Assembly (NCBI RefSeq): GCF_013410345.1
Contig: NZ_JACCFJ010000001.1
Coordinates: 124,001-188,000, forward strand
DNA length: 64,000 bases
Source: Saccharopolyspora hordei
GTDB taxonomy: Bacteria; Actinomycetota; Actinomycetes; Mycobacteriales; Pseudonocardiaceae
Reading direction: 5' to 3'
The translations under genes and the position numbers were made by a program. Below the pieces are notes generated by a model. It made no database searches. It had not been told where the DNA came from and worked only from the letters and a program-made list of their open reading frames with translations. Positions 1-64,000 of this stretch are shown one piece after another (positions within the stretch are counted from its first letter, which is position 1; each line of letters opens with the position of its first letter).

Positions 1-1
1 T

Positions 2-850
2 GTTCTTTTCGAGAACGTTCCTGGACTTTTGCGGGAGAGCTTCAAGCCGTACTACGAGTACCTGCAGAACTGGCTGAGTCGACCGGAGATCAATCCACGT
101 CCCGGCGAGTTGTGGACCGACCACGCTGACCGAATCGCACGCAGTCGAACCTCCGGTCTTCGCTACCGCGTGTACCCGGAGGTCATCAACGCAGCTGACC
201 TCGGAGTCCCCCAAGCCCGCAAGAGAGTTTTGTTGATTGGAATCCGCTCTGACATCACTGGAGCGGAGACTTGGAAGAAGATTTCCACCAGTCACTCACG
301 GGAAGAGCTATTGCGCTCCCAGTGGGTGACCGGAGAGTACTGGGAAGAACACTGCGTGCCCACGTCCGATCGTCCGGAAACCCCTAGCCCTAGGGATCGG
401 CGCACAGTAGACCTCCTACGCCAAGGCCAACTTCTCCCGGAGGGAGAACGCTGGAGAACGGTTCGCGACGCGATCAAGGGTCTTCCCACGCCAGTTGACG
501 GTGTTCCCGACGACACCTTTGACAGTCACGTCGGGATCCCGGGCGCGCGCGTATACAAGGGTCACACCGGGAGCGCGATCGATGCTCCTTCCAAGACGAT
601 CAAAGCTGGCGTGCATGGCGTGTGCGGTGGCGAGGCGATGATCCGCTGGAATGACGATTCACTGCGGTACTTGACGGTCAGGGAATCCGCCCGCGTGCAA
701 TCATTCCCTGATTCGTATCAGTTCTCCCCTCTGTCCCGCACAAGCGCCATGCGTGTCCTGGGGAATGCTGTCGCCGTTGATGTGGCCAAAGAGGCTACTT
801 CGCAGCTCGCTGCCCACATCGGACTCGAACTCGACCCCATAGAAATCTGA
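2..850 (+). CDS. DNA (cytosine-5-)-methyltransferase, C-terminal part (5' end outside window)
   Basis: Transfers a methyl group from S-adenosylmethionine to C5 of cytosine in a specific DNA sequence, typically as part of a restriction-modification system. The frame is open from base 2. The first residues read FENVPGL, the ENV of motif VI. PQARKRV (bases about 209-229) is motif VIII, RYLTVRESARVQSFP (about 666-710) motif IX and VLGNAVA (about 755-775) motif X. The catalytic Pro-Cys motif IV must lie upstream of the window. The target-recognition region between motifs VIII and IX is short to medium. Codon use and base composition are clearly less G+C-rich than in all following genes, which suggests horizontal acquisition. 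No partner nuclease is visible; it may lie upstream. Family assignment is firm, sequence specificity unknown. Confidence 0.9.
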   Translation, partial: VLFENVPGLLRESFKPYYEYLQNWLSRPEINPRPGELWTDHADRIARSRTSGLRYRVYPEVINAADLGVPQARKRVLLIGIRSDITGAETWKKISTSHSREELLRSQWVTGEYWEEHCVPTSDRPETPSPRDRRTVDLLRQGQLLPEGERWRTVRDAIKGLPTPVDGVPDDTFDSHVGIPGARVYKGHTGSAIDAPSKTIKAGVHGVCGGEAMIRWNDDSLRYLTVRESARVQSFPDSYQFSPLSRTSAMRVLGNAVAVDVAKEATSQLAAHIGLELDPIEI

Positions 851-913
851 ACGCCTCCCCTAGTTCCGCACACACTTTGTCGTAATTTACGGAGGTTCGC
901 CGAGACGTCTGCT

Positions 914-975
914 GGCGCCTTGGTCCCACGGCTCCGACAAGCCATGAAGAGTCGGGCCGTGTCGACCAAGGCGCC
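914..975. terminator. 62-nt near-perfect hairpin, probable bidirectional terminator
   Basis: The outer arms GGCGCCTTGGT (914-924) and ACCAAGGCGCC (965-975) are perfect complements. An inner stem pairs 927-938 with 951-961 with a single bulged T, leaving a 12-nt loop. It lies between two convergent genes (methyltransferase stop 850, nucleoside hydrolase stop 1017). There is no U-tract on either side, as is usual for actinomycete terminators. It also coincides with the change from lower to higher G+C, so an island-border role is a weaker alternative. Confidence 0.6.
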
Positions 976-1016
976 TTGCCGCTACCGCGAGCTGAAAAGT
1001 CGGATTTCGCTCCGCC

Positions 1017-1982
1017 TCACGCCATCGGTCGGGCCGGTTCCGTCTTCGTGGCGAGGAGGTTCTTGATGTAGGCGTAGAACGCGGGGGCGTCGATCTCCTC
1101 GATGACCGTGGCGTTGGGTTCCAGGCCGTGGACGCCCCAGGACATGGCCGCGTAGCCGCGGGTGAGTTCGCCGGCCGTTTCGACGTCGACGTGGTAGCGG
1201 GCGCTGCGGGTGACCAGGTCGGGGTGCAGCAGGAGGGCCGTGGTCAGCGAGTCCGGGTGGGTGGTGCCGTCGATGCCGACGCTGCGGTCGAACTCCAGGG
1301 TCGCCGCGCAGACCCGGGTGAAGAAGTCGCTCAGCGGGGTGCCGAGGGCGGCGATCTCGTCCAGCTTCGGCTGGTCGAACACCGCTTGGTCGAGCGTGAG
1401 CGGCGCCCACGGGACCACCACGATCTCGAAGCCGGCCGCGAACACCGCCTTCGCCGCCTCCGGGTCCACGTAGAAGTTGAACTCGGCCGCCGCGGTGATG
1501 TTGCCGCGGCCGTTGTTGGAACCGCCCATCACGTAGAGGGTTCCGACGTTGTGGACGAAGTCCGGGTCCTTGGCCGCCGCGCTCGCGATGTTGGTCAGCG
1601 GGCCGATGGCGACGACGGCGAGCTCGCCGGGGTTCTCCGCCGCCAGCCTGACCAGCGCGTCCACCGCGTGCTCGGGATCGGGGTCGCAGCCGGTCAGGTC
1701 CATCGTCAGACCGCCCGCGCCGTCACCGTGCACGTCCTCCGCGCCCTCCCACGGCCGCACCAGCGGGCGGCGGCAGCCCAGGTGGACCGGCACCTCGCCG
1801 AGCCGGCCGGCCGCGTTCAGGGTCAGGAACGCGTTGCGGACCTGGTGGTCGAAGCCGACGTTGCCCGCCACCATCGTCACGGCACGCAGCTCGGCGCGCG
1901 GGTCGAGCAGACCCGCGAGCAGCGCGATGCAGTCGTCCTGCGCCGTGTCGGTGTCGATCACCAGCGGGATGGTCTCGGGCAT
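1017..1982 (-). CDS. Inosine-uridine preferring nucleoside hydrolase family protein
   Basis: Hydrolyses the N-glycosidic bond of ribonucleosides to base and ribose (salvage), using a bound calcium ion. About 321 aa, the normal family length. The N-terminus reads PLVIDTDTAQDDCIALL, matching the calcium-binding DTDxxxDD signature. Further family motifs are VAGNVGFDHQVRNA, the AIGPLTNIA segment, EFNFYVDPEAA and a C-terminal THPDSLTTALLLHPD block that carries the usual histidine. I start at the ATG at 1982, directly before the first strand; the longer open frame upstream encodes low-complexity sequence typical of non-coding G+C-rich DNA. Substrate (purine or pyrimidine) cannot be told. It stands alone on this strand; the divergent neighbour starts about 370 bases away behind a palindromic repeat. 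Confidence 0.88.
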   Translation of the reverse strand: MPETIPLVIDTDTAQDDCIALLAGLLDPRAELRAVTMVAGNVGFDHQVRNAFLTLNAAGRLGEVPVHLGCRRPLVRPWEGAEDVHGDGAGGLTMDLTGCDPDPEHAVDALVRLAAENPGELAVVAIGPLTNIASAAAKDPDFVHNVGTLYVMGGSNNGRGNITAAAEFNFYVDPEAAKAVFAAGFEIVVVPWAPLTLDQAVFDQPKLDEIAALGTPLSDFFTRVCAATLEFDRSVGIDGTTHPDSLTTALLLHPDLVTRSARYHVDVETAGELTRGYAAMSWGVHGLEPNATVIEEIDAPAFYAYIKNLLATKTEPARPMA

Positions 1983-2351
1983 GCCGTCTCCTGCGCGGTG
2001 GCCTGTGTCAACGATCGTCCGGCGGTCCGCTCGTACTGTAGACAGCCACGCCGCCGCGGCCCAGACACCGTTGCTCCACTCGGCGCCGCAGTCCCCGCAC
2101 GCCACGTCGCACCCCTCCGATCGGGTGGTGGGTGACGGCCTCGTGAGTGGCGGAACCGGTGGGAGGCGGCTTGCGCACTCACGACCCGCAGGAACCGCGT
2201 CGAGTGGCCACGCCTCGGCCCACACGGGACCGGCACCGGCCCGCGCCCCAGCGCGGTCGCGCCCCGGGACGATCGCGACCCCTCGTGATCAGCTGGGTAC
2301 GCGGCGGTGGACACTACGCGCGCAAGAGCCGCCAACGGGACGAGGATGCCT
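1983..2351. other. Divergent intergenic region with a palindromic repeat copy
   Basis: 369 bases between the nucleoside hydrolase and the CMD-family gene. It holds the dispersed palindromic element at 2141-2184 and presumably both promoters. Open frames crossing it have arginine/proline-rich composition without family resemblance and are not called. I see no other structure. Confidence 0.5.
2141..2184. repeat. Dispersed palindromic intergenic element, copy 1
   Basis: 44 bp starting TCGTGAGTG and ending CACTCACGA, with an inner accggt and ggaggcggcttgcg segment. The same element occurs four times in the 43274-43590 array and once at 59629-59682. The copy here has one mismatch in the arms next to the conserved nine bases. 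Confidence 0.8.
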
Positions 2352-3395
2352 ATGACGACCGCAAGCAGTGTCCGCGCCGATGCGGTGCTGGCCGAGCTCC
2401 GACCGGACGTGCGCGAGCTGACCGCGAACGTCGACACCGCGGTGCTCCGCCCGGACGGCGAGTCCGTCCTGGACCGGGCCGACCGCGTCCGCATCGCGCT
2501 CCGCGTCGCGCTGGTGCACGACCAGCCGGACCTCGCCGGCGAGCTCGCGGCGGAGCTCGACGCGCTGGTCGGCGAGGGCGCCGCCGACGTCGTCCGGGAC
2601 ACCGAGCGCTGGGCGGAGCTGTCGGAGGAGCAGCAGGCGCTGCTCGCGCACTGCGAGCTGGTCGCGCTGGACCCGGCGGACGTGAGCGTCGCCGAGGTCG
2701 GCGAGCTGCGGGCGCAGGGCCTCAGCACCGCGCAGGTCGTGGCGGCCGCCCAGCTGGTGGCGGCCACCAGCTTCCGGGTCCGGCTGGGGCGCGGGCTGGA
2801 GCTGGCCGGCAGCGCCGACGCCGTGCCGGACGCCGCACCGGCCACCACGATCGCGGTCGGGGCCACCGCGGACGGCTGCGAGCTGCCGACCCCGGACGAG
2901 GCCTTCCCGCCGATGCGCTGGGTCCCGTGGGTGGAGGCCGACTCCTTCGACGAGGCCCTGGCGCACGACCCGGCGGCGCGGGAGGCCTGCAGCGCGCTCT
3001 ACAACGCGGTCATGACCGCGCCGAGCGAGCTCTCCCCCGCCGACCGCGAACTGGCCGCCCTCGCCGCGTCGCTGCGCACCGGCTGCGCGCTGTCCGCCGG
3101 CATGCACGGCCGTCGCCAGGTCGAGCTGTCCGGGGACCAGGTGACCGCGGTGGCCCTGGCCGAGGCCGGCCCCGCCGCGGTCCCGGACCCGCGCCAGCGC
3201 GCGATCGTCGACGCGGCCGCCGCGCTCGCCCCCACCCCGGCGGCGCTGACCGCGGCGCACCTCGGTCGGCTGCGCGCGGTCGGGCTGAGCGCGGACGGCG
3301 TCCGCGACCTGGTCGCGGTGGCGGCCATGACGGCCTGGACCAACCGCCTGGCGATGACCCTCGGCAACGCCACCACCCGCGACCCGGACTGGTGA
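2352..3395 (+). CDS. CMD (carboxymuconolactone decarboxylase/AhpD-like) domain protein
   Basis: About 347 aa, apparently two AhpD-like halves. The recognisable motif is in the C-terminal half: RELAALAASLRTGCALSAGMH (given here as RELAALAAS and CALSAGMH), corresponding to the redox CxxCxxxH of alkylhydroperoxidase-type proteins. Here the second cysteine is a serine (C-A-L-S-A-G-M-H), so a standard two-cysteine peroxidatic mechanism is doubtful. The start ATG at 2352 has GACGAGG six bases upstream; an in-frame ATG at 2346 is too close to that ribosome site. The next gene, an alpha/beta hydrolase, follows 81 bases later in the same direction and may be cotranscribed. Possible role: peroxide or quinone/lactone chemistry, not predictable from sequence alone. 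Confidence 0.72.
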   Translation: MTTASSVRADAVLAELRPDVRELTANVDTAVLRPDGESVLDRADRVRIALRVALVHDQPDLAGELAAELDALVGEGAADVVRDTERWAELSEEQQALLAHCELVALDPADVSVAEVGELRAQGLSTAQVVAAAQLVAATSFRVRLGRGLELAGSADAVPDAAPATTIAVGATADGCELPTPDEAFPPMRWVPWVEADSFDEALAHDPAAREACSALYNAVMTAPSELSPADRELAALAASLRTGCALSAGMHGRRQVELSGDQVTAVALAEAGPAAVPDPRQRAIVDAAAALAPTPAALTAAHLGRLRAVGLSADGVRDLVAVAAMTAWTNRLAMTLGNATTRDPDW

Positions 3396-3406
3396 GCCAC
3401 GGGGGC

Positions 3407-3476
3407 GTGAGCCTCCTGCGTGTCGCGCTCTCCGCGCCGGGGTAGTCGGTGCGTGCGGACACTGGAGGAGGCTCAC
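3407..3476 (+). promoter_or_regulatory. Inverted repeat that would sequester the next gene's ribosome binding site
   Basis: GTGAGCCTCCT (3407-3417) is perfectly complementary to AGGAGGCTCAC (3466-3476), which contains the Shine-Dalgarno GGAGGA and abuts the ATG at 3477. A transcript reading through from the upstream gene would fold this 11-bp stem around a 48-nt loop and hide the start site. A transcript starting inside the loop would escape it. Confidence 0.5.
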
Positions 3477-4217
3477 ATGGTTCAGATCGCGACCGAGCCG
3501 GTGGTCGTGCAGACCCCCGGAGGTGACCTCGAAGGGGATCTCGTCGTGCCACCGCCCGCTCGGGCGGTGGTCCTGTTCGCGCACGGTTCCGGGAGCTCTC
3601 GGCACAGCCCCCGCAATCGCGCTGTCGCGGAGTCGCTGCAGAGCGCCGGGTTCGGCACGATGCTGCTCGACCTGCTCACTCCCGAGGAGGCGAAGTTCGA
3701 CCAGCGGACGCAGCAGCTCCGCTTCGACATCGACCTGCTCGCCGACCGCCTGGTGCCCGCGATCGACGAGCTCGGAGCTTGGTCGGCGACCCGAGGCATG
3801 CCGGTCGGGTTGTTCGGCGCCAGCACCGGTGCGGCCGCCGCGCTCAAGGCCGCCGGACGCCGACCGGACCGCGTCGGCGCCGTGGTCTCGCGCGGCGGTC
3901 GCCCGGACCTCGCCGGCGAGGGCCTGGACCTGGTGCGGGCCCCGACGCTGCTCATCGTCGGCTGCAACGACCGCGAGGTGCTCAACCTCAACCGCCAGGC
4001 GATGCAGCTGCTCACCGCGCTCCCGCTGGCCGACGTCAAGCTCGAGATCGTGCCGCACGCCGGACACCTGTTCGAGGAGCCCGGTGCGCTGGAGCGCGTC
4101 GCGGAGCTGGCCGCCGACTGGTTCCGCCACTACCTCGGCGCCGGGGTGGAGCGCCCGACCGGTCCGGACGGCGGCCACTGGAAGCCCCCGGAGCCGCGCC
4201 GCCGACCACCGGCCTAG
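3477..4217 (+). CDS. Dienelactone-hydrolase-like alpha/beta hydrolase
   Basis: 246-aa serine hydrolase of the small dienelactone hydrolase type. LFAHGSGSSRHSPRN supplies the oxyanion-hole region, GLFGASTGAA the nucleophile elbow (G-x-S-x-G), a strand ending in IVGCNDREV the probable acid residue, and PHAGHLFEEPG the catalytic histidine. No signal peptide or membrane segment. Start ATG 3477 is set by GGAGGAGG seven bases upstream, although that site lies in the hairpin described at 3407-3476. In many actinomycetes relatives of this protein sit beside or are fused to phosphoribosyltransferases; here the neighbour is a CMD-family protein, so the substrate is unknown. Confidence 0.82.
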   Translation: MVQIATEPVVVQTPGGDLEGDLVVPPPARAVVLFAHGSGSSRHSPRNRAVAESLQSAGFGTMLLDLLTPEEAKFDQRTQQLRFDIDLLADRLVPAIDELGAWSATRGMPVGLFGASTGAAAALKAAGRRPDRVGAVVSRGGRPDLAGEGLDLVRAPTLLIVGCNDREVLNLNRQAMQLLTALPLADVKLEIVPHAGHLFEEPGALERVAELAADWFRHYLGAGVERPTGPDGGHWKPPEPRRRPPA

Positions 4218-4234
4218 TCCGGCCCGGCCACGTC

Positions 4235-4260
4235 GTCCGGGACGCGCCACCGTCCCGGAC
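4235..4260. terminator. Bidirectional terminator hairpin
   Basis: GTCCGGGACG and CGTCCCGGAC form a perfect 10-bp stem with a 6-nt loop, between the convergent hydrolase and dprE2 genes. Confidence 0.65.
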
Positions 4261-4271
4261 GGCGCCACCGC

Positions 4272-5015
4272 TCAGCGGGGCATGCGGCGCCAGAGGGCCT
4301 GCGGCACCAGCCGCATCGCCGCGAAGACCCAGCGCAGGACCGGCGGCACCCACACCACGCGGCGGCCCTTGCGCAGCGCCGCGACGGTGGCGTCCGCGAC
4401 CTGGTCCGGCGTGCTGGACCACGGCGCCGGGTCCATGCCCGTGGTCATCCGGCCGATGACGAAACCGGGCCGCACGATCAGCAGGTCCACCCCGCTGCCG
4501 ACGAGCGCGTCCGACAGCCCGTTGGCGAACCCGTCGAGCCCGGCCTTCGCCGACCCGTAGACGTAGTTCGCGCGGCGCACCCGCACGCCGGCGACCGACG
4601 AGAACACCACGATCTTCCCGCTGCCCTGCTCCCGCAGCAGGTTCGCCAGGTGCGTCAGCACGCTGATGTGCGCGACGTAGTCGGTGTGCACGACGCTGAT
4701 GGCGTGCGCCGCGTCCCGCTCGGCGCGCTGCTGGTCGCCGAGCACGCCGAAGGCCGTCACCGCGACGTCGATCGGGCCGTGCTCCTCCACCACGCCGCGC
4801 AGCAGGTCGCCGTGGGCGGCGACGTCGTCGGCGTCGAACTCCACCCGCGCCACGTCGGTGGCGCCCACCTCGCGCAGCCGCGCCTCCTCGGCGTCGAGGT
4901 CGGCCGAGCGCCGCGCCGCCAGCACGACCTTGCCGTGTCCCTGCTTGACGAGGCGCTCCGCGACCGCCACGCCGATCTCGCTGCGGCCCCCGAGGACCAG
5001 TACCGCTCCGCTCAT
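4272..5015 (-). CDS. dprE2: Decaprenylphospho-beta-D-erythro-pentofuranosid-2-ulose 2-reductase (DprE2)
   Basis: NAD(P)H-dependent short-chain reductase that performs the second half of the epimerisation of decaprenylphosphoryl ribose to decaprenylphosphoryl arabinose, the arabinose donor for cell-wall arabinan. 247 aa, as in mycobacteria. The N-terminal nucleotide-binding loop is VLGGRSEIG, the catalytic serine lies in FSSVAGVRVRRANYVYG, and the YVYGSAKAG segment carries the Tyr-x-x-x-Lys pair; the RPGFVIGRMTTGM block is characteristic of the DprE2 branch. The partner oxidase DprE1 is normally adjacent but is not here; the FAD oxidase at 32531 belongs to another branch. Presence of DprE2 fits a chemotype IV (arabinose/galactose) wall. 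Confidence 0.85.
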   Translation of the reverse strand: MSGAVLVLGGRSEIGVAVAERLVKQGHGKVVLAARRSADLDAEEARLREVGATDVARVEFDADDVAAHGDLLRGVVEEHGPIDVAVTAFGVLGDQQRAERDAAHAISVVHTDYVAHISVLTHLANLLREQGSGKIVVFSSVAGVRVRRANYVYGSAKAGLDGFANGLSDALVGSGVDLLIVRPGFVIGRMTTGMDPAPWSSTPDQVADATVAALRKGRRVVWVPPVLRWVFAAMRLVPQALWRRMPR

Positions 5016-5204
5016 CGGGCTCAGTCTGCCATCGGCACGCGCCGACGACTCGCCGTGCTGCCGTGGACCACGCGCCCGGCGCGCTGACCCCGGTGAACGG
5101 CCGTCCTCTTCGGACTGGCAGCGACCGCGGGGCTCCCCTCGCCGATCCGCCGGAGCCCGCCTACGGTGGAGATCACGTACTCCGGGCGGAGCGGGTGTTT
5201 ACCC

Positions 5205-5223
5205 CGTGAACTCCACGGAATAC
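5205..5223. promoter_or_regulatory. Palindromic operator-like motif shared with the sepH promoter
   Basis: CGTGAACTCCACG followed by GAATAC lies 45-63 bases before the methyltransferase start. Nearly the same string, GGTGAACTTCACC followed by GAATAT, precedes sepH at 56985. Consensus GTGAACTYCACSGAATAY. Regulator unknown; the GTGA...TCAC layout recalls BldD-type boxes. Confidence 0.4.
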
Positions 5224-5267
5224 CCTGGACCAGATCGTTTTTCCTCCGGACCGAGCGGATGCACGCC

Positions 5268-6083
5268 ATGGCAGATGTTGACCGGCCACAGATCGACACC
5301 ACCAAGCCCAGCATCGCGCGGGTCTACGACGCTTTCGTCGGTGGCAAGGACAACTTCGAGGTCGACCGCCAGGTCTTGCGGCAGATCCAGGAGATCGCCC
5401 CGGAGGCCATCGAGGTCGGTCGGCTGTGCCGGGCGTGGCTGATCCGGGTGGTGCGGTTCCTGGCCGGTGGCGCCGAGATCGACCAGTTCCTCGACCTGGG
5501 ATCCGGCCTGCCCACCGCGGAGAACACCCACCAGGCGGCGCAGCGGCTCAACTCCGAGGCCAAGGTCATCTACGTGGACAACGACCCGTCGGTGGCGGCG
5601 CACGGCCGCGCGCTGCTGGAGGAGAACGAGAACACCCACTTCGTGATGGCCGACCTCCGCGACCCCGAGGCGGTCCTGCGCGACCCGCTGGTCACCAAGC
5701 ACCTGGACCTGAGCCGGCCGGTCGGGCTCATCCAGTGCAACACGCTGCACCACGTGACCGACGCGGAGGACCCGCGGCGGATCATGCAGACCTACGTCGA
5801 CGCGCTGGCGCCGGGCTCCTACGTCGCGATCTCGCACCTGTACAACCCGGACGACGGCAGCGAGTTCGCCGAGCTGGCGGTCGAGTCCCAGGCGCGCTTC
5901 AACGAGATGATGGGCAGCTGCTACTACCGCCGGCGCGAGGAGATCCAGGCCCTGTTCTGCGGTCTCGAGATGGTCGAGCCGGGCCTGACCTACCTGTTCA
6001 ACTGGTGGCCCGACGGCCCGCTGCTGCGCGAGCCCGACGCCGGGGCGCACAACCTCCTCGGCGGCGTGGCCCGCAAGGACTAG
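5268..6083 (+). CDS. SAM-dependent methyltransferase, DUF574/Methyltransf_19 type
   Basis: 271-aa soluble protein of the actinomycete-specific family that starts with the signature PSIARVYDAFVGGKDNFEVDR; here this begins at about residue 12. A Rossmann-like SAM site is visible as FLDLGSGLPT, followed by VIYVDNDPSV, where the aspartate would bind the ribose hydroxyls. Substrate is unknown; members occur in large paralogous sets in Streptomyces and Saccharopolyspora. The ATG at 5268 is chosen because family members begin close to this point; the Shine-Dalgarno is poor. The promoter region carries the palindrome at 5205. Convergent with the conservon. Confidence 0.82.
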   Translation: MADVDRPQIDTTKPSIARVYDAFVGGKDNFEVDRQVLRQIQEIAPEAIEVGRLCRAWLIRVVRFLAGGAEIDQFLDLGSGLPTAENTHQAAQRLNSEAKVIYVDNDPSVAAHGRALLEENENTHFVMADLRDPEAVLRDPLVTKHLDLSRPVGLIQCNTLHHVTDAEDPRRIMQTYVDALAPGSYVAISHLYNPDDGSEFAELAVESQARFNEMMGSCYYRRREEIQALFCGLEMVEPGLTYLFNWWPDGPLLREPDAGAHNLLGGVARKD

Positions 6084-6134
6084 TCGCAGGTCCCGCGCGG
6101 CGTGCGGGTGGGACGCGGCCCACCGCTGACAGCA

Positions 6135-6174
6135 GTGGGTGCGCGGCCGTGCTCGCGCACCGCCGCGCACCCAC
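6135..6174. terminator. Bidirectional terminator hairpin
   Basis: GTGGGTGCGCGG (6135-6146) and CCGCGCACCCAC (6163-6174) form a perfect 12-bp stem between the convergent methyltransferase and cvnD genes. Confidence 0.65.
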
Positions 6175-6183
6175 GGTTCGTCT

Positions 6184-6810
6184 TCAGCCCGACTGGCGAG
6201 CGCTCCAGTGCCGCATCGCGTGCTCCACCAGCGCGATGAGGGTGCGCTTGGTGGACTCGCGGTCGCGGGCGTCGCACGGGCCGATCGGCACCTCCGGCCC
6301 GATCGCCATCGCCTCGCGGACCTGCTCGATGGAGTGCAGCATCTTCCCGTCGAAGCAGTTCACCCCGACCAGGTACGGCAGGCCGCGGTCCTCGAAGAAG
6401 TCGACCGCCGAGAACGAGTCGGCCAGCCGGCGGGTGTCCACCAGCACGACCGCACCGATCGCGCCCTTGACCAGGTCGTCCCACATGAACCAGAACCGCT
6501 GCTGGCCCGGGGTGCCGAACAGGTACAGGATCAGGTCGGAGGCCAGCGTGATGCGACCGAAGTCCATCGCCACGGTGGTGGTGGCCTTGTTCGGCGTCGC
6601 CCCCAGGTCGTCGACGCCGCGACTCGCCTCGGTCATCACCGCCTCGGTGGTCAGCGGCACGATCTCCGACACCGAGCCGACGAACGTCGTCTTGCCGACA
6701 CCGAACCCACCGGCCACCACGATCTTCGCCGAGGTCGACGTGGTGCCGGCGTTGCCGGTGGGCTGCGGCGGGGAGCCGAGGCCGGGCGCGCTATAGCCGA
6801 CGGAGTCCAC
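6184..6810 (-). CDS. cvnD: Conservon GTP-binding protein CvnD
   Basis: Small Ras-like/MglA-type GTPase, last gene of the conservon. 208 aa. The P-loop is GGFGVGKTT (about residues 34-42), the switch II region is LFGTPGQQRFWFMW, and a VLVDTRR/NCFDG region stands in for the NKxD specificity loop. An N-terminal 28-residue tail is low complexity. It overlaps the end of cvnC by 20 bases, indicating translational coupling. In conservons the GTPase is thought to act with the roadblock protein as an activity switch downstream of the sensor kinase, in a membrane-associated complex; the output is not known for this paralogue. Confidence 0.9.
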   Translation of the reverse strand: MDSVGYSAPGLGSPPQPTGNAGTTSTSAKIVVAGGFGVGKTTFVGSVSEIVPLTTEAVMTEASRGVDDLGATPNKATTTVAMDFGRITLASDLILYLFGTPGQQRFWFMWDDLVKGAIGAVVLVDTRRLADSFSAVDFFEDRGLPYLVGVNCFDGKMLHSIEQVREAMAIGPEVPIGPCDARDRESTKRTLIALVEHAMRHWSARQSG

Positions 6811-7369
6811 TCAAAACCCTTTCCATCAACAACATGTGTGGTGCGCTACCGCTTTCGCTCACCGTGTGGTGCACGGTGATCAACCCCAGTTCGGCCATGT
6901 CGGCCAGCAGCACGCGGGCCACCCCGATGGGCACGGACAACAGCGCCCCCACTTCCGCGACCGACCGGGGTTGTTGGCACAGCTCGGCGATCGACTGGTG
7001 CTCCAGTCGAACTGCTGCGCCCGGGCGGTAACCCTCGCCGACCGAAACGAGGGTTTCCAGTTCCAAGTTGTGGGTGGACCTGGTGCGCCCACCGGTCCAG
7101 GTGTAGGAGCGGATGCTCGACGCGGCCGGAGCAGCAGGCTCCTCCACCGGTTCGTCCACGTAGGACTGCTGTGGTTGGTCCACGTAGGACTGCTGCTCCG
7201 GCGCCTCGTACCGCTCGCCGCGCGGGTCGTCGTGCTGCTCGACCTCGTCCCGCCCCTTGCGCTTGCGCTTGGGGCTGCTGCCGAAGGTGAACGCGTTGAC
7301 GACGTCGGCGAAGCCGCTGTCACTGCTGTCGCGTCTTCGCCCCCGCGGGGGTTCTGGTCTCCTGCTCAT
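6791..7369 (-). CDS. cvnC: Conservon DUF742 protein CvnC
   Basis: 192 aa. The C-terminal 115 residues match the DUF742 domain, a winged-helix-like fold (RSYTWTGGRT, CQQPRSVAEVGALLSVPIGVARVLLADMAELG in pieces, ending MERVLSGLRRL). The N-terminal 75 residues are charged and disordered and contain a tandem QQSYVDQP/QQSYVDEP duplication, also visible as an 18-base DNA repeat near 7154 and 7180. It starts seven bases after the cvnB stop and runs into cvnD. Role in conservons: unknown adaptor, likely cytoplasmic. Confidence 0.88.
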   Translation of the reverse strand: MSRRPEPPRGRRRDSSDSGFADVVNAFTFGSSPKRKRKGRDEVEQHDDPRGERYEAPEQQSYVDQPQQSYVDEPVEEPAAPAASSIRSYTWTGGRTRSTHNLELETLVSVGEGYRPGAAVRLEHQSIAELCQQPRSVAEVGALLSVPIGVARVLLADMAELGLITVHHTVSESGSAPHMLLMERVLSGLRRL

Positions 7370-7376
7370 CGCATCC

Positions 7377-7802
7377 TCACACGAGTGCGCCCGTCGAGCC
7401 CTGCAGCTGCGAGCGGATCTCCGGGGTCAGCATCTGGCCGACCCGCTCCACGAGCATGGTCATCTCGTAGGCGATCAGCCCCATGTCGCAGTGCGGGGCA
7501 GCGAGCACGGTCAGGCACGAGCCGTCGCTGATGCCCATCTGCAGCAGCGTGCCGCGCTCCATCTCCACGATGGTCTGGATGACGCGACCGGCTTCGAAGC
7601 ACTTCGCCGAGCCCTGGGTGAGGCTCAGCAGCCCCGAGGCGACCGCTGCCAGCTGGTCGGCCCGGTCCCGGGGCAGGGTCGCCGACGCGGTCAGCACCAG
7701 CCCGTCTGCCGACACCACTATCGCGTGCGCCACGCCGGCCACGCGTTCGACGAAGTCGGTGATCAGCCAGCCGAACCTGCGGGAAATCATCTGTGCACTC
7801 AT
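7377..7802 (-). CDS. cvnB: Roadblock/LC7 domain protein CvnB
   Basis: 141-aa roadblock/longin-type protein, expected to bind and regulate the GTPase CvnD in the manner of MglB with MglA. Typical features are the N-terminal FGWLITDFVERVAGVAHAIVVSADGLVL strand-helix segment (shown in part), the GLLSLTQGSAKCFEAG region and the C-terminal YEMTMLVERVGQMLTPEIRSQLQ helix. Start ATG at 7802. The gene sits 54 bases after cvnA and seven bases before cvnC, so all four conservon genes form one operon. Confidence 0.9.
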   Translation of the reverse strand: MSAQMISRRFGWLITDFVERVAGVAHAIVVSADGLVLTASATLPRDRADQLAAVASGLLSLTQGSAKCFEAGRVIQTIVEMERGTLLQMGISDGSCLTVLAAPHCDMGLIAYEMTMLVERVGQMLTPEIRSQLQGSTGALV

Positions 7803-7856
7803 GCAACCTCCTGTTCGTCGCCGAGGTGATCACGCCTTCGCGCTGCGGACACCATG

Positions 7857-10781
7857 TCAATCCTCGTCGGTTGCTCGGTGCCGACCACGGCTGACACCGC
7901 TCTGGAAGTCGGCCAGTCGACCGCGGAGCCTGTCCGCATCCCGCTGGAACGTCCCGGTGCTGGTCGGCTCGGAACTCGCCACGCTACCCGGAACCAGGTG
8001 CGCCTTCGGGGTGCGACGGGGCAGCCCGGCCTTGGTGAACTCGCTGGGCTGCGGGTTCGCCGCGGCCTCGGCGGCTTCACGCGCCTTGTCGGCGGCGAAG
8101 CTCCACGCGTTGTCCGTGCTGCGGGAACCCCGCGGCTCGGGCTCGGCCGGTTCGGCCTGGTTGGCCCGGGAGTCGGTGGACGCGCCGAACTGGACCCCGT
8201 TCTGGGCCAGTCGACGGCTGATGTCCTCCGGGCTCCGCGACTGCCTGGCCGGTTCGGCAGCAGCCGCTGGTGCGTCGGTGGTCGCCTGCTGGCCCGCGCG
8301 CGGTGTGCGGCGCGGCAGCCCGGCGTCGGTGACCGGTGGCGCCTCCGGCTGCGGGGCCGCGGCCGGGGCTTCCGGTTGCGGCGCGGCGGCCGGTGCTTCG
8401 GCCTGCGGGGAAGCGGCCGGGGCCTCCGGCTGCGGGTCGTCGACGACGTCCTCCTCCCCGGGCCAGCTGAACTCGCCGGTCGCCGCGTGCGCCTTGAAGT
8501 ACGCGTTCTCACTCGCGGGTTGGAACCACTGGCTGGAGACTTCCTCGTAGATGGGCGACTCCTCCTCCTGCCGTTGTTCGGCGGGCGGTTCGGCGCCTGG
8601 CCAGTCGAAGTCACCCGGAATCGCCCGCGGCTGCTGCGGGATGTCCAGCGGCGCGTCGAACAGGTGCGCCGTCGGTGATTCCTCCGGTTCAGGGGTGTGC
8701 GACTCGAACAGGCTCGTCGACCCCGGCTCCTGCCAGGGCGAGTTCGCAGCCGGGGTCCGGCGCGGCAGCTCACCGGACGTCGGCAGTTCGGTGTGCGCGA
8801 AGCCGTTGCGCTGGCCGGTCGGCGGCGCGGAGGGGGTCAGGACCGTGCCGGACTCACCACCCACCACGAGCTCGGACGGGATCATGACCGTCGCGCGGAC
8901 ACCCTCGACGTCCGGGCCGCCGTGCAGCTCGACGTGGACGCCGTGCCGCACCGCCAGGCGGCCGGCGACGAACAGGCCCATCCGCCGGGAGGTGGCCAGG
9001 TCGTCCTCGTCGACCTTCGCCAAGCGCTGGTTGGCCCGCTCCAGATCCGCCTCGCCCATGCCGATGCCGTGGTCGAGCACGTCGATCACCACGGTGCCGT
9101 CGCCGGACTGGTAGCCGGACACCGTCACGGTGGTGTCCGGGGCGGAGAAGTTCGCCGCGTTGTCCAGCAGCTCGGCCATCAGCCGCACCATGTCGCTGGC
9201 GGCGTGACCGCGCAGCTTCACCGCCGGCGGCGGCTGCACCACCACGCGCGGGTACTGCTCGATCTCGGAGACCGCGGCGCGCAGCACGTCGGCCAGGTCG
9301 GTGGGCTGGGTGAAGCGCCGCGCCAGGTCGTGCCCGGAGAGCACCATCAGGTTCTCGTTGTTGCGGCGCATCCGGGTGGCCAGGTGGTCCAGCTGGAACA
9401 GGCGGGCGAGCTGGTCGGGGTCCTCCTCGTCCTGCTCCAGCTCCTCGAACAGCCGCAGCTGCCGCTCCAGCAGGCTCTGGCTGCGCCGGGACACGCTGAC
9501 GAACACGTCGCTGTAGCCGCGCCGCAGGTCGGCCTGCTCGATCGCGAGGCGCAGCGCCTGCTGGTTCACCTCGTCGAACGCCCGGGCCACCTCGCCGACC
9601 TCGTCGGTGGTCTCCACCGGGACCGGGCGCACCGCGGCGTCCGCGCGCTTGCCCTGCCGGATCGCGTCGACCGCCGCGGGCAGCTCGTACTCGGCGGCCT
9701 CCAGCGCGCTGGTGCGCAGCTCGCGCAGCGAGCCGAGCAGCTGGCGGGCGATCGCCACGATGATCGCGGCCGCGACGATCAGCGCCGACAGCAGCAGCAC
9801 CGAGTCCCAACCGGCGGTGTCGCTGGCGTCGTCCTCCAGCTGGGCCGCGATCGTCCGGACTTCGGCGGCGAGGTCGTCGCGACCGTCCTTGATCGTCTGG
9901 ACCGAGGCGTCGCTGGCGCGGTTCCAGTCCTCCCGCGAGACCGAGTACTCGCCGGAGTAGACGTCGTCGGTGCTCTCCACGACGATCTTGGTCAGCAGCT
10001 GGTTGCGCTCGACGATCGGCTTCGTGAGCAGCGTCTTGTCCAGGCGCTGCTGCCAGTGCGCGGCGACCGTGGCGCGGGCGTCGACGATCTTGCCGGCCAA
10101 TCGGGCGCGCGAGCCCTGCAGGGCCTGCAGGGCCTGCTGGTCGAGGCTGCCCTCGCTGAGGCCGTTCAGCACCCAGACCTGCTGGACGCGGACCTCCTCG
10201 ATGAGGGACAGCATGTCCTGGATCGCGAAGGCGGTGCTGGACAGGCTCTGGTCGGCGACGCTACCGGTGAGCGCGCGGTTCAGCGACATCGCGGAGCTGA
10301 TGACGTCGCTGTAGGCGGCGATGGCCTGGGCGGGCTCCAACTGCTGGGCGTGCACGCCCTGGCGCAGCTGGGTGAGTTCGTCGAGCTTGGGCCGGAGTTC
10401 GCGGAAGCGGTCCACGACGACCGGGCCCAGGACGTCGGAGGAGCGGATCGTCTCGTCCAGCTGGGCTCGCGCGTCCTTCACCGCCTGGACGTTCCGGTCG
10501 AAGGCGCTGGGGTCACCGCCACCGGCCAGGATCTCGACCGCGCTGTTGCGTTCCAGCTGCAGGCCGTCGACCAGCGGCTCGACCTGGTCCACCGCGTCGA
10601 GCACCTCGGCGACGCGGGCGAACTCGTCGGCCCGGTCGACCTGCCAGCGGATCTGCCCGATACCGAGCGTGATCGCGAAGATGACCGGCACCAGGACAAC
10701 GGCGCCGAGCTTGACCGGCAGGGACCAGTTGCGCCACTGGACCACGGTGTCGCGGAGTCGCCCGTGCTTCTCCTCGCTCAC
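7857..10781 (-). CDS. cvnA: Conservon sensor histidine kinase CvnA (NIT-domain, HAMP, HATPase)
   Basis: 974-aa membrane sensor, first gene of the conservon. A transmembrane helix at about residues 20-42 is followed by an extracellular helical nitrate/nitrite-sensing-like (NIT) domain to about 320, a second membrane helix (VLLLSALIVAAAIIVAIA), a HAMP segment, a dimerisation region (SLLERQLRLFEELEQDEEDPD in part) and a HATPase domain with N-box ELLDNAANFS and G-boxes DHGIGMG and GLFVAGRLA. No clear phospho-accepting His motif is seen, as is common in CvnA proteins. The last 330 residues are disordered, with Ala/Pro/Glu repeats (8337-8430) and three copies of LPRRTP (codons near 8765, 8315 and 8020). 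Start is the GTG at 10781 with AGGAGGG upstream. Confidence 0.9.
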   Translation of the reverse strand: MSEEKHGRLRDTVVQWRNWSLPVKLGAVVLVPVIFAITLGIGQIRWQVDRADEFARVAEVLDAVDQVEPLVDGLQLERNSAVEILAGGGDPSAFDRNVQAVKDARAQLDETIRSSDVLGPVVVDRFRELRPKLDELTQLRQGVHAQQLEPAQAIAAYSDVISSAMSLNRALTGSVADQSLSSTAFAIQDMLSLIEEVRVQQVWVLNGLSEGSLDQQALQALQGSRARLAGKIVDARATVAAHWQQRLDKTLLTKPIVERNQLLTKIVVESTDDVYSGEYSVSREDWNRASDASVQTIKDGRDDLAAEVRTIAAQLEDDASDTAGWDSVLLLSALIVAAAIIVAIARQLLGSLRELRTSALEAAEYELPAAVDAIRQGKRADAAVRPVPVETTDEVGEVARAFDEVNQQALRLAIEQADLRRGYSDVFVSVSRRSQSLLERQLRLFEELEQDEEDPDQLARLFQLDHLATRMRRNNENLMVLSGHDLARRFTQPTDLADVLRAAVSEIEQYPRVVVQPPPAVKLRGHAASDMVRLMAELLDNAANFSAPDTTVTVSGYQSGDGTVVIDVLDHGIGMGEADLERANQRLAKVDEDDLATSRRMGLFVAGRLAVRHGVHVELHGGPDVEGVRATVMIPSELVVGGESGTVLTPSAPPTGQRNGFAHTELPTSGELPRRTPAANSPWQEPGSTSLFESHTPEPEESPTAHLFDAPLDIPQQPRAIPGDFDWPGAEPPAEQRQEEESPIYEEVSSQWFQPASENAYFKAHAATGEFSWPGEEDVVDDPQPEAPAASPQAEAPAAAPQPEAPAAAPQPEAPPVTDAGLPRRTPRAGQQATTDAPAAAAEPARQSRSPEDISRRLAQNGVQFGASTDSRANQAEPAEPEPRGSRSTDNAWSFAADKAREAAEAAANPQPSEFTKAGLPRRTPKAHLVPGSVASSEPTSTGTFQRDADRLRGRLADFQSGVSRGRHRATDED

Positions 10782-11049
10782 GAGCGCCCTCCTGACGTCG
10801 AGCTCAGGCTTCCGCGCTGCTCAGGCGCGGCTGGGAGCCTCTCGGGCGAACAATGGGTTGGAGAACGGCGCATGCGTGCGGTCCCGCAATCGTCGTCTGG
10901 GTGGGCTGGGGGCGAAGTCCAGCGGCCGTCGAGGGGCCCGGCGACACTCAGAGTCACCACTAGCACCTCCGGCGGGTGCATTCGAAACTCCGGTACCGAA
11001 CCGTTACCTCTCCCGACGCGCAGCTGTCTTTCGATGCCCAAGCACTATA

Positions 11050-11084
11050 AGCCCCAGGTGACGAGATAACACCGGGGGCTTTTT
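11050..11084 (+). terminator. Orphan intrinsic terminator with U-tract
   Basis: AGCCCCAGGTG (11050-11060) pairs with CACCGGGGGCT (11070-11080) with one mismatch, 9-nt loop, followed by TTTTT. It points rightward but no gene on the plus strand lies upstream within the preceding kilobases (cvnA is on the other strand). It therefore ends an unannotated RNA or attenuates the leader of the DUF485/symporter operon about 385 bases downstream. Confidence 0.6.
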
Positions 11085-11424
11085 CCCATTCGACTACGGC
11101 AAACAGGGGATGTCACGCCGAGTGGTCGAAGTCGGCGTAGAGTCGCCACCGTTTTCACTCGATCGGAGCAGTCCGGCGCTCTCGTCGCGGCACCGCCCAG
11201 CGGGAAAGCCCTGGTTGATCGGTCGAGCCCGCCGCGCGCCCCCTCCGACCTGGCAGTACCAGACAGTAACCACGCCGTGGAGCGGAGACCCGCCTTCAGC
11301 CGCCGGACGCGACCTGAGATGCTGGAAAGGGACCGACCGGGTGGCGATCACCACACTGTCGGTCCGGTGCGGGAAGTGGTTAGACTTTCCCGCCTCCGTC
11401 GGCCCGCGCGCGCCCGGCGGGCCC

Positions 11425-11464
11425 ACCGCGTAGTCCCAGGAAGGACCGCGTAGTCCCAGGAAGG
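11425..11464 (+). repeat. Tandem 20-bp duplication containing the ribosome binding site
   Basis: The block accgcgtagtcccaggaagg occurs twice without a gap (11425-11444, 11445-11464) and the second copy's AGGAAGG lies four bases before the ATG at 11469. The Shine-Dalgarno is thus doubled. Confidence 0.85.
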
Positions 11465-11468
11465 ATCC

Positions 11469-11888
11469 ATGAGCAACGCAACGCAATCCGCGCTGCGCGG
11501 CAGCCCACGTGACCAGCCCGGAAATCCGCGGTCGGCCTTCGGAGCAATCGACAAGAGCGCCGTTCGCGCGACCCGGGAACGCCCCGATTTCACCGCTATC
11601 GAGCAGAGCCAGGAATTCCGCGCGCTCCGCCGCAGGTGGAAATGGTTCGTTTTCCCGGCGACGGCGTTTTTCCTGATCTGGTACGTCGGATATGTCGCGC
11701 TCGCCGCCTACGCCCGGGACTTCATGGCCCAGCGGCTCTTCGGCGAGGTCAACGTCGGCCTGGTCATGGGCGTCGCCCAGTTCGTCACCACGGTCATCCT
11801 GACCTCGCTCTACCTGCGGTTCGCACGCCGCCGCATCGACCCCAAGGTCGACGAGATCCGACAGCACGCGGGAGACCCCGAACGATGA
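11469..11888 (+). CDS. DUF485 family membrane protein
   Basis: 139 aa with two predicted membrane helices (WFVFPATAFFLIWYVGYVALAA, in part, around residues 58-80 and GLVMGVAQFVTTVILTSLYL around 98-118), the conserved arrangement of DUF485 (YjcH-like) proteins that accompany acetate-type symporters. The N-terminal 50 residues are polar and poorly conserved. The stop codon overlaps the ATG of the symporter (ATGA), so the two are translationally coupled. Role of DUF485 proteins is not established; an accessory function for the transporter is inferred from constant linkage. Confidence 0.88.
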   Translation: MSNATQSALRGSPRDQPGNPRSAFGAIDKSAVRATRERPDFTAIEQSQEFRALRRRWKWFVFPATAFFLIWYVGYVALAAYARDFMAQRLFGEVNVGLVMGVAQFVTTVILTSLYLRFARRRIDPKVDEIRQHAGDPER

Positions 11889-13477
11889 ACGACCAGCTGG
11901 TCCCTGGCGACAACGCGATCGTCAACACCGCCGTCTTCGCCGCGTTCGTGCTGATCACGCTGTTCATCGTGTACCGCGTGAGCAGCCGCGGCAGCTCCAG
12001 CGACTACTTCGTCGCCGGCAGTGCGTTCAGCGGTGCGCAGAACGGCATCGCGCTGTCCGGCGACTACCTGTCCGCGGCGTCCTTCCTCGGCATCGCGGGC
12101 GCCATCGCCGTCTACGGCTACGACGGCTTCCTGTACTCCATCGGCTTCCTGGTCGCGTGGTTGATCAACCTGCTGCTGGTGGCCGAGCGGACGCGCAACA
12201 CCGGCCGCTTCACCATGGGCGACGTGCTCAGCTTCCGGATGCAGCAGCGTCCGGTCCGCGCCGCCGCGGCCGCCTCCACGCTGGCCATCACGATCATCTA
12301 CATGATCGCGCAGATGGCCGGTGCCGGTGGTCTGGTCGCCCTGCTGCTCGACGTGCACAGCGGCTTCGGCCAGGCCCTGGTGATCGCCGTGGTCGGCCTG
12401 GTGATGATGGTCTACGTGCTGGTCGGCGGCATGAAGGGCACCACCTGGGTGCAGATCATCAAGGCCGTCATGCTGCTGCTCTGCGCGGTCCTGATCACGA
12501 TCTTCCTGCTCGGCAAGTTCGGCTACAGCATGACCGACCTGCTGCTGAGCGCCGCGGACAACAACCCGAACGGCAAGGACATCTTCGCCCCCGGCGTGCA
12601 GTACGGGGAGTCCGAGCTGACCAAGCTCGACTTCGTGTCGCTGTCGCTGGCCCTGGTGCTCGGCGTCGGCGGCCTCCCGCACGTGCTGATGCGGTTCTAC
12701 ACCGTGCCCAACGCCCGCGAGGCCCGGAGCTCCGTGGCCTGGGCGATCTGGGTGGTCGCCATCTTCTACATCTGCACGCTGGTCATCGGCTACGGCGCGG
12801 CCGCGCTGGTCGGCACCGACGCGATCAAGGACGCACCGGGTGCGGAGAACTCGGCGGCGCCGCTGCTGGCCTACCGCATCGGCGGCACGGTGCTGCTGGG
12901 CATCGTCGCCGCGGTCGCCTTCGCGACGATCCTGGCGGTGGTCGCCGGTCTGACGCTGACCGCCTCGGCCTCCTTCGCGCACGACATCTACGCCAACGTC
13001 GTCCGGCGCGGGAAGGCCGACTCCGAGGACGTGGTGAAGGTGGCCCGGGTGACGGCGCTGGTCATCGGCGGGGCGTCGATCGTGGGTTCCATCGCGGTCA
13101 ACGGCCAGAACATCGCGTTCCTGGTGAGTCTGGCGTTCGCCTTCGCCGCCTCGGCGAACCTGTCCACGCTGCTGTTCTCGCTGTTCTGGAAGCGGTTCAA
13201 CACCCGCGGCACGTTGTGGGGCATCTACGGCGGCCTGGCCTCCTGCCTGCTGCTGGTGGTCTTCTCCCCCGTCGTGTCCGGATCGCCGGACTCGATCCTG
13301 CCGAGCGTGGACTTCGCGTTCTTCCCGTTGAAGAACCCGGGCATCGTGTCCATCCCGTTCTCGTTCGTCTGCGGCATCATCGGCACCTTCCTCGGTGGCC
13401 ACGAGGACGCGGACGAGGAGCGCCGGGCCGAGATGGAGGTCCGCTCGCTGACCGGCCTCGGCTCGCGAGTCGGCTGA
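11885..13477 (+). CDS. actP: Sodium:solute symporter, cation acetate symporter family
   Basis: 530-aa integral membrane carrier of the SSS family, about 13 helices. Diagnostic pieces are SDYFVAGSAFSGAQNGIALSG, DYLSAASFLGIAGA with YGYDG, and the GGLPHVLMRFYTVPNAREAR segment typical of ActP/MctC-type monocarboxylate carriers. Likely substrates are acetate, propionate or pyruvate, driven by sodium. Coupled to the DUF485 gene; the ATG at 11885 overlaps its stop. A perfect 17-bp terminator follows. The acetate call follows the family and the DUF485 linkage; other short-chain acids are possible. Confidence 0.88.
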   Translation: MNDQLVPGDNAIVNTAVFAAFVLITLFIVYRVSSRGSSSDYFVAGSAFSGAQNGIALSGDYLSAASFLGIAGAIAVYGYDGFLYSIGFLVAWLINLLLVAERTRNTGRFTMGDVLSFRMQQRPVRAAAAASTLAITIIYMIAQMAGAGGLVALLLDVHSGFGQALVIAVVGLVMMVYVLVGGMKGTTWVQIIKAVMLLLCAVLITIFLLGKFGYSMTDLLLSAADNNPNGKDIFAPGVQYGESELTKLDFVSLSLALVLGVGGLPHVLMRFYTVPNAREARSSVAWAIWVVAIFYICTLVIGYGAAALVGTDAIKDAPGAENSAAPLLAYRIGGTVLLGIVAAVAFATILAVVAGLTLTASASFAHDIYANVVRRGKADSEDVVKVARVTALVIGGASIVGSIAVNGQNIAFLVSLAFAFAASANLSTLLFSLFWKRFNTRGTLWGIYGGLASCLLLVVFSPVVSGSPDSILPSVDFAFFPLKNPGIVSIPFSFVCGIIGTFLGGHEDADEERRAEMEVRSLTGLGSRVG

Positions 13478-13490
13478 GAGCACGTCCCCC

Positions 13491-13530
13491 CGAGAGGCCC
13501 GCAGGACCCCGGCGTCCTGCGGGCCTCTCG
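13491..13530 (+). terminator. Strong terminator hairpin after the symporter
   Basis: A perfect 17-bp stem (13491-13507 with 13514-13530; arms CGAGAGGCCCGCAGGAC and its complement) with a 6-nt loop, starting 13 bases after the stop codon. Confidence 0.8.
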
Positions 13531-13765
13531 TCGTTCCCGGCACGCGTCGCGTCGAGCGTCCGCTCCGCTCACTCCGCAGGATGTCCACGGTGGTCTGATG
13601 CCGTCGCGGACGGTGACCGGTCTCCGGGCCGCCGCGCACGCCGTCGCGCTACCCGATCGGATGCTGCCGAGTGCCCGAAATGCCGCTTTACACTGGGTCC
13701 GACCCGCTCACGGGCGCCCCGAGCACGCAGGGGGAACGGGGCAGTGAGCGGAACGGGGGGACACG

Positions 13766-14122
13766 ATGCGCACCGCCATCCGCAACGCGCTGCTGAGCGC
13801 CTTCGTCGCCGCCGCGCTGCCGGTGTCCGGGCTGGGGGCCCAGTTCGGCACGGTCGTCGCCGACGTCCGGGAGGCACTGGCCAAGACCGCCGACCAGCTC
13901 CGGGGCCGGGACTTCACCGAGCCCGGAGTGCTCATCCGGTCGGCCCCCGGCACCTCCGCCGAGGCGCGCGGGTCGGGCGACCCCGGCGACCGGGTGTCGG
14001 TCCGGCGGTCGGTGCCGGGCGAGGCGGTCCGGTGCTCCGACGGCACGGAGGACTCCGAGTGGTTCGAGGTGACGAACCGGCGCACCTCGGTCACCGGGTT
14101 CGTCAGCGGCTGCTACCTCTGA
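13766..14122 (+). CDS. Small secreted SH3-like protein
   Basis: 118 aa. Residues 1-25 form a Sec signal peptide (MRTAIRNALLSAFVAAALP then VSGLGA). The mature part contains GVLIRSAPGTSAEARGSGDPGDRV and ends VTGFVSGCYL, the pattern of bacterial SH3 (SH3b) domains that bind cell-wall peptides. Two cysteines (in RCSDG and GCYL) could form a disulfide. RBS GGGGGAC upstream of the ATG. No linked partner; terminal neighbour on the other strand is a YrhK protein. Function beyond wall association is unknown. Confidence 0.65.
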   Translation: MRTAIRNALLSAFVAAALPVSGLGAQFGTVVADVREALAKTADQLRGRDFTEPGVLIRSAPGTSAEARGSGDPGDRVSVRRSVPGEAVRCSDGTEDSEWFEVTNRRTSVTGFVSGCYL

Positions 14123-14134
14123 GCCGGGTGCCGC

Positions 14135-14425
14135 TCAGTAGTCCTGGCCGGAGCCGCGCAGTCCCGACGGACGGTACCGGCGCAGGTGCACGTACCGGCT
14201 GAGCCGGATCACCGGGCGGACCGCCAGCTCGCAGCTGCCGAGCAGGAACAGCCACGTGCCGGCGGTCGCGGTGGACTCGCTGAAGAACAGCAGGCTGCCG
14301 ATGATGAACCAGAGCGCGATGAGGAAGTCGTTGACGATGGAGAGCACTTCGTAGCGCTGCCGGACCACCAGCTCGTCGTGGCCGATCCGCAGCACCCACT
14401 CGTTCGACTCGTCCGGGTCGCTCAT
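14135..14425 (-). CDS. YrhK-family membrane protein
   Basis: 96 aa. The opening LRIGHDELVVRQRYEVLSIVNDFLIALWFIIGSLLFF (shown only as LRIGHDELVVRQRYE and FLIALWFIIGSLLFF) fits the YrhK domain: a polar N-terminus with a conserved Tyr-Glu followed by two membrane helices. The C-terminal tail is basic (RLSRYVHLRRYRPSG), suggesting a cytoplasmic end. Function of YrhK proteins is unknown. Convergent with the SH3-like gene, 12 bases apart. Confidence 0.72.
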   Translation of the reverse strand: MSDPDESNEWVLRIGHDELVVRQRYEVLSIVNDFLIALWFIIGSLLFFSESTATAGTWLFLLGSCELAVRPVIRLSRYVHLRRYRPSGLRGSGQDY

Positions 14426-14620
14426 CGTCCGATTGTCGGCCGGTCCCGGAGTTTCCGCAGTTCTCGGGACCGGCCGGGACGGTCAGCCGGTGAAGTCCAC
14501 CCGGTCAGGGTGTATCCAGCTCAGGTGCTGGCGATCCCGACCGGACTCCGACAATCTTGGTCCCAGCAGGCCGGTTCCGGCCGCGATCTCCCGATTCTCC
14601 TGATGAGGAAGGAACTTCGC
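14426..14620. other. Divergent promoter region, YrhK to inhibitor gene
   Basis: 195 bases. Contains GGTGAAGTCCACC (about 14489-14501), an imperfect palindrome similar to the boxes at 5205 and 56985. Nothing else stands out. Confidence 0.35.
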
Positions 14621-15043
14621 ATGTCCGCGTCCACTTCCGCTGCCGCGCACCGGACCGCCGAGCGCACGTCGTGGGTGGTGCGTGCACTCCTCGCCGCGTT
14701 GCTCGTCGCCGGGGCCGTGCTGGCCGGCTCCACCGACGCGCACTCGGCGGCACCACCGCAGGAACCGTGCCCGGACGGCAGCTTCTGCGTGTACACCGGG
14801 AAGGACTTCACCGGCCAGCGGCACGACGTGAGCGTCCACAGCTCGACGTTCGCGATGGAGCAGTGCGTCACGCTGGAGCACGAGGGCGAGGCACTGTCCT
14901 TTGTGAACAACACCGACCACCCGGTCACCGCCTACCAGGACCCGCACTGCGACTCCGACGCCGACTTCACCACCTACCCGGCGAAGACCCACGCGCCGCA
15001 GCCACCCTTCGTGATCCGGGCCGTCAAGGTCTGGTCGCACTGA
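14621..15043 (+). CDS. Secreted peptidase inhibitor family I36-like protein
   Basis: 140 aa. A long signal peptide (hydrophobic core ALLAALLVAGAVLAG, cleavage near THAHSA/DAHSAAP) is followed by CPDGSFCVYTGKDFTGQRHDV, the beta-gamma-crystallin-like fold of the I36/SMI family of metalloprotease inhibitors from Streptomyces. Four cysteines in the mature part could make two disulfides. ATG 14621 has AGGAAGGAA upstream; an in-frame ATG six codons earlier lacks one. Inhibitory activity is inferred from the family only, and many relatives are uncharacterised. Confidence 0.72.
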   Translation: MSASTSAAAHRTAERTSWVVRALLAALLVAGAVLAGSTDAHSAAPPQEPCPDGSFCVYTGKDFTGQRHDVSVHSSTFAMEQCVTLEHEGEALSFVNNTDHPVTAYQDPHCDSDADFTTYPAKTHAPQPPFVIRAVKVWSH

Positions 15044-15110
15044 CGCGGCGGGCACGGTCCCTCGGTGCGCTCCCGGCGACGGCGACCCCGACGCCTCGCC
15101 GGGACGGACC

Positions 15111-16262
15111 TCAGCGGACCAGGTCGCGCATCAGCTCCAGCAGTCGTTCGGCGGAGTTCGCCCAGCTGAACTTCGCCGCCTGCTCCCGAGCTGCGGCCAC
15201 CAGGTCGGCGCGCACCTGGGCATCGGCCACCCGGTGCACCGCTGCGGCGAAGCCCTCCGGCGAGTCCGGGTCGAAGAACTCCGCGTGACCCCCGGTGACC
15301 TCGCGGAAGATCTCGAGGTCGCTGCACACCACCGGCGTCCCCGCGTTCATCGCCTCGATGATCGGCAGCCCGAAACCCTCGTCCCGCGACGCGGTGACCA
15401 GCGCGCTGGCCCGGCCGAGCAGCCGCTGGTAGTCGCGCTCCCCGATGCCCCGCCAGAAGACCACGTCCGCACCGGGCGGCAGTTGCGCCCGCAGCTCGGC
15501 TTCCCGCTGCGGCGCGATCCGGCTGACCAGGTGCAACCGGTACCCAGGGAGGAACGCCATGCCCGCGACCAGCGTCTCCACGTTCTTGTACGGCATGAAC
15601 GAGCCCATGTACACGAGCTCCCGAGGCCCTCCGGCCTCGTCCCCGGCCTCGTCCGGCCCGTCCTCCGGTCCGCCGGGCAGCGGCGACGGTGCGTTGTGGA
15701 CGACCGCGACCGGGCGCCGGGTGAGCCGGTGCTCGGCGATGAGCTTCCGGGTCGTCTCGCTGACCGTGACCACCGCGTCGGCGCGGTTGAGCATCACGCG
15801 CTGGGGCCAGTACGCCGTGTGGTAGAGCCGCCACGCGATGCGGACCGGCAGCGGCAGGAACCCGGGCGGCTCCGGGTGCCGGTAGTAGATCAGGTCGTGC
15901 AGCGTGAGGACCAGCCGGTACTTGCGGCGGAACCCCCCGATCACCTGCAACGGGCTGAACACCACGTCGGCGCCGAACCGGTTCAGCGTGCGCGAGAGCC
16001 ACAGCTCCCGCAGCGAGAACGGGCTGTTGACCTTCAGGTGCGGCACACCGTCCGGCAGCAGCCGCAGCTGCCGCTCGTCGTGGATCAACATCGTCACCGG
16101 GTGGAGGTGGTGCAGTGCTTCGACCAGGCTCGCCCCGTAGCGGCTGATCCCGTCGTGCTGGTCGGTGCGCGTCCAGCGCGCGTCGACGACGACGCGCATC
16201 GTCCCGGCCCGGTCCGCTCGTCGGTCAGCGGGGGCCGCGCGGTCCTCACCAGTGCTGGTCAT
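15111..16262 (-). CDS. Glycosyltransferase, GT4 type (family 1 domain)
   Basis: 383 aa, GT-B fold. The N-terminal half begins VVVDARWTRTDQHDGISRYG, the acceptor-side glycine-rich loop; the C-terminal half carries VYMGSFMPYKNVETLV and the E-x7-E-like donor site DEGFGLPIIEAMNAGTPVV. Catalyses transfer from a nucleotide sugar to an unknown acceptor in the cytoplasm. The start overlaps the stop of the preceding hydrolase (TGA/ATG at 16259-16262), so it is the last gene of a four-gene operon. An internal ATG at MRVVVDARW is an alternative start. Acceptor and sugar cannot be told. Confidence 0.83.
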   Translation of the reverse strand: MTSTGEDRAAPADRRADRAGTMRVVVDARWTRTDQHDGISRYGASLVEALHHLHPVTMLIHDERQLRLLPDGVPHLKVNSPFSLRELWLSRTLNRFGADVVFSPLQVIGGFRRKYRLVLTLHDLIYYRHPEPPGFLPLPVRIAWRLYHTAYWPQRVMLNRADAVVTVSETTRKLIAEHRLTRRPVAVVHNAPSPLPGGPEDGPDEAGDEAGGPRELVYMGSFMPYKNVETLVAGMAFLPGYRLHLVSRIAPQREAELRAQLPPGADVVFWRGIGERDYQRLLGRASALVTASRDEGFGLPIIEAMNAGTPVVCSDLEIFREVTGGHAEFFDPDSPEGFAAAVHRVADAQVRADLVAAAREQAAKFSWANSAERLLELMRDLVR

Positions 16263-17161
16263 GCTGCTCCGAGGAAGCGTCGGACGGCTGCGGAGGCCTC
16301 TGCCGGTGTCTCGTAGTGCACCAGGTGCCCGACGTCCGGGATCACCACGAGCTGGGCGTCGGACATCCGGGCTGCCAGCTCCCGTTGGCCCGCCAGCGGT
16401 GCGATCTCGTCGGACTCCCCGGCGATGAGCAGCGTGGGCGTCCGGATGTCGTCGGCGTGGTCGGCGACGGTGTGCGTCGTCGACGCCTCGAAGGTCTCGC
16501 TGACCAGGGCGGGGCTGTGGAAGCGGCTGAAGTGGCGCAGGTGGTTGGCGTCGATGAACTCGCGCAGCTGCTTGTCCTTGGTGCGCGTCATCGCCCGGCT
16601 CGCCGCCAGCACCACCAGGCGGTTGCTCAGCAGCGACTGCCCGGCCCGCGGGGGCAACCGCTTGCCGAGCGCGTAGTAGGCGGAGGTCAGCCCGGACAGC
16701 AGCACGCGCGGCCCGCGCAGCGCCGGGGTGGCGATCGGGTTCACCAGCACCAGCTTGCGGAGCAGCTCCGGCCTGGTGGCGGCCACCCGGGCCGCGACGA
16801 TCGAGCCGAAGGAGTGCCCGAGCAGCACGACCGGACGCTCCCGGCCGCCGAGCCGCTCGATGAGCGCGGTGACCACGTGCGCGTAGCCGGCGACGTCGTG
16901 CCGGCGCCCGGTCATCGGCCCGGAGTCGCCGAACCCGGGCAGGTCGGGGACGACCACCCGGTGGTCGGGCAGTCCGGCGGCGATGAGCTCGAGGCCGTGG
17001 TGCGTGCCCCGCAGCCCGTGCACCATCACCACGGTGTCGGTCTCGACCGCCGCGGACCGCGCCTCGGCGCCCTCGCGGTCCTCGTGGTAGGTCCAGTAGT
17101 GCAGGTCAGCGCCGCTGATCTGCATCACCCGCTCGGTGGGTCGGAGTTCCGGGATGACCAC
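16259..17161 (-). CDS. Alpha/beta hydrolase
   Basis: 300 aa. HGLRGTHHG is the oxyanion-hole region, GHSFGS the nucleophile elbow, AGESDEIAPL the acid residue region and PDVGHLVHYE the catalytic histidine. Soluble, no signal peptide. It lies between two glycosyltransferases with a 4-base overlap downstream and a 6-base gap upstream, so it probably acts on the product or lipid carrier of that pathway; the substrate is unknown. Confidence 0.82.
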   Translation of the reverse strand: MVIPELRPTERVMQISGADLHYWTYHEDREGAEARSAAVETDTVVMVHGLRGTHHGLELIAAGLPDHRVVVPDLPGFGDSGPMTGRRHDVAGYAHVVTALIERLGGRERPVVLLGHSFGSIVAARVAATRPELLRKLVLVNPIATPALRGPRVLLSGLTSAYYALGKRLPPRAGQSLLSNRLVVLAASRAMTRTKDKQLREFIDANHLRHFSRFHSPALVSETFEASTTHTVADHADDIRTPTLLIAGESDEIAPLAGQRELAARMSDAQLVVIPDVGHLVHYETPAEASAAVRRFLGAA

Positions 17162-17167
17162 GGTGCC

Positions 17168-18397
17168 TCAGCTCGCCAGCTCGGTGCGGATCTCGTCGAG
17201 CTCGACGGCCCCCTCCGGGTCGATCACGTGGTGGTAGATCGACTCGAACCGGCCGAGGATCTCGTCGATGTCGTGCCGGGAGACCAGCCGCTCGCTGGCC
17301 GCGCCCATCCGGGCGATGGTGGCGCGGTCGGCCAGCACGTCGTCGATGGCGCGGGCCAGCGCGTGCACGTCGCGCGGCGGGTACAGCCACCCGTTCTGGC
17401 CCGGCTGCACCAGGTGCGGCAGCGCCATGGCGTTGGCCAGCACCACCGGCGTGCCCGCCGACATGGCCTCCATGGTGGCCAGGCTCTGCAGCTCGGCGAT
17501 GCTGGGCATGCAGAACAGGTCGGCGCGCGCGTAGGCCTCCAGCAGCTCCTCGTCGCTGAGGTAGCCGTGGAACACCACCCGGTCCTGTATCCCGAGGTCC
17601 CTCGCGAGCTGCTCGAAGGCCTCGCGGCGGCTGCCGTTGCCGACGATCTCCAGCCGGGTCGGGGCCGTGGTGCGCAGCAGCGACATCGCGCGCAGCAGGT
17701 CGTCGATGTGCTTCTCCTCGTCGAGCCGCCCGACGAAGAGCACGGTCCGGGTCTCCGGGTCCGGGTGCTGAGCGCGGTACCGCTGGGCGGGTCGCCGGTA
17801 GCGCTCGACGTCGATGCCGCAGGAGACCGGCAGCGCCACGTCGGTGAACCCGTTGTCGTGCAGCAGCTGGACGGCGCGGGGCGTGGGCGCGGTGACCAGC
17901 TGCGCCTTGCTGTAGTGCTTGACCAGGTTGTGCCACAGCAGCCGGCTCGCCGCGTCCTGCAGCGCCTGCGGGACCTTGATGTAGCCGAAGATGTTCTCCG
18001 GCATGAAGTGGTTGGTGGCCACCAGCGGCAGACCGCGCTTGCGGGCCGAGTTGATCAGGCCGCGGCAGATGAAGAAGTGCGACTGCACGTGCACGACGTC
18101 GGGCTGGATCCCGGCCAGGATCCCGTCGGCCTGGCGGGCCTCCCACGGCATGATGCCGCGGATCTCGGGGTGGAACGGCGAGCCGTAGGACGGCACGCGG
18201 TGCACCGTCACGCCGTCCTCGACCTCGATGTGCTCGGACCGGTCGGACGAGTGGCAGACGACGTGCACGTCGTGGCCGCGGGCGGACAGCCCGGTCGCCA
18301 GCCGGTGCCCGAAGTTCGCCGCGCCGTTGACGTGGGGTGGGTAGGTGGTCGCACCGACCACGATGCGCAGCGGTCGGCTGTGCGGTTGCGAAGTCAA
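17168..18397 (-). CDS. Glycosyltransferase family 4
   Basis: 409 aa, GT-B fold. TYPPHVNGAANFGHRLATGL is the N-terminal acceptor loop; HVQSHFFICRG and TNHFMPENI follow; VLFVGRLDEEKHIDDLL begins the C-terminal domain and IAELQSLATMEAMSAGTPVV carries the E-x7-E motif. Similar to the PimB/MgtA-like mannosyl or glucosyl transferases that modify lipid acceptors, but no specific member is recognised. It overlaps the DMT transporter gene by four bases. Confidence 0.84.
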   Translation of the reverse strand: MTSQPHSRPLRIVVGATTYPPHVNGAANFGHRLATGLSARGHDVHVVCHSSDRSEHIEVEDGVTVHRVPSYGSPFHPEIRGIMPWEARQADGILAGIQPDVVHVQSHFFICRGLINSARKRGLPLVATNHFMPENIFGYIKVPQALQDAASRLLWHNLVKHYSKAQLVTAPTPRAVQLLHDNGFTDVALPVSCGIDVERYRRPAQRYRAQHPDPETRTVLFVGRLDEEKHIDDLLRAMSLLRTTAPTRLEIVGNGSRREAFEQLARDLGIQDRVVFHGYLSDEELLEAYARADLFCMPSIAELQSLATMEAMSAGTPVVLANAMALPHLVQPGQNGWLYPPRDVHALARAIDDVLADRATIARMGAASERLVSRHDIDEILGRFESIYHHVIDPEGAVELDEIRTELAS

Positions 18398-19335
18398 GAG
18401 GAACTCCCGTCAGGACGATCTGTCGAACTCGGTCCGGCAAGATCACTGCTGCCGGTCACCGGAGCGGGCACGCGCCGCTCCTGGGTGTCGGGGTGGAAGC
18501 GCGCGAGCGCGAACACCCCGATGCAGGCCACCGCCGCGCAGACGACCTGCCCCGTGGCGGTCCAGGCGCTGACCCGGTCGGCCTCGCCGAGCAGGCCGAT
18601 GCCCAGGCCGACCGCGACGATCGGGTCGATCACGGTCAGGCAGGCCACCACGAGGTCCGGCGGTCCGCTGGCGTAGCCGTGCTGCAGCAGCCAGCCGCCC
18701 ACGACCATCGCCACGGCGATGCCCAGCAGGGGAAGCGGGTTGATGTCCAGCAGGTCAGTGGTGCCGAGCTGTTGCGCGACCGCGCGCATCAGCAGCGACA
18801 CGTAGCCGTAGGCGATCGCGCACCCCGCGGCGAAGAGGATGCAGCGCACCTTCGACCTGGTCAGCACGGCCAGTGCGCCCACCGCGAGCACCGCGGCGGC
18901 GACCAGCTGGGTCGCGGTCATCTGCACGTCACCGGACACCGGGGTGGCGGTCGCGCTGCCGGCGGCGAGGATGACGAACGCGGCGACGCCGCCGGTGGCC
19001 GCGACCACCGCGAACAGCACGGTGGGGCTCAGCTCCCGGAACCGGAGACCCTGCTGGCGGACGTTGAGCAACACGGTCGCCGGCAACGCCAGCACGCCGA
19101 TCGGCTGCACCACGCTGAGCGGGGCGAGGCCCAGCGCACACGCGTGCAGCACCGCACCGCAGCCGAGCGTGGCGAGCCCGACGAGCCAGCGCGGGTTGCG
19201 GACGAGCTTCGACTGGACCCGCAGGCCCAGGCCGGCGCCGTCCATCGTGTCGTGGACCGCGGCGTGCTGCATCCGCGCCCCGACCGCGTTCCCGAGGGCC
19301 CCCAGGGCTGCCAGCACCACCGCGAGCGCGGTCAT
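18394..19335 (-). CDS. DMT (EamA-like) family transporter
   Basis: 313 aa with nine to ten hydrophobic helices, first gene of the four-gene operon that ends at 15111. Contains the pattern SVVQPIGVLALP and DPIVAVGLGIGLLGE typical of drug/metabolite-superfamily carriers with paired five-helix halves. The C-terminal 35 residues are hydrophilic. Coupled translation with the glycosyltransferase suggests export or flipping of a glycosylated or sugar-phosphate intermediate; this is inference from context. Confidence 0.8.
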   Translation of the reverse strand: MTALAVVLAALGALGNAVGARMQHAAVHDTMDGAGLGLRVQSKLVRNPRWLVGLATLGCGAVLHACALGLAPLSVVQPIGVLALPATVLLNVRQQGLRFRELSPTVLFAVVAATGGVAAFVILAAGSATATPVSGDVQMTATQLVAAAVLAVGALAVLTRSKVRCILFAAGCAIAYGYVSLLMRAVAQQLGTTDLLDINPLPLLGIAVAMVVGGWLLQHGYASGPPDLVVACLTVIDPIVAVGLGIGLLGEADRVSAWTATGQVVCAAVACIGVFALARFHPDTQERRVPAPVTGSSDLAGPSSTDRPDGSSS

Positions 19336-19964
19336 CGCCGACCACGCCCAGCCGCCGGATCCGAGTTGTGCTGCACGACCGGCTCAGTCCTCTTCAGCAC
19401 GCTGCGGGAACGCTCGTCCACCGAACACCCTAGTCGGCGACGCATGCCACGTCCCGCTCTCGAGACAGGCCGCTGCGGTCTGCTGCCCGAGCCGGGGCCC
19501 GCCGGTTCCCTTCGCTGTCCGTCCACACCGATCAATCTCGCGCTTCGCGGGCCCGACTCACATCCGGGGTCGAGCCCCCAATTTCCCTGAGACGCTCCAG
19601 GCTCGCACTTCCTCGAACCAGACCTGCCACTGGGCCGTGGCGCCCGGGAGAAGACCCGGTGAACACCGTTGACCAGTGGAGATCGAATTCTGCGTCGTGC
19701 TTCGGGTCACCTCCGGAAGATCCCGCACACACCCTGGTCCGAACACCGGCCGACGCGGTGCGCGCCATTCCTACCGCGTTCTGAGGAACAGCGGAGGAAT
19801 GCGCGTGGGCCGAGCCGGTGAACGGAAGCCGACGGGCCGCGACCGGCAGAGACCTCGCCGGTCCTGGAACCGCTGCACCCGCGCACGACCGAGGTGCGTC
19901 GGGCGCGCCCCCCGCGTGCGCTCCTGCGCTGCCCGCCGGATACACGAGCTCGACTCTAGAACAA

Positions 19965-19990
19965 CGTTGCTGAGGACATCGTCAGCAACG
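19965..19990. repeat. Inverted repeat, operator-like
   Basis: CGTTGCTGA (19965-19973) and TCAGCAACG (19982-19990), perfect 9-bp arms with an 8-base spacer. Spacing is suitable for a dimeric regulator. Confidence 0.45.
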
Positions 19991-20073
19991 CCACCCCGCC
20001 CGCCCCCGCCTTCGCGCGGAGCGGTGGAACTCCTTCCGCGACGAATCGCCGTGTGGCGGGGAAATGCGCCGCG

Positions 20074-20113
20074 AACTGCGGAGATCGCAATTCCGAAGAT
20101 CAACTCCGCAGTT
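20074..20113. repeat. Inverted repeat, long hairpin
   Basis: AACTGCGGAG (20074-20083) and CTCCGCAGTT (20104-20113) are perfect complements, extendable on the outside with one bulge. Lies 145 bases before the CopD-family start. Confidence 0.5.
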
Positions 20114-20257
20114 CCGCCGAGTGACCGAGACGACACCTCGACAACATCACGCAACACGCGCGCGAATCGCGCACCGGAACAATCCAGTCACCACCGGTGA
20201 TCGATTTTTCGGTCCCGAACCGCGGATGGCCGCTCGTCCGAGTGAGACGATGCGTCC

Positions 20258-21328
20258 GTGGCCACCGATCCTGATGCCGCCGCCCGAGGCACCGAGCGCT
20301 CGGACCGTTCCAGTGCGGCCCGCAGCGGCGCGGGCGCGCGGGTCGCCGTGGTGCTCGCCCTGGCCGGCGGCGCCCTGCTCGCGGCCCTGGTCAGCACCGC
20401 GGTCACCGCCGTGGGCACCGTCCCGGGCCTGCCCGACCCGCCGGCGCTGGTGCGCTACGGCCTGCCGGTGACCCGGGTCGCGCTCGACCTGGCCGCGCTG
20501 GCCACGGTCGGGCTGAGCCTGCTGCCGAAGCTGCTCGGCCCCGACCGCCCGAGGCAGACCGAGCCGATCGTGGTCCTGGCCCGGCGCACGACCGTGGTGA
20601 CGGCGCTGCTGTGGATGCTCGCCGCCCTGGTGTCCCTGGTGCTGCAGGCCGCGGAGCTGCGCCCGGACCGCGAGGTGACGGTCCCGCAGCTCGTCGACTA
20701 CGTCGTGGGCGTCCCGGCCGGCACGGGCCTGCTGGTCAGCGCGGGTGCGGCGCTGGCGTGCGCGGTGCTGGGCCTGCTGGCGGTCCGGTTCGGCGAGTCG
20801 GTGCCCGCGGAGCTGCGCACGGTGGTCGCCCTGCTCGGCCTGCTGCCGATGCCGCTGACCGGCCACGCCACGGACTGGCGCTACCACGACTTCTCGATGC
20901 TCTCGGTGGAGCTGCACGTGATCGGTGCGGCGCTGTGGACCGGCGGCCTGGTCGCGATCGCCGTGTTCGTCGCGCCGCGGCGCGGGCTGCTGGCGGAGGC
21001 GCTGCCGCGCTTCTCCACGCTCGCCACCACCGCCATCGTCGTGGTCGCCGTGTCGGGTCTGTTCAACGGCCTGATGACGCTGGTCATCACGCCCGACACC
21101 GGGCTGCTCGGCCTGGTGGGCACCGGCTACGGGCGGATCCTGCTGGCGAAGGTGGGGTGCCTGCTGGCGCTGGCGGCGGTGGCCTCGCAGATGCGCTTCC
21201 GCCTGCTGCCCCGGATCGCCCGCCACCAGCGCACCGCGCTGCTCGGCTGGGCGGCCGCCGAGGTCGCGCTCATGGGCGTGGCCTACGGGCTGGGCGTGGT
21301 CCTCTCCCGCGCTCCCGTCGTCGTCTGA
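20258..21328 (+). CDS. CopD-domain membrane protein
   Basis: 356 aa, about eight or nine membrane helices. The central segment TGHATDWRYHDFSMLSVELHVIGAALWTGGLVAIAVF (pieces: TGHATD, HVIGAALWTGGL) is the CopD signature with conserved histidines that may bind copper. Many actinomycete homologues carry a C-terminal CtaG-like half; this one ends after the CopD part. The N-terminal 28 residues are polar. Start is the GTG at 20258 with GAGACGA upstream. Likely role in copper uptake or handling across the membrane; no CopC gene is adjacent. Confidence 0.8.
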   Translation: MATDPDAAARGTERSDRSSAARSGAGARVAVVLALAGGALLAALVSTAVTAVGTVPGLPDPPALVRYGLPVTRVALDLAALATVGLSLLPKLLGPDRPRQTEPIVVLARRTTVVTALLWMLAALVSLVLQAAELRPDREVTVPQLVDYVVGVPAGTGLLVSAGAALACAVLGLLAVRFGESVPAELRTVVALLGLLPMPLTGHATDWRYHDFSMLSVELHVIGAALWTGGLVAIAVFVAPRRGLLAEALPRFSTLATTAIVVVAVSGLFNGLMTLVITPDTGLLGLVGTGYGRILLAKVGCLLALAAVASQMRFRLLPRIARHQRTALLGWAAAEVALMGVAYGLGVVLSRAPVVV

Positions 21329-21403
21329 CCGGCGAAGGCGCGAACCACCCCCGCCCCGCGCGGCGGTGCGAGGCGGAGGTGGCAGCTGTTCGCCGAGGCG
21401 GGG

Positions 21404-22195
21404 TCAGCGCGGGATCTTCAGCACCTGGCCGACGTAGATCAGGTCCGGGTTGGTGATGCCGTTGACGCGGGCGATCTCCCGCCAGTCCACCCCGAGCTTC
21501 GCGCCGATCTCGGACAGCGTGTCACCGGGCTGCACCACGTAGGTCTCCTCCTGCGGCGGAGGCGGCGGGGGCGGCGGCGCGCCCGCCCCGGTGAGCACCT
21601 CGATGGGCACCAGTGAGACGTTGAGGTCGGTGTTGCCGCTGATGCCCGGCACCTGCCCGTCGGACGCGTGCTGGTGGATCATCACGCGGTCGGTCAGGTA
21701 GCCCGGCTCGCCCGGCGGACGACCGTAGTGGGCGACCCACAGGATGACGCCCGGGTCCACCCAGGTGTCGGTGGCGAGCTTGTCCTGGAACCAGGACGAC
21801 GAGGCGTACACGACGACCTCGTTGCGGCCGGTGTGCCCGCGGATCGCGTCGATGAACCCCTTCACCCAGGCACCGAGGTCCGGCCCCTCCTTCTCGATGT
21901 CCAAGCACGGCGGCAGGTTCCCGGCGGCGCTGGCGCCGAGCCGCGCGAGCTGGGCCGCGAAGTCGGCCGCGTCCTGCTCCGGGGAGTTGGTGTCCGGGCG
22001 GGCGAAGTGGTAGAGGCCGGTGACCATGCCCGCCTCGCGGGCCCCGGCGAGCTGCGCGTCCAGCGTCGGACTCACGTAGCCGACGCCCTCGGTCGCCTTG
22101 ATGTAGGTGAAGACGTATCCGGCGCCGCGGACCGCCCCCCAGTCCGGTTCCCCCTGATAGCGGGCCACGTCGATGCCGGGAATGCGTTCGGCCAT
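21404..22195 (-). CDS. GH25 lysozyme-like muramidase with C-terminal LysM
   Basis: 263 aa. Residues 1-200 form a GH25 barrel: GIDVARYQGEPDW (first acidic residue), YIKATEG, YHFARPDT and the catalytic pair in CLDIEKEG. A Pro-rich linker of eight prolines leads to a LysM domain (YVVQPGDTLSEIGAKLGV...GQVLKIPR) that binds peptidoglycan. The protein begins MAERIPGIDVARYQ with no signal peptide, like phage endolysins and unlike secreted autolysins. No holin or phage gene is near. Hydrolysis of muramyl bonds follows from the family. Confidence 0.88.
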   Translation of the reverse strand: MAERIPGIDVARYQGEPDWGAVRGAGYVFTYIKATEGVGYVSPTLDAQLAGAREAGMVTGLYHFARPDTNSPEQDAADFAAQLARLGASAAGNLPPCLDIEKEGPDLGAWVKGFIDAIRGHTGRNEVVVYASSSWFQDKLATDTWVDPGVILWVAHYGRPPGEPGYLTDRVMIHQHASDGQVPGISGNTDLNVSLVPIEVLTGAGAPPPPPPPPQEETYVVQPGDTLSEIGAKLGVDWREIARVNGITNPDLIYVGQVLKIPR

Positions 22196-22558
22196 CTCTC
22201 TACCCCCTGCTGTCGGCCTGGTCGCGGGCCCAAGATATCGGAGACACCTGCGAACACAGACCCGCCGAACAGGTCAAGATCCCACCCGATCGATGCACCG
22301 GATCTGGGAACTCTTCCGGCCGACGCGCTACGTGCTGCGAAGAACGGGGTACTCGACCGGGCGGAATGCACACGATCAGACCACCCTGGCACGGACCACG
22401 GTTCACCCGGGCAGCGCAACGCACCACGGATCGCGCCGCCGGCTGCGAGCGGGCGAGGAGCACCGCAGGCAACCATCCCGCCTGCCGGGCGTCTCCAGAA
22501 CAGCAGAGCAGTGATCGACGGATCCCGCCGCACAGGGCGGGCACGGGAGGTGGTCGTC
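22196..22558. other. 363-base divergent intergenic region
   Basis: Between the GH25 gene and the DUF4232 lipoprotein gene. Must hold both promoters; I see no clear repeat, hairpin or small gene. Confidence 0.4.
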
Positions 22559-23263
22559 ATGACCGCGCATCGACTGCGGAGCACCATGCTGCGGACGCTC
22601 CAGGCATCCGGGGCCCTGCTGGTCGCCGGGCTGGTCGCCGGGTGCGGCCAGGCCGCGACCCAGACCGGCGAGGTGATCACGGCACCGATGCCGAACGCCG
22701 AGCAGACGGCAGCCATGGGGCTGCAGCCGCCGGCCCAGTCCCCGGAGGCCCAGTCCCCGGAGGCCCCAGCACCCGGGCTCTCCGCCAGCGCCGCCGCGAC
22801 CGGGGCGACCGACCAGGCGACCCGGGAGGCCCCGGAGCCGAAGGCCGGCACCCGCTGCCACACCTCGATGCTGACCGGCTCGCTGCAGAACCCCGATGCC
22901 GGGGCCGGGCAGCGCTACGCCGAGCTGACGCTGACCAACAGCAGCGGTGAGACCTGCACCCTGTACGGCTACGGCGGGTTCCAGCTGGTCGACGCGAACG
23001 GCCAGCCGATCCCGACCAACGCGGTGCGCACCCCGAACCCCGGGCCGTCGCTGATCACGTTGGCCCCGGGCGAGTCGGCGAGCGCCACCCTGCACTGGAC
23101 GGCCGTCCCGCACGAGGGCGAGCCGACCGACGGACCGTGCGCGCCCACCGCGGCCCGGCTCATGGTCATCCCGCCCGACGAGACCGACGCCCTGCCGGTG
23201 ACCTGGACCGGTGGCCCGGTCTGCGGCTTCGGCACCATCGACGGCACCGCCTACCACCAGTGA
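22559..23263 (+). CDS. DUF4232-domain lipoprotein
   Basis: 234 aa. A lipoprotein signal peptide ends in LVAG with lipidated Cys29. A Pro/Ala/Glu-rich linker with a short SPEAQ/SPEAP duplication reaches to residue 95; then the DUF4232 domain: CHTSMLTGSLQNPDAGAGQRYAEL in part, LTNSSGETCTLYGYGGFQLVD, a beta-rich fold with four cysteines (likely two disulfides). ATG 22559 has GGGAGG eight bases upstream. Anchored on the outer face of the membrane; function of the domain is unknown. Confidence 0.82.
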   Translation: MTAHRLRSTMLRTLQASGALLVAGLVAGCGQAATQTGEVITAPMPNAEQTAAMGLQPPAQSPEAQSPEAPAPGLSASAAATGATDQATREAPEPKAGTRCHTSMLTGSLQNPDAGAGQRYAELTLTNSSGETCTLYGYGGFQLVDANGQPIPTNAVRTPNPGPSLITLAPGESASATLHWTAVPHEGEPTDGPCAPTAARLMVIPPDETDALPVTWTGGPVCGFGTIDGTAYHQ

Positions 23264-23398
23264 CGCGCGCAGCACTCCACGGACCACGGAGTCGGGTCGA
23301 CCACCGGGGTCCTGCCGCCGAGCGAGCCGGGCTCACCGCACGGCGCACGGTGCGGCGCGGCGCTTGGCTCGGACGATGATCTGTGCTGGGGTGGCACC

Positions 23399-24202
23399 AT
23401 GATCGAGCCAACGGATCGAGAGATCGCCGGACGCCACGGCACGCTGGTGGTCCGGGAGTGGGCCGGCGCCAACCCCGGCTGGATCGCGCTCATCGCGCAC
23501 GGCTACGGCGAGCACTCCGGGCGGTACCAGTGGGTCGCCGAGCGGCTGGTGGCCGCCCGGGCGCTGGTGTACGCGCCGGACCACGTGGGGCACGGGCGCT
23601 CGGAGGGCGAGCGCGCCCACTTCACCGACGCCGAGGCGATCGTGGCCGATCTGGAGACGCTGCGGCAGCAGGTCACCGCCGAGCACCCGGACCTGCCGGT
23701 CGTCCTCATCGGACACTCGATGGGCGGGATGCTCGCCGCCCGCTACGCGCAGGAGCACCAGGAGCACCTGGCCGCGGTGGTGCTCTCCGCGCCGGTGCTG
23801 GGCACCTGGCACGTGCTGGACCTGCTGGAGCACGACGAGATCCCGGACACACCGATCGATCCCGCGACGCTGTCCCGCGACCCCGAGGTCGGCGCGGCCT
23901 ACGTGGCGGACCCGCTGGTCTGGCACGGCCCGTTCAAGCGCGCCACGCTGAAGGCGATCGACGACTGCCTGCTGGCCATCAACGAGGGCCCGATCCTGGA
24001 GAAGCCCGTGCTGTGGGTGCACGGCGAGGACGACGAGCTGGTGCCGGAGGCCGACACCCGGACCGGCATCGACCGCATCCGCGGCGACGATTTCCACGAG
24101 CACATCTACCCGGGCGGACGGCACGAGCTGTTCAACGAGACCAACAAGGAAGAGGTCATGAACGACGTGCTCACCTTCATCGCCCGAGCTCTCAACTCCT
24201 GA
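23399..24202 (+). CDS. Monoacylglycerol lipase-like alpha/beta hydrolase
   Basis: 267 aa, cytosolic. AHGYGEHSGRYQWVAERL is the hallmark HGxGEHxxRY start of bacterial monoacylglycerol lipases (Rv0183 type); APDHVGHGRSEG follows; GHSMGG is the nucleophile elbow; HGEDDELVPE carries the acid and GGRHELFNE the catalytic histidine. Hydrolyses monoacylglycerols to glycerol and fatty acid. A perfect 9-bp hairpin follows the stop. Confidence 0.87.
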   Translation: MIEPTDREIAGRHGTLVVREWAGANPGWIALIAHGYGEHSGRYQWVAERLVAARALVYAPDHVGHGRSEGERAHFTDAEAIVADLETLRQQVTAEHPDLPVVLIGHSMGGMLAARYAQEHQEHLAAVVLSAPVLGTWHVLDLLEHDEIPDTPIDPATLSRDPEVGAAYVADPLVWHGPFKRATLKAIDDCLLAINEGPILEKPVLWVHGEDDELVPEADTRTGIDRIRGDDFHEHIYPGGRHELFNETNKEEVMNDVLTFIARALNS

Positions 24203-24728
24203 ACCACGGCGCGACGATCCCGCGTCGGCCCGCGGGATCCGCCGCCGTGCCTGGGGAACGGCGACACGAGCCGGACGACCGCGGGGTTCGTGAGCCGCTC
24301 ACGGCTGACGGATCCCGCGCCGCGCCGGGCGAAGGCGCCGCTCCGTCCTCATCGGACGTCCTCAGTGGACGTGACAGGGCGCTCGCGATCCAGCAGCGCC
24401 TCGTCGCCGGAAGGCCCGACGCAGCGATCAGCCGCCGCCCGCCCCAAGGGACGCGCTCCGTCGTGGGCGGACCTGCCGCCCGATCGCGGCGTACCGGGGG
24501 TGACGGTCGCACGTTCACCCCGTCAGGTGCCTCGTCGTGGTGGTCGACCGGGCGTCGTCGTGGCCAGCACCAGCCGACGGTCCCAGTCGCGATCACCACC
24601 GGGTCGAGTGAGGCGTGTCGCTTGCGAAGTTGCAGGTCAACCCTCGTGCGGGCAGCTTGGGGGAGCTGACTGGCGTCGGCCACGGGCGGAACTGGCCGCC
24701 CGGTCGGGGTGGATCGAGTGAGGCAGCC
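24203..24728. other. 526-base gene-free region
   Basis: Contains the terminator at 24216-24239 and GGGGTGA/TCACCCC arms at 24497-24521 (11-base spacer). The string TCGAGTGAGGC occurs twice just before the PRC-barrel gene (about 24604 and 24714). No believable gene. Confidence 0.4.
24216..24239 (+). terminator. Terminator hairpin
   Basis: GATCCCGCG and CGCGGGATC, perfect 9-bp stem with a 6-nt loop, 13 bases after the lipase stop. Confidence 0.65.
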
Positions 24729-25064
24729 ATGAACGTCGCGCGTGCTCAGGACCTGATCGGCACACCGGTGTTCGACCGCAACGGAGCGCGGATCGGCCGG
24801 GTCGGCAACGTCTACGTCGACGACACCACGCACCGGCCCGAGTGGATCACCGTCCGGCTCGGGTTCCTCGGCATCAAGGAGACCTTCGTGCCGCTCGCCG
24901 GCGCCACCACCGAGGAGAACCGGCTGGAGCTCGGCGTGGACGAGGACCGGGTGCGCAACGCCCCGCGCGTGGAGGCCGAGGGCGGGCACCTCTCCGCCGA
25001 GGAGGGGCGCGACCTCTACCACTACTACGGCATCGACCAGAGCGACGCGGTCGACGCGCTCTGA
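24729..25064 (+). CDS. PRC-barrel domain protein
   Basis: 111 aa. RAQDLIGTPVFDRNGARIGRV is the beta-barrel opening typical of PRC domains, followed by VYVDDTTHRPEWITVRLGF and a C-terminal acidic helix (LSAEEGRDLYHYYG). Such actinomycete proteins are usually stress- or membrane-interface-associated small proteins; no catalytic residues are expected. ATG 24729 has GAGG upstream. Confidence 0.8.
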   Translation: MNVARAQDLIGTPVFDRNGARIGRVGNVYVDDTTHRPEWITVRLGFLGIKETFVPLAGATTEENRLELGVDEDRVRNAPRVEAEGGHLSAEEGRDLYHYYGIDQSDAVDAL

Positions 25065-25163
25065 GCGACCGACCACCCGGGAGCGGCGACCGACGAGAGC
25101 CGCTCGGGGGTCGGGCGGCTCACGCACCATCACCGTTCCGCCGGTTCGTGATCGTGCGCGAGA

Positions 25164-25991
25164 ATGCCCGGTGCGATGGGTGCGAACAACGAGCTCGAGC
25201 TGCTGATCACCGTGGTCGTCGGGGCCGACGACGAGCGTTCGGCGCGCGCCGCGTGCCGGGAGCTGGTGCAGGCCGTGGGCGGCCGGATCGTCGCCTCGGG
25301 CGACTGCTCCGACGAGGAGCCGGGCTGCTTCTCGGTCACGATCAGCCGCGCGAGCGCGGAGACCGGCCAGCACGTGGCCGGGCTGTCCCGGGCGGTGCGG
25401 AACTTCCTCCGGGAGCTGGGCCCCGACTACGCCCGCCACCGGGTGGCGTGCGAGCCGCCGACCGCGTGGACCGTGGTGGACCACCCCGAGCTGGTGGGCG
25501 CGCTGGTCCGCGGCGGGGAGCGGATGCTGGTCGAGGCGTGGGCCGGCGGCACGCTCGTGTTCGGCCGCACCGAGCCCGTCGACCCCGACGAGCCGCCCGC
25601 GCCGCCCGCACCGGTGGTGGGCGAGCGGGACGAGCAGGGCCGCCCGCGCCCCCGGTTGGCGCTGGTGGTGGACGTGGTCACCGACCGCCGCGCGGGCGCG
25701 GAGTGGCAGGCGCGCGCCCTGGCCGGCCGGCTGTCGCGCACCACCGAGGTCGTCGGGTGCTCGGCGGAACCGCCGGTGGTGCGGGTCTCCCTGGACCTCG
25801 GCCCGGCGGTGGGCGAGCCGAAGGAGATCGTCCTCGGTGCCGTCGCCGTCCTCGGCGGCGGCGGGTGGTCCCGCGTCACCGACGACGGGGAGAGCGCGAG
25901 CGCGCGGTGGTCCGCCGCCCCGCTCCCGCCGTCCGGGATCGCGGCGATCGAGGTGACCGCGAGGTCCACAGTGGAGGTCGTCCGGAGCTGA
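25164..25991 (+). CDS. Conserved-looking protein of unknown function
   Basis: 275 aa, soluble, two apparent alpha/beta halves joined by a Pro-rich linker (EPPAPPAPVV, about residue 145-155). The first half begins ELELLITVVVGADDERSARAACRELV and the second LALVVDVVTDRRAGAEWQARALAGRL (both given in part), each a strand-helix pattern resembling ferredoxin-like folds. Several cysteines (CRELV, DCSDEEPGC) are present but no metal motif. I do not recognise the family. ATG 25164 or, equally likely, ATG 25176 is the start; neither has a good ribosome site. It precedes the FtsK-type locus by 218 bases. Confidence 0.55.
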   Translation: MPGAMGANNELELLITVVVGADDERSARAACRELVQAVGGRIVASGDCSDEEPGCFSVTISRASAETGQHVAGLSRAVRNFLRELGPDYARHRVACEPPTAWTVVDHPELVGALVRGGERMLVEAWAGGTLVFGRTEPVDPDEPPAPPAPVVGERDEQGRPRPRLALVVDVVTDRRAGAEWQARALAGRLSRTTEVVGCSAEPPVVRVSLDLGPAVGEPKEIVLGAVAVLGGGGWSRVTDDGESASARWSAAPLPPSGIAAIEVTARSTVEVVRS

Positions 25992-26075
25992 CCGCTCCTC
26001 CCACACTGCGGGACGCCGTTCCCCCGCTCCGGCGCGGGATGCGAAGCACGCTCGCCTCCTATCGCCCTTCCGGAC

Positions 26076-26123
26076 GATCAACTCCGCAGGTCGTCACGCA
26101 CCGCGATCAGTCTGTGATCAACT
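26076..26123 (+). promoter_or_regulatory. Repeated GATCAACT motif before the small helical protein genes
   Basis: GATCAACTCC at 26076 and GATCAACTGC at 26116, 40 bases apart; GATCA/TGATC (26105-26109 and 26115-26119) adds a short inverted repeat. The same GATCAACTGC recurs at 26851 before the ATPase gene. Likely common operator or promoter element. Confidence 0.45.
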
Positions 26124-26209
26124 GCACGCCCCTGCCTGCGCCACCGGCCCGGCGGGCCGCTAACTTGTGGACCGTCACAGCCCCCGCCCCCTCGGAGGAC
26201 CGGACCCAC

Positions 26210-26470
26210 ATGGCAGGCGTGGAAGAAGTTCGCGCAGGCATCTCGCTGGCCAACCAGAAGATGCAGGAGGGCATCGCCGCCCTGCAACAGGCGAACCTCG
26301 TGCTCGAAGAGGCCCAATCCGCGCTCCTCTCCGCGACCCAGGGCAGCGCTCAGGAGGACATGCAGCACGCGCACGGCATGCTCGCCGAGGTGATGCAGGT
26401 GATCAACGGCGCGCAGGGCTCGATCCAGGCCACGATGTCCTCCGCCGAGGCCTACGCGGGACGGCTGTAG
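26210..26470 (+). CDS. Small helical-hairpin protein, WXG100-sized (FtsK-type locus)
   Basis: 86 aa, almost entirely predicted helix: helix 1 about residues 3-42 and helix 2 about 47-84, joined by TQGS. Heptad-like Ala/Leu/Gln spacing (ISLANQKMQEGIAALQQANL) suggests a coiled hairpin or dimer. Size and shape match WXG100 secretion substrates, but the turn has T-Q-G in place of W-x-G and there is no Y-x3-D/E tail. ATG 26210 has CGGAGGA eleven bases upstream. Four bases separate it from the next small gene. Function inferred only from linkage to the FtsK-type ATPase. Confidence 0.7.
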   Translation: MAGVEEVRAGISLANQKMQEGIAALQQANLVLEEAQSALLSATQGSAQEDMQHAHGMLAEVMQVINGAQGSIQATMSSAEAYAGRL

Positions 26471-26474
26471 CGCC

Positions 26475-26726
26475 GTGTCCGCCCTGGAGGAGCTCGCGCA
26501 GGTGCTGGGCGTCGTGGAACAGCACCTGCTCGACGCCGGCGCGCACCTGGGCACCACGCGGACGTCGTTGGACGAGGCCGAGAAGGCGCTGGTCACGCTC
26601 GACCCGGAGCACCCGGAGACGGTGGTGCCGCCGAGCCTGCACCGCGCCGACGACCAGGTGGAGCGCGCCCAGGACATGGTCGAGCAGGTGCTGGGCACGC
26701 TCCGCGACTTCGTCACCCGGCTGTAG
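26475..26726 (+). CDS. Second small helical protein (FtsK-type locus)
   Basis: 83 aa. Two amphipathic helices (about 1-40 and 54-83) joined by a Pro-rich turn (LDPEHPETVVPPS). GTG start four bases after the previous stop. Similar length and design to the 86-aa neighbour without obvious sequence identity, reminiscent of EsxA/EsxB-type heterodimers. No signal peptide, membrane segment or cysteine. Confidence 0.68.
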   Translation: MSALEELAQVLGVVEQHLLDAGAHLGTTRTSLDEAEKALVTLDPEHPETVVPPSLHRADDQVERAQDMVEQVLGTLRDFVTRL

Positions 26727-26850
26727 CGGCCCGGGCGGCGCTGCGCGGCACCGGCCGGGCAGCCACCCCGGGCCGGCGTCGGCGCAGGTCGGCACGCACC
26801 TGAACAGCGGACCCGGATCCGGCGCGGGATTGCGTCGTACGGGTCTGCCC

Positions 26851-26888
26851 GATCAACTGCCGAGTGGTACGTTGATCACTGTCAGTGA
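26851..26888 (+). promoter_or_regulatory. Operator-like palindromes before the FtsK-type ATPase gene
   Basis: GATCAAC (26851-26857) and GTTGATC (26871-26877) form a perfect inverted repeat with a 13-base spacer, overlapped by TCACTG-T-CAGTGA (26876-26888), a perfect palindrome. They end 21 bases before the GTG start. The GATCAACTGC half matches the motif at 26116. Confidence 0.5.
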
Positions 26889-26909
26889 CTTCGCTTCCCG
26901 AGGTGGGGT

Positions 26910-29717
26910 GTGGGTAAACGCAACGAGCGGCGGAGCCGCATCGAAGCAGCTTTCGAACGCCTGCGTTCCAGCATCGCCACCGCGCTCGGCGCCGCCGACA
27001 ACGAACGCGCCCGGGTCTTCGCCGAGTGCGCGCAGCAGGAGTTCGCGCTGCGCATCGCGCAGGCCGGCACCGCGGCCGCGGCGCGCGACCCGCAGGAGGT
27101 CGGCGACCCGGACGACCGCGCCTTCCAGGCCGCCCTGCAGGAGGCGCTCGCCGAGCGCGCCGAGGTCTACGCGGAGTGGACCGCCCGCGGGCCGCGGGAG
27201 CTGGAGCAGCTGGTGGCCGGGGTCGCGCCCGGGTCGGCTGGGCTGCCCTGGGCGGACTGGCTCGGCGAGGTCGGCACCCAGGAGCTGGCCGCGCGCCCGC
27301 CCGAGCTGTGGCGCCTCGGCACCGCGGTCGTGCCCGACTCACCGGACCCGCAGCCGTTCCCCGCCGCCGTGCCGCTGCTCGACGAGTCGCACCTGCGGAT
27401 CACCAGCGACGGCAACCCGGAAGCGGCCGAGGCCCTGGTGCAGAACCTGCTGCTGCGGCTGCTCAGCCACTTCCAGCCGGGTGCGGTGCGGCTGCACGTC
27501 TGGGACGTCTCCCAGCTCACCGGCACGCTGCCCGGCCTGTACCCGCTGACCCGCGCCGGGCTGCTCACCGCGCACGACCCCACCCGGCTCGACGAGATGC
27601 TGGAGGCGCTGTCCGACCACATCCGGCGGATCCACACCGGTGCGCTGCTCCGCGGCCACGCCTCGCTGCGAGCGCTGGCCGAGGAGACCGGGCACCGCAC
27701 CGAGCCGTGGCGCGTCGGGGTGCTGTTCGGCAACGGTGAGCCGCTGCGCGAGGAACAGCAGCAGCAGTTGCAGCGGATCGCCCGCAGCGGCCCGGCCTGC
27801 GGCATCCACCTCATCGTCGTGGACCTGTCGCTGACCGTGAACAGCGCGATCGAATCGGTGCGGCTCGTCGGCGACGACCGCGCGCGCTGCAGCACCACCG
27901 GCCCGGAAGCCGTGGTGCACCTGGACGAACCGCCCTCGCGCAACGAGGTCACCCAGGCCTGCACGGCGATCGCGGAAGCGTTCCTGGCCCGCCGCGCGCG
28001 GGTGCGCACCTTCGAGGACCTGGTGCCCGACCAGTACTGGCAGCACAGCTCCAAGTCGGGCCTGCAGGCGCCGGTCGGGTTCCACGAGGGCGAGCCGGTG
28101 TGGGTCACGCTCGGCGACAGCAGCCCGCACACCCTGATCGGCGGGCCGAGCGGCTCGGGCAAGACGAACTTCCTGTACGGCATGCTCGGCGCGCTGGCCG
28201 CCCGCTACTCGCCGGACGAGCTGGAGCTCTACCTGCTCGACTTCAAGGAGGGCGTGTCGTTCGCCCAGTTCACCCCCGGCAGGCGGGACCCGAGCTGGCT
28301 GCCGCACGCGCAGCTGGTCGGGGTCAACGTCAACACCGACCGGGAGTTCGGCCTGGCGCTGCTGCGGTTCCTGGCCCAGGAGATGCGGCGGCGCGCGGCG
28401 GCGGCGAAGGAGCACGAGGTCACCAAGCTCGAGGAGCTGCGCACCGAGGACCCGCAGGGCCGGTGGCCGCGGATCGTCGCGGTGATCGACGAGTTCCAGT
28501 ACCTGTTCGCCGAGCGCGACAGCGTCACCGCGCAGGCCACCGCGCTGCTGGAGGACGTGGCGCGGCGCGGCCGCTCGCAGGGCATCCACCTCGTGCTGGC
28601 CAGCCAGGACGTGTCGGGCATCGAGGCGTTCTGGGGCAAGCCCGCGATCTTCGAGCAGTTCATCCTGCGGATCGCGCTGCCCAAGGCCCGTCGCGTGCTG
28701 GCCGAGCAGAACCTGGCCGCGCTGGAGCTGCCCCGCTGGCACGCGGTGGTCAACCACGAGTCCGGCGTCAAGCACGGCAACGAGATCGCGCGCATCCCCG
28801 ACGCCACCGCGCGCGGCACCCTCGACGCGCTGCAGCGGGAGCTGTGGGAGCGGCGTGCTCCCTCCGCCGCGCCACCGCGCCTGTTCGACGGCTCGATCCT
28901 GCCCGCGCTGTCCACCCTGGACGACTACCGGGAGCTCTCCGCCCCGGTGTCCACGCCGAAGGCGCTGCTGGGGCAGATCATCGACGTGGACGGCACCGCC
29001 GCCGCGGTCCGGCTGAGCCGCTCGCCGGGGCGCAACATCGCGGTGATCGGCTCGGTCCGGGTGGACGCGGTCAGCGTGCTGGGGGCGGCGGCGCTCTCCC
29101 TCGCACGGCAGCACGTGCCCGGCGGCATCCGGTTCACCGTGGCGGCGCTGCTGGACGACGTCGAGGACGAGGCGCGGCACGTCGTGGACCAGCTGCGCGC
29201 CGGCGGGCACGACGCCGGCCTGGTGGGCCTGGACGACATCGAGGAGGCGGTGGCCTCCCTCGCCGACTCGATCGACGGCCGGTCCGGCGCGGACGTCCCG
29301 CACTGCCTGCTGCTCTACGCCGTCGACGCGGCGCAGACCACGCTGGAGCGCAAGGAGCCCGGTCGTCCCAGCGGCCTGGACCACCTGCGGAAGGTGCTCA
29401 AGCAGGGGCCGGAGTCGCGGGTGCACGTCATCGGCTGGTGGCGCAGCGTGCAGCGGGTGAAGAACACCCTCGGCATGGGCCCGGTGGACGACATCGGCGC
29501 GTGGGTGGCCTTCGACGTGCACGGCCAGGAGCTGTCCGCCTTCGCGGCGGGGCAGCCGGTCAGCTGGTCGCCGCGGGCCCGGCGCGGCCTCTTCTTCGAC
29601 CGGGCGGTGCACTCCCGCCCCGAAGTGCTGCTGCCGTTCGACCTCGCGGCGCCGGAGGTCCCGCAGGTGCCACGGCAGCGGGCGTCCGAGCAGGTCTGGG
29701 AGGAAGCCGGTGACTGA
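26910..29717 (+). CDS. Soluble FtsK/SpoIIIE-type ATPase with three ATPase-like domains
   Basis: 935 aa, no membrane segment. Residues 1-130 are basic then helical/coiled. Residues about 150-340 form a degenerate ATPase-like domain without a P-loop. Residues about 380-620 are the active FtsK domain: Walker A GPSGSGKT at 412-419, LLDFKEGVSF, Walker B IVAVIDEFQ with Asp527-Glu528, and LVLASQDVSG. Residues about 680-900 form a third domain whose P-loop position reads GSVRVDAV and lacks Lys/Thr. Three tandem ATPase modules recall EccC of type VII secretion, but there the first is the active one and a membrane anchor is present. GTG start preceded by GAGGTGGG. Could move DNA or small proteins; function not assigned. 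Confidence 0.85.
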   Translation: MGKRNERRSRIEAAFERLRSSIATALGAADNERARVFAECAQQEFALRIAQAGTAAAARDPQEVGDPDDRAFQAALQEALAERAEVYAEWTARGPRELEQLVAGVAPGSAGLPWADWLGEVGTQELAARPPELWRLGTAVVPDSPDPQPFPAAVPLLDESHLRITSDGNPEAAEALVQNLLLRLLSHFQPGAVRLHVWDVSQLTGTLPGLYPLTRAGLLTAHDPTRLDEMLEALSDHIRRIHTGALLRGHASLRALAEETGHRTEPWRVGVLFGNGEPLREEQQQQLQRIARSGPACGIHLIVVDLSLTVNSAIESVRLVGDDRARCSTTGPEAVVHLDEPPSRNEVTQACTAIAEAFLARRARVRTFEDLVPDQYWQHSSKSGLQAPVGFHEGEPVWVTLGDSSPHTLIGGPSGSGKTNFLYGMLGALAARYSPDELELYLLDFKEGVSFAQFTPGRRDPSWLPHAQLVGVNVNTDREFGLALLRFLAQEMRRRAAAAKEHEVTKLEELRTEDPQGRWPRIVAVIDEFQYLFAERDSVTAQATALLEDVARRGRSQGIHLVLASQDVSGIEAFWGKPAIFEQFILRIALPKARRVLAEQNLAALELPRWHAVVNHESGVKHGNEIARIPDATARGTLDALQRELWERRAPSAAPPRLFDGSILPALSTLDDYRELSAPVSTPKALLGQIIDVDGTAAAVRLSRSPGRNIAVIGSVRVDAVSVLGAAALSLARQHVPGGIRFTVAALLDDVEDEARHVVDQLRAGGHDAGLVGLDDIEEAVASLADSIDGRSGADVPHCLLLYAVDAAQTTLERKEPGRPSGLDHLRKVLKQGPESRVHVIGWWRSVQRVKNTLGMGPVDDIGAWVAFDVHGQELSAFAAGQPVSWSPRARRGLFFDRAVHSRPEVLLPFDLAAPEVPQVPRQRASEQVWEEAGD

Positions 29718-30102
29718 CCAGGGTCCGGCGTCGGCCCGGTACAAGGAGCTGACCGCGCTGGCGACCACCGCCGCGGAGCGGATGCGCAAGCACGAGCGGG
29801 CCCGCGCGGCCGAGCTGAGCGAGGTGGTCGCCGCGGGCCGGCAGCGCAAGGACGCGGCGGAGGAGCGGCGCCAGCAGGTCGTCGACGACGTGCGGGTCCG
29901 CTGGAACAACGCGATGGAAGCGCTGTGGGACGAGCGGTGGTTCCGGGTCAAGGGCCTGCCCGAACCCGACCGCTCGGCCCCGCCGATGACCCCGGAGGAG
30001 GCCCGGCGCCTGGTGCAGGACGCGTTCCTGGCGCTGCACGACGCCCTGGAGAAGCCCCGCTTCGGCTCCGGCATCCTCCCCCGCCGCAAGAGGGGCTCCT
30101 GA
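29710..30102 (+). CDS. Small coiled-coil protein (FtsK-type locus)
   Basis: 130 aa, highly charged. Residues 8-70 form a long helix rich in Arg/Glu/Ala (RMRKHERARAAELSEVV, RKDAAEERRQQVVDDV) consistent with a coiled coil; then a WNNAMEALWDERWFR segment with three tryptophans and a basic C-terminus (RRKRGS). It overlaps the ATPase gene by eight bases, so the two are coupled and likely partners. Not recognised as a known family. Its stop is one base from the rox stop on the other strand. Confidence 0.68.
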   Translation: MTDQGPASARYKELTALATTAAERMRKHERARAAELSEVVAAGRQRKDAAEERRQQVVDDVRVRWNNAMEALWDERWFRVKGLPEPDRSAPPMTPEEARRLVQDAFLALHDALEKPRFGSGILPRRKRGS

Positions 30103-30103
30103 C

Positions 30104-31708
<1,605 letters not shown>

Positions 31709-31815
31709 TCATCCCCTCCCCCGTTCTCCCCCGGACAGCGCGCACGGGGCCGACCATGGCGCACGTCATGCGAAACCCACTTCCAGCCGGCGGGCGGTCC
31801 GGGCACCATCAGAGC

Positions 31816-32565
31816 ATGCGAGAGCTCCGTTCCGCCGCCGACGTCGGAGAAGCCACCGATGACCTGCTGGTCCGCTGGGCCGCGCAGGCGCTGGAGCCGG
31901 ACTACCCGCACGCCGGCGGAGCCGCTTGGCAGCACGGCAGCGCCGTCGCCGTCCACGCCCCGAAGCTCAACCGCAACGACCGGATGGCCTTCACCGGCTC
32001 GGCCGACGACTGCACCGCCCTGCTCGCCGAGGTCCTGCCCACGCTGCCGGGCGACACGCTGCGCCCCCTCGCCCGCACCCGGCTGGCGCACCAGGTGGCC
32101 AACCGGCTGGACCTGGAGGTGCGGGCCACGTTCGGCTGGATGGAGTCGTGCGCGACACCGGACACGCCGACGCCCGACGTCGAGTGGCTCACCGCCGAGG
32201 ACGAGCAGGCCGTGGAAAGCCTGCTGCGCAAGGCGAACCCGCGCTCGTACCTGTTCCCCGGCGACCCCGGTGCGCGCCGCTGGGCGGGCGTCCGCGGCGC
32301 CGACGGGACGCTGCTGGCGGTGGGCGGGGACTGCTGGCCGGCCCCGGGGGTGCGCTACGTCTCCGGCGTCGCCACCCACCCCGACCACCGCGGCACCGGC
32401 CTCGGCACCCAGGTCTGCGCGTTCCTGACCCGGGAACTCTCCCGCGAGGGTCACGTGACGCTCATGGTCGACGCGGACAACGAGCCCGCGCTCAAGGTCT
32501 ACCGCAGGCTCGGGTTCAGCTACCACTCCGTCAGCGCGCTGGCCCGACGAGCTTGCCGGGGTTGA
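31816..32565 (+). CDS. GNAT family N-acetyltransferase
   Basis: 249 aa. The C-terminal 120 residues are a GNAT (FR47-like) domain: GVATHPDHRGTGLGTQVCAF is motif A for acetyl-CoA and VDADNEPALKVYRRLGFSYHS motif B. The N-terminal half is a divergent GNAT-like or regulatory segment with no clear motif. Start ATG 31816 has little Shine-Dalgarno. The 3' end overlaps the convergent FAD-oxidase gene by 35 bases. It is divergent from rox and shares the region holding the RAE-like palindrome, so coregulation is possible. Substrate unknown. Confidence 0.8.
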   Translation: MRELRSAADVGEATDDLLVRWAAQALEPDYPHAGGAAWQHGSAVAVHAPKLNRNDRMAFTGSADDCTALLAEVLPTLPGDTLRPLARTRLAHQVANRLDLEVRATFGWMESCATPDTPTPDVEWLTAEDEQAVESLLRKANPRSYLFPGDPGARRWAGVRGADGTLLAVGGDCWPAPGVRYVSGVATHPDHRGTGLGTQVCAFLTRELSREGHVTLMVDADNEPALKVYRRLGFSYHSVSALARRACRG

Positions 32566-34174
32566 GGATCCCGGTCGGGTCCACGGCCCGCTTCGCCGCC
32601 GCGAGCACCGCTTCGCCGACGGCGCCGATCTCCGCGCCCAACCACGGCAGGTGGTCGGCGCCGACGGCGTGGTGGTGCGTGATGGTGCCCCGCCCGGCGA
32701 TGGCGTCCGACGCCGCGCGCTTGGCCCGCTGCCACTGACCGAGCGGGTCCTGCTCGTCACGGGCCGCGAGCACCGTGAAGTACAGCGACGCGCCGGTCTC
32801 GTAGGCGTGCGAGACGTGGCACATCACGATCGGGTCCGCGCCGTCGCGGCGCAGGCTGCGCACGAGCGCGCTGCGCACCGCGGAGCGCAGCTCGCTGAGG
32901 CCGGACCAGTGCGCCGCGGTCTCCAGCGTCTCCACGCACACCCCGCGGTCCAGCAGCGCGTCCCGCTGCCGCGGCCCGGCGAACCGGTGCGACCGCCAGT
33001 TCTCGCCCACGGCACGGCCGAGCCGCACCGCGCGCGTGCCGCGCAGCACCCGCAGGGTGGCCGCGCGGCGCTGCGCGAGCTCCGACCGCGACGCCGCGTC
33101 CCACCCCAGGACGAGCAGGCACGGCCGGCGCACTCCCCTGCTGCGCAGGAAGGCCCGCAGGGCGCTGACCTTCCACGCCCCGGCGAGCTCGAACTGCACC
33201 TCGGTCTCGTCCACATCGGACAGCCGCGTGACGTCGGCGAGCACCCGGCCCTGCGCGAGCACGCGCACCGCGTCGACCCCGCTCTGCCAGCCGTCGAGCA
33301 CGAACGCCTCGTACCGGCTGTGCTCCGGGGCAGGCCGGACCCGCACCGCCACCTCGGTGATCACGCCGAGCGCGCCCTCGCTGCCGACCGCGAGCTGGCG
33401 CAGGTCGGGCCCGGCCGCCGACGCCGGGGCGACGCCGAGCCGCCACTCCCCCGCCGGGGTGGCCAGCCGGACCCCGGCCACCATGTCCTCGAAGCGGCCG
33501 TACCCGGAGGAGGCCTGCCCGGCGGACCGGGTGGCCGCGAAGCCGCCGATGGTGGCCCGCTCGAAGGACTGCGGGAAGTGACCGAGGGTGAAACCCTGCG
33601 CACCCAGCAGGGATTCGGCTTCCACCGCGCGCGTCCCGGCCTGCAGCACGGCGATCCGCGAGCCCGGGTCGAGGGAGACCAGCCGGTCCAGGCGGACCAG
33701 GTCGAGCGCGACCACGGCGGCCTTGGACCCGCGCAGCGCGTCCACCCCGCCGACCACCGACGTGCCGCCGCCGAACGGCACCACCGCGACGTCGTGCCGG
33801 ACGCAGACCTCCAGCACCGCCTGCACCGCCTCGGGGTCGGCGGGGAGCAGCACGGCGTCCGGCACCGCGAGCTCCGCGGCGCTGCGCCGGCGCACCAGGT
33901 CGGTGTAGGACATGCCGCCCGCCCGCGCGAGCCGCGCCGCGGCGTCGGTGCGCACGTGCTCCGCGCCGAGCACGGCCACCAGGTCCTCGCGGGCCGCGTC
34001 CGGCAGAGCGCTGTCCGGCACCTCCAGCAACGACGTCGGCACGGCCGGCGTGGTGGTCTCGGCGAGCCCGATGCGCTGGCGCAACCAGCGCAGCGCTCGG
34101 GGGGACAACGGCGCGGCGGCAGCCCCCGATGGGGTCCACGTGCCGCGCAGGGTGTGTTCGATCAGCCCGCTCAC
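32531..34174 (-). CDS. FAD-binding oxidoreductase, alkylglycerone-phosphate-synthase-like
   Basis: 547 aa, PCMH-type FAD fold. PFGGGTSVVGGVD and the HFPQSFERATIGGFAATRSAGQASSGYG segment (in part) bind FAD as in alkyl-dihydroxyacetone phosphate synthase and Mycobacterium Rv2251; GSEGALGVITEVAVRVRP closes the domain. ITHHHAVGADHLPWLG supplies the His-rich catalytic loop and DPTGILNPGK the C-terminus. I start at the GTG at 34174; an upstream in-frame ATG at 34192 would overlap the divergent TetR start. Neighbours TetR and glpD match the Rv2249c-Rv2251 order, so a glycerol- or ether-lipid-related role is plausible. It is not DprE1. Confidence 0.82.
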   Translation of the reverse strand: MSGLIEHTLRGTWTPSGAAAAPLSPRALRWLRQRIGLAETTTPAVPTSLLEVPDSALPDAAREDLVAVLGAEHVRTDAAARLARAGGMSYTDLVRRRSAAELAVPDAVLLPADPEAVQAVLEVCVRHDVAVVPFGGGTSVVGGVDALRGSKAAVVALDLVRLDRLVSLDPGSRIAVLQAGTRAVEAESLLGAQGFTLGHFPQSFERATIGGFAATRSAGQASSGYGRFEDMVAGVRLATPAGEWRLGVAPASAAGPDLRQLAVGSEGALGVITEVAVRVRPAPEHSRYEAFVLDGWQSGVDAVRVLAQGRVLADVTRLSDVDETEVQFELAGAWKVSALRAFLRSRGVRRPCLLVLGWDAASRSELAQRRAATLRVLRGTRAVRLGRAVGENWRSHRFAGPRQRDALLDRGVCVETLETAAHWSGLSELRSAVRSALVRSLRRDGADPIVMCHVSHAYETGASLYFTVLAARDEQDPLGQWQRAKRAASDAIAGRGTITHHHAVGADHLPWLGAEIGAVGEAVLAAAKRAVDPTGILNPGKLVGPAR

Positions 34175-34181
34175 CAGTACA

Positions 34182-34207
34182 GTGTTACACATGACAGTCG
34201 AATGTCA
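34182..34207. promoter_or_regulatory. Probable TetR operator between FAD oxidase and tetR
   Basis: GTGTTACAC (34182-34190) is a perfect palindrome and TGACA (34192-34196) pairs with TGTCA (34203-34207) across six bases. These cover the tetR start codon and the space before the oxidase start, as expected for autoregulation of a divergent pair; the tetR transcript may be leaderless. Confidence 0.5.
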
Positions 34208-34808
34208 CAGCACGCGTGATCGGCCCGCGCCGAACCGGGTCGGCGACGCCGAGCTGCTGCGCGCGGCCCGGGAGTGCGTGCTCGCCCACGGCGTGCGGCG
34301 GACCACGCTCACCGAGATCGCCCGCCGCGCCGGGGTCAGCCGGATGACCCTCTACCGCCGTTTCCCGGACGTCCGCAGCGTGGTCACCGCGCTGATGACG
34401 GTCGAGTTCGGCGCCGTCCTGGACCGGGCACGCGCGGCGGCGCGCACCGGCCACGCCCGGCAGCGGCTGGTGCGCGCGACCGTGCGCGGCGTGCAGCTGC
34501 TCCAGGACGCACCGCTGCTGCAGCGCGTGCTGGACACCGACGCCGAACTGCTGCTGCCGTACCTGGTGCAGCGGCTGGGCAGCACGCAGCTGGCCGCGGA
34601 GGGCTTCTTCCGCGACTACCTCGCCGAGGGCCACGCGGACGGCTCCATCCGCCCCGGCGACCCGGTGGTCCAGGCGCGGTCGCTGCTGCTGCTCGTGCAG
34701 TCGTTCGTCGTCACCGCCGGGCCCGCGACCACCGACATCAGCGCCGACGCCCTCACCGCGGAGCTCGCCGAGCTCCTCGACGGAGCACTGCGCCCACCCG
34801 GCACCTGA
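34191..34808 (+). CDS. TetR family transcriptional regulator
   Basis: 205 aa. The N-terminal helix-turn-helix is LAHGVRRTTLTEIARRAGVSRMTLYRRFPDV (HTH core RAGVSRMTLYRRF); the rest is the all-helical ligand-binding domain. Divergent from the FAD oxidase and 60 bases before glpD, the same arrangement as Rv2250c in M. tuberculosis, so it probably controls both. Start ATG 34191 lies inside the operator-like palindromes. Ligand unknown. Confidence 0.85.
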   Translation: MTVECHSTRDRPAPNRVGDAELLRAARECVLAHGVRRTTLTEIARRAGVSRMTLYRRFPDVRSVVTALMTVEFGAVLDRARAAARTGHARQRLVRATVRGVQLLQDAPLLQRVLDTDAELLLPYLVQRLGSTQLAAEGFFRDYLAEGHADGSIRPGDPVVQARSLLLLVQSFVVTAGPATTDISADALTAELAELLDGALRPPGT

Positions 34809-34868
34809 GGCGCAGCGCTCGCCGGAACCGCGGACCACCGACCTCCCGCCGAACCACCCGGAGTTGCG

Positions 34869-36443
34869 ATGACCACCACGCCGTTGCCCGCCGGTTCGCT
34901 GCGCGCGACCTCGCTGAACGCCGCACGTCGCGCGACCGACCTGGCCGAAGTGGCCGAGACCGAGATCGACCTGCTGGTGGTCGGCGGCGGCGTCACCGGC
35001 GCCGGCACCGCCCTCGACGCCGCAGCGCGCGGGCTGTCCGTGGCGCTGGTCGAGGCCGAGGACCTGGCCTGGGGGACGTCCCGCTGGTCCAGCAAGCTCG
35101 TGCACGGCGGCCTGCGCTACCTGGCGCACGGCGACGTCGCCCTGGCGCGGGAGAGCGCCGTGGAGCGCCACGTGCTCATGACCCGCACCGCGCCGCACCT
35201 GGTGCGCACGATGCCGCAGCTGATCCCGCTGCACGACGCCACCTCCCGGCGCGCCGAGCTGGTGCTCTCGGCGGGCCTGCGCGCCGGCGACGTGCTGCGC
35301 CGGGCCGCGCGCACGCCCTCGGACGTGCTCCCGCCGCCGCGCCGCGTCCCCGGCGCGGAAGCGCTCGCGCTGGTCCCCGGCCTGCGCCCCACCAGGCTGC
35401 GCGGCGGGCTGCTCAGCTACGACGGGCAGCTCGTCGACGACGCGCGCCTGGTCGTCGCGCTGGCCCGCACCGCGGCGGGGTTCGGCGCGCGGGTGCTCAC
35501 GCACGTGCGCGCGCGGCAGCTGGACGGCGCCGGCGCGGACGTCGTGGACCAGCGCACCGGGGAGTCGCTGCGGATCCGCGCGCGGTCCGTGGTCAACGCG
35601 GCCGGTGTGTGGGCCGGGGAGCTCTCGCCGGACATCGCGCTGCGCCCGTCCCGCGGCTCGCACCTGGTGGTCGACGCCGACGCCGCGGGCGTCGCCGGGA
35701 CCGCGGTGGTGGCGCCGATCCCCGGTGCCACCGGCCGGTTCCTCCTGCTGCTGCCGCAACCCGACGGCCGCGCCCTGCTCGGCCTCACCGACGAGCCGGC
35801 GCCCGGACCGGTGCCGTCGGTGCCCGAGGTCCCGGAGTCCGATGTGGACTTCCTGCTGGCCGGCATCAGCGACGTCCTCGGGCAGCCGCTGGGCCGCGAG
35901 CACGTGCTGGGTTCCTTCGCCGGGCTGCGCCCGCTGCTGGAGCAGCCCGGGCGCCGGGAGTCGGCCGACCTGTCCCGTCGGCACGCCGTGCTGACCTCGC
36001 CGGAGGGCGTGGTGACGGTGGTCGGCGGCAAGCTCACCACCTACCGGAAGATGGCCGCCGACGCCGTCGACGCCGCGGTGCGCGCGGGCGGTCTGTCCGC
36101 GGGCCCGTCCAAGACCTCCGCCGTCGCGCTCGTCGGCGCCGCGCCCCGGGACCACCTGTCCGGCGTGGAGGCCCCGGCCCGGTTGGTCGCGAAGTACGGC
36201 ACCGAGGCCGCGCGCCTCGCGGCGCTGGCCGATCTCGACCCCGAGCTGGCCGAACCGGTCGCCGAGGGCGTGCAGCTGACCGCCGCCGAGGTGCTGTGGG
36301 CGGTGCGGCACGAGGGCGCCCTCGACGCCGACGACGTCCTCGACCGCCGCAGCCGGGTCGGCCTGGACCCCGTCCAGCGGGAGGCCGCGCGGCCCCGCGT
36401 CACCGAAATCGTGGGACGCGCGCTCGAAGGTGTGCTTGGCTGA
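34869..36443 (+). CDS. glpD: Glycerol-3-phosphate dehydrogenase (FAD, aerobic)
   Basis: 524 aa. Oxidises sn-glycerol 3-phosphate to dihydroxyacetone phosphate and passes electrons to the quinone pool at the membrane. IDLLVVGGGVTGAGTALDAAARG is the FAD-binding loop; WSSKLVHGGLRYL is the GlpD signature; VVNAAGVWAG and the VVGGKLTTYRKMA segment are also diagnostic. The C-terminal helical domain (about 400-524) is present. Second gene of the TetR-glpD unit; start ATG 34869 with weak GGAG. Linked to the FAD oxidase as in mycobacteria (glpD1). Confidence 0.92.
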   Translation: MTTTPLPAGSLRATSLNAARRATDLAEVAETEIDLLVVGGGVTGAGTALDAAARGLSVALVEAEDLAWGTSRWSSKLVHGGLRYLAHGDVALARESAVERHVLMTRTAPHLVRTMPQLIPLHDATSRRAELVLSAGLRAGDVLRRAARTPSDVLPPPRRVPGAEALALVPGLRPTRLRGGLLSYDGQLVDDARLVVALARTAAGFGARVLTHVRARQLDGAGADVVDQRTGESLRIRARSVVNAAGVWAGELSPDIALRPSRGSHLVVDADAAGVAGTAVVAPIPGATGRFLLLLPQPDGRALLGLTDEPAPGPVPSVPEVPESDVDFLLAGISDVLGQPLGREHVLGSFAGLRPLLEQPGRRESADLSRRHAVLTSPEGVVTVVGGKLTTYRKMAADAVDAAVRAGGLSAGPSKTSAVALVGAAPRDHLSGVEAPARLVAKYGTEAARLAALADLDPELAEPVAEGVQLTAAEVLWAVRHEGALDADDVLDRRSRVGLDPVQREAARPRVTEIVGRALEGVLG

Positions 36444-36491
36444 TCGCAACGGGCAGCGACGCCCGCAGCGGACGGCAGGAGGGGACGGTCG

Positions 36492-37400
36492 GTGACTGAT
36501 CGCGTACTGGAGGTCGACCGGGTTTCCAAGCGCTACGGCGACGTCACGGCGCTGCAGGAGATGACGTTCAGCGTCCGAGCCGGGGAGCTGTTCGGCTTCG
36601 TCGGCAGCAACGGCGCGGGCAAGACGACCACGATGCGGATCGCGCTCGGCGTGCTGGCCGCCGACTCCGGCGAGGTGCGCTGGAACGGCGCGCCGCTGGA
36701 CCTCACCACCCGGCGCCGCATCGGCTACATGCCCGAGGAGCGCGGCCTGTACCCCCGGATGAAGGTCGGCGAACAGCTCGCCTACCTCGGCGAGCTGCAC
36801 GGGATGTCGACCGCCGACGCGCGCGCGGCCGCGGACCGCTGGACCGAGCGGCTGGGGCTGGCCGAGCGCCGCGACGAGGAGGTGCAGAAGCTCAGCCTGG
36901 GCAACCAGCAGCGGGTGCAGCTGGCCGCCGCGCTGGTGCACGACCCGGACGTGCTCGTCCTCGACGAGCCGTTCTCCGGGCTGGACCCGGTCGCGGTGGA
37001 CGTGATGAGCGCGGTGCTGCGGGAGAAGTGCGACTCCGGGGTGCCGGTGGTGTTCTCCAGCCACCAGCTCGACCTGGTGCAGCGGCTGTGCGACCGCGTC
37101 GGCATCGTCCGCAGTGGACGGATGGTGGCCTGCGGGTCGGTGGACGAGCTGCGTGACCAGGGCCCGGTGACGCTCGTCGTCGACGCGCCCGACGCCACGC
37201 CGGGCTGGGCCGACGGCGTGCCCGGCGCGCGGGTCGTGTCCGTCACCGGCAGCCGCACCACCCTCGAGCTCGCCGAGGGCGCCGACGACCAGGCGGTGCT
37301 CAAGGCGGCGCTGGCCACCGGCCCGGTGCGGGAGTTCTCCCGGCACCGGCCCAGCCTCACCGAGCTGTTCCGCAACGTCGTCTCCGAGGAGGCCGCATGA
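36492..37400 (+). CDS. ABC transporter ATP-binding protein
   Basis: 302 aa. Walker A GSNGAGKTT, signature LSLGNQQRVQ, Walker B VLVLDEPFSG, H-loop SSHQ. The C-terminal 80 residues form the extra domain found in ABC-2 type ATPases of the NatA/YhaQ class. GTG start at 36492 with AGGAGGGG upstream. The stop overlaps the permease ATG. Likely exports ions, drugs or peptides; substrate unknown. Confidence 0.9.
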   Translation: MTDRVLEVDRVSKRYGDVTALQEMTFSVRAGELFGFVGSNGAGKTTTMRIALGVLAADSGEVRWNGAPLDLTTRRRIGYMPEERGLYPRMKVGEQLAYLGELHGMSTADARAAADRWTERLGLAERRDEEVQKLSLGNQQRVQLAAALVHDPDVLVLDEPFSGLDPVAVDVMSAVLREKCDSGVPVVFSSHQLDLVQRLCDRVGIVRSGRMVACGSVDELRDQGPVTLVVDAPDATPGWADGVPGARVVSVTGSRTTLELAEGADDQAVLKAALATGPVREFSRHRPSLTELFRNVVSEEAA

Positions 37401-38572
37401 GCCACGTCTGGTTGGTCGCCCGCCGCGAGGTGCGCACCCGGGTGCGCACCCGGGGGTTCATCATCAGCACCCTCGCGATCATCGCGATCATGGGCGGCTA
37501 CGCCGGGCTGATGTCCTTCATCGGGCAGCAGTCGGGCACCACCGTGCTCGGCGTCGCGCCGGAGGCCTCCGCCCTCGCCGAGCCGCTGCGCGCCTCGGGG
37601 GCGGCCTACGGGCAGACCTTCGAGGTCCGGACCGTGCCGCTCCCGGTCGGCGAGCAGCAGGTGCGCGACGGCGACCTGGACGGGCTGGTCACCGGCACCC
37701 CCGAGGAGCCGCGGCTGGTGGTCAAGGACGCACCGGACAGCTCGGTCGAGTCCGCGCTGACCGCGATCGCGCAGCAACGGGCGGTGGACGCCGAGGTCGC
37801 GCGCCTGGGCGCGGACCCGGCCGCGGTCCGCGCCCAGGTCGACGGCGCGCACGTCACCGTGACCAGCCTGGAGACCGACGACCCGCACCGCGGCGAGCGG
37901 ATGTTCCTGGCCATCGTCGCCGGGGCCGTGCTCTACATGTTCCTCATCACCGGCGGCCAGATGGTCGCGCAGGGCGTGGTGGAGGAGAAGTCCAGCCGCG
38001 TCGTCGAGCTGCTGCTGTCCACGATCGAGCCGCGCCGGCTGCTGGCCGGCAAGGTGCTCGGCATCGGCCTTACGAACCTGCTGCAGCTGGTGCTGATCGC
38101 CGGTGCGGCGCTGGTCGCGACGGGTGCCGCCGGGATGCTGGCGCTGCCGTCGGCGACGCTGGTCGGCACGCTGCTGTGGGCGCTGGTGTGGTTCCTCCTC
38201 GGGTACTTCACCTACGCGACGGTGCTCGCCGCGGCGTCCTCGCTGGTGTCCCGGCAGGAGGAGCTGCAGAACGTGGTCAGCCCGGTGATCATGGTGCTGG
38301 TGGTGCCGTTCGTCCTGGGGGTGTCGCTGCTGCCGGGCTCGCCGGAGAGCACCACGGCGGCGGTGCTGTCGATGGTGCCGGGCCTGTCGCCGACGCTGAT
38401 GCCGATGCGCATCGCCCTCGGCGTGGCGGCTCCGTGGGAGATCGCGGTCTCCCTGGTCCTCGGCGTCCTGGCGCTCGCCCTCCTGCTCCGCCTCGGCGGC
38501 CGCGTCTACGCCGGCGCAGTCCTCCGCACCGGCTCCCGGGTCAAGCTCCGAGACGCCCTCCGCCCCACCTGA
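37397..38572 (+). CDS. ABC-2 type transporter permease
   Basis: 391 aa, NatB/YhaP type. One helix near residues 20-40, a large extracytoplasmic domain to about 165, then five helices. The VVEEKSSRVVELLLSTIEPRRLLAGKVLGIGL stretch (in part) is the ABC_2 membrane family hallmark. Pairs with the preceding ATPase through an ATGA overlap. Related systems export sodium or antimicrobials; no immunity or regulator gene is adjacent to narrow this. Confidence 0.88.
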   Translation: MSHVWLVARREVRTRVRTRGFIISTLAIIAIMGGYAGLMSFIGQQSGTTVLGVAPEASALAEPLRASGAAYGQTFEVRTVPLPVGEQQVRDGDLDGLVTGTPEEPRLVVKDAPDSSVESALTAIAQQRAVDAEVARLGADPAAVRAQVDGAHVTVTSLETDDPHRGERMFLAIVAGAVLYMFLITGGQMVAQGVVEEKSSRVVELLLSTIEPRRLLAGKVLGIGLTNLLQLVLIAGAALVATGAAGMLALPSATLVGTLLWALVWFLLGYFTYATVLAAASSLVSRQEELQNVVSPVIMVLVVPFVLGVSLLPGSPESTTAAVLSMVPGLSPTLMPMRIALGVAAPWEIAVSLVLGVLALALLLRLGGRVYAGAVLRTGSRVKLRDALRPT

Positions 38573-38591
38573 TCCGGTCATCCGGCGTCCA

Positions 38592-38687
38592 GTCCCCGGG
38601 ACCTCGGTGGGCCCGGGGACCCGGGCCGAGGACCCCGCGGTGCGCTGGACACGGGTCGGCCCCGGGCACCTGGGGTGCTCCGGGGCC
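38592..38687. terminator. Two terminator hairpins between convergent genes
   Basis: GTCCCCGGG/CCCGGGGAC (38592-38600 and 38612-38620) and a longer stem, GGCCCCGGGCACC with GGTGCTCCGGGGCC (38658-38670 and 38674-38687, one bulge, 3-nt loop), separate the permease from gltA. Confidence 0.7.
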
Positions 38688-38734
38688 GGTGGTGGGCCGG
38701 GTGCCGTGGCAACCGGCTGGATTCAGATTTCGAT

Positions 38735-40039
<1,305 letters not shown>

Positions 40040-40414
40040 TCGGGAACCTCTCGCGCTCGTCGGGGTGCGTGTCGTGACGACCGCGGGTGCCCGGCCGAGC
40101 GGCAGGGCTGCGTTGTCGCCCGCGCGCGGCCCGGGGTGTCCGAACCGCCGCAGCACCACCCCGTTGGGGTCCTGTCAGTAGTCACGCTAGACCGCAGTGG
40201 GCCCCCGGCGCAGCAATCGCGTTTCGGCTTTTTGGCAGGTGGGACCACGATCACATCACATCGGGCGGCTTCCGCCGGAAGATCTTCGACTCTCCGGAGC
40301 CAACCGGACCGGTCATCGTGACCAACCGAACCACCCGGTCGGTGCAAGGCCGCTGCGCCGGACGGCGCAACGACCGTTGCACTCACCGGGCGTCACCGGG
40401 CGCGTCCGTCCGGT
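40040..40414. other. 375-base upstream region of gltA
   Basis: Between the sugar-kinase stop and the gltA start, both leftward. Expected to hold the gltA promoter and the kinase terminator; no perfect long repeat was seen. Confidence 0.4.
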
Positions 40415-41347
40415 TCACTCGACGGACAATTCGCCCGCCCACGGCGGTTCTGCGCCGGGTCTCGAAACGGTGACGGCGGCGGCCGCCGCGGCGAACCGCA
40501 GCGCCTGCTCCCACCGCGCGCGGTCCAGTCCGCGCACCGCCGCGGCCGAGAGGGCGTCGTGGCGGTGCAGCCACGCCAGGAGGGCGGCCTGCACGGTGTC
40601 GCCCGCGCCGATGGTGTCGGCCACCTCCACGCGCTCTCCCGGGACGGTGACCTCACCGTCGGCTGTGACGGCGGTCAACCCGTCCGCGCCGCGGGTGAGC
40701 ACCACCGCCGCCGGGCCCTGGCGCTGCCAGTCGCGCGCCGCCTCGAGCACGTCCCCGCCGTCGGCGAGCCACTCGGCGTCGTCGTCGGAGACCTTGAGCA
40801 GCCCCACCGAGGGCAGCCAGGAGCGGAACCGGGCGCGGTAGGCGTCGGGGTCGGCGATGAGGTCCGCCCGGACGTTCGGGTCCAGCGCGACGAACCGGCC
40901 GCGCTCGGCCTCGCGGAACAGCGCCTTCTCGTACACCGACGCGCCGGGCTCCAGCACCATGCCGAGGGTGCCCAGGCACAGCGCCGTGGCCTCCTCGGGC
41001 AGCTCCTGCTCGGTGACGTACCGGGTCGCGGTCCCCTCGGTGTGGAAGCTGTAGCGCGCCGAGCCGTCCGCGGCGAGCCCGACCACGGCCAGCGTGGTGG
41101 GCTCCGGGCCGCGCTGCACCAGCCCGAGGTCCACACCGGAGGACCGCAGCCGCTCGACCAGCTTGTCCCCGAACTGGTCGGTGGACACCCGGGCGTAGAA
41201 CGCGGCCGGCACGCCGAGCCGCCCGAGGGCGATGGCGACGTTGTACGGCCCGCCGCCCAGCAGCGGGTGCAGCGGCCCGAGCTCGCCCTCACCCGTGGCC
41301 GGGTCCGGGACGAGGTCGACCAGGGCCTCACCACCGATGACGATCAC
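40415..41347 (-). CDS. PfkB family carbohydrate kinase
   Basis: 310 aa ribokinase-fold sugar kinase, probably fructokinase-like. VIGGEALVDLVP and the LGGGPYNVAIALGRLG box give the substrate side; IGAGDTVQAALLAWL is the PfkB signature 2 with the catalytic Asp (usual GAGDxF, here Thr-Val). GTG start overlaps the stop of the TetR gene (TGA within GTGA). The linkage to a TetR regulator and an acyl-CoA dehydrogenase gives no clear pathway. Confidence 0.84.
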   Translation of the reverse strand: MIVIGGEALVDLVPDPATGEGELGPLHPLLGGGPYNVAIALGRLGVPAAFYARVSTDQFGDKLVERLRSSGVDLGLVQRGPEPTTLAVVGLAADGSARYSFHTEGTATRYVTEQELPEEATALCLGTLGMVLEPGASVYEKALFREAERGRFVALDPNVRADLIADPDAYRARFRSWLPSVGLLKVSDDDAEWLADGGDVLEAARDWQRQGPAAVVLTRGADGLTAVTADGEVTVPGERVEVADTIGAGDTVQAALLAWLHRHDALSAAAVRGLDRARWEQALRFAAAAAAVTVSRPGAEPPWAGELSVE

Positions 41348-41988
41348 TTCTCCTCCTCCGTGCCGTGCGGAGCCCCGCGCTCCGCCGGGTGAGCCGTGTG
41401 CTGCTCCGCGACCAGCCCCCCGAGCAGGAACTGGGCGAGCTCCTCGAACGCGGCGGCGTCCGACAGCCCGGTGCGCTCGCCGATCTCGCCGCGCTGGATG
41501 GCCGCGATGGCGTGGCCGACCAGCTCGCCGACGAAGCCCGCGTGGACCTCCCGGAACACCCCCTGCGCCACGCCCTCGCCGATGAAGCCGCGGATGCGGT
41601 CGGCGGCGGCGTGCGCGTTGGCCTCGTAGGTGGCGCGGGTGGCCAGGTTGGCGGCCAGGTCGTCCAGGAACGCCCGGGACGCGGGGCGCAGCTCCTCGGC
41701 CGCGGCGTCCAGGTACACCCGGACCTTCTCCCGCACGTCCTGCGCCGCCTCGACCCGCGCCTCGATGCGCTGGGTGGCGCGCTTGAAGTAGTGCGCGACC
41801 ACGCGGACCGCGAGCTGTTCCTTGCTGTCGGCCAGCGTGTACAGCGTCGACTTCGAGCAGTGCAGCCGCGCGACCAGGTCGTCGAGCGTGAAGTGCGCGA
41901 ACCCTTCCGCGAGGAACAGGTCGCGCAGCTGGTCCAGCAGCTCGGCCCGCCGCGCGTTCGCCGGTCGGCGTCCTTGCGAGGTGGTCAT
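41344..41988 (-). CDS. TetR family transcriptional regulator
   Basis: 214 aa. HTH region FTLDDLVARLHCSKSTLYTLADSKEQL; the ligand domain follows, ending in an acidic tail. ATG 41988. Divergent from the acyl-CoA dehydrogenase with three CAGTACWG boxes between them, so it most likely represses that gene and itself, in the manner of fatty-acid-responsive TetR proteins. Overlaps the sugar kinase gene. Confidence 0.84.
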   Translation of the reverse strand: MTTSQGRRPANARRAELLDQLRDLFLAEGFAHFTLDDLVARLHCSKSTLYTLADSKEQLAVRVVAHYFKRATQRIEARVEAAQDVREKVRVYLDAAAEELRPASRAFLDDLAANLATRATYEANAHAAADRIRGFIGEGVAQGVFREVHAGFVGELVGHAIAAIQRGEIGERTGLSDAAAFEELAQFLLGGLVAEQHTAHPAERGAPHGTEEEK

Positions 41989-42045
41989 CGCGTCGAAGCC
42001 TGCCACAACCCGTCCGGGGGTCGCTCTCCCGTGCACGGACTTCCG

Positions 42046-42085
42046 CAGTACTGGAGTCCGTCCTACAGTACTGCTGTCAGTACAG
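42046..42085. promoter_or_regulatory. Cluster of CAGTACTG operator boxes
   Basis: CAGTACTG at 42046-42053 and 42066-42073 and CAGTACAG at 42078-42085, in the 132-base gap between tetR and the acyl-CoA dehydrogenase gene. Probable binding sites of the adjacent TetR. Confidence 0.6.
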
Positions 42086-42120
42086 GCAGCAGTCACACCG
42101 GCACAGGAGCGCGATCCGCC

Positions 42121-43266
42121 ATGTCCGTCACCCGCCTGCTCCCCACCCCCGAGGCCACCGACCTCCTCGCGCTGACCAGGGAGATCGCCCGCGACGAGCT
42201 CGCGCCACGCGCCGCCGCCGACGAGGCCGCGGAGAAGTTCCCGCGCGACGTGTTCCGGCTGCTCGGCGAGTCCGGCTTCCTCGGGCTGCCCTACGCCGAG
42301 GAGCACGGCGGCGGGGGCCAGCCGTACGAGGTCTACCTGCAGGTCCTGGAAGAGCTGAGCAGCGCGTGGATGACCGTCGGCGTCGGCCTGTCGGTGCACA
42401 CCATGAGCTGCTTCCCGCTGGCCCAGTTCGGCACCCCGGAGCAGCGCGAGCGGTGGCTGCCGGACATGATCGGCGGCGAACTGCTCGGCGCGTACGCGCT
42501 GTCCGAACCGCACGCCGGATCCGACGCGGCGTCGCTGAGCACGCGGGCGGTGCGGGAGGACGACGCCTACGCGATCACCGGCGCCAAGGCGTGGATCACC
42601 CACGGCGGGGTCGCGGACTTCTACACGCTCATGGCCCGGACCTCCGACGACGGGCCGCGCGGCATCAGCTGCTTCCTCCTCGACCGCGCGACCGCCGGGC
42701 TGTCGGCGGGGCCGCCCGAGCACAAGATGGGCCTGACCGGGTCGCCCACCACCCCGCTGTACCTGGAGGACGCCCGGGTCCCGGCGGAGCGGCTCATCGG
42801 CGCGGAGGGCGACGGGCTGAAGATCGCGCTGTGCGCGCTGGACTCCGGGCGGCTGGGCATCGCGGCGTGCGCGGTGGGGCTGGCGCAGGCGGCCCTGGAC
42901 CTGGCGGTGGACCACGCGAAGCAGCGCCACCAGTTCGGGCAGCGGATCATCGACTTCCAGGGCCTGGAGTTCCTGCTCGCCGACATGGCCGCGGCCGTGC
43001 AGTCGGCGCGCGCGAGCTACCTCGACGGGGCGCGGCGCCGCGACGCGGGCCTGCCCTTCGGGCAGCAGGCCTCGGTCGCGAAGCTGGTGGCCACCGACGC
43101 GGCGATGAAGGTGACCACCGACGCGGTCCAGGTCCTCGGCGGCGCCGGGTACACCCGCGACTTCCCGGCGGAGCGCTTCATGCGCGAGGCCAAGGTCCTG
43201 CAGATCTTCGAAGGCACCAACCAGATCCAGCGCATGCTCATCGCCCGCGCCCTGAAGCAGTCCTGA
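42121..43266 (+). CDS. Acyl-CoA dehydrogenase
   Basis: 381 aa flavoprotein. Typical blocks are GAYALSEPHAGSDAASL, AWITHGGVADFYTLMAR, GLTGSPTTPLYLEDARVP and the C-terminal VLGGAGYTRDFPAERFMREAKVLQIFEGTNQIQ (pieces). The catalytic glutamate is in IFEGTN. Introduces a trans-2 double bond into an acyl-CoA in beta-oxidation or branched-chain degradation. ATG 42121; controlled by the divergent TetR by inference. Confidence 0.92.
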   Translation: MSVTRLLPTPEATDLLALTREIARDELAPRAAADEAAEKFPRDVFRLLGESGFLGLPYAEEHGGGGQPYEVYLQVLEELSSAWMTVGVGLSVHTMSCFPLAQFGTPEQRERWLPDMIGGELLGAYALSEPHAGSDAASLSTRAVREDDAYAITGAKAWITHGGVADFYTLMARTSDDGPRGISCFLLDRATAGLSAGPPEHKMGLTGSPTTPLYLEDARVPAERLIGAEGDGLKIALCALDSGRLGIAACAVGLAQAALDLAVDHAKQRHQFGQRIIDFQGLEFLLADMAAAVQSARASYLDGARRRDAGLPFGQQASVAKLVATDAAMKVTTDAVQVLGGAGYTRDFPAERFMREAKVLQIFEGTNQIQRMLIARALKQS

Positions 43267-43273
43267 CCACACC

Positions 43274-43590
43274 TCGTGAGCGCCGAAACCGGTTGGAGGC
43301 GGCCTACGCACTCACGACCTCAACACCGCTGAAGCACGCACGCGTGAGTCCGGTGCCGCACGGGTCGTGAGCGCCGAAACCGGTTGGAGGCGGCTTGCGC
43401 ACTCACGACCTCAACACCGCTGAAGCACGCACGCGCAAGCCCAGCACCCCACGCCTCGTGAGCGCCGAAACCGCCCAGAACCGGCCTACGCACTCACGAC
43501 CTCAGCACCGCTGAAGCACGCACGCGCAAGCCCAGCACCCCACGCCTCGTGAGTGCTGGAGCCGGTTGGAGGCGGCTTGCGCACTCACGA
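43274..43590. repeat. Tandem array, 91-bp period, of a palindromic intergenic element
   Basis: Four 44-bp palindromic copies start at 43274, 43365, 43456 and 43547, exactly 91 bases apart; three 47-bp spacers between them are nearly identical. Arms TCGTGAGYGC and GCACTCACGA surround a variable middle. Copies at 2141 and 59629 show that the element is dispersed. The array fills the space between acyl-CoA dehydrogenase and aldose epimerase genes. Confidence 0.92.
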
Positions 43591-43601
43591 CCCCCGGGGG
43601 G

Positions 43602-44522
43602 TCAGCGTGGGGTGAGGCCCCAGTGGGCCATCCAGGTCTCGCCGGGGTGCAGGGTGAGCAGGTCGGTGCCGGTGTTGAGGGCGTTCGGCGGGCACGTCAT
43701 CGGCTCGATCGCGACCGCCCGGCCGCGGCCGGGGAAGTCGTCCGGCGTGTAGACCTGCACCCACCGGAACACCGGGTCCGCCCACAGCTCCACGCCGTGC
43801 CCGTCCGGCCCGAGCAGCGCGTGCCGGACGTGCTCGTCCCCCGGTGCCGGGGCCGCGCCGCCGAAGGCGGTGTCCAGCAGCAGCCCGGCCAGCGGGCGGC
43901 CGGTGCGGAAGTCCAGCTCGTCGCCCTCCAGCGCGCGGGGCGGGCGCACCGGGACCATCCGCTCGGCGTCCACCGGCAGCAGCGTCGACGCCGACAGCCG
44001 CAGCGTGCACTCGTCGGTCGCGGCGTCGCCCGCGCGCGGGTACGGGTGCACGCCCACCCCGAACGGCGTGGACCGCGAGCCCAGGTTCTCCATCGTGTGG
44101 GTCACGGTGAGCCCGCCGTCGCCGACGCTGTACCCGATGGAGGTCAGCAGCGGCACCGGCCACCCCGGCTGGGCCGCCACCATCGCCTGCAGCACCACCG
44201 TCGACTCGGCGTGCTCGACCACGGTCCACGGGGTGTGCCGCAGCAGGCCGTGGATCGCGTTGTGCCGGGCGGGCTCGGTCAGCGGGAGCTGCTGCGGTTC
44301 GCCGTCGAGCACCCACCGCCCGTCCGCGACGCGGTTCGGCCAGGGCACCAGCACCGCGCCCGCGCCGCCCGGGGGCAGCCGGTCCGCGCCGTAGGTCTCG
44401 ACGTAGGGCTTGCCGTCGACTTCGAAGGCCCGCAGCGCGGCGCCGACCTCGGTGACCACGGCGCGCGCCGTCCCGGACGTGATCTCGAACTGCCGCCCGG
44501 TCGCGAGAACAGGTTCATGCAC
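43602..44522 (-). CDS. Aldose 1-epimerase family protein
   Basis: 306 aa, GalM-like. ARHNAIHGLLRHTPW carries the first catalytic histidine, FGVGVHPYPR the second, and a C-terminal glutamate lies in AIEPMTCPPNALN. Interconverts alpha and beta anomers of hexoses. Start GTG 44522 with AAGGTGG upstream. It is separated from the amino-acid permease by a strong terminator and so is transcribed on its own. Confidence 0.86.
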   Translation of the reverse strand: MHEPVLATGRQFEITSGTARAVVTEVGAALRAFEVDGKPYVETYGADRLPPGGAGAVLVPWPNRVADGRWVLDGEPQQLPLTEPARHNAIHGLLRHTPWTVVEHAESTVVLQAMVAAQPGWPVPLLTSIGYSVGDGGLTVTHTMENLGSRSTPFGVGVHPYPRAGDAATDECTLRLSASTLLPVDAERMVPVRPPRALEGDELDFRTGRPLAGLLLDTAFGGAAPAPGDEHVRHALLGPDGHGVELWADPVFRWVQVYTPDDFPGRGRAVAIEPMTCPPNALNTGTDLLTLHPGETWMAHWGLTPR

Positions 44523-44542
44523 ATGGTCCACCTTAGGAGCAG

Positions 44543-44581
44543 CGAGCCCCTCGTGCCGCGAGGTCGGGCACGAGGGGCTCG
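44543..44581 (-). terminator. Terminator of the amino-acid permease
   Basis: A 15-bp perfect stem (44543-44557 with 44567-44581; core GAGCCCCTCGTGCC) lies just after the permease stop on the minus strand. Confidence 0.78.
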
Positions 44582-44596
44582 GGAACGCTCGGGGGC

Positions 44597-45997
44597 CTAC
44601 TTGCCCAGCTTGGCGGCGTCGAACTCCTTCTTGCCGCCGAACAGGAAGTTGATGCCCCAGAAGATCACGCCGATGCCCAGCAGGATCCCGGCGATGACGT
44701 ACTCCGTGGCCGGCCGCCCGGACAGCGGGCTGGCGAAGAAGGCGCAGCTCAGCGCGCCCAGCACCGGCACCCAGGTGGGGGCCTTGAAGTGCTCGTGCTC
44801 GACCTTGTCCTTGCGCAGCACCAGCACCGACACGTTGACCACCGCGAAGACCACCAGCAGCAGCAGCGAGGTGGTGCTGCCCAGGTCGGAGATCTCCAGC
44901 GAGCTCACCAGGACCACCGCGATGATGCTGGTGAACAGGATCGACACCCACGGGGTGCGCCGCGTGCGGTGGACCAGGCCGAACTGCCTCGGGATGATCC
45001 GCTCCTCCGACATGCCGTAGACCAGGCGGCTGGCCATCAGCATGTTGATCAGCGCGGTGTTGGTGACCGCGAACAGCGCGATGAGCGAGAACAGGATCGG
45101 CGGGAACCACGGCGCGGCGGCCTTGACGACCAGCAGCAGCGGGCCGTCGGACTCGGCCAGCGTGTCGGTCGGCACCAGCGTCGAGGTGATCAGCGCGATC
45201 ACCAGGTAGATCACGGCCGTGATGGTCATGCCCAGCAGCAGGGCGCGGGGGAAGGTCTTGGACGGGTTCTTGGTCTCCTCGGCCATGTTCACCGAGTCCT
45301 CGAAGCCCACCATCGCGAAGAACGCCAGCGCGGTCGCCGAGGTGATCGCGACCAGCGGCGTGGTGTCGGTGTCGAACTGCAGCAGCCGGCCCGGGTCCGG
45401 GTCGACGTCGGGGCTGTGCGTGCCCGTGAGCAGCGCGACCAGGCCGAAGACGATGACGATGGCCAACCCGGTGAGCTCCACGCAGGTGAGCACCACGTTC
45501 GCCTTGACCGACTCGCCGACGCCGCGGAAGTTCACCGCGGCGAGCAGCAGCAGGAACCCGATCGCCACGACCCAGGACCACGAGGCGACGCCCTCGCCGA
45601 GGATGGCCTCCAGGTAGTCACCGCTGAAGGCCTGCGCGGCCGAGGCCGCCGAGGTGATGCCCGAGCACATCACCGCGAAGGCGATGACGAAGGTCAAGAA
45701 GTGCACGCCGAACGCCTTGTGCACGTACAGCGGGGCACCGCCCGCCTTGGGGTACTTCCCGACGAGCTCCAAGTAGCTGAACGCGGTCAGGAAGGCGACC
45801 ACGAACGCGACCAGGAACGGGACCCACAGCGCGCCGCCGACCTTGCCGGCGACCTTGCCGGTCAACGAGTAGATCGTGGTCCCGAGGATGTCTCCCACCA
45901 CGAAGAACAGCAGCAGTTTCGGGCCCATCACCTTCTTGAGGCCAGGCTCCTGCGCACCGCCGGGCGCGTTGTCGTTCACGGTCGTTTCGTTGGCCAT
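44597..45997 (-). CDS. APC family amino acid permease
   Basis: 466 aa, about 12 helices. FFVVGDILGTTIYSLTGKVAG is the first-helix glycine-rich signature and SATALAFFAMVGFEDSVNMAEETKNPSKTFPRA (pieces) the helix 6-8 consensus of APC carriers. Start ATG 45997. Substrate amino acid not predictable. Confidence 0.88.
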   Translation of the reverse strand: MANETTVNDNAPGGAQEPGLKKVMGPKLLLFFVVGDILGTTIYSLTGKVAGKVGGALWVPFLVAFVVAFLTAFSYLELVGKYPKAGGAPLYVHKAFGVHFLTFVIAFAVMCSGITSAASAAQAFSGDYLEAILGEGVASWSWVVAIGFLLLLAAVNFRGVGESVKANVVLTCVELTGLAIVIVFGLVALLTGTHSPDVDPDPGRLLQFDTDTTPLVAITSATALAFFAMVGFEDSVNMAEETKNPSKTFPRALLLGMTITAVIYLVIALITSTLVPTDTLAESDGPLLLVVKAAAPWFPPILFSLIALFAVTNTALINMLMASRLVYGMSEERIIPRQFGLVHRTRRTPWVSILFTSIIAVVLVSSLEISDLGSTTSLLLLVVFAVVNVSVLVLRKDKVEHEHFKAPTWVPVLGALSCAFFASPLSGRPATEYVIAGILLGIGVIFWGINFLFGGKKEFDAAKLGK

Positions 45998-46132
45998 AGC
46001 AGAGAAGTGTGCAGGCAGGGTGATCGGCGCGTCTGCCCACCCCTGGTCGAACCGCACCGCACTGCTCGGCTCAGGCGTGGCGAACTGCACAATCCGGACG
46101 CCCCTCACCGTCTGTCCGAGGCGTGTGCGCTG

Positions 46133-47425
46133 TCAACCCTCCGTCGGCGCGCGGTAGCGCCAGAACGCGGGCAGCAGCGCCGCCGAGACCACCGCCCCGA
46201 CGACCACGAGGGCACCCCCGGCCACCACCGCCGTCGTGGTCCCCAGCGCCGCACCGGCCAGGCCGTGCAGCGTGTCGGCCAGCCGCGGGCCACCGGCCAC
46301 GACCACGGTGAACACGCCCTGGATGCGCCCGCGCATCTCGTCGGTCGCGGCGGCCTGCAGGATGGCGCTGCGGTAGACCATGCTCACCAGGTCGGCGCCG
46401 CCGCCCAGCGCCAGGAAGACCACGGCCAGCCAGAGCGAGTCCGCCAGCCCGAAGCCGATCACCGCGAAGCCCCAGGCGATGACCGCCACCGTGACGCCCA
46501 CGCCGTGCCGCGCGATGCGGTGCAGCCAGCCGGAGAACACGCCGAAGCAGAACGCGCCGAGCGGGATGGCGGCGAACAGCCAGCCCAGCGCGGTCCCGCC
46601 GCCGGGCGGGTCGCCGAAGGTCCGCTCGGCCATCTCCGGGAACAGCGCCCGCGGCATCCCGAACACCATCGCCACGATGTCCAGCAGGAACGACGCCAGC
46701 AGCACCGAGTGCAGGGCCAGGTAGCGGAATCCGTCCAGCACGGCGCGCAGCCCGGCCTTCTTCGGCGCGCCCTCCTGCGGCGGCAGCGGAGGCAGCCGGA
46801 ACACCGCCCACAGCGCCGCGCACAGCGCCAGCGCGTCGGCCAGGTACAGCACCGGCAACCCGGCCACCGGCAGCAGCATGCCCGCCAGCAGCGGGCCGAC
46901 GATCGACCCGAGCTGGAACACGGTGCTGCCCAGCGCCTGCGCCGACGGCAGCAGGTGCACCGGGATGAGCCGGGCGATGGCGGCACCGCGGGTGGGCATG
47001 TTGACCGCGAAGAACGTCTGCTGCGCGGCGAAGAGCACCAGCACCAGCCACACCGACGCCAGGCCCGAGGCGGCGACCAGCCACAGCAGCACGGAGGTGA
47101 TCGCCAGGCCGCTGTTGGTGACCAGCAGCAGGCGGCGGCGGTCGACGGTGTCGGCGACCGCGCCGCCCCACAGGCCGAACACCAGCAGCGGCACGAGACC
47201 GACGACGCCGGCGATGCCGACGTAGGCGGAGGACCCGGTGATGTCGTAGAGCTGCTTGGGCACCGCGACCGCGGCGAACTGCGCGCCCACGGCGGTGACG
47301 ATGTTGGACAGCCACAGCCGCCGGTAGGCGGGGTACCGCAACGGCCGGGTGTCCAGGACGACCTTGCTCAGCAGCGACCCGAGGGATCGACGTGGCTCGG
47401 TCGGGGTTCCGCTGCTGGGCTGCAC
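46133..47425 (-). CDS. MFS transporter (EntS/MFS_3-like)
   Basis: 430 aa, 12 helices. LYDITGSSAYVGIAGVVGLVPLLVFGLWGGAVADTVDRRRLLL (pieces) carries the D-R/K-x-G-R-R/K motif A variant of the MFS_3 group, typical of multidrug and siderophore exporters. GTG start 47425 with weak Shine-Dalgarno; GTTAG-ccgcc-CTAAC sits just upstream. Probably drug efflux; substrate unknown. Confidence 0.84.
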   Translation of the reverse strand: MQPSSGTPTEPRRSLGSLLSKVVLDTRPLRYPAYRRLWLSNIVTAVGAQFAAVAVPKQLYDITGSSAYVGIAGVVGLVPLLVFGLWGGAVADTVDRRRLLLVTNSGLAITSVLLWLVAASGLASVWLVLVLFAAQQTFFAVNMPTRGAAIARLIPVHLLPSAQALGSTVFQLGSIVGPLLAGMLLPVAGLPVLYLADALALCAALWAVFRLPPLPPQEGAPKKAGLRAVLDGFRYLALHSVLLASFLLDIVAMVFGMPRALFPEMAERTFGDPPGGGTALGWLFAAIPLGAFCFGVFSGWLHRIARHGVGVTVAVIAWGFAVIGFGLADSLWLAVVFLALGGGADLVSMVYRSAILQAAATDEMRGRIQGVFTVVVAGGPRLADTLHGLAGAALGTTTAVVAGGALVVVGAVVSAALLPAFWRYRAPTEG

Positions 47426-47443
47426 GGATGCCGGAGCCTAGCC

Positions 47444-47458
47444 GTTAGCCGCCCTAAC
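47444..47458. promoter_or_regulatory. Short palindrome near the MFS start
   Basis: GTTAG and CTAAC around ccgcc, 19-33 bases before the GTG at 47425. Likely overlaps the promoter and may bind a repressor. Confidence 0.35.
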
Positions 47459-47500
47459 AGCACCTGGTTTTCGCGGCCGTGTGACCGAACTCGCCGCTCG

Positions 47501-48154
47501 TCAGGGCGCGAGCCGCTCGACGGTCCAGCGGCCGTCCACCCAGCGGAAGCGCAGGCGGTCGTGCAGGCGGCTCGGACGGCCCTGCCAGAACTCCACCGAC
47601 TCGGGCCGGATGCGCCAGCCGCCCCAGTGCGGCGGCACCGGCACCTTCTCGGCGTCGGCGAAGCGGCGTTCGATGCCGGCCAGCGTCGACTCCAGCGCCT
47701 CGCGGCTGGCGACCACGCGCGACTGCGGCGAGGCCCACGCCCCGAGCTGCGAGCCCCGCGGCCGCACCTGCCAGTACTCGGCGGTCTCCGCCGGGGAGAC
47801 CTTCTCGACGGTGCCGCGCAGGTTGACCTGCCGCTGCAGGCCCAGCCAGGGGAACGTGGCCGCGGCGACCCGCGTCGCCTTCAGGTCGTGGCTCTTGGCC
47901 GAGGTGTAGTTGGTGAAGAAGACCACGCCGCGCTCGTCGAAGCCCTTGCACAGCACGGTGCGGGACGACGGGTACCCCTCGGGGTCGGCGGTGGCCAGCA
48001 CCATCGCGTTCGGTTCGAGCAGCTCGGCCTGGACGGCTTCGTCGAACCACCGCTGCAGCTGTTCGTGCCAGGTGTCGGCCAGCGAAGACTCGTCCAGCGC
48101 GCCCGCCTCGTAGGACACGCGCATCGACGGCAGTGCGACGTTGGCCTCCGGCAT
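47501..48154 (-). CDS. pdxH: Pyridoxamine 5'-phosphate oxidase
   Basis: 217 aa FMN flavoprotein, last step of pyridoxal phosphate synthesis. [41 protein letters not shown] (pieces) is the FMN-binding stretch; the C-terminal [21 protein letters not shown] segment, with RLHDR, is the diagnostic PdxH end. ATG 48154 with GGGAGGAAACG. In many actinomycetes pdxH is adjacent to the second citrate synthase; here the urease cluster lies between them. Confidence 0.92.
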
Positions 48155-48495
48155 CGTTTCCTCCCTGACTCGCCCGACAGCGGCACGATCCGATCTTCTC
48201 CGGCTGCGAGCCGGACGGTGCGGGTTGGACCGGCTGGCGCGACAGGACCCGGCGGCGCCAGCCACTACGACGGTAAACGGGATCGGAACGGACGCCGAAT
48301 CGACCGTGCTTCACGATCGATTCCGCAACCGATGCAGTGATCGTTCCCACACCCGTTCGGGCAGGGCGTGCTCACCCATCTCCGTGAAGCCGACACGGGC
48401 CGTGCACGAATTCGGCGCCCCGGACCGAGGCCCGCCACCGTCCGCGGTCACGGCTCCGGACGGCACCACCGCCGTCGTCCGCGCGGGCCGGGGCG
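48155..48495. other. 341-base region between ureD and pdxH
   Basis: Presumably the pdxH promoter and the end of the urease transcript. I see no strong hairpin or operator. Confidence 0.35.
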
Positions 48496-49257
48496 TCACC
48501 ACCGCGGCTCCTCCAGCTGCGCGGCGTCCGGGTGGTGCGAGACCGCTTCGGCGAGCCGGCGCTCGGCGAGCACGGCGTCTGCGGCCACGGCGGTGGCCAG
48601 CGCACCGCCCGCGGCCAGTGGCGCCAGCGACCACCAGTCGCCGCTGCTCGGCTCGGCGGGGTCGCGGTCCCACACCACGGTCTCGGTGGCCAGCACGCGC
48701 GCCCCCGCCAGGTGGGCCGCGCTCGCGGTCAGCCGCTCGTCGCCGACGTCCAGCCGCTGCCGCAGCAGCGGGACACCACCGCGCACCACGTGCGTCGTGG
48801 TGGTCGACCGGCCGGGCCGCTCGCCGGAGCGGCCGAGCACCAGCACCTCCCGGCAGCGCAGCCGCGCCCCCGCCCCGAGCTCGACCGCCGTCTCCGCCCA
48901 GTGGTCGGCCCGCGCGCTGATCACGGTCGCCCCCGGCAGGTACTCGACCGTCCCGCCGTCGGCGACCTCGAGGTGCACGGTGCTGCGGCTGCGGCCGGGC
49001 CCCGGGAGGGCCACCGTCGCCGCGGTGCCGCGCAGCAGCAGCCGAGCGCCCGGGCCGACGCGCACCCGCAGGTCGACGCGGTCCCCGCCGAGCGGGCTCG
49101 CCGCCGAGCTGACGAGGTGCACGACGGCGGTGCCGTCGGCGCTGGTGGTGGCGGCCCGGCGGGGCACCAGCGTCATCGGGGACTGCGACCGCAGCTGACG
49201 GACCACGCTGCGCCCACCGCGCCCGAGCTCGACGCTCAGCACCGCCGTGGCGCGCAC
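48496..49257 (-). CDS. ureD: Urease accessory protein UreD
   Basis: 253 aa chaperone that with UreF and UreG delivers nickel to apo-urease. VVRQLRSQSPMTLVPRRA and VHLVSSAASPLGGDRVDLRVRVGPGARLLLRGTAATV (pieces) match the UreD beta-helical fold; LPGATVISARADH is a further conserved stretch. GTG start, last gene of the ureABCFGD order, 24 bases after ureG. Confidence 0.88.
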   Translation of the reverse strand: MRATAVLSVELGRGGRSVVRQLRSQSPMTLVPRRAATTSADGTAVVHLVSSAASPLGGDRVDLRVRVGPGARLLLRGTAATVALPGPGRSRSTVHLEVADGGTVEYLPGATVISARADHWAETAVELGAGARLRCREVLVLGRSGERPGRSTTTTHVVRGGVPLLRQRLDVGDERLTASAAHLAGARVLATETVVWDRDPAEPSSGDWWSLAPLAAGGALATAVAADAVLAERRLAEAVSHHPDAAQLEEPRW

Positions 49258-49281
49258 GCCCCACCTCCGCCCGCCGCGCGG

Positions 49282-49992
49282 TCACGCACCGACGCCGACC
49301 CGGAGCTGCTCGCGGACCCAGGCCGCCACGTCGGGTGCGTTCGGGGTCCGGGTCAGGGACTGGGTGATCACCGGCAGGTCCCCGCGCATCCGGTGCGCGT
49401 CGGCGACCATCACCGCCATGTCCGCCCCGACCCGCTCGGCCAGGTCGACCTTGTTGATCACCAGCAGGTCGGCGGTGGTCACGCCCGGCCCGCCCTTGCG
49501 CGGCACCTTGTCGCCGCCGGCGACGTCGACCACGAAGACCTGGCTGTCCGCCAGGCCGCGGCTGAACACCGCGGTCAGGTTGTCCCCGCCGCTCTCCACG
49601 ATGACCAGCTCCAGGCCCGGGTGGCGCTCGGTGAGCCGGTCGACCGCGTCGAGGTTGGCGGTGATGTCGTCGCGGATCGCGGTGTGCGGGCAGGCGCCGG
49701 TCTGCACCGCCTCGATCCGGTCGGGGTCCAGCACCCCGGCCTCGCGCAGGAAGTCGGCGTCCTCGGTGGTGTAGATGTCGTTGGTCACCACGGCGAGGTC
49801 GACCTCCTGGCCCAGCGCGCGGCACAGCGCGGCGGTGAGCGCCGTCTTGCCGCTGCCGACCGGGCCGCCGATGCCGAGGCGGAACGGGCGCCCGCGCCGG
49901 GGCGGCGCCGCGAACGGGTCGGGGCCGGTGGCGGTCGGGTCGAGGCCGACCGGATGCGTGTGGCCGTGTCCGTGGCCGTGGTCAGGACGCAA
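49282..49992 (-). CDS. ureG: Urease accessory GTPase UreG
   Basis: 236 aa SIMIBI-class GTPase for nickel insertion. [13 protein letters not shown] is the P-loop; the CPH metal motif occurs in [27 protein letters not shown] and [12 protein letters not shown] (specificity loop) follow. The N-terminal tail has HGHGHGHTH, a nickel-binding stretch absent from minimal UreG. Only a TTG at 49992 provides a start that is in frame, with GAGGTG six bases upstream and overlap with the ureF stop. Confidence 0.92.
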
Positions 49993-50677
49993 AGAGACGC
50001 ACCTCTTCCCGGTGGTGACGGTCGTGGGCTTCGGCGAGCAGGTCCAGCACCGGCGCGCCGGGCGCGGGCAGGTCGGCCGGGGCGAGACCGGCGGCGGCCG
50101 CGGCCTCGTCGGCCGTCCGCTCCAGCTCGTCGGCCAGGTCGGTGACCACGGCGTTGACCGCGAAGGGGTCCGTGCCGTGCAGCCGGACCGCCGCGGAGGC
50201 CGGTCCGCTGATCGACAGGTACCCGGCGACCAGCGCCGCGTCCCGCGGCCCGGCACCGGCCGTCGCGGCCAGCACGCCGAGCGCGATCGGGTGGTGCGGC
50301 CGCGGGTGCGCGGCCACCAGGTCGGCCAGCACCGGGGACGGCCAGGCCGCCCGGCCGGCGCGCAGCATCCCCTTCCCCTGGGCGCGCGAGGCCTCCCGCT
50401 GCGCCGGGGACGGGGTGCGGGCGTCGAGCTCGACGTCCAGCTCCCGCCAGTGCCCGCTGCGGACCCCGCGGGTGGCGGCGTGCGCCGCGGCGGCGGCGAA
50501 CACCGCCTGCAGCGCGCCCGCCGCGCGCAGCCGCCCGTGCAGGAAGTCGCGCAGGTCGCCGATCCCGCTGATCAACCCCCGCGCCGCGGCCTCCTCGACT
50601 CCCCCGGAGTGCACGTGCCCCCCACCGGGGAACCGCGAATCCGCCAGCGCGAGCACGGCCAGACCACCCCGCACCAC
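49982..50677 (-). CDS. ureF: Urease accessory protein UreF
   Basis: 231 aa, all-helical. [21 protein letters not shown] is the family opening; [15 protein letters not shown] is the conserved C-terminal helix pair. Partners UreD and UreG. Separated from ureC by 126 bases, the largest gap within the operon, and overlaps the ureG start. Confidence 0.9.
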
Positions 50678-50803
50678 ACACCTCCTCCCGATCCTTCCGA
50701 CTGGACCTCCAGACGCCCCGTCGCGGCTGCTTCTCGCGATCCCGATCGGGGACCGGACGCCTGGTTCCCACCGGGTTCGCGTCGAACCTGCTGCCCGCGC
50801 GGG

Positions 50804-52521
<1,718 letters not shown>

Positions 52522-52525
<4 letters not shown>

Positions 52526-52890
52526 GACGGGTGTCCCTCGCCTCCCTGGCCGTAGCGGAACGGGGTGGGTTCGTGGTCGCGGGCGTCGAGCTCGCCCGCG
52601 TGCTCCGGGCGCAGGCCTGGCACCACCCGCGCCCCGCCCACCGGGACCAGGTCGACCTCGCGCGCCACGCCCGGTTCGAACCGCACGGCGGTGCCCGCGG
52701 GCACGTCCAGCCGGTGGCCCCACGCCGCGGCCCGGTCGAACTCCAGGCCGGGGTTGACCGCCGCGAAGTGGTAGTGCGAGCCGACCTGCACGGCGCGGTC
52801 GGCGCGGTTGACGACGGTGAGCCGGACCCGCTCCCGCCCCGGGTTCAGCGGGACGGGGTCCTCGGCGGTGATGATCTCCCCAGGTCGCAC
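52522..52890 (-). CDS. ureB: Urease subunit beta
   Basis: 122 aa. [25 protein letters not shown] and [15 protein letters not shown] are the core of the urease beta subunit. It is followed by a short C-terminal tail. Stop overlaps the ureC start; 18 bases after ureA. Confidence 0.94.
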
Positions 52891-52908
52891 GGGGCGCTCC
52901 TCGCAAGC

Positions 52909-53211
52909 TCAGGTGATCGGGTCGTGCACGGTGACGAGCTTGGTGCCGTCCGGGAAGGTGGCCTCGACCTGCACGTCGCGGACCATCTCGGCGACGCCGT
53001 CCATGACCTGCTCGGCGCGCAGCACCTGCCGTCCGCTCTGCATGAGCTCGGCCACGGTGCGGCCGTCCCGGGCGCCCTCCACGACGTGGTCGGTGATCAG
53101 CGCGACGGCCTCCGGGTGGTTGAGCTTGAGGCCGCGGTCCAGTCGTGCGCGCGCCAAGCCGGCCGCCACGTGGACGAGCAGCTTGTCGCGCTCGTGAGGA
53201 GCGAGGTGCAT
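52909..53211 (-). CDS. ureA: Urease subunit gamma
   Basis: 100 aa, the normal length. [20 protein letters not shown] is the family start, [21 protein letters not shown] and [20 protein letters not shown] complete it. First gene of the urease operon; ATG 53211, chosen because family members begin MxLxPxExDKL. Confidence 0.94.
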
Positions 53212-53477
53212 GGCCCGATCTCTACCACTCGATCGGGCAGCACAACCCTGCTGTGCTGGGCTCTTGACGGTCGGAAACGAGATCTTCACGACTTCGTCCC
53301 GCAGGTTTTGCACACCACCCCTTGCGTCGTGACGCGTCTCACCGCGTCAACCGCCGAGCCGGGGATTGTGCGCCCCCGCGAGCGGGTGCACTGTGGTCCG
53401 GACGCCTTGCACCCCGCCACGTGTCCGCGCGTCGCGCACCCGCGCGCACGCGAACCGAGCGAGGAGACGAGGCAGAC
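53212..53477. promoter_or_regulatory. Divergent urease/citA promoter region
   Basis: 266 bases. Contains CAGCACA (53238-53244) and TGTGCTG (53252-53258), an inverted repeat 27-47 bases before ureA, in the position of an operator. No further clear box was found. Confidence 0.45.
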
Positions 53478-54605
53478 ATGAGCAGTGCAGGTGAGTCCGA
53501 GTTCCGCCCCGGCCTGGAAGGCGTGGTCGCCTTCCACACCGAGATCGCCGAACCCGACCGCGCGGGTGGCGCGCTGCGCTACCGCGGCGTCGACATCGAG
53601 GACCTGGTCGGCGCGGTCTCCTACGGCGACGTGTGGGCGCTGCTGGTGGACGGCAGCTTCGGCAACGGGCTGCCCGCCGCCGACGACACCCCGGTACCGG
53701 TCCGCACCGGCGACGTGCGCGCCGACGTGCAGGCCTCCCTGGCGGTGCTCGGGCCCGCGCTCGGCTTCGCGCCGCTGCTGGACGTCGACGAGACGCAGGC
53801 CCGCGACCAGCTCGCCCGCGCCTGTGCGCTCGGGTTGTCCTTCGTGGCGCAGTCCGCGCGCGGCGACCAGCCGCCGGTCCCGCAGTCGCGGGTCGACGAG
53901 GCCCGCACCACCACCGAGCAGTTCCTGACCCGCTGGCGCGGCGAGCCCGACCCCGCGCACGTGCAGGCCCTCGACGCGTACTGGGTGTCCGCCGCCGAGC
54001 ACGGCCTGAACGCCTCCACCTTCACCGCCCGGGTCATCGCCTCCACCGGCGCCGACGTGGCGGCCTGCCTGTCCGGCGCGGTGGGCGCGATGTCCGGACC
54101 GCTGCACGGCGGCGCCCCGGCCCGGGTGCTGCCGATGATCGAGGAGACCGAGCGCACCGGGGACGCCCGCCGCGTGGTGGAGTCCATCCTGGACCGCGGT
54201 GACCGGCTGATGGGCTTCGGCCACCGCGTCTACCGCGCCGAGGACCCGCGGGCCCGGGTGCTGCGCCGCACCTGCGAGCAGCTCGGCGCGCCGCGCTTCG
54301 AGGTGGCCCGCGAGCTGGAGCAGGCGGCGCTGACCGTGCTGCGGGAACGGCGCCCGGACCGGCAGATCGAGACCAACGTGGAGTTCTGGGCCGCGGTGGT
54401 GCTCGACTTCGCCGAGGTGCCCACGCCGATGATGCCCGCGATGTTCACCTGCGCCCGGCTGGCCGGCTGGTCGGCGCACGTCCTGGAGGAGAAGCGCACC
54501 GGTCGCCTGGTCCGCCCGTCGGCGAAGTACGTCGGCCCGGCCGCCCGCTCCCCGCAGGAGGTCGCGGGCTGGGACCGGCAGGCCGGGCTCGCCACCCCGG
54601 CGTGA
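53478..54605 (+). CDS. citA: Citrate synthase 2 (CitA type)
   Basis: 375 aa, the short actinobacterial citrate synthase (M. tuberculosis CitA type). MSGPLHGGAPARVL and GFGHRVYRAEDPRAR hold the catalytic histidines; the third catalytic position reads NVEFWAAVV, with Glu instead of the usual Asp. Condenses acetyl-CoA or possibly propionyl-CoA with oxaloacetate. ATG 53478 with GAGGAGACGAGG. Divergent from urease; colinear with serC and sepH as in mycobacteria. Confidence 0.9.
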   Translation: MSSAGESEFRPGLEGVVAFHTEIAEPDRAGGALRYRGVDIEDLVGAVSYGDVWALLVDGSFGNGLPAADDTPVPVRTGDVRADVQASLAVLGPALGFAPLLDVDETQARDQLARACALGLSFVAQSARGDQPPVPQSRVDEARTTTEQFLTRWRGEPDPAHVQALDAYWVSAAEHGLNASTFTARVIASTGADVAACLSGAVGAMSGPLHGGAPARVLPMIEETERTGDARRVVESILDRGDRLMGFGHRVYRAEDPRARVLRRTCEQLGAPRFEVARELEQAALTVLRERRPDRQIETNVEFWAAVVLDFAEVPTPMMPAMFTCARLAGWSAHVLEEKRTGRLVRPSAKYVGPAARSPQEVAGWDRQAGLATPA

Positions 54606-54654
54606 GCCGCCCTGACCAGCGCAGACGGGTCGTCGCCAGGCGTAGCGTGGAAGT

Positions 54655-55560
54655 GTGACGGTCGTCGGCGCGAGGAAGCGGGCGCTCGACGTGGAGTGCG
54701 CCGAGGCCCTGGAGGCCGACGCCCAGACCAGCGGCGAGCGCTGCGACGACCTCGTGGAGGCCTCCGCCTACTGGCACGCCGCCGGTGAGCACGAGCGCGA
54801 GGAGCGCGCGCTGCGCACCGCGGCGGAGGTCGACGACGACCACAACGTGCTCAGCGGCCGGGCCGCGCTCGCCACCTTCCTGCTGACCCACGGCCGTCGC
54901 GAGGAGGGTGAGCGCGCGCTGGCCCGGCTCCTGCACGAGGGCTCGGAGTGCGAGTGGGCGTACGGCGAGGCCGCCGCGGGCCACGAGCGCACCGGCCGCC
55001 CGCGGGAGGCGCTGCGCTGGCTCAACGTCGGGGTCAGCCGGTTCGTCCCGGACCTCGACGACGTGCTCGAGGTGGGCGACCCCGGCTACGACCTGCTCGC
55101 CGAGCGGGCCCGGCTGCGCCGCCGGACGGGCCTGCCGCCGGACGCCTACGACGAGCTGCACGCCCGCTCCGCGGAGCGCGCCCACGCGGTCTACGCGCAG
55201 ATCGAGGAGATCCGCAGGCGGCGGGACGCGGTCCTGTACTGGCCGGAGGAGGAGTTCGCCGAGGTCCAGCGCCGGTTCCCGGGCTGGCACCCGGGCGTCG
55301 CGCACGCCGAGCACCGCCGGGAGGTGCAGCGCGCGCTGGTGGGCGGTGCGCAGGTCGTCGTCGCCGAGCTCGACGCCCTGCTCGCCTTCGCGGCGTTCCG
55401 CGAGCTGCCGCCGGAGGCGCGGAGGACCCGCGACGAGTTCGCCGCCGACGCCGCCCGGCGCGGGCGGGTCGTCCCGGGACCGCCGGGCCGCAACGAACGC
55501 TGCTGGTGCGGTGCGGACCGCAAGTACAAGAGGTGCTGCGGTGCGCCCGGCATCACCTGA
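54655..55560 (+). CDS. Tetratricopeptide-like protein with C-terminal SEC-C zinc motif
   Basis: 301 aa. The first 180 residues are helical repeats (HGRREEGERALARLL, AWAYGEAAAGHERTG-like) resembling TPR/SEL repeats. The C-terminus GRNERCWCGADRKYKRCCG is a SEC-C motif that binds zinc as in SecA. GTG start. Located between citA and serC in the same direction. Binding partner unknown. Confidence 0.78.
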   Translation: MTVVGARKRALDVECAEALEADAQTSGERCDDLVEASAYWHAAGEHEREERALRTAAEVDDDHNVLSGRAALATFLLTHGRREEGERALARLLHEGSECEWAYGEAAAGHERTGRPREALRWLNVGVSRFVPDLDDVLEVGDPGYDLLAERARLRRRTGLPPDAYDELHARSAERAHAVYAQIEEIRRRRDAVLYWPEEEFAEVQRRFPGWHPGVAHAEHRREVQRALVGGAQVVVAELDALLAFAAFRELPPEARRTRDEFAADAARRGRVVPGPPGRNERCWCGADRKYKRCCGAPGIT

Positions 55561-56898
<1,338 letters not shown>

Positions 56899-56911
56899 GC
56901 GACGCAGCGCT

Positions 56912-56937
56912 GCCGGGGCCCGGGTGCGGGCCCCGGC
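56912..56937 (+). terminator. Terminator after serC
   Basis: GCCGGGGCCCG and CGGGCCCCGGC, perfect 11-bp stem with a GGTG loop, 14 bases after the stop. Confidence 0.78.
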
Positions 56938-56984
56938 TGAGCCGCTCTCCCAACCACAACACCGAGTGACGGTCAACCACTCTC

Positions 56985-57003
56985 GGTGAACTTCACCGAA
57001 TAT
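56985..57003. promoter_or_regulatory. Perfect palindrome in the sepH promoter
   Basis: GGTGAA-C-TTCACC followed by GAATAT, 164-182 bases before sepH. Same motif as at 5205. Its GTGA...TCAC layout fits the published BldD-type operator shape; this is a visual comparison only. Confidence 0.5.
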
Positions 57004-57166
57004 GAGTGGATTTACCCGTTCGCACGAAGGACCTTCTTCCGGCAAGATCGAGCGTCGGGAGGAGCGACTGTACGACACGACGAGCCCGGCGTGCCTCCTG
57101 CGTCAAGGCGGCACGCCGGGTTACCGTCACAGCTTGGTGACATGTAGGTCGGCGGGAGGCACGCGT

Positions 57167-58078
57167 ATGCGAGCGCTGCGAGTGGTCGGGCTCGACGAGG
57201 ACGGTGAATCCGTCATCTGCGAGGACCCGGAGAACGGCGAGCGCTTCACCGTGCCCGCCGACGAGAGGCTGCGCGCCGCGGCCCGCGGCGACCTCACGCG
57301 CCTCGGCCAGGTGCAGATCGAGATGGAGTCGCAGATGCGGCCACGTGAGATCCAGGCCCGCATCCGCGCAGGCGCGTCCGTCCAGCAGGTCGCCGAGGCG
57401 TCCGGCGTCCCGGAGCACCGCGTGGAGCGCTACGCCTACCCCGTCCTGCTGGAACGCCGGCAGATCGCCGACATGGCCCAGCGCGCGCACCCGGTCCGCG
57501 AGGACGGCCCGGACGTGCAGACCCTCGGCGAGGTCGTCGCGCACACCTTCGGGATGCGCGGCCACGACTACTCCGAGGCCGAGTGGGACTCCTGGCGCGG
57601 TGAGGACGGCAAGTGGGTCGTCCAGCTGCACTGGCAGGCGGGCCGCTCGGAGAACCTCGCCCACTGGGTGTTCCACCCGGGCGCGCACGGCGGCACCGTC
57701 GCGGCGCTGGACGACCACGCGGCCGACCTGCTCGACCCGTCGCCCAACCGCCCGCTGCGCACCGTCCGCCCGGTGACCGAGCTGGCGCGCGAAGCGCTCC
57801 AGCTCGACCAGCAGGACCGGCCGGAGCCACCGGCACCTGCGGCACCGGAAGCACCGGTGGCCGCGGCCCCGGTGCTGGAGCCCACGGCCCCGGAGCGCCC
57901 GGCGGAGCCGGAGGCACCGGAGCCCGCGGAGGACAAGCCGGCGGCGGAGAGCGCCGAGAGCGCGTCCGCCGGGGAGCCGGACGAGTCGGCGCGCAAGGAG
58001 CCGCGCCGCGGTCGGAAGAGCCACCCGATCGTGCCGTCCTGGGAGGACGTGCTGCTCGGGGTCCGCTCCCACCGCTGA
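57167..58078 (+). CDS. sepH: Septation protein SepH
   Basis: 303 aa FtsZ-interacting division protein of actinobacteria. The N-terminal 130 residues (MRALRVVGLDEDGESVICED, RARIRAGAS-like QARIRAGASVQQVAEASGVP with a helix-turn-helix) form the DUF3071 domain that stimulates FtsZ assembly. A Pro/Ala/Glu-rich linker of about 80 residues follows, and the last segment SHPIVPSWEDVLLGVRSHR is the conserved C-terminus. ATG 57167 with GGGAGG. Promoter region carries the palindrome at 56985. Confidence 0.92.
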   Translation: MRALRVVGLDEDGESVICEDPENGERFTVPADERLRAAARGDLTRLGQVQIEMESQMRPREIQARIRAGASVQQVAEASGVPEHRVERYAYPVLLERRQIADMAQRAHPVREDGPDVQTLGEVVAHTFGMRGHDYSEAEWDSWRGEDGKWVVQLHWQAGRSENLAHWVFHPGAHGGTVAALDDHAADLLDPSPNRPLRTVRPVTELAREALQLDQQDRPEPPAPAAPEAPVAAAPVLEPTAPERPAEPEAPEPAEDKPAAESAESASAGEPDESARKEPRRGRKSHPIVPSWEDVLLGVRSHR

Positions 58079-58091
58079 CGCACGACCCGCG

Positions 58092-58127
58092 GCAGGCCGG
58101 GGTGAGCCCACGCTCGCCCCGGCCTGC
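58092..58127. terminator. Bidirectional terminator
   Basis: A 15-bp stem with one G-T pair (58092-58106 and 58113-58127; core GCAGGCCGGGG) between convergent sepH and the DUF2537 gene. Confidence 0.72.
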
Positions 58128-58139
58128 TGCTGTTCCGGG

Positions 58140-58760
58140 TCACACCTGCGGAACGGTGGGGCTCAGGAGGCTGAGGAGCAGCGCCAGCCAGGCCAGCACG
58201 ATGCCCGCCGCCGTGCCGTAGGCGACCCAGCGCCAGACCGCGATGCGGCGGCCGAGCCAGATCGACGGGGCGAAGCCCGCCGCCACCGCCAGGTTGACCA
58301 CCGTCGCCAGGACCCCGCTGACGTCCGCCAGGCCGAGGGTCACCACCACCAGGGTGATCGTGGTGATCGCCGCGATGATGGCGCTCACCGTCAGGCCCGG
58401 ACCCCAGGGCGTCGGGACGTCGGCGGACACCGGCACCACGGAGCGACGGGCCGGGCGGGCCGGCGCGGGGCGGCCGACGCGGTCGAGGTGGCCGCTGAGC
58501 GGGTCGAGGTAGCTGACCTGGCCGCCGGTCTCCGCCGCGAGCCGCATCGCCAGCTGGCGGCCGCGCCGGGAGATCAGCTCGCGGTCGGCGAACGCCGTGT
58601 CCTCGTCGTGCGCCGCGTCGGCGACGTGCGCCCACTCGTGCAGCGCTTCGACCAGCGAGTCGGACAGGCTCAGCCGACGGGGGTCGATCTCCTGGTCGGT
58701 GTCGCGCACCAGCACCGCGCGCCCGGAGCGCGCGTGCAGCTCCCACCCGGACTCGCGCAT
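58140..58760 (-). CDS. DUF2537 membrane protein
   Basis: 206 aa. A soluble N-terminal domain (WELHARSGRAVLVRDTDQEI, HEWAHVADAAHDEDTAF) to about residue 110 and three membrane helices at the C-terminus. Same family as M. tuberculosis Rv0879c, with the neighbour order TrmH/DUF2537/SepH also shared. Its ATG overlaps the stop of the TrmH gene by one base (TGATG). Function unknown. Confidence 0.78.
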   Translation of the reverse strand: MRESGWELHARSGRAVLVRDTDQEIDPRRLSLSDSLVEALHEWAHVADAAHDEDTAFADRELISRRGRQLAMRLAAETGGQVSYLDPLSGHLDRVGRPAPARPARRSVVPVSADVPTPWGPGLTVSAIIAAITTITLVVVTLGLADVSGVLATVVNLAVAAGFAPSIWLGRRIAVWRWVAYGTAAGIVLAWLALLLSLLSPTVPQV

Positions 58761-59572
58761 CACACCCCGCTCATCGCGTGGAAGGCGATCGCACCGGCGG
58801 TCGCGACGTTGAGCGAGTCCACGCCGCCGGCCATCGGGATGCGCACCGCCAGGTCGGCGGCGGCGATCGCCTCGTCGGTGAGGCCCGGTCCCTCGGAACC
58901 GAGCAGGACCGCGACCCGGCCGTCGTCCAGCGCCGCGTCGCGCAGGCTCTCCGCGTTGGCGCGGGGCGTCAGCGCGGCGATGCGGAACCCGTTGTCGCGC
59001 AACAGCTTGAGGTCTTCCGGCCAGGTGCTCAGGTGCGCGAACGGCACCCGCAGCACGTGCCCCATGGACACCCGGACGCTGCGCCGGTACAGCGGGTCCG
59101 AGCAGCCGGGGCCGAGCAGCACGCCGTCGACGCCCAGCGCCGCGGCGTTGCGGAACAGCGCGCCCAGGTTCTCGTGGTCGCCGATGCCCTCCAGGACGGC
59201 CAGGCGGCGGGAGCGCTCGACCAGCTCGGCCGCCGGGACCACCGGGGCGCGGTCGGCCACGGCCAGCACGCCGCGGTTGAGGTGGAACCCGACCACCTGC
59301 GCCATGACGTCGGCGCTGGTGACGTAGGCGGGCACGTCGAGGGCGGCCGTGGCCTCGGCCAGCTCCTCGATGCGGCGGCGCACGCCGAACAGGGCCCGCA
59401 CGGGGTAGGGCGAGGCGAGCAGCCGCTCGACCACCACGACGCCCTCGGCGATCACCAGCCCGCGCCCGCCCGGCCGGTCCGGCCGGCGGTCCGCGCGCGA
59501 CAGATCGCGGAAGTCGTCGACCCGTGGGTCGTCGGCCTCGGTGATCTCGATGATGTGCGCCACGCACCGCAT
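58760..59572 (-). CDS. TrmH/SpoU family RNA 2'-O-methyltransferase
   Basis: 270 aa. N-terminal substrate domain with DPRVDDFRDLSRADRRP, then the knotted SPOUT domain: LEGIGDHENLGALFRNAAALGVDGVLL (motif 1 in part), LLGSEGPGLTDEAI (motif 2), IPMAGGVDSLNVATAGAIAFH (motif 3 in part). Methylates a ribose in tRNA or 23S rRNA. Start ATG 59572; the GTG at 59563 is possible. Similar to Rv0881. Confidence 0.88.
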   Translation of the reverse strand: MRCVAHIIEITEADDPRVDDFRDLSRADRRPDRPGGRGLVIAEGVVVVERLLASPYPVRALFGVRRRIEELAEATAALDVPAYVTSADVMAQVVGFHLNRGVLAVADRAPVVPAAELVERSRRLAVLEGIGDHENLGALFRNAAALGVDGVLLGPGCSDPLYRRSVRVSMGHVLRVPFAHLSTWPEDLKLLRDNGFRIAALTPRANAESLRDAALDDGRVAVLLGSEGPGLTDEAIAAADLAVRIPMAGGVDSLNVATAGAIAFHAMSGV

Positions 59573-59628
59573 TCTCGCACCCGCTCGAGCCCCACCGCCC
59601 CGGTCGGTCCGGATCCCGCCACCGGGGG

Positions 59629-59682
59629 TCGTGAGTGCGCAGACCGGCTGCAACCGGCTGCAACCGGCTCCCGCACTCACGA
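59629..59682. repeat. Dispersed palindromic intergenic element, copy 6
   Basis: 54 bp: TCGTGAGTGC at the left and GCACTCACGA at the right, with an internal aaccggctgc unit repeated in tandem. Same family as 2141 and the 43274 array. Between the TrmH and GCS2-type genes. Confidence 0.85.
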
Positions 59683-59781
59683 CAACACCGTTTTGGCCGC
59701 TGGTCCGTCGGGTACCGATGTGTCACGGTGGTTTCCCCAGCGCTGCGCGCTGACGTGCTGCCGATCGAGCGGGGAGACGGC

Positions 59782-61281
59782 ATGGGACGGCACGTGGACG
59801 ACCGAGCGTTCAAGCCGGTGGACCGGCAGCGGTATCGGAGCAAGATGCAGCGCGGCCTGGACGCCCTGGCCCGGATGCTCGCCGAGGGCAACTTCTCCTT
59901 CCCGCACCAGCAGATGGGTCTGGAGATGGAGCTGTGCCTGGTGGACCAGGCCATGGAGCCGTCGATGACCAACGCCGAGGTGCTGGAGAAGATCGACGAG
60001 CCGGCGTTCACCACCGAGCTCGGCCAGCAGAACATCGAGCTCAACGTGGAGCCCCGGGTGCTGGCCGGGGACAGCGCGCTGGAGCTGGAGGAGCGGATGA
60101 CCACCGCGCTCCGGCAGGCCGACAGCAGCGCGCGCGACGTCGGCGCGAAGATCGTCATGATCGGCACCCTGCCCACGCTGCGCAGCGCGCACTTCGACCC
60201 CGGCTGGCTGTCCCGCAACCCGCGCTACTCGCTGCTCAACGAGCAGATCTTCCTGGCCCGCGGCGAGGAGATGCTGCTGCACATGGAGGGCGTGCCGCTC
60301 GGCGAGGCCTACCACGTGGAGCGGCTGCGCTCCTACGCCGACTCGATCCTCCCGGAGTCGGCGTGCACGTCGGTCCAGCTGCACCTGCAGGTCGCGCCGG
60401 AGGACTTCGCCGCGCACTGGAACGCCGCGCAGTGCCTGGCCGGGGTGCAGGTGGCGATCGGCGCGAACTCCCCGTTCCTGCTCGGCAAGGCGCTGTGGCA
60501 CGAGACCCGGATCCCGCTGTTCCTGCAGGCCACCGACACCCGCCCGGAGGAGCTGAAGAACCAGGGCGTGCGGCCCCGGGTGTGGTTCGGGGAGCGCTGG
60601 ATCACCTCGATCTTCGACCTGTTCGAGGAGAACGTGCGGTACTTCCCGGCGCTGCTGCCCGACCCGGAGGACGAGGACCCGGTGGCGGCGCTCGACGCCG
60701 GGCGGGCGCCGACGCTGGCCGAGCTGCGGCTGCACAACGGCACGATCTGGCGCTGGAACCGCCCGGTGTACGACTTGGTGGACGGGGTGCCGCACCTGCG
60801 CATCGAGAACCGGGTGCTGCCGTCCGGGCCGTCGGTGGTCGACATCGTCGCCAACGCCGCGTTCTTCTACGGGGCGCAGCGGGCGCTCACCGAGCAGGAC
60901 CGTCCGCTGTGGACGCAGATGTCGTTCGCGGCGGCGGAGGAGAACCTGTTCGCCGGTGCCCGCAGCGGGTTCGACGCGCAGCTGTACTGGCCCGGCCTCG
61001 GCTGGCTGGCCCCGGACGAGCTGGTGATGCGCAAGCTGCTGCCGATGGCGCACGACGGGCTCCGCGCGTGCGGGGTCTCCGACCGGGCCCGGGAGCGCTA
61101 CCTGGGCGTGATCGAGCAGCGCTGCCTGGCCCGCCGCAACGGCGCGACGTGGCAGCGCGAGACGGTCGCCCGCCTGGAGGAGCGCGGCGCGGACCGCCCC
61201 AAAGCGCTGGCCGACATGCTCGAGCGCTACATCGCCTTCGCCGACGACGGCGAGCCGGTCCACACCTGGCCCGTCGGCTGA
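59782..61281 (+). CDS. Glutamate-cysteine ligase-like protein (GCS2 fold)
   Basis: 499 aa. The opening FPHQQMGLEMELCLVD and ELGQQNIELNVEPRVL are the metal/ATP-binding glutamates of GCS2-type ligases; TSVQLHLQVAPEDF and WRWNRPVYDLVDGVPHLRIENRVLPSGPS (pieces) continue the fold. Larger than YbdK-type (about 370 aa). Actinomycetes use mycothiol, so the acceptor is probably not cysteine for glutathione; a different glutamyl amide is plausible. ATG 59782 with GGGGAGACGG. Not an operon with its neighbours. Confidence 0.78.
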   Translation: MGRHVDDRAFKPVDRQRYRSKMQRGLDALARMLAEGNFSFPHQQMGLEMELCLVDQAMEPSMTNAEVLEKIDEPAFTTELGQQNIELNVEPRVLAGDSALELEERMTTALRQADSSARDVGAKIVMIGTLPTLRSAHFDPGWLSRNPRYSLLNEQIFLARGEEMLLHMEGVPLGEAYHVERLRSYADSILPESACTSVQLHLQVAPEDFAAHWNAAQCLAGVQVAIGANSPFLLGKALWHETRIPLFLQATDTRPEELKNQGVRPRVWFGERWITSIFDLFEENVRYFPALLPDPEDEDPVAALDAGRAPTLAELRLHNGTIWRWNRPVYDLVDGVPHLRIENRVLPSGPSVVDIVANAAFFYGAQRALTEQDRPLWTQMSFAAAEENLFAGARSGFDAQLYWPGLGWLAPDELVMRKLLPMAHDGLRACGVSDRARERYLGVIEQRCLARRNGATWQRETVARLEERGADRPKALADMLERYIAFADDGEPVHTWPVG

Positions 61282-61578
61282 CCCCGCCTGCCCCGGGCGA
61301 GCGCCACGACGCCACCGCCGCTGCCAGTCCCGGGAGGACCTGACCGCCCCCTCCCGCCTCGCGGGTGATCAAGGACACGGTGCCGGTCTCGGTGCTGCTG
61401 ACCTGCGGTGGGGCGTCGACGGGGCGCGGAGCGGGTACCTCCCCCGCGGGCGGAGTCCCCGCAGGCCAGCGGGGTTGTCCGGGCGATCCGACCGGGAAGT
61501 GGGAACGCCACCTCCGTCCCAGTAGTTGCAATAATCTTGCAGTAGCGAGAGGCTGTCGACAGCGGAGGGAGACGTTCG
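61282..61578. other. 297-base region upstream of superoxide dismutase
   Basis: Less G+C-rich near its right end. Contains the Nur box at 61527-61541 and the sod promoter. Nothing else recognised. Confidence 0.5.
61527..61541 (+). promoter_or_regulatory. Nur (nickel-uptake regulator) box
   Basis: TGCAA-taatc-TTGCA matches the Nur operator form TGCaa-N5-ttGCA exactly. It lies 37 bases before the superoxide dismutase start, where binding would block the promoter, as for sodF in Streptomyces coelicolor. Confidence 0.72.
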
Positions 61579-62208
61579 ATGGCGCAGTACGTGTTGCCGG
61601 AGCTGGACTACGACTACGGGGCGTTGGAGCCGGCGATCTCCGGTGAGATCAACGAGTTGCACCACAGCAAGCACCACGCCACCTACGTCAAGGGCGCCAA
61701 CGACACGATCGAGAAGATCGCCGAGGCGCGGGAGAAGGGTGACTTCTCCTCGATCGTGGGTCTGGAGACGACGCTGGCGTTCAACCTGGCGGGGCACTCG
61801 CTGCACCTGGTCTGGTGGAAGGTCCTCTCGCCGGACGGCGGGGGCGAGCCGACCGGTGAGCTGGCGGCGGCGATCGACGAGGACTTCGGGTCCTTCGACG
61901 CCTTCCGGGCCCAGATGGAGGCGGTGTCGACCACGATCCAGGGCAACGGCTGGGGTGTGCTGGCGTGGGACCCGGTGGGGCGGCGGCTGATCACCCAGCA
62001 GCTGCGGGACCACCACGCGAACCTGTCGATCGCGACCACGCCGCTGCTGGTGTTCGACATCTGGGAGCACGCCTACTACTTGCAGTACCGCAACGTGAAG
62101 GCGGACTACGTCAAGAACCTGTGGAACGTCGTCAACTGGGACGAGGTCTCCCGGCGCTTCGCCGACGCCCGGGCCGGCCACAACGGCCTGCGCCTGCCCA
62201 CCGCCTGA
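61579..62208 (+). CDS. sodF: Fe/Mn superoxide dismutase
   Basis: 209 aa cytosolic enzyme. Metal ligands are His28 in NELHHSKHH, the histidine in NLAGHSLH, and Asp and His in [13 protein letters not shown]. The [12 protein letters not shown] segment leaves Fe versus Mn open, but the perfect Nur box upstream argues for the nickel-repressed iron enzyme type (sodF). RBS GGAGGGAG upstream of ATG 61579. A strong terminator follows. Confidence 0.92.
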
Positions 62209-62256
62209 GCGACCCCGACCTCGGCAGCGAGTGCTCCGACAAGCCGGCTGCCGACA

Positions 62257-62296
62257 GATCGAGCCCCGGCCACCGCGAGGAGGCCGGGGCTCGATC
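62257..62296 (+). terminator. Terminator after superoxide dismutase
   Basis: A 15-bp perfect stem (62257-62271 and 62282-62296, core GAGCCCCGGCC) with a 10-nt loop. Confidence 0.8.
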
Positions 62297-62340
62297 CGTT
62301 CCCGAACTGACTGCCGCTCCCACCACGAAGCGGACGAAAG

Positions 62341-62359
62341 TTAGGCTAGCCTCACCTAC
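62341..62359. promoter_or_regulatory. Iron box (DtxR/IdeR/DmdR-like)
   Basis: TTAGGCTAGCCTCACCTAC agrees with the actinomycete form TTAGGTTAGGCTCACCTAA at 16 of 19 positions. It overlaps the stop codon of the MFS gene and follows the sod terminator, so no gene starts directly after it. Confidence 0.5.
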
Positions 62360-63666
62360 GAGGTCTGTGCAACCCCGCGGCGCCGGACGGCCAGCACCGC
62401 GGCCCCGACCACCGCCGCGGCCAGCGACACCAGCCCGCCGAGCAGGATCGGCCAGCGCGCCCCCAGCAGCTCGGCCAGCCACCCGGACGCCAGCCCGCCC
62501 AGCGGCTTGCCGCCCAGGAACAGCAGCATGTACAGGCCCATCACGCGGCCGCGCATGGTCGGCTCCACGGACAGCTGCACGGTGGCGTTCGCCGTGGTGG
62601 TGAAGGTCATGACCGCAATGCCGACCGGGACCAGCGCCCCCGCGAACAGCTCGTAGGTCGGCATCAGCGACGCCCCGGCCTCCAGCAGGCCGAACACCGC
62701 CGCGCCCACCAGCAGCAGCCGCATCCGCGGCCCACCACGACCGCTCCGCCGCGCCGCCAGCGCCGCGCCGCTCAGCGTGCCCACGGCCAGCATGGTGATG
62801 AGCAGCCCGTAGCCGTCGGCGTCGCGGCCGAAGACGTTGCGCGCGATCACCGCGAAGGAGTTCTCGAAGTTCATGCCGAAGGTGCTGACGAAGAACACCA
62901 GGGCCAGCACCACGAGCAGGTCCGGACGGCCGAGCACGTACCGCAGGCCGGCGCGCAGCTGGCCGCGCTCCTTCGGCGCGGGCTCGGAGCGGTGCAGCGC
63001 CGCGACGTCCATGAGCAGCAGCCCGCCGACCACGGCGGCCGAGCTGATCCCGTTGAGCAGGAAGACCCAGCCGGTGCCGATGGCGGTGATGAGCACGCCC
63101 GCGATGGCCGGCCCGACGATCCGGGCCAGGTTGAAGGTCATCGAGTTGAGCGCGACGGCGTTGGTGAGCTGCTTGGGGCCGACCATCTCGACGACGAAGG
63201 ACTGCCGCACCGGCGCGTCGACGGCCGCGAAGCAGCCCAGCACGAAACACAGGACGTAGACGTGCCAGAGCACCGCGACGCCGGTGACGTCGAGCAGCCC
63301 CAGCACCAGCCCGCACCCGCCGAGGGCGCTCTGGGTGGCGATGAGCACGCGCCGCTTGTCGAAGCGGTCGGCCACGACACCCGCCCACAGCGTGAACAGC
63401 AGCGTGGGGAGGAACTGCAGCGCGACCGCCACGCCGAGGGCCGCGGGGCTCCCGCCGGTCAGCTCCAGGACCAGCCAGTCCTGCGCGGCGCGCTGCATCC
63501 AGGTCCCGGTCAGGGACACGACCTGGCCGGAGGCGTAGTAGCGGTAGTTGCGCTCGCGCAGCGAGCGGAACATGCCGCCGCGGGTGTCCGATGTGGACAC
63601 CTCCGTGCGGTTGACCTGCTCCTCGTCGGGGTGGCTTCCGACGCTGGAGCGAGGTTGGTCAACCAC
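62356..63666 (-). CDS. MFS transporter (EntS/MFS_3-like)
   Basis: 436 aa, 12 helices. YYASGQVVSLTGTWMQRAAQDWLVLELTGGSPAALG (pieces) and LWAGVVADRFDKRRVLI are the MFS_3 signatures. Same position as Rv0876c relative to the sepH region. GTG start 63666 with poor Shine-Dalgarno, 31 bases after the MarR gene; so probably cotranscribed and regulated by it. Exporter of drugs or siderophores by family; substrate unknown. Confidence 0.85.
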   Translation of the reverse strand: MVDQPRSSVGSHPDEEQVNRTEVSTSDTRGGMFRSLRERNYRYYASGQVVSLTGTWMQRAAQDWLVLELTGGSPAALGVAVALQFLPTLLFTLWAGVVADRFDKRRVLIATQSALGGCGLVLGLLDVTGVAVLWHVYVLCFVLGCFAAVDAPVRQSFVVEMVGPKQLTNAVALNSMTFNLARIVGPAIAGVLITAIGTGWVFLLNGISSAAVVGGLLLMDVAALHRSEPAPKERGQLRAGLRYVLGRPDLLVVLALVFFVSTFGMNFENSFAVIARNVFGRDADGYGLLITMLAVGTLSGAALAARRSGRGGPRMRLLLVGAAVFGLLEAGASLMPTYELFAGALVPVGIAVMTFTTTANATVQLSVEPTMRGRVMGLYMLLFLGGKPLGGLASGWLAELLGARWPILLGGLVSLAAAVVGAAVLAVRRRGVAQTS

Positions 63667-63697
63667 TCTGGTGCTTACCGCCTCTCCGTGGGGTCGC

Positions 63698-64000
63698 TCA
63701 TCGTCCCGCCAGCCTGTCGATGATCTCCGCGGCCTGGCACAGCACCGCGCGTTCCTCCTCGGTGAGGTCGGCGAGCTGCTGGTCCAGCCAGCGCTCGCGG
63801 GCGGAGACCTCTTCCTCGATGCGGGCCCGGCCCGCGTCGGTCACCTCGACGATGGCTTGGCGGCCGTCGGTGGGGTGGGCGCGGCGGACGACCAGCCCGG
63901 CGTCTTCCAGGGCAGCGATCACCCGGGTCATCGACGGCGGCTGGACACCTTCCCGCGCGGCCAGCTCACCCGGCGTCAGCGCCCCCGCCTTGTGCAGGCA
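63698..64000 (-). CDS. MarR family regulator, C-terminal part (5' end outside window)
   Basis: The visible 100 residues cover the winged helix: LTPGELAAREGVQPPSMTRVI, LEDAGLVVRRAHPTDGRQAIVEVTDAG (pieces), with the wing RAHPTDGRQA, and the C-terminal dimer helices. The frame remains open to the window end, so the N-terminus is missing. Precedes the MFS transporter, which it likely controls; resembles Rv0880. Confidence 0.88.
   Translation of the reverse strand, partial: CLHKAGALTPGELAAREGVQPPSMTRVIAALEDAGLVVRRAHPTDGRQAIVEVTDAGRARIEEEVSARERWLDQQLADLTEEERAVLCQAAEIIDRLAGR

Follow-up and report, generated by a model that had tools for sequence, protein, structure and literature searches.

We lean towards reading the locus described here as a compact type VII-like module that uses a soluble motor for the export or targeting of hairpin-tagged proteins. 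A preliminary description of the window (the whole stretch of 64,000 nucleotides analyzed) had offered two possibilities, a relative of type VII secretion or a DNA-translocation or defense system. The first is supported by the probable WXG100 homology of the small proteins, the affinity of the ATPase to EccC, and the presence of the hairpin on toxins, while the second did not gain support. On DNA-damaging toxins of relatives, the hairpin is located at the position expected for a usual export signal, which suggests what the cargo of the machine could be.

A conserved four-gene unit

The host is a soil actinomycete and the locus consists of four adjoining genes, all of which were found where they had initially been placed. 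The features are as follows:

26210..26470, + strand: 86-aa predicted helical hairpin (P0001), probable remote WXG100 relative; ends Y-A-G-R-L-COOH
26475..26726, + strand: 83-aa hairpin paralog (P0002); ends F-V-T-R-L-COOH
26910..29717, + strand: 935-aa soluble ATPase with three predicted FtsK domains; Walker A/B in the middle domain only
28143..28166, + strand: Walker A GPSGSGKT, ATPase residues 412-419; invariant in alignment A4
28488..28493, + strand: Walker B Asp527-Glu528 of the ATPase; invariant in alignment A4
29710..30102, + strand: 130-aa coiled-coil-like protein, no membrane segment; overlaps the stop of the ATPase gene by 8 bases

The 86-aa and 83-aa genes are separated by a gap of four bases. 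GTG starts are used by the 83-aa, 935-aa, and 130-aa genes, and a gene caller based on codon usage, for which the ATPase homologs of the named loci served as the training set, chose the four starts given above. The median dN/dS was 0.33 for each small gene (45 pairs each), with a maximum of 1.89 among the P0001 pairs. The 86-aa gene adjoins the ATPase gene in 62 of the 63 named Pseudonocardiales loci, the remaining locus being cut by a contig end, and the 130-aa gene is present in 63/63. An 83-aa gene (P0002) distinct from P0001 was found in 55/62 loci and two hairpins are thus usual; the P0002 counts leave out L048, L051, L056, L057, L058, L060, and L061, where the best match is the P0001 gene. 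Neighbors beyond the four genes vary from locus to locus, and no other window gene has a homolog in more than 46 of the 63 loci. The four genes are real and coding-like, and they form a conserved unit.

Among 200 genomes of the host's family, the ATPase and the 86-aa protein occur together in 161 and neither occurs in 39; all but three of the 161 positive genomes contain a single match. Linkage of the small genes with the ATPase, which had been put forward as a check, is thus constant in the family. Among 246 genomes of the class, the ATPase was found in 38 and the hairpin in 25, every one of them ATPase-positive; in the other 13 ATPase-positive genomes, the hairpin was not detected with alignment A5. 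At L119 and L120, other helical-looking genes occupy the hairpin position.

The ATPase and its small partners

Profile comparison indicates that the ATPase is composed of three FtsK-like domains, of which the middle one alone is intact. This agrees with the preliminary description, which had placed degenerate ATPase-like domains on either side of a middle domain with active motifs. With the alignment widened to 37 sequences, HHalign gave 95.2% for D1 versus D2, 92.0% for D1 versus D3, and 57.9% for D3 versus D2, and a reversed-D2 control gave 0.1% with each flanking domain (D1 and D3). A narrower 23-sequence alignment gave 89.8% for D1 versus D2 and merely 0.6% for D3 versus D2. Both GPSGSGKT (412-419) and D527-E528 are unchanged across 23 aligned ATPase homologs.

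The ATPase matches the Pfam domain FtsK_SpoIIIE (E 6.6e-27). When PDB sequences were ranked against it, EccC scored 103 bits, YukB 65 bits, and FtsK 35 bits; by this ranking, EccC and YukB are the nearest solved structures and are closer than FtsK. In an unrooted domain tree with a long FtsK branch, six EccC domains are set apart to one side of a single branch (support 99/92). The ATPase falls outside this clade, and EccC was not supported as its direct parent. Against the EccCa and EccCb models, the window ATPase reaches 96.8 bits (cut-off 509.15) and 57.1 bits (cut-off 346.55), respectively. The host genome encodes three EccC-type ATPases, and its own EccC fragments reach 982, 964, and 577 bits for EccCa. 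For the FtsK equivalog, the window ATPase scores 14 bits versus a cut-off of 1566, and the FtsK gamma domain is absent from its Pfam output. Hydropathy analysis gave no peak over threshold in 36/63 ATPases; in the 12 listed of the other 27, the peaks lie near residues 295 and 710 and none is N-terminal, as expected from the earlier view that the protein lacks a membrane anchor.

A structure model of the 86-aa protein (mean pLDDT 91.2) predicts a helical hairpin with helices at 2-45 and 48-85. The 83-aa family aligns with the 86-aa family over its full length (HHalign 96.6%). Of the two hairpins originally proposed, the first is thus backed by a model and the second by end-to-end alignment to the first family. 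The small proteins are probably remote WXG100 homologs, judging from their sequence profiles. With a wide alignment, the hairpin versus WXG100 comparison gave an HHalign value of 79.2% (E 1.6e-5), with controls of ≤2.4% for 60 column shuffles and 6.9 and 5.7% for reversed profiles; the narrower alignment A1 gave 11.0%. Gly45 of the hairpin pairs with the Gly of W-x-G in this comparison. No Trp occurs at the turn in 30 aligned hairpin sequences, consistent with the W-x-G motif having been reported as missing, and the 86-aa gene is not among the nine PF06013 matches of the host genome.

The C-terminal tail is conserved as an aromatic or aliphatic residue, three residues, and Leu-COOH, and the terminal Leu is found in 62/62 P0001 and 55/55 P0002 homologs (117/117 total). 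As single queries against Pfam, NCBIfam, and PADLOC, the small proteins returned nothing firm, and P0001 had no Pfam match. Matches to DUF6244, of which no mention was found in the open-access literature searched, were weak (4/30 members, best E 0.0092). Searching PDB sequences with the hairpin profile gave chance-like helical matches only (best E 0.067).

No membrane segment was predicted by hydropathy for the 130-aa protein at any of 63 loci. At distant loci, a coiled-coil gene after the ATPase encodes one to four hydropathy-predicted membrane segments in 18/20 cases. The 130-aa protein is the positional counterpart of these membrane-anchored proteins; homology between them was unsupported (HHalign 3.3 and 4.1%). 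Hydropathy and neighbor comparison revealed no membrane component at the family locus, so the initial portrayal of the system as free of membrane components fits the host's family but not its distant relatives. EccB, EccD, EccE, and mycosin were not found among the neighboring window genes scanned. Taken together with the sub-threshold EccC equivalog scores and the missing anchor and W-x-G, this supports the claim that the locus is not a canonical ESX locus.

Hairpin-bearing toxins and alternative readings

In a relative, the hairpin is fused to the DddA-like toxin domain PF14428 (E 1.9e-33), and an Imm1 gene adjoins. Of 123 secondary hairpins, 44 are no farther than 1 kb from a PF14428 match (150 matches listed), compared to a rough chance expectation of 0.0006 per match. 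The other 79 lie more than 1 kb from the listed matches, and 11 of these were recognized by eye as the locus's own second gene. In ATPase-positive genomes, 39/50 toxin loci have the hairpin at E≤0.01, either within the toxin gene or next to it (27/30 in one set, 23 in the same ORF; 12/20 in a second set, 4 in the same ORF), versus 0/10 in ATPase-negative genomes. Of the 11 ATPase-positive toxin loci (11/50) without a hairpin at this threshold, four have ≤50 in-frame upstream residues. A Sec-like hydrophobic N-terminus, a call based on hydropathy with no signal-peptide predictor behind it, was found in 0/30 and 0/20 ATPase-positive toxin loci versus 9/10 ATPase-negative ones; the ATPase-negative toxins come from four genomes in two genera, and shared ancestry could therefore account for part of the contrast. 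An LXG match was detected in 1 of 10 toxin proteins scanned and was weak (E 0.0058). The host genome contains no PF14428 match and no recognized toxin client, and thus the core role of the locus in the host cannot depend on DddA-like toxins. Several hairpin-headed proteins end in C-terminal domains without assignment, and some ORFs, carried by elements that encode FtsK-like proteins, have a hairpin at their C-terminal end.

These data could also be read as a cytosolic feeder for canonical ESX, in which the ATPase and hairpins recognize clients and pass them to EccB/C/D/E. Canonical EccC was found in 28/28 genomes tested, including 8 with the ATPase, the host genome has three EccC-type ATPases, and no membrane component is linked to the locus in the host's family. 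However, EccC is also present in the 20 tested ATPase-negative genomes and the hairpin in 0/39 ATPase-negative family genomes, so ESX presence alone does not explain the hairpin. In distant relatives, a membrane partner is encoded next to the ATPase, and plasmids of a betaproteobacterium, a Helicobacter, and a Deinococcus also carry relatives. We consider a feeder unlikely. Quite improbable, in our estimation, is an intracellular signaling or housekeeping complex with the hairpins as structural subunits, from which toxins and mobile elements borrowed the hairpin for docking. It would accommodate the occurrence of the ATPase in 161/200 family genomes and of PF14428 in just 98/200, the lack of a linked membrane gene in the host's family, and the C-terminal hairpins on elements with FtsK-like proteins, but ATPase-positive toxins lack the Sec-like start of their ATPase-negative counterparts, and toxins paired with immunity genes are expected to exit the cell.

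An FtsK-like DNA translocase or a phage or plasmid defense system is very improbable. Such a role would be in keeping with the FtsK_SpoIIIE domain (E 6.6e-27) and with PADLOC matches to SspH (1.1e-19) and mad8 (1.9e-19). Yet the PADLOC matches are confined to the ATPase core (the FtsK domain), EccC (103 bits) and YukB (65 bits) outrank FtsK (35 bits), no defense gene was found among the neighbors scanned, and the hairpin partners and toxin fusions indicate protein traffic. A defense island was rejected on account of the variable neighbors and the core-only PADLOC matches, and presence in 161/200 family genomes makes the locus unlike a patchy defense island. The DNA-translocation or defense role originally suggested is for these reasons unsupported.

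Proposed mechanism and comparison with known systems

In the type VII-like module that we favor, the free hairpins would pair with a client hairpin as a four-helix bundle, by analogy with Esx pairs. The fixed C-terminal tail may dock on the ATPase, by analogy with the EsxB tail, which is described in PMC6954902 as binding EccC ATPase3. The ATPase would drive the client protein, and the coiled-coil protein would connect motor and membrane, by itself in distant lineages and here through a further membrane partner. More tentatively, the locus could represent a third, minimal type VII branch, in which a soluble middle-active motor of three domains, hairpin carriers, and a coiled-coil adaptor (elsewhere membrane-anchored) export hairpin-tagged proteins, including DNA-deaminase toxins, without EccB/D/E, the hairpin replacing the Sec signal on these toxins across an actinobacterial family. 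If true, a gene set of 161/200 genomes in a large actinomycete family would gain a function, there would be an explanation for the leader that many DNA-deaminase toxins of actinobacteria carry, the hairpin would predict further clients, and the capability of a type VII motor without the ESX membrane complex would become apparent. Since a Sec-like start contrasts with the hairpin, the export hypothesis can be put to a direct test in laboratory strains.

The small partners of T7SSb LXG toxins are helical. Relative to ESX/T7SSa, the locus has in common an EccC-related ATPase, tandem hairpin genes, and a conserved C-terminal tail, whereas the active domain of its ATPase is the middle one, the ATPase has no membrane anchor, and it lies outside the EccC clade. 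With FtsK DNA translocases it shares the P-loop motor domain, but the ATPase scores low, no gamma domain was found, and the partners are different. Compared with the PADLOC systems mad8, SspH, and HerA, there is no match beyond the ATPase core and there are no defense neighbors. In T7SSb, a helical N-terminal domain heads the polymorphic LXG toxins, according to PMC9600955; such a domain is found on toxins in both systems, but here it is an 86-aa hairpin, the toxins are DddA-like with Imm1, and the hosts are actinobacterial.

Table footnote 6 of Zhang et al. 2012 (PMC3482391) describes a "solo WXG" with a YueA-like ATPase that has three HerA/FtsK domains, the middle alone active; the footnote places such systems in other phyla and terms them mobile. 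Going by this footnote, the kind is already described in other phyla; no other description was found in the open-access literature searched, and the actinobacterial form differs. The present locus likewise has three predicted FtsK domains with the middle alone intact, and its small partner is a probable remote WXG homolog (HHalign 79.2%, and 11.0% with A1). However, this partner is a hairpin without Trp, two hairpins are usual (55/62), and a coiled-coil-like gene lies downstream. Nor is the system mobile here, being present in 161/200 genomes of one actinobacterial family. Plasmid relatives in Caballeronia, Helicobacter, and Deinococcus likewise have an FtsK gene, together with a small gene whose product has Trp at the turn.

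A conserved four-gene unit

The preliminary description of this region had claimed four consecutive open reading frames, all of which were found in the window:

26210-26470 (+), 86-aa hairpin protein (P0001)
26475-26726 (+), 83-aa hairpin protein (P0002)
26910-29717 (+), 935-aa FtsK-like ATPase
29710-30102 (+), 130-aa coiled-coil protein (P0004)

The starts of all four are exactly those chosen by a codon-usage gene caller trained on ATPase homologues, and the two small genes look to be under purifying selection (median dN/dS of 0.33, 45 pairs each). The window genome is a single contig of 5.78 Mb, and the closest named relatives retrieved belong to Saccharopolyspora, with ATPase identities of up to 89%.

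A search of one genome per species returned 63 loci in Pseudonocardiales. The ATPase gene is adjoined by an 86-aa homologue in 62 of these, the exception (L053) being cut by a contig end, and the 130-aa homologue is present in 63/63. A distinct 83-aa gene accompanies them in 55 of the 62 loci; no second distinct hairpin was found in the other seven, which are from Pseudonocardia and Actinokineospora. Across the Pseudonocardiaceae (hereafter the family), the ATPase was detected at E ≤ 1e-60 in 161/200 genomes and the 86-aa family at E ≤ 0.001 in 161/200, and a comparison by eye revealed that the two lists name the same genomes. Neighbors outside the four-gene unit vary between the 63 loci, as illustrated by two genes of the window:

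25176-25991 (+), next most widespread window gene after the unit, with a homologue at 46/63 loci and no match in Pfam or NCBIfam
30104-31513 (-), rifampin monooxygenase-type gene directly 3' of the unit (838.6 bits, NCBIfam cut-off 800)

Since a homologue of the rifampin monooxygenase gene occurs at only 3/63 loci, this gene lies outside the unit.

The ATPase and the hairpin proteins

Residues 375-569 of the ATPase match FtsK_SpoIIIE. Ranked by profile against solved structures, the protein scored highest with EccC (4nh0, 103 bits), followed by YukB (65), EccC5 (63), and FtsK (35); it falls below every EccC cut-off. A tree built from 37 domains places six EccC domains of the window genome on one side of a branch (support 99/92). 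HHalign analysis of 37 aligned ATPases related the first domain (D1) to the middle domain (D2) at 95.2%, the third (D3) to D2 at 57.9%, and D1 to D3 at 92.0%; with a narrower alignment of 23 ATPases, D3 did not match D2 (0.6%). Walker A and Walker B are confined to D2. The domain profiles and this placement of the motifs bear out the claim that an active-type FtsK domain is flanked by two degenerate ones. Paralogous ATPases in one genus (L103 and L105) have the Walker A lysine replaced, and no hairpin gene was detected beside them. Elsewhere in the window genome, near 2.117 Mb (L271, 771-4946), a 1391-aa protein combines EccC-type ATPase domains with an EACC1-associated-caspase-like region that scores under its cut-off (91.9 bits versus 140).

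The 86-aa protein is predicted to fold as a two-helix hairpin, the turn being at residues 46-47. A wide alignment, A5, which extends to four other families, is nearly gapless at 85-87 aa; its sole invariants are Met1 and Leu86, with Gly45 conserved in at least 90% of sequences. Compared with 28 WXG100 proteins, A5 gave an HHalign probability of 79.2%, with Gly45 aligned to the Gly of W-x-G but without the Trp, whereas controls reached at most 2.4% (60 column shuffles) and 6.9 and 5.7% (reversals). The narrow alignment, A1, gave just 11.0%, and thus the WXG100 link depends on the wider family. Heterodimeric WXG100 proteins are described in PMC3935865 as encoded in bicistronic operons and as of probable homodimeric origin. 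One distant locus (L121, 3381-8130) has an ATPase of the same order and an 88-aa protein with a Trp near its middle (QWND), which is possibly a bridge to WXG100.

The C-terminal tail of the hairpins is fixed. The last residue is Leu in 62/62 86-aa and 55/55 83-aa homologues, and an aromatic or aliphatic residue stands five from the end in all of them. A count by eye of 20 hairpins from other loci, either free or C-terminal, gave Leu (16), Ile (3), or Phe (1) as the final residue and Tyr (19) or Trp (1) at the fifth position from the end. Exceptions to the pattern are L104 and L121. Because the EsxB C-terminal peptide is reported to bind EccC ATPase3 through an LxxxMxF signal (PMC6954902), we infer by analogy that the hairpin tail may dock on the ATPase.

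Hairpins on DddA-like toxins

The family includes 63 genomes in which more than one hairpin was detected; these gave 123 secondary hairpin matches, and the sequence context was read for 32 stretches with secondary hairpins and for one in the window genome. Two full examples, of 276 and 240 aa, consist of a hairpin followed by a DddA-like deaminase domain (PF14428, E = 1.9e-33 and 1.2e-31), each with an Imm1 gene next. Among the 150 PF14428 matches listed for the family, one lies within 1 kb of 44/123 secondary hairpins and within 300 bases of 29, where the chance of such proximity is roughly 0.0006 per hit. The remaining 79 include, by eye, 11 that are the second gene of the main locus; the rest include hairpins on mobile-looking loci and on proteins of unassigned type.

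PF14428 occurs in 98/200 family genomes, ATPase-positive and ATPase-negative alike. We compared the 30 best-matching loci from 30 ATPase-positive genomes with 10 ATPase-negative loci, drawn from four genomes (G275, G311, G377, and G393) of two genera. These 10 comprise every listed ATPase-negative place except that of G273, which is at a contig end; the list does not extend to places in G285 and G319 or to a fourth place in G393. A hairpin in or beside the toxin gene (E ≤ 0.01) was found at 27/30 ATPase-positive loci (23 in the same ORF; 23/30 at the stricter E of 0.001) versus 0/10 ATPase-negative loci, and a Sec-like hydrophobic stretch precedes the toxin domain at 0/30 versus 9/10. Fisher tests, which ignore shared ancestry, gave 3.4e-7 and 3.7e-8, respectively. 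As a guard against selection, the comparison was extended to 20 loci of lower rank from 18 ATPase-positive genomes; 12/20 have a hairpin at E ≤ 0.01 (within the toxin ORF in 4 and in another ORF of the locus in 8) and 0/20 a Sec-like stretch, where four loci with at most 50 in-frame upstream residues could hardly show either feature. Within one toxin class, the hairpin thus takes the site of the Sec-like start of ATPase-negative genomes. Canonical EccC is encoded in 28/28 genomes tested, 20 of them ATPase-negative, so the presence of ESX does not account for hairpin-headed toxins.

Other hairpin-headed proteins (L249, L250, L263, L266, and L267) have C-terminal domains without a Pfam match above cut-off, which are candidates for further toxin types. 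At L196 (5807-6442), L200, L251, L253-L257, L261, and L262, the hairpin is instead the C-terminal end of a longer ORF. Several of these are on mobile-looking loci, and most have an in-frame Met or Val just 5' of the hairpin, so that, judging from sequence, both free and fused forms may be made. The window genome, which has no PF14428 match, has one more hairpin, at 5,509,178; this is the L196 example, where the hairpin ends a 211-aa ORF close to a protein that resembles FtsK (E = 3.2e-5, narrowly missing the Pfam cut-off).

Distant relatives and a proposed mechanism

In a wider set of genomes from the class, the ATPase was detected at E ≤ 1e-40 in 38/246 and the hairpin at E ≤ 1e-4 in 25/246, every one within the 38. 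Both are on one contig in 21/25 (by eye), the other four being assemblies of 560-1310 contigs. A5 detected no hairpin in 13/38; at two such loci, L119 and L120, other helical-looking genes come next. A phylum-wide sample gave matches in 4/296 genomes, the window genome among them.

At 17/20 distant loci, the gene 3' of the ATPase encodes one to four hydropathy-predicted membrane segments, and at an 18th (L114), where the ATPase is split, a gene of this kind likewise follows. No such gene was called after the ATPase at L110, and the 338-aa gene of L121 is without a membrane segment by hydropathy, as are the 130-aa proteins at all 63 family loci. No sequence homology was found between the 130-aa protein and the anchored proteins, so a loss of the membrane anchor in the family, if any, is suggested by gene position.

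Co-inheritance, the profile-based architecture, the predicted fold of one hairpin, and the fixed tail are established computationally. Building on these, the locus likely acts as a compact type VII-like module for export or targeting of hairpin-tagged proteins, in which free hairpins would pair with the hairpins of client proteins, the tail would dock on a degenerate ATPase domain, ATP would drive transport of the client, and the coiled-coil protein would provide membrane attachment.

The locus lacks several of the defining ESX features tested and is therefore set apart from ESX. A table footnote in Zhang et al. 2012 (PMC3482391) describes, from several non-actinobacterial lineages, solo WXG domains accompanied by a YueA-like ATPase in which the middle one alone of three HerA/FtsK domains is active, and regards them as apparently mobile T7SS versions. 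Plasmid relatives fit the footnote's description by their gene content: that of Caballeronia has an annotated WXG100 gene; in those of Helicobacter and Deinococcus, the small genes encode a Trp at the turn; and that of Rhodococcus has an 86-aa gene matching A5 at 1.7e-14. The locus in the window resembles an actinobacterial branch of this kind that lacks the Trp and is present in most family genomes. The coiled-coil-like gene of the Rhodococcus plasmid has a membrane segment, and Hsp70, TPR, and GrpE genes lie upstream of its module (L274, 2466-9336). On the Caballeronia plasmid (L275, 2066-13140), the relative is grouped with WXG100, VWA, CARF, PP2C, and kinase genes.
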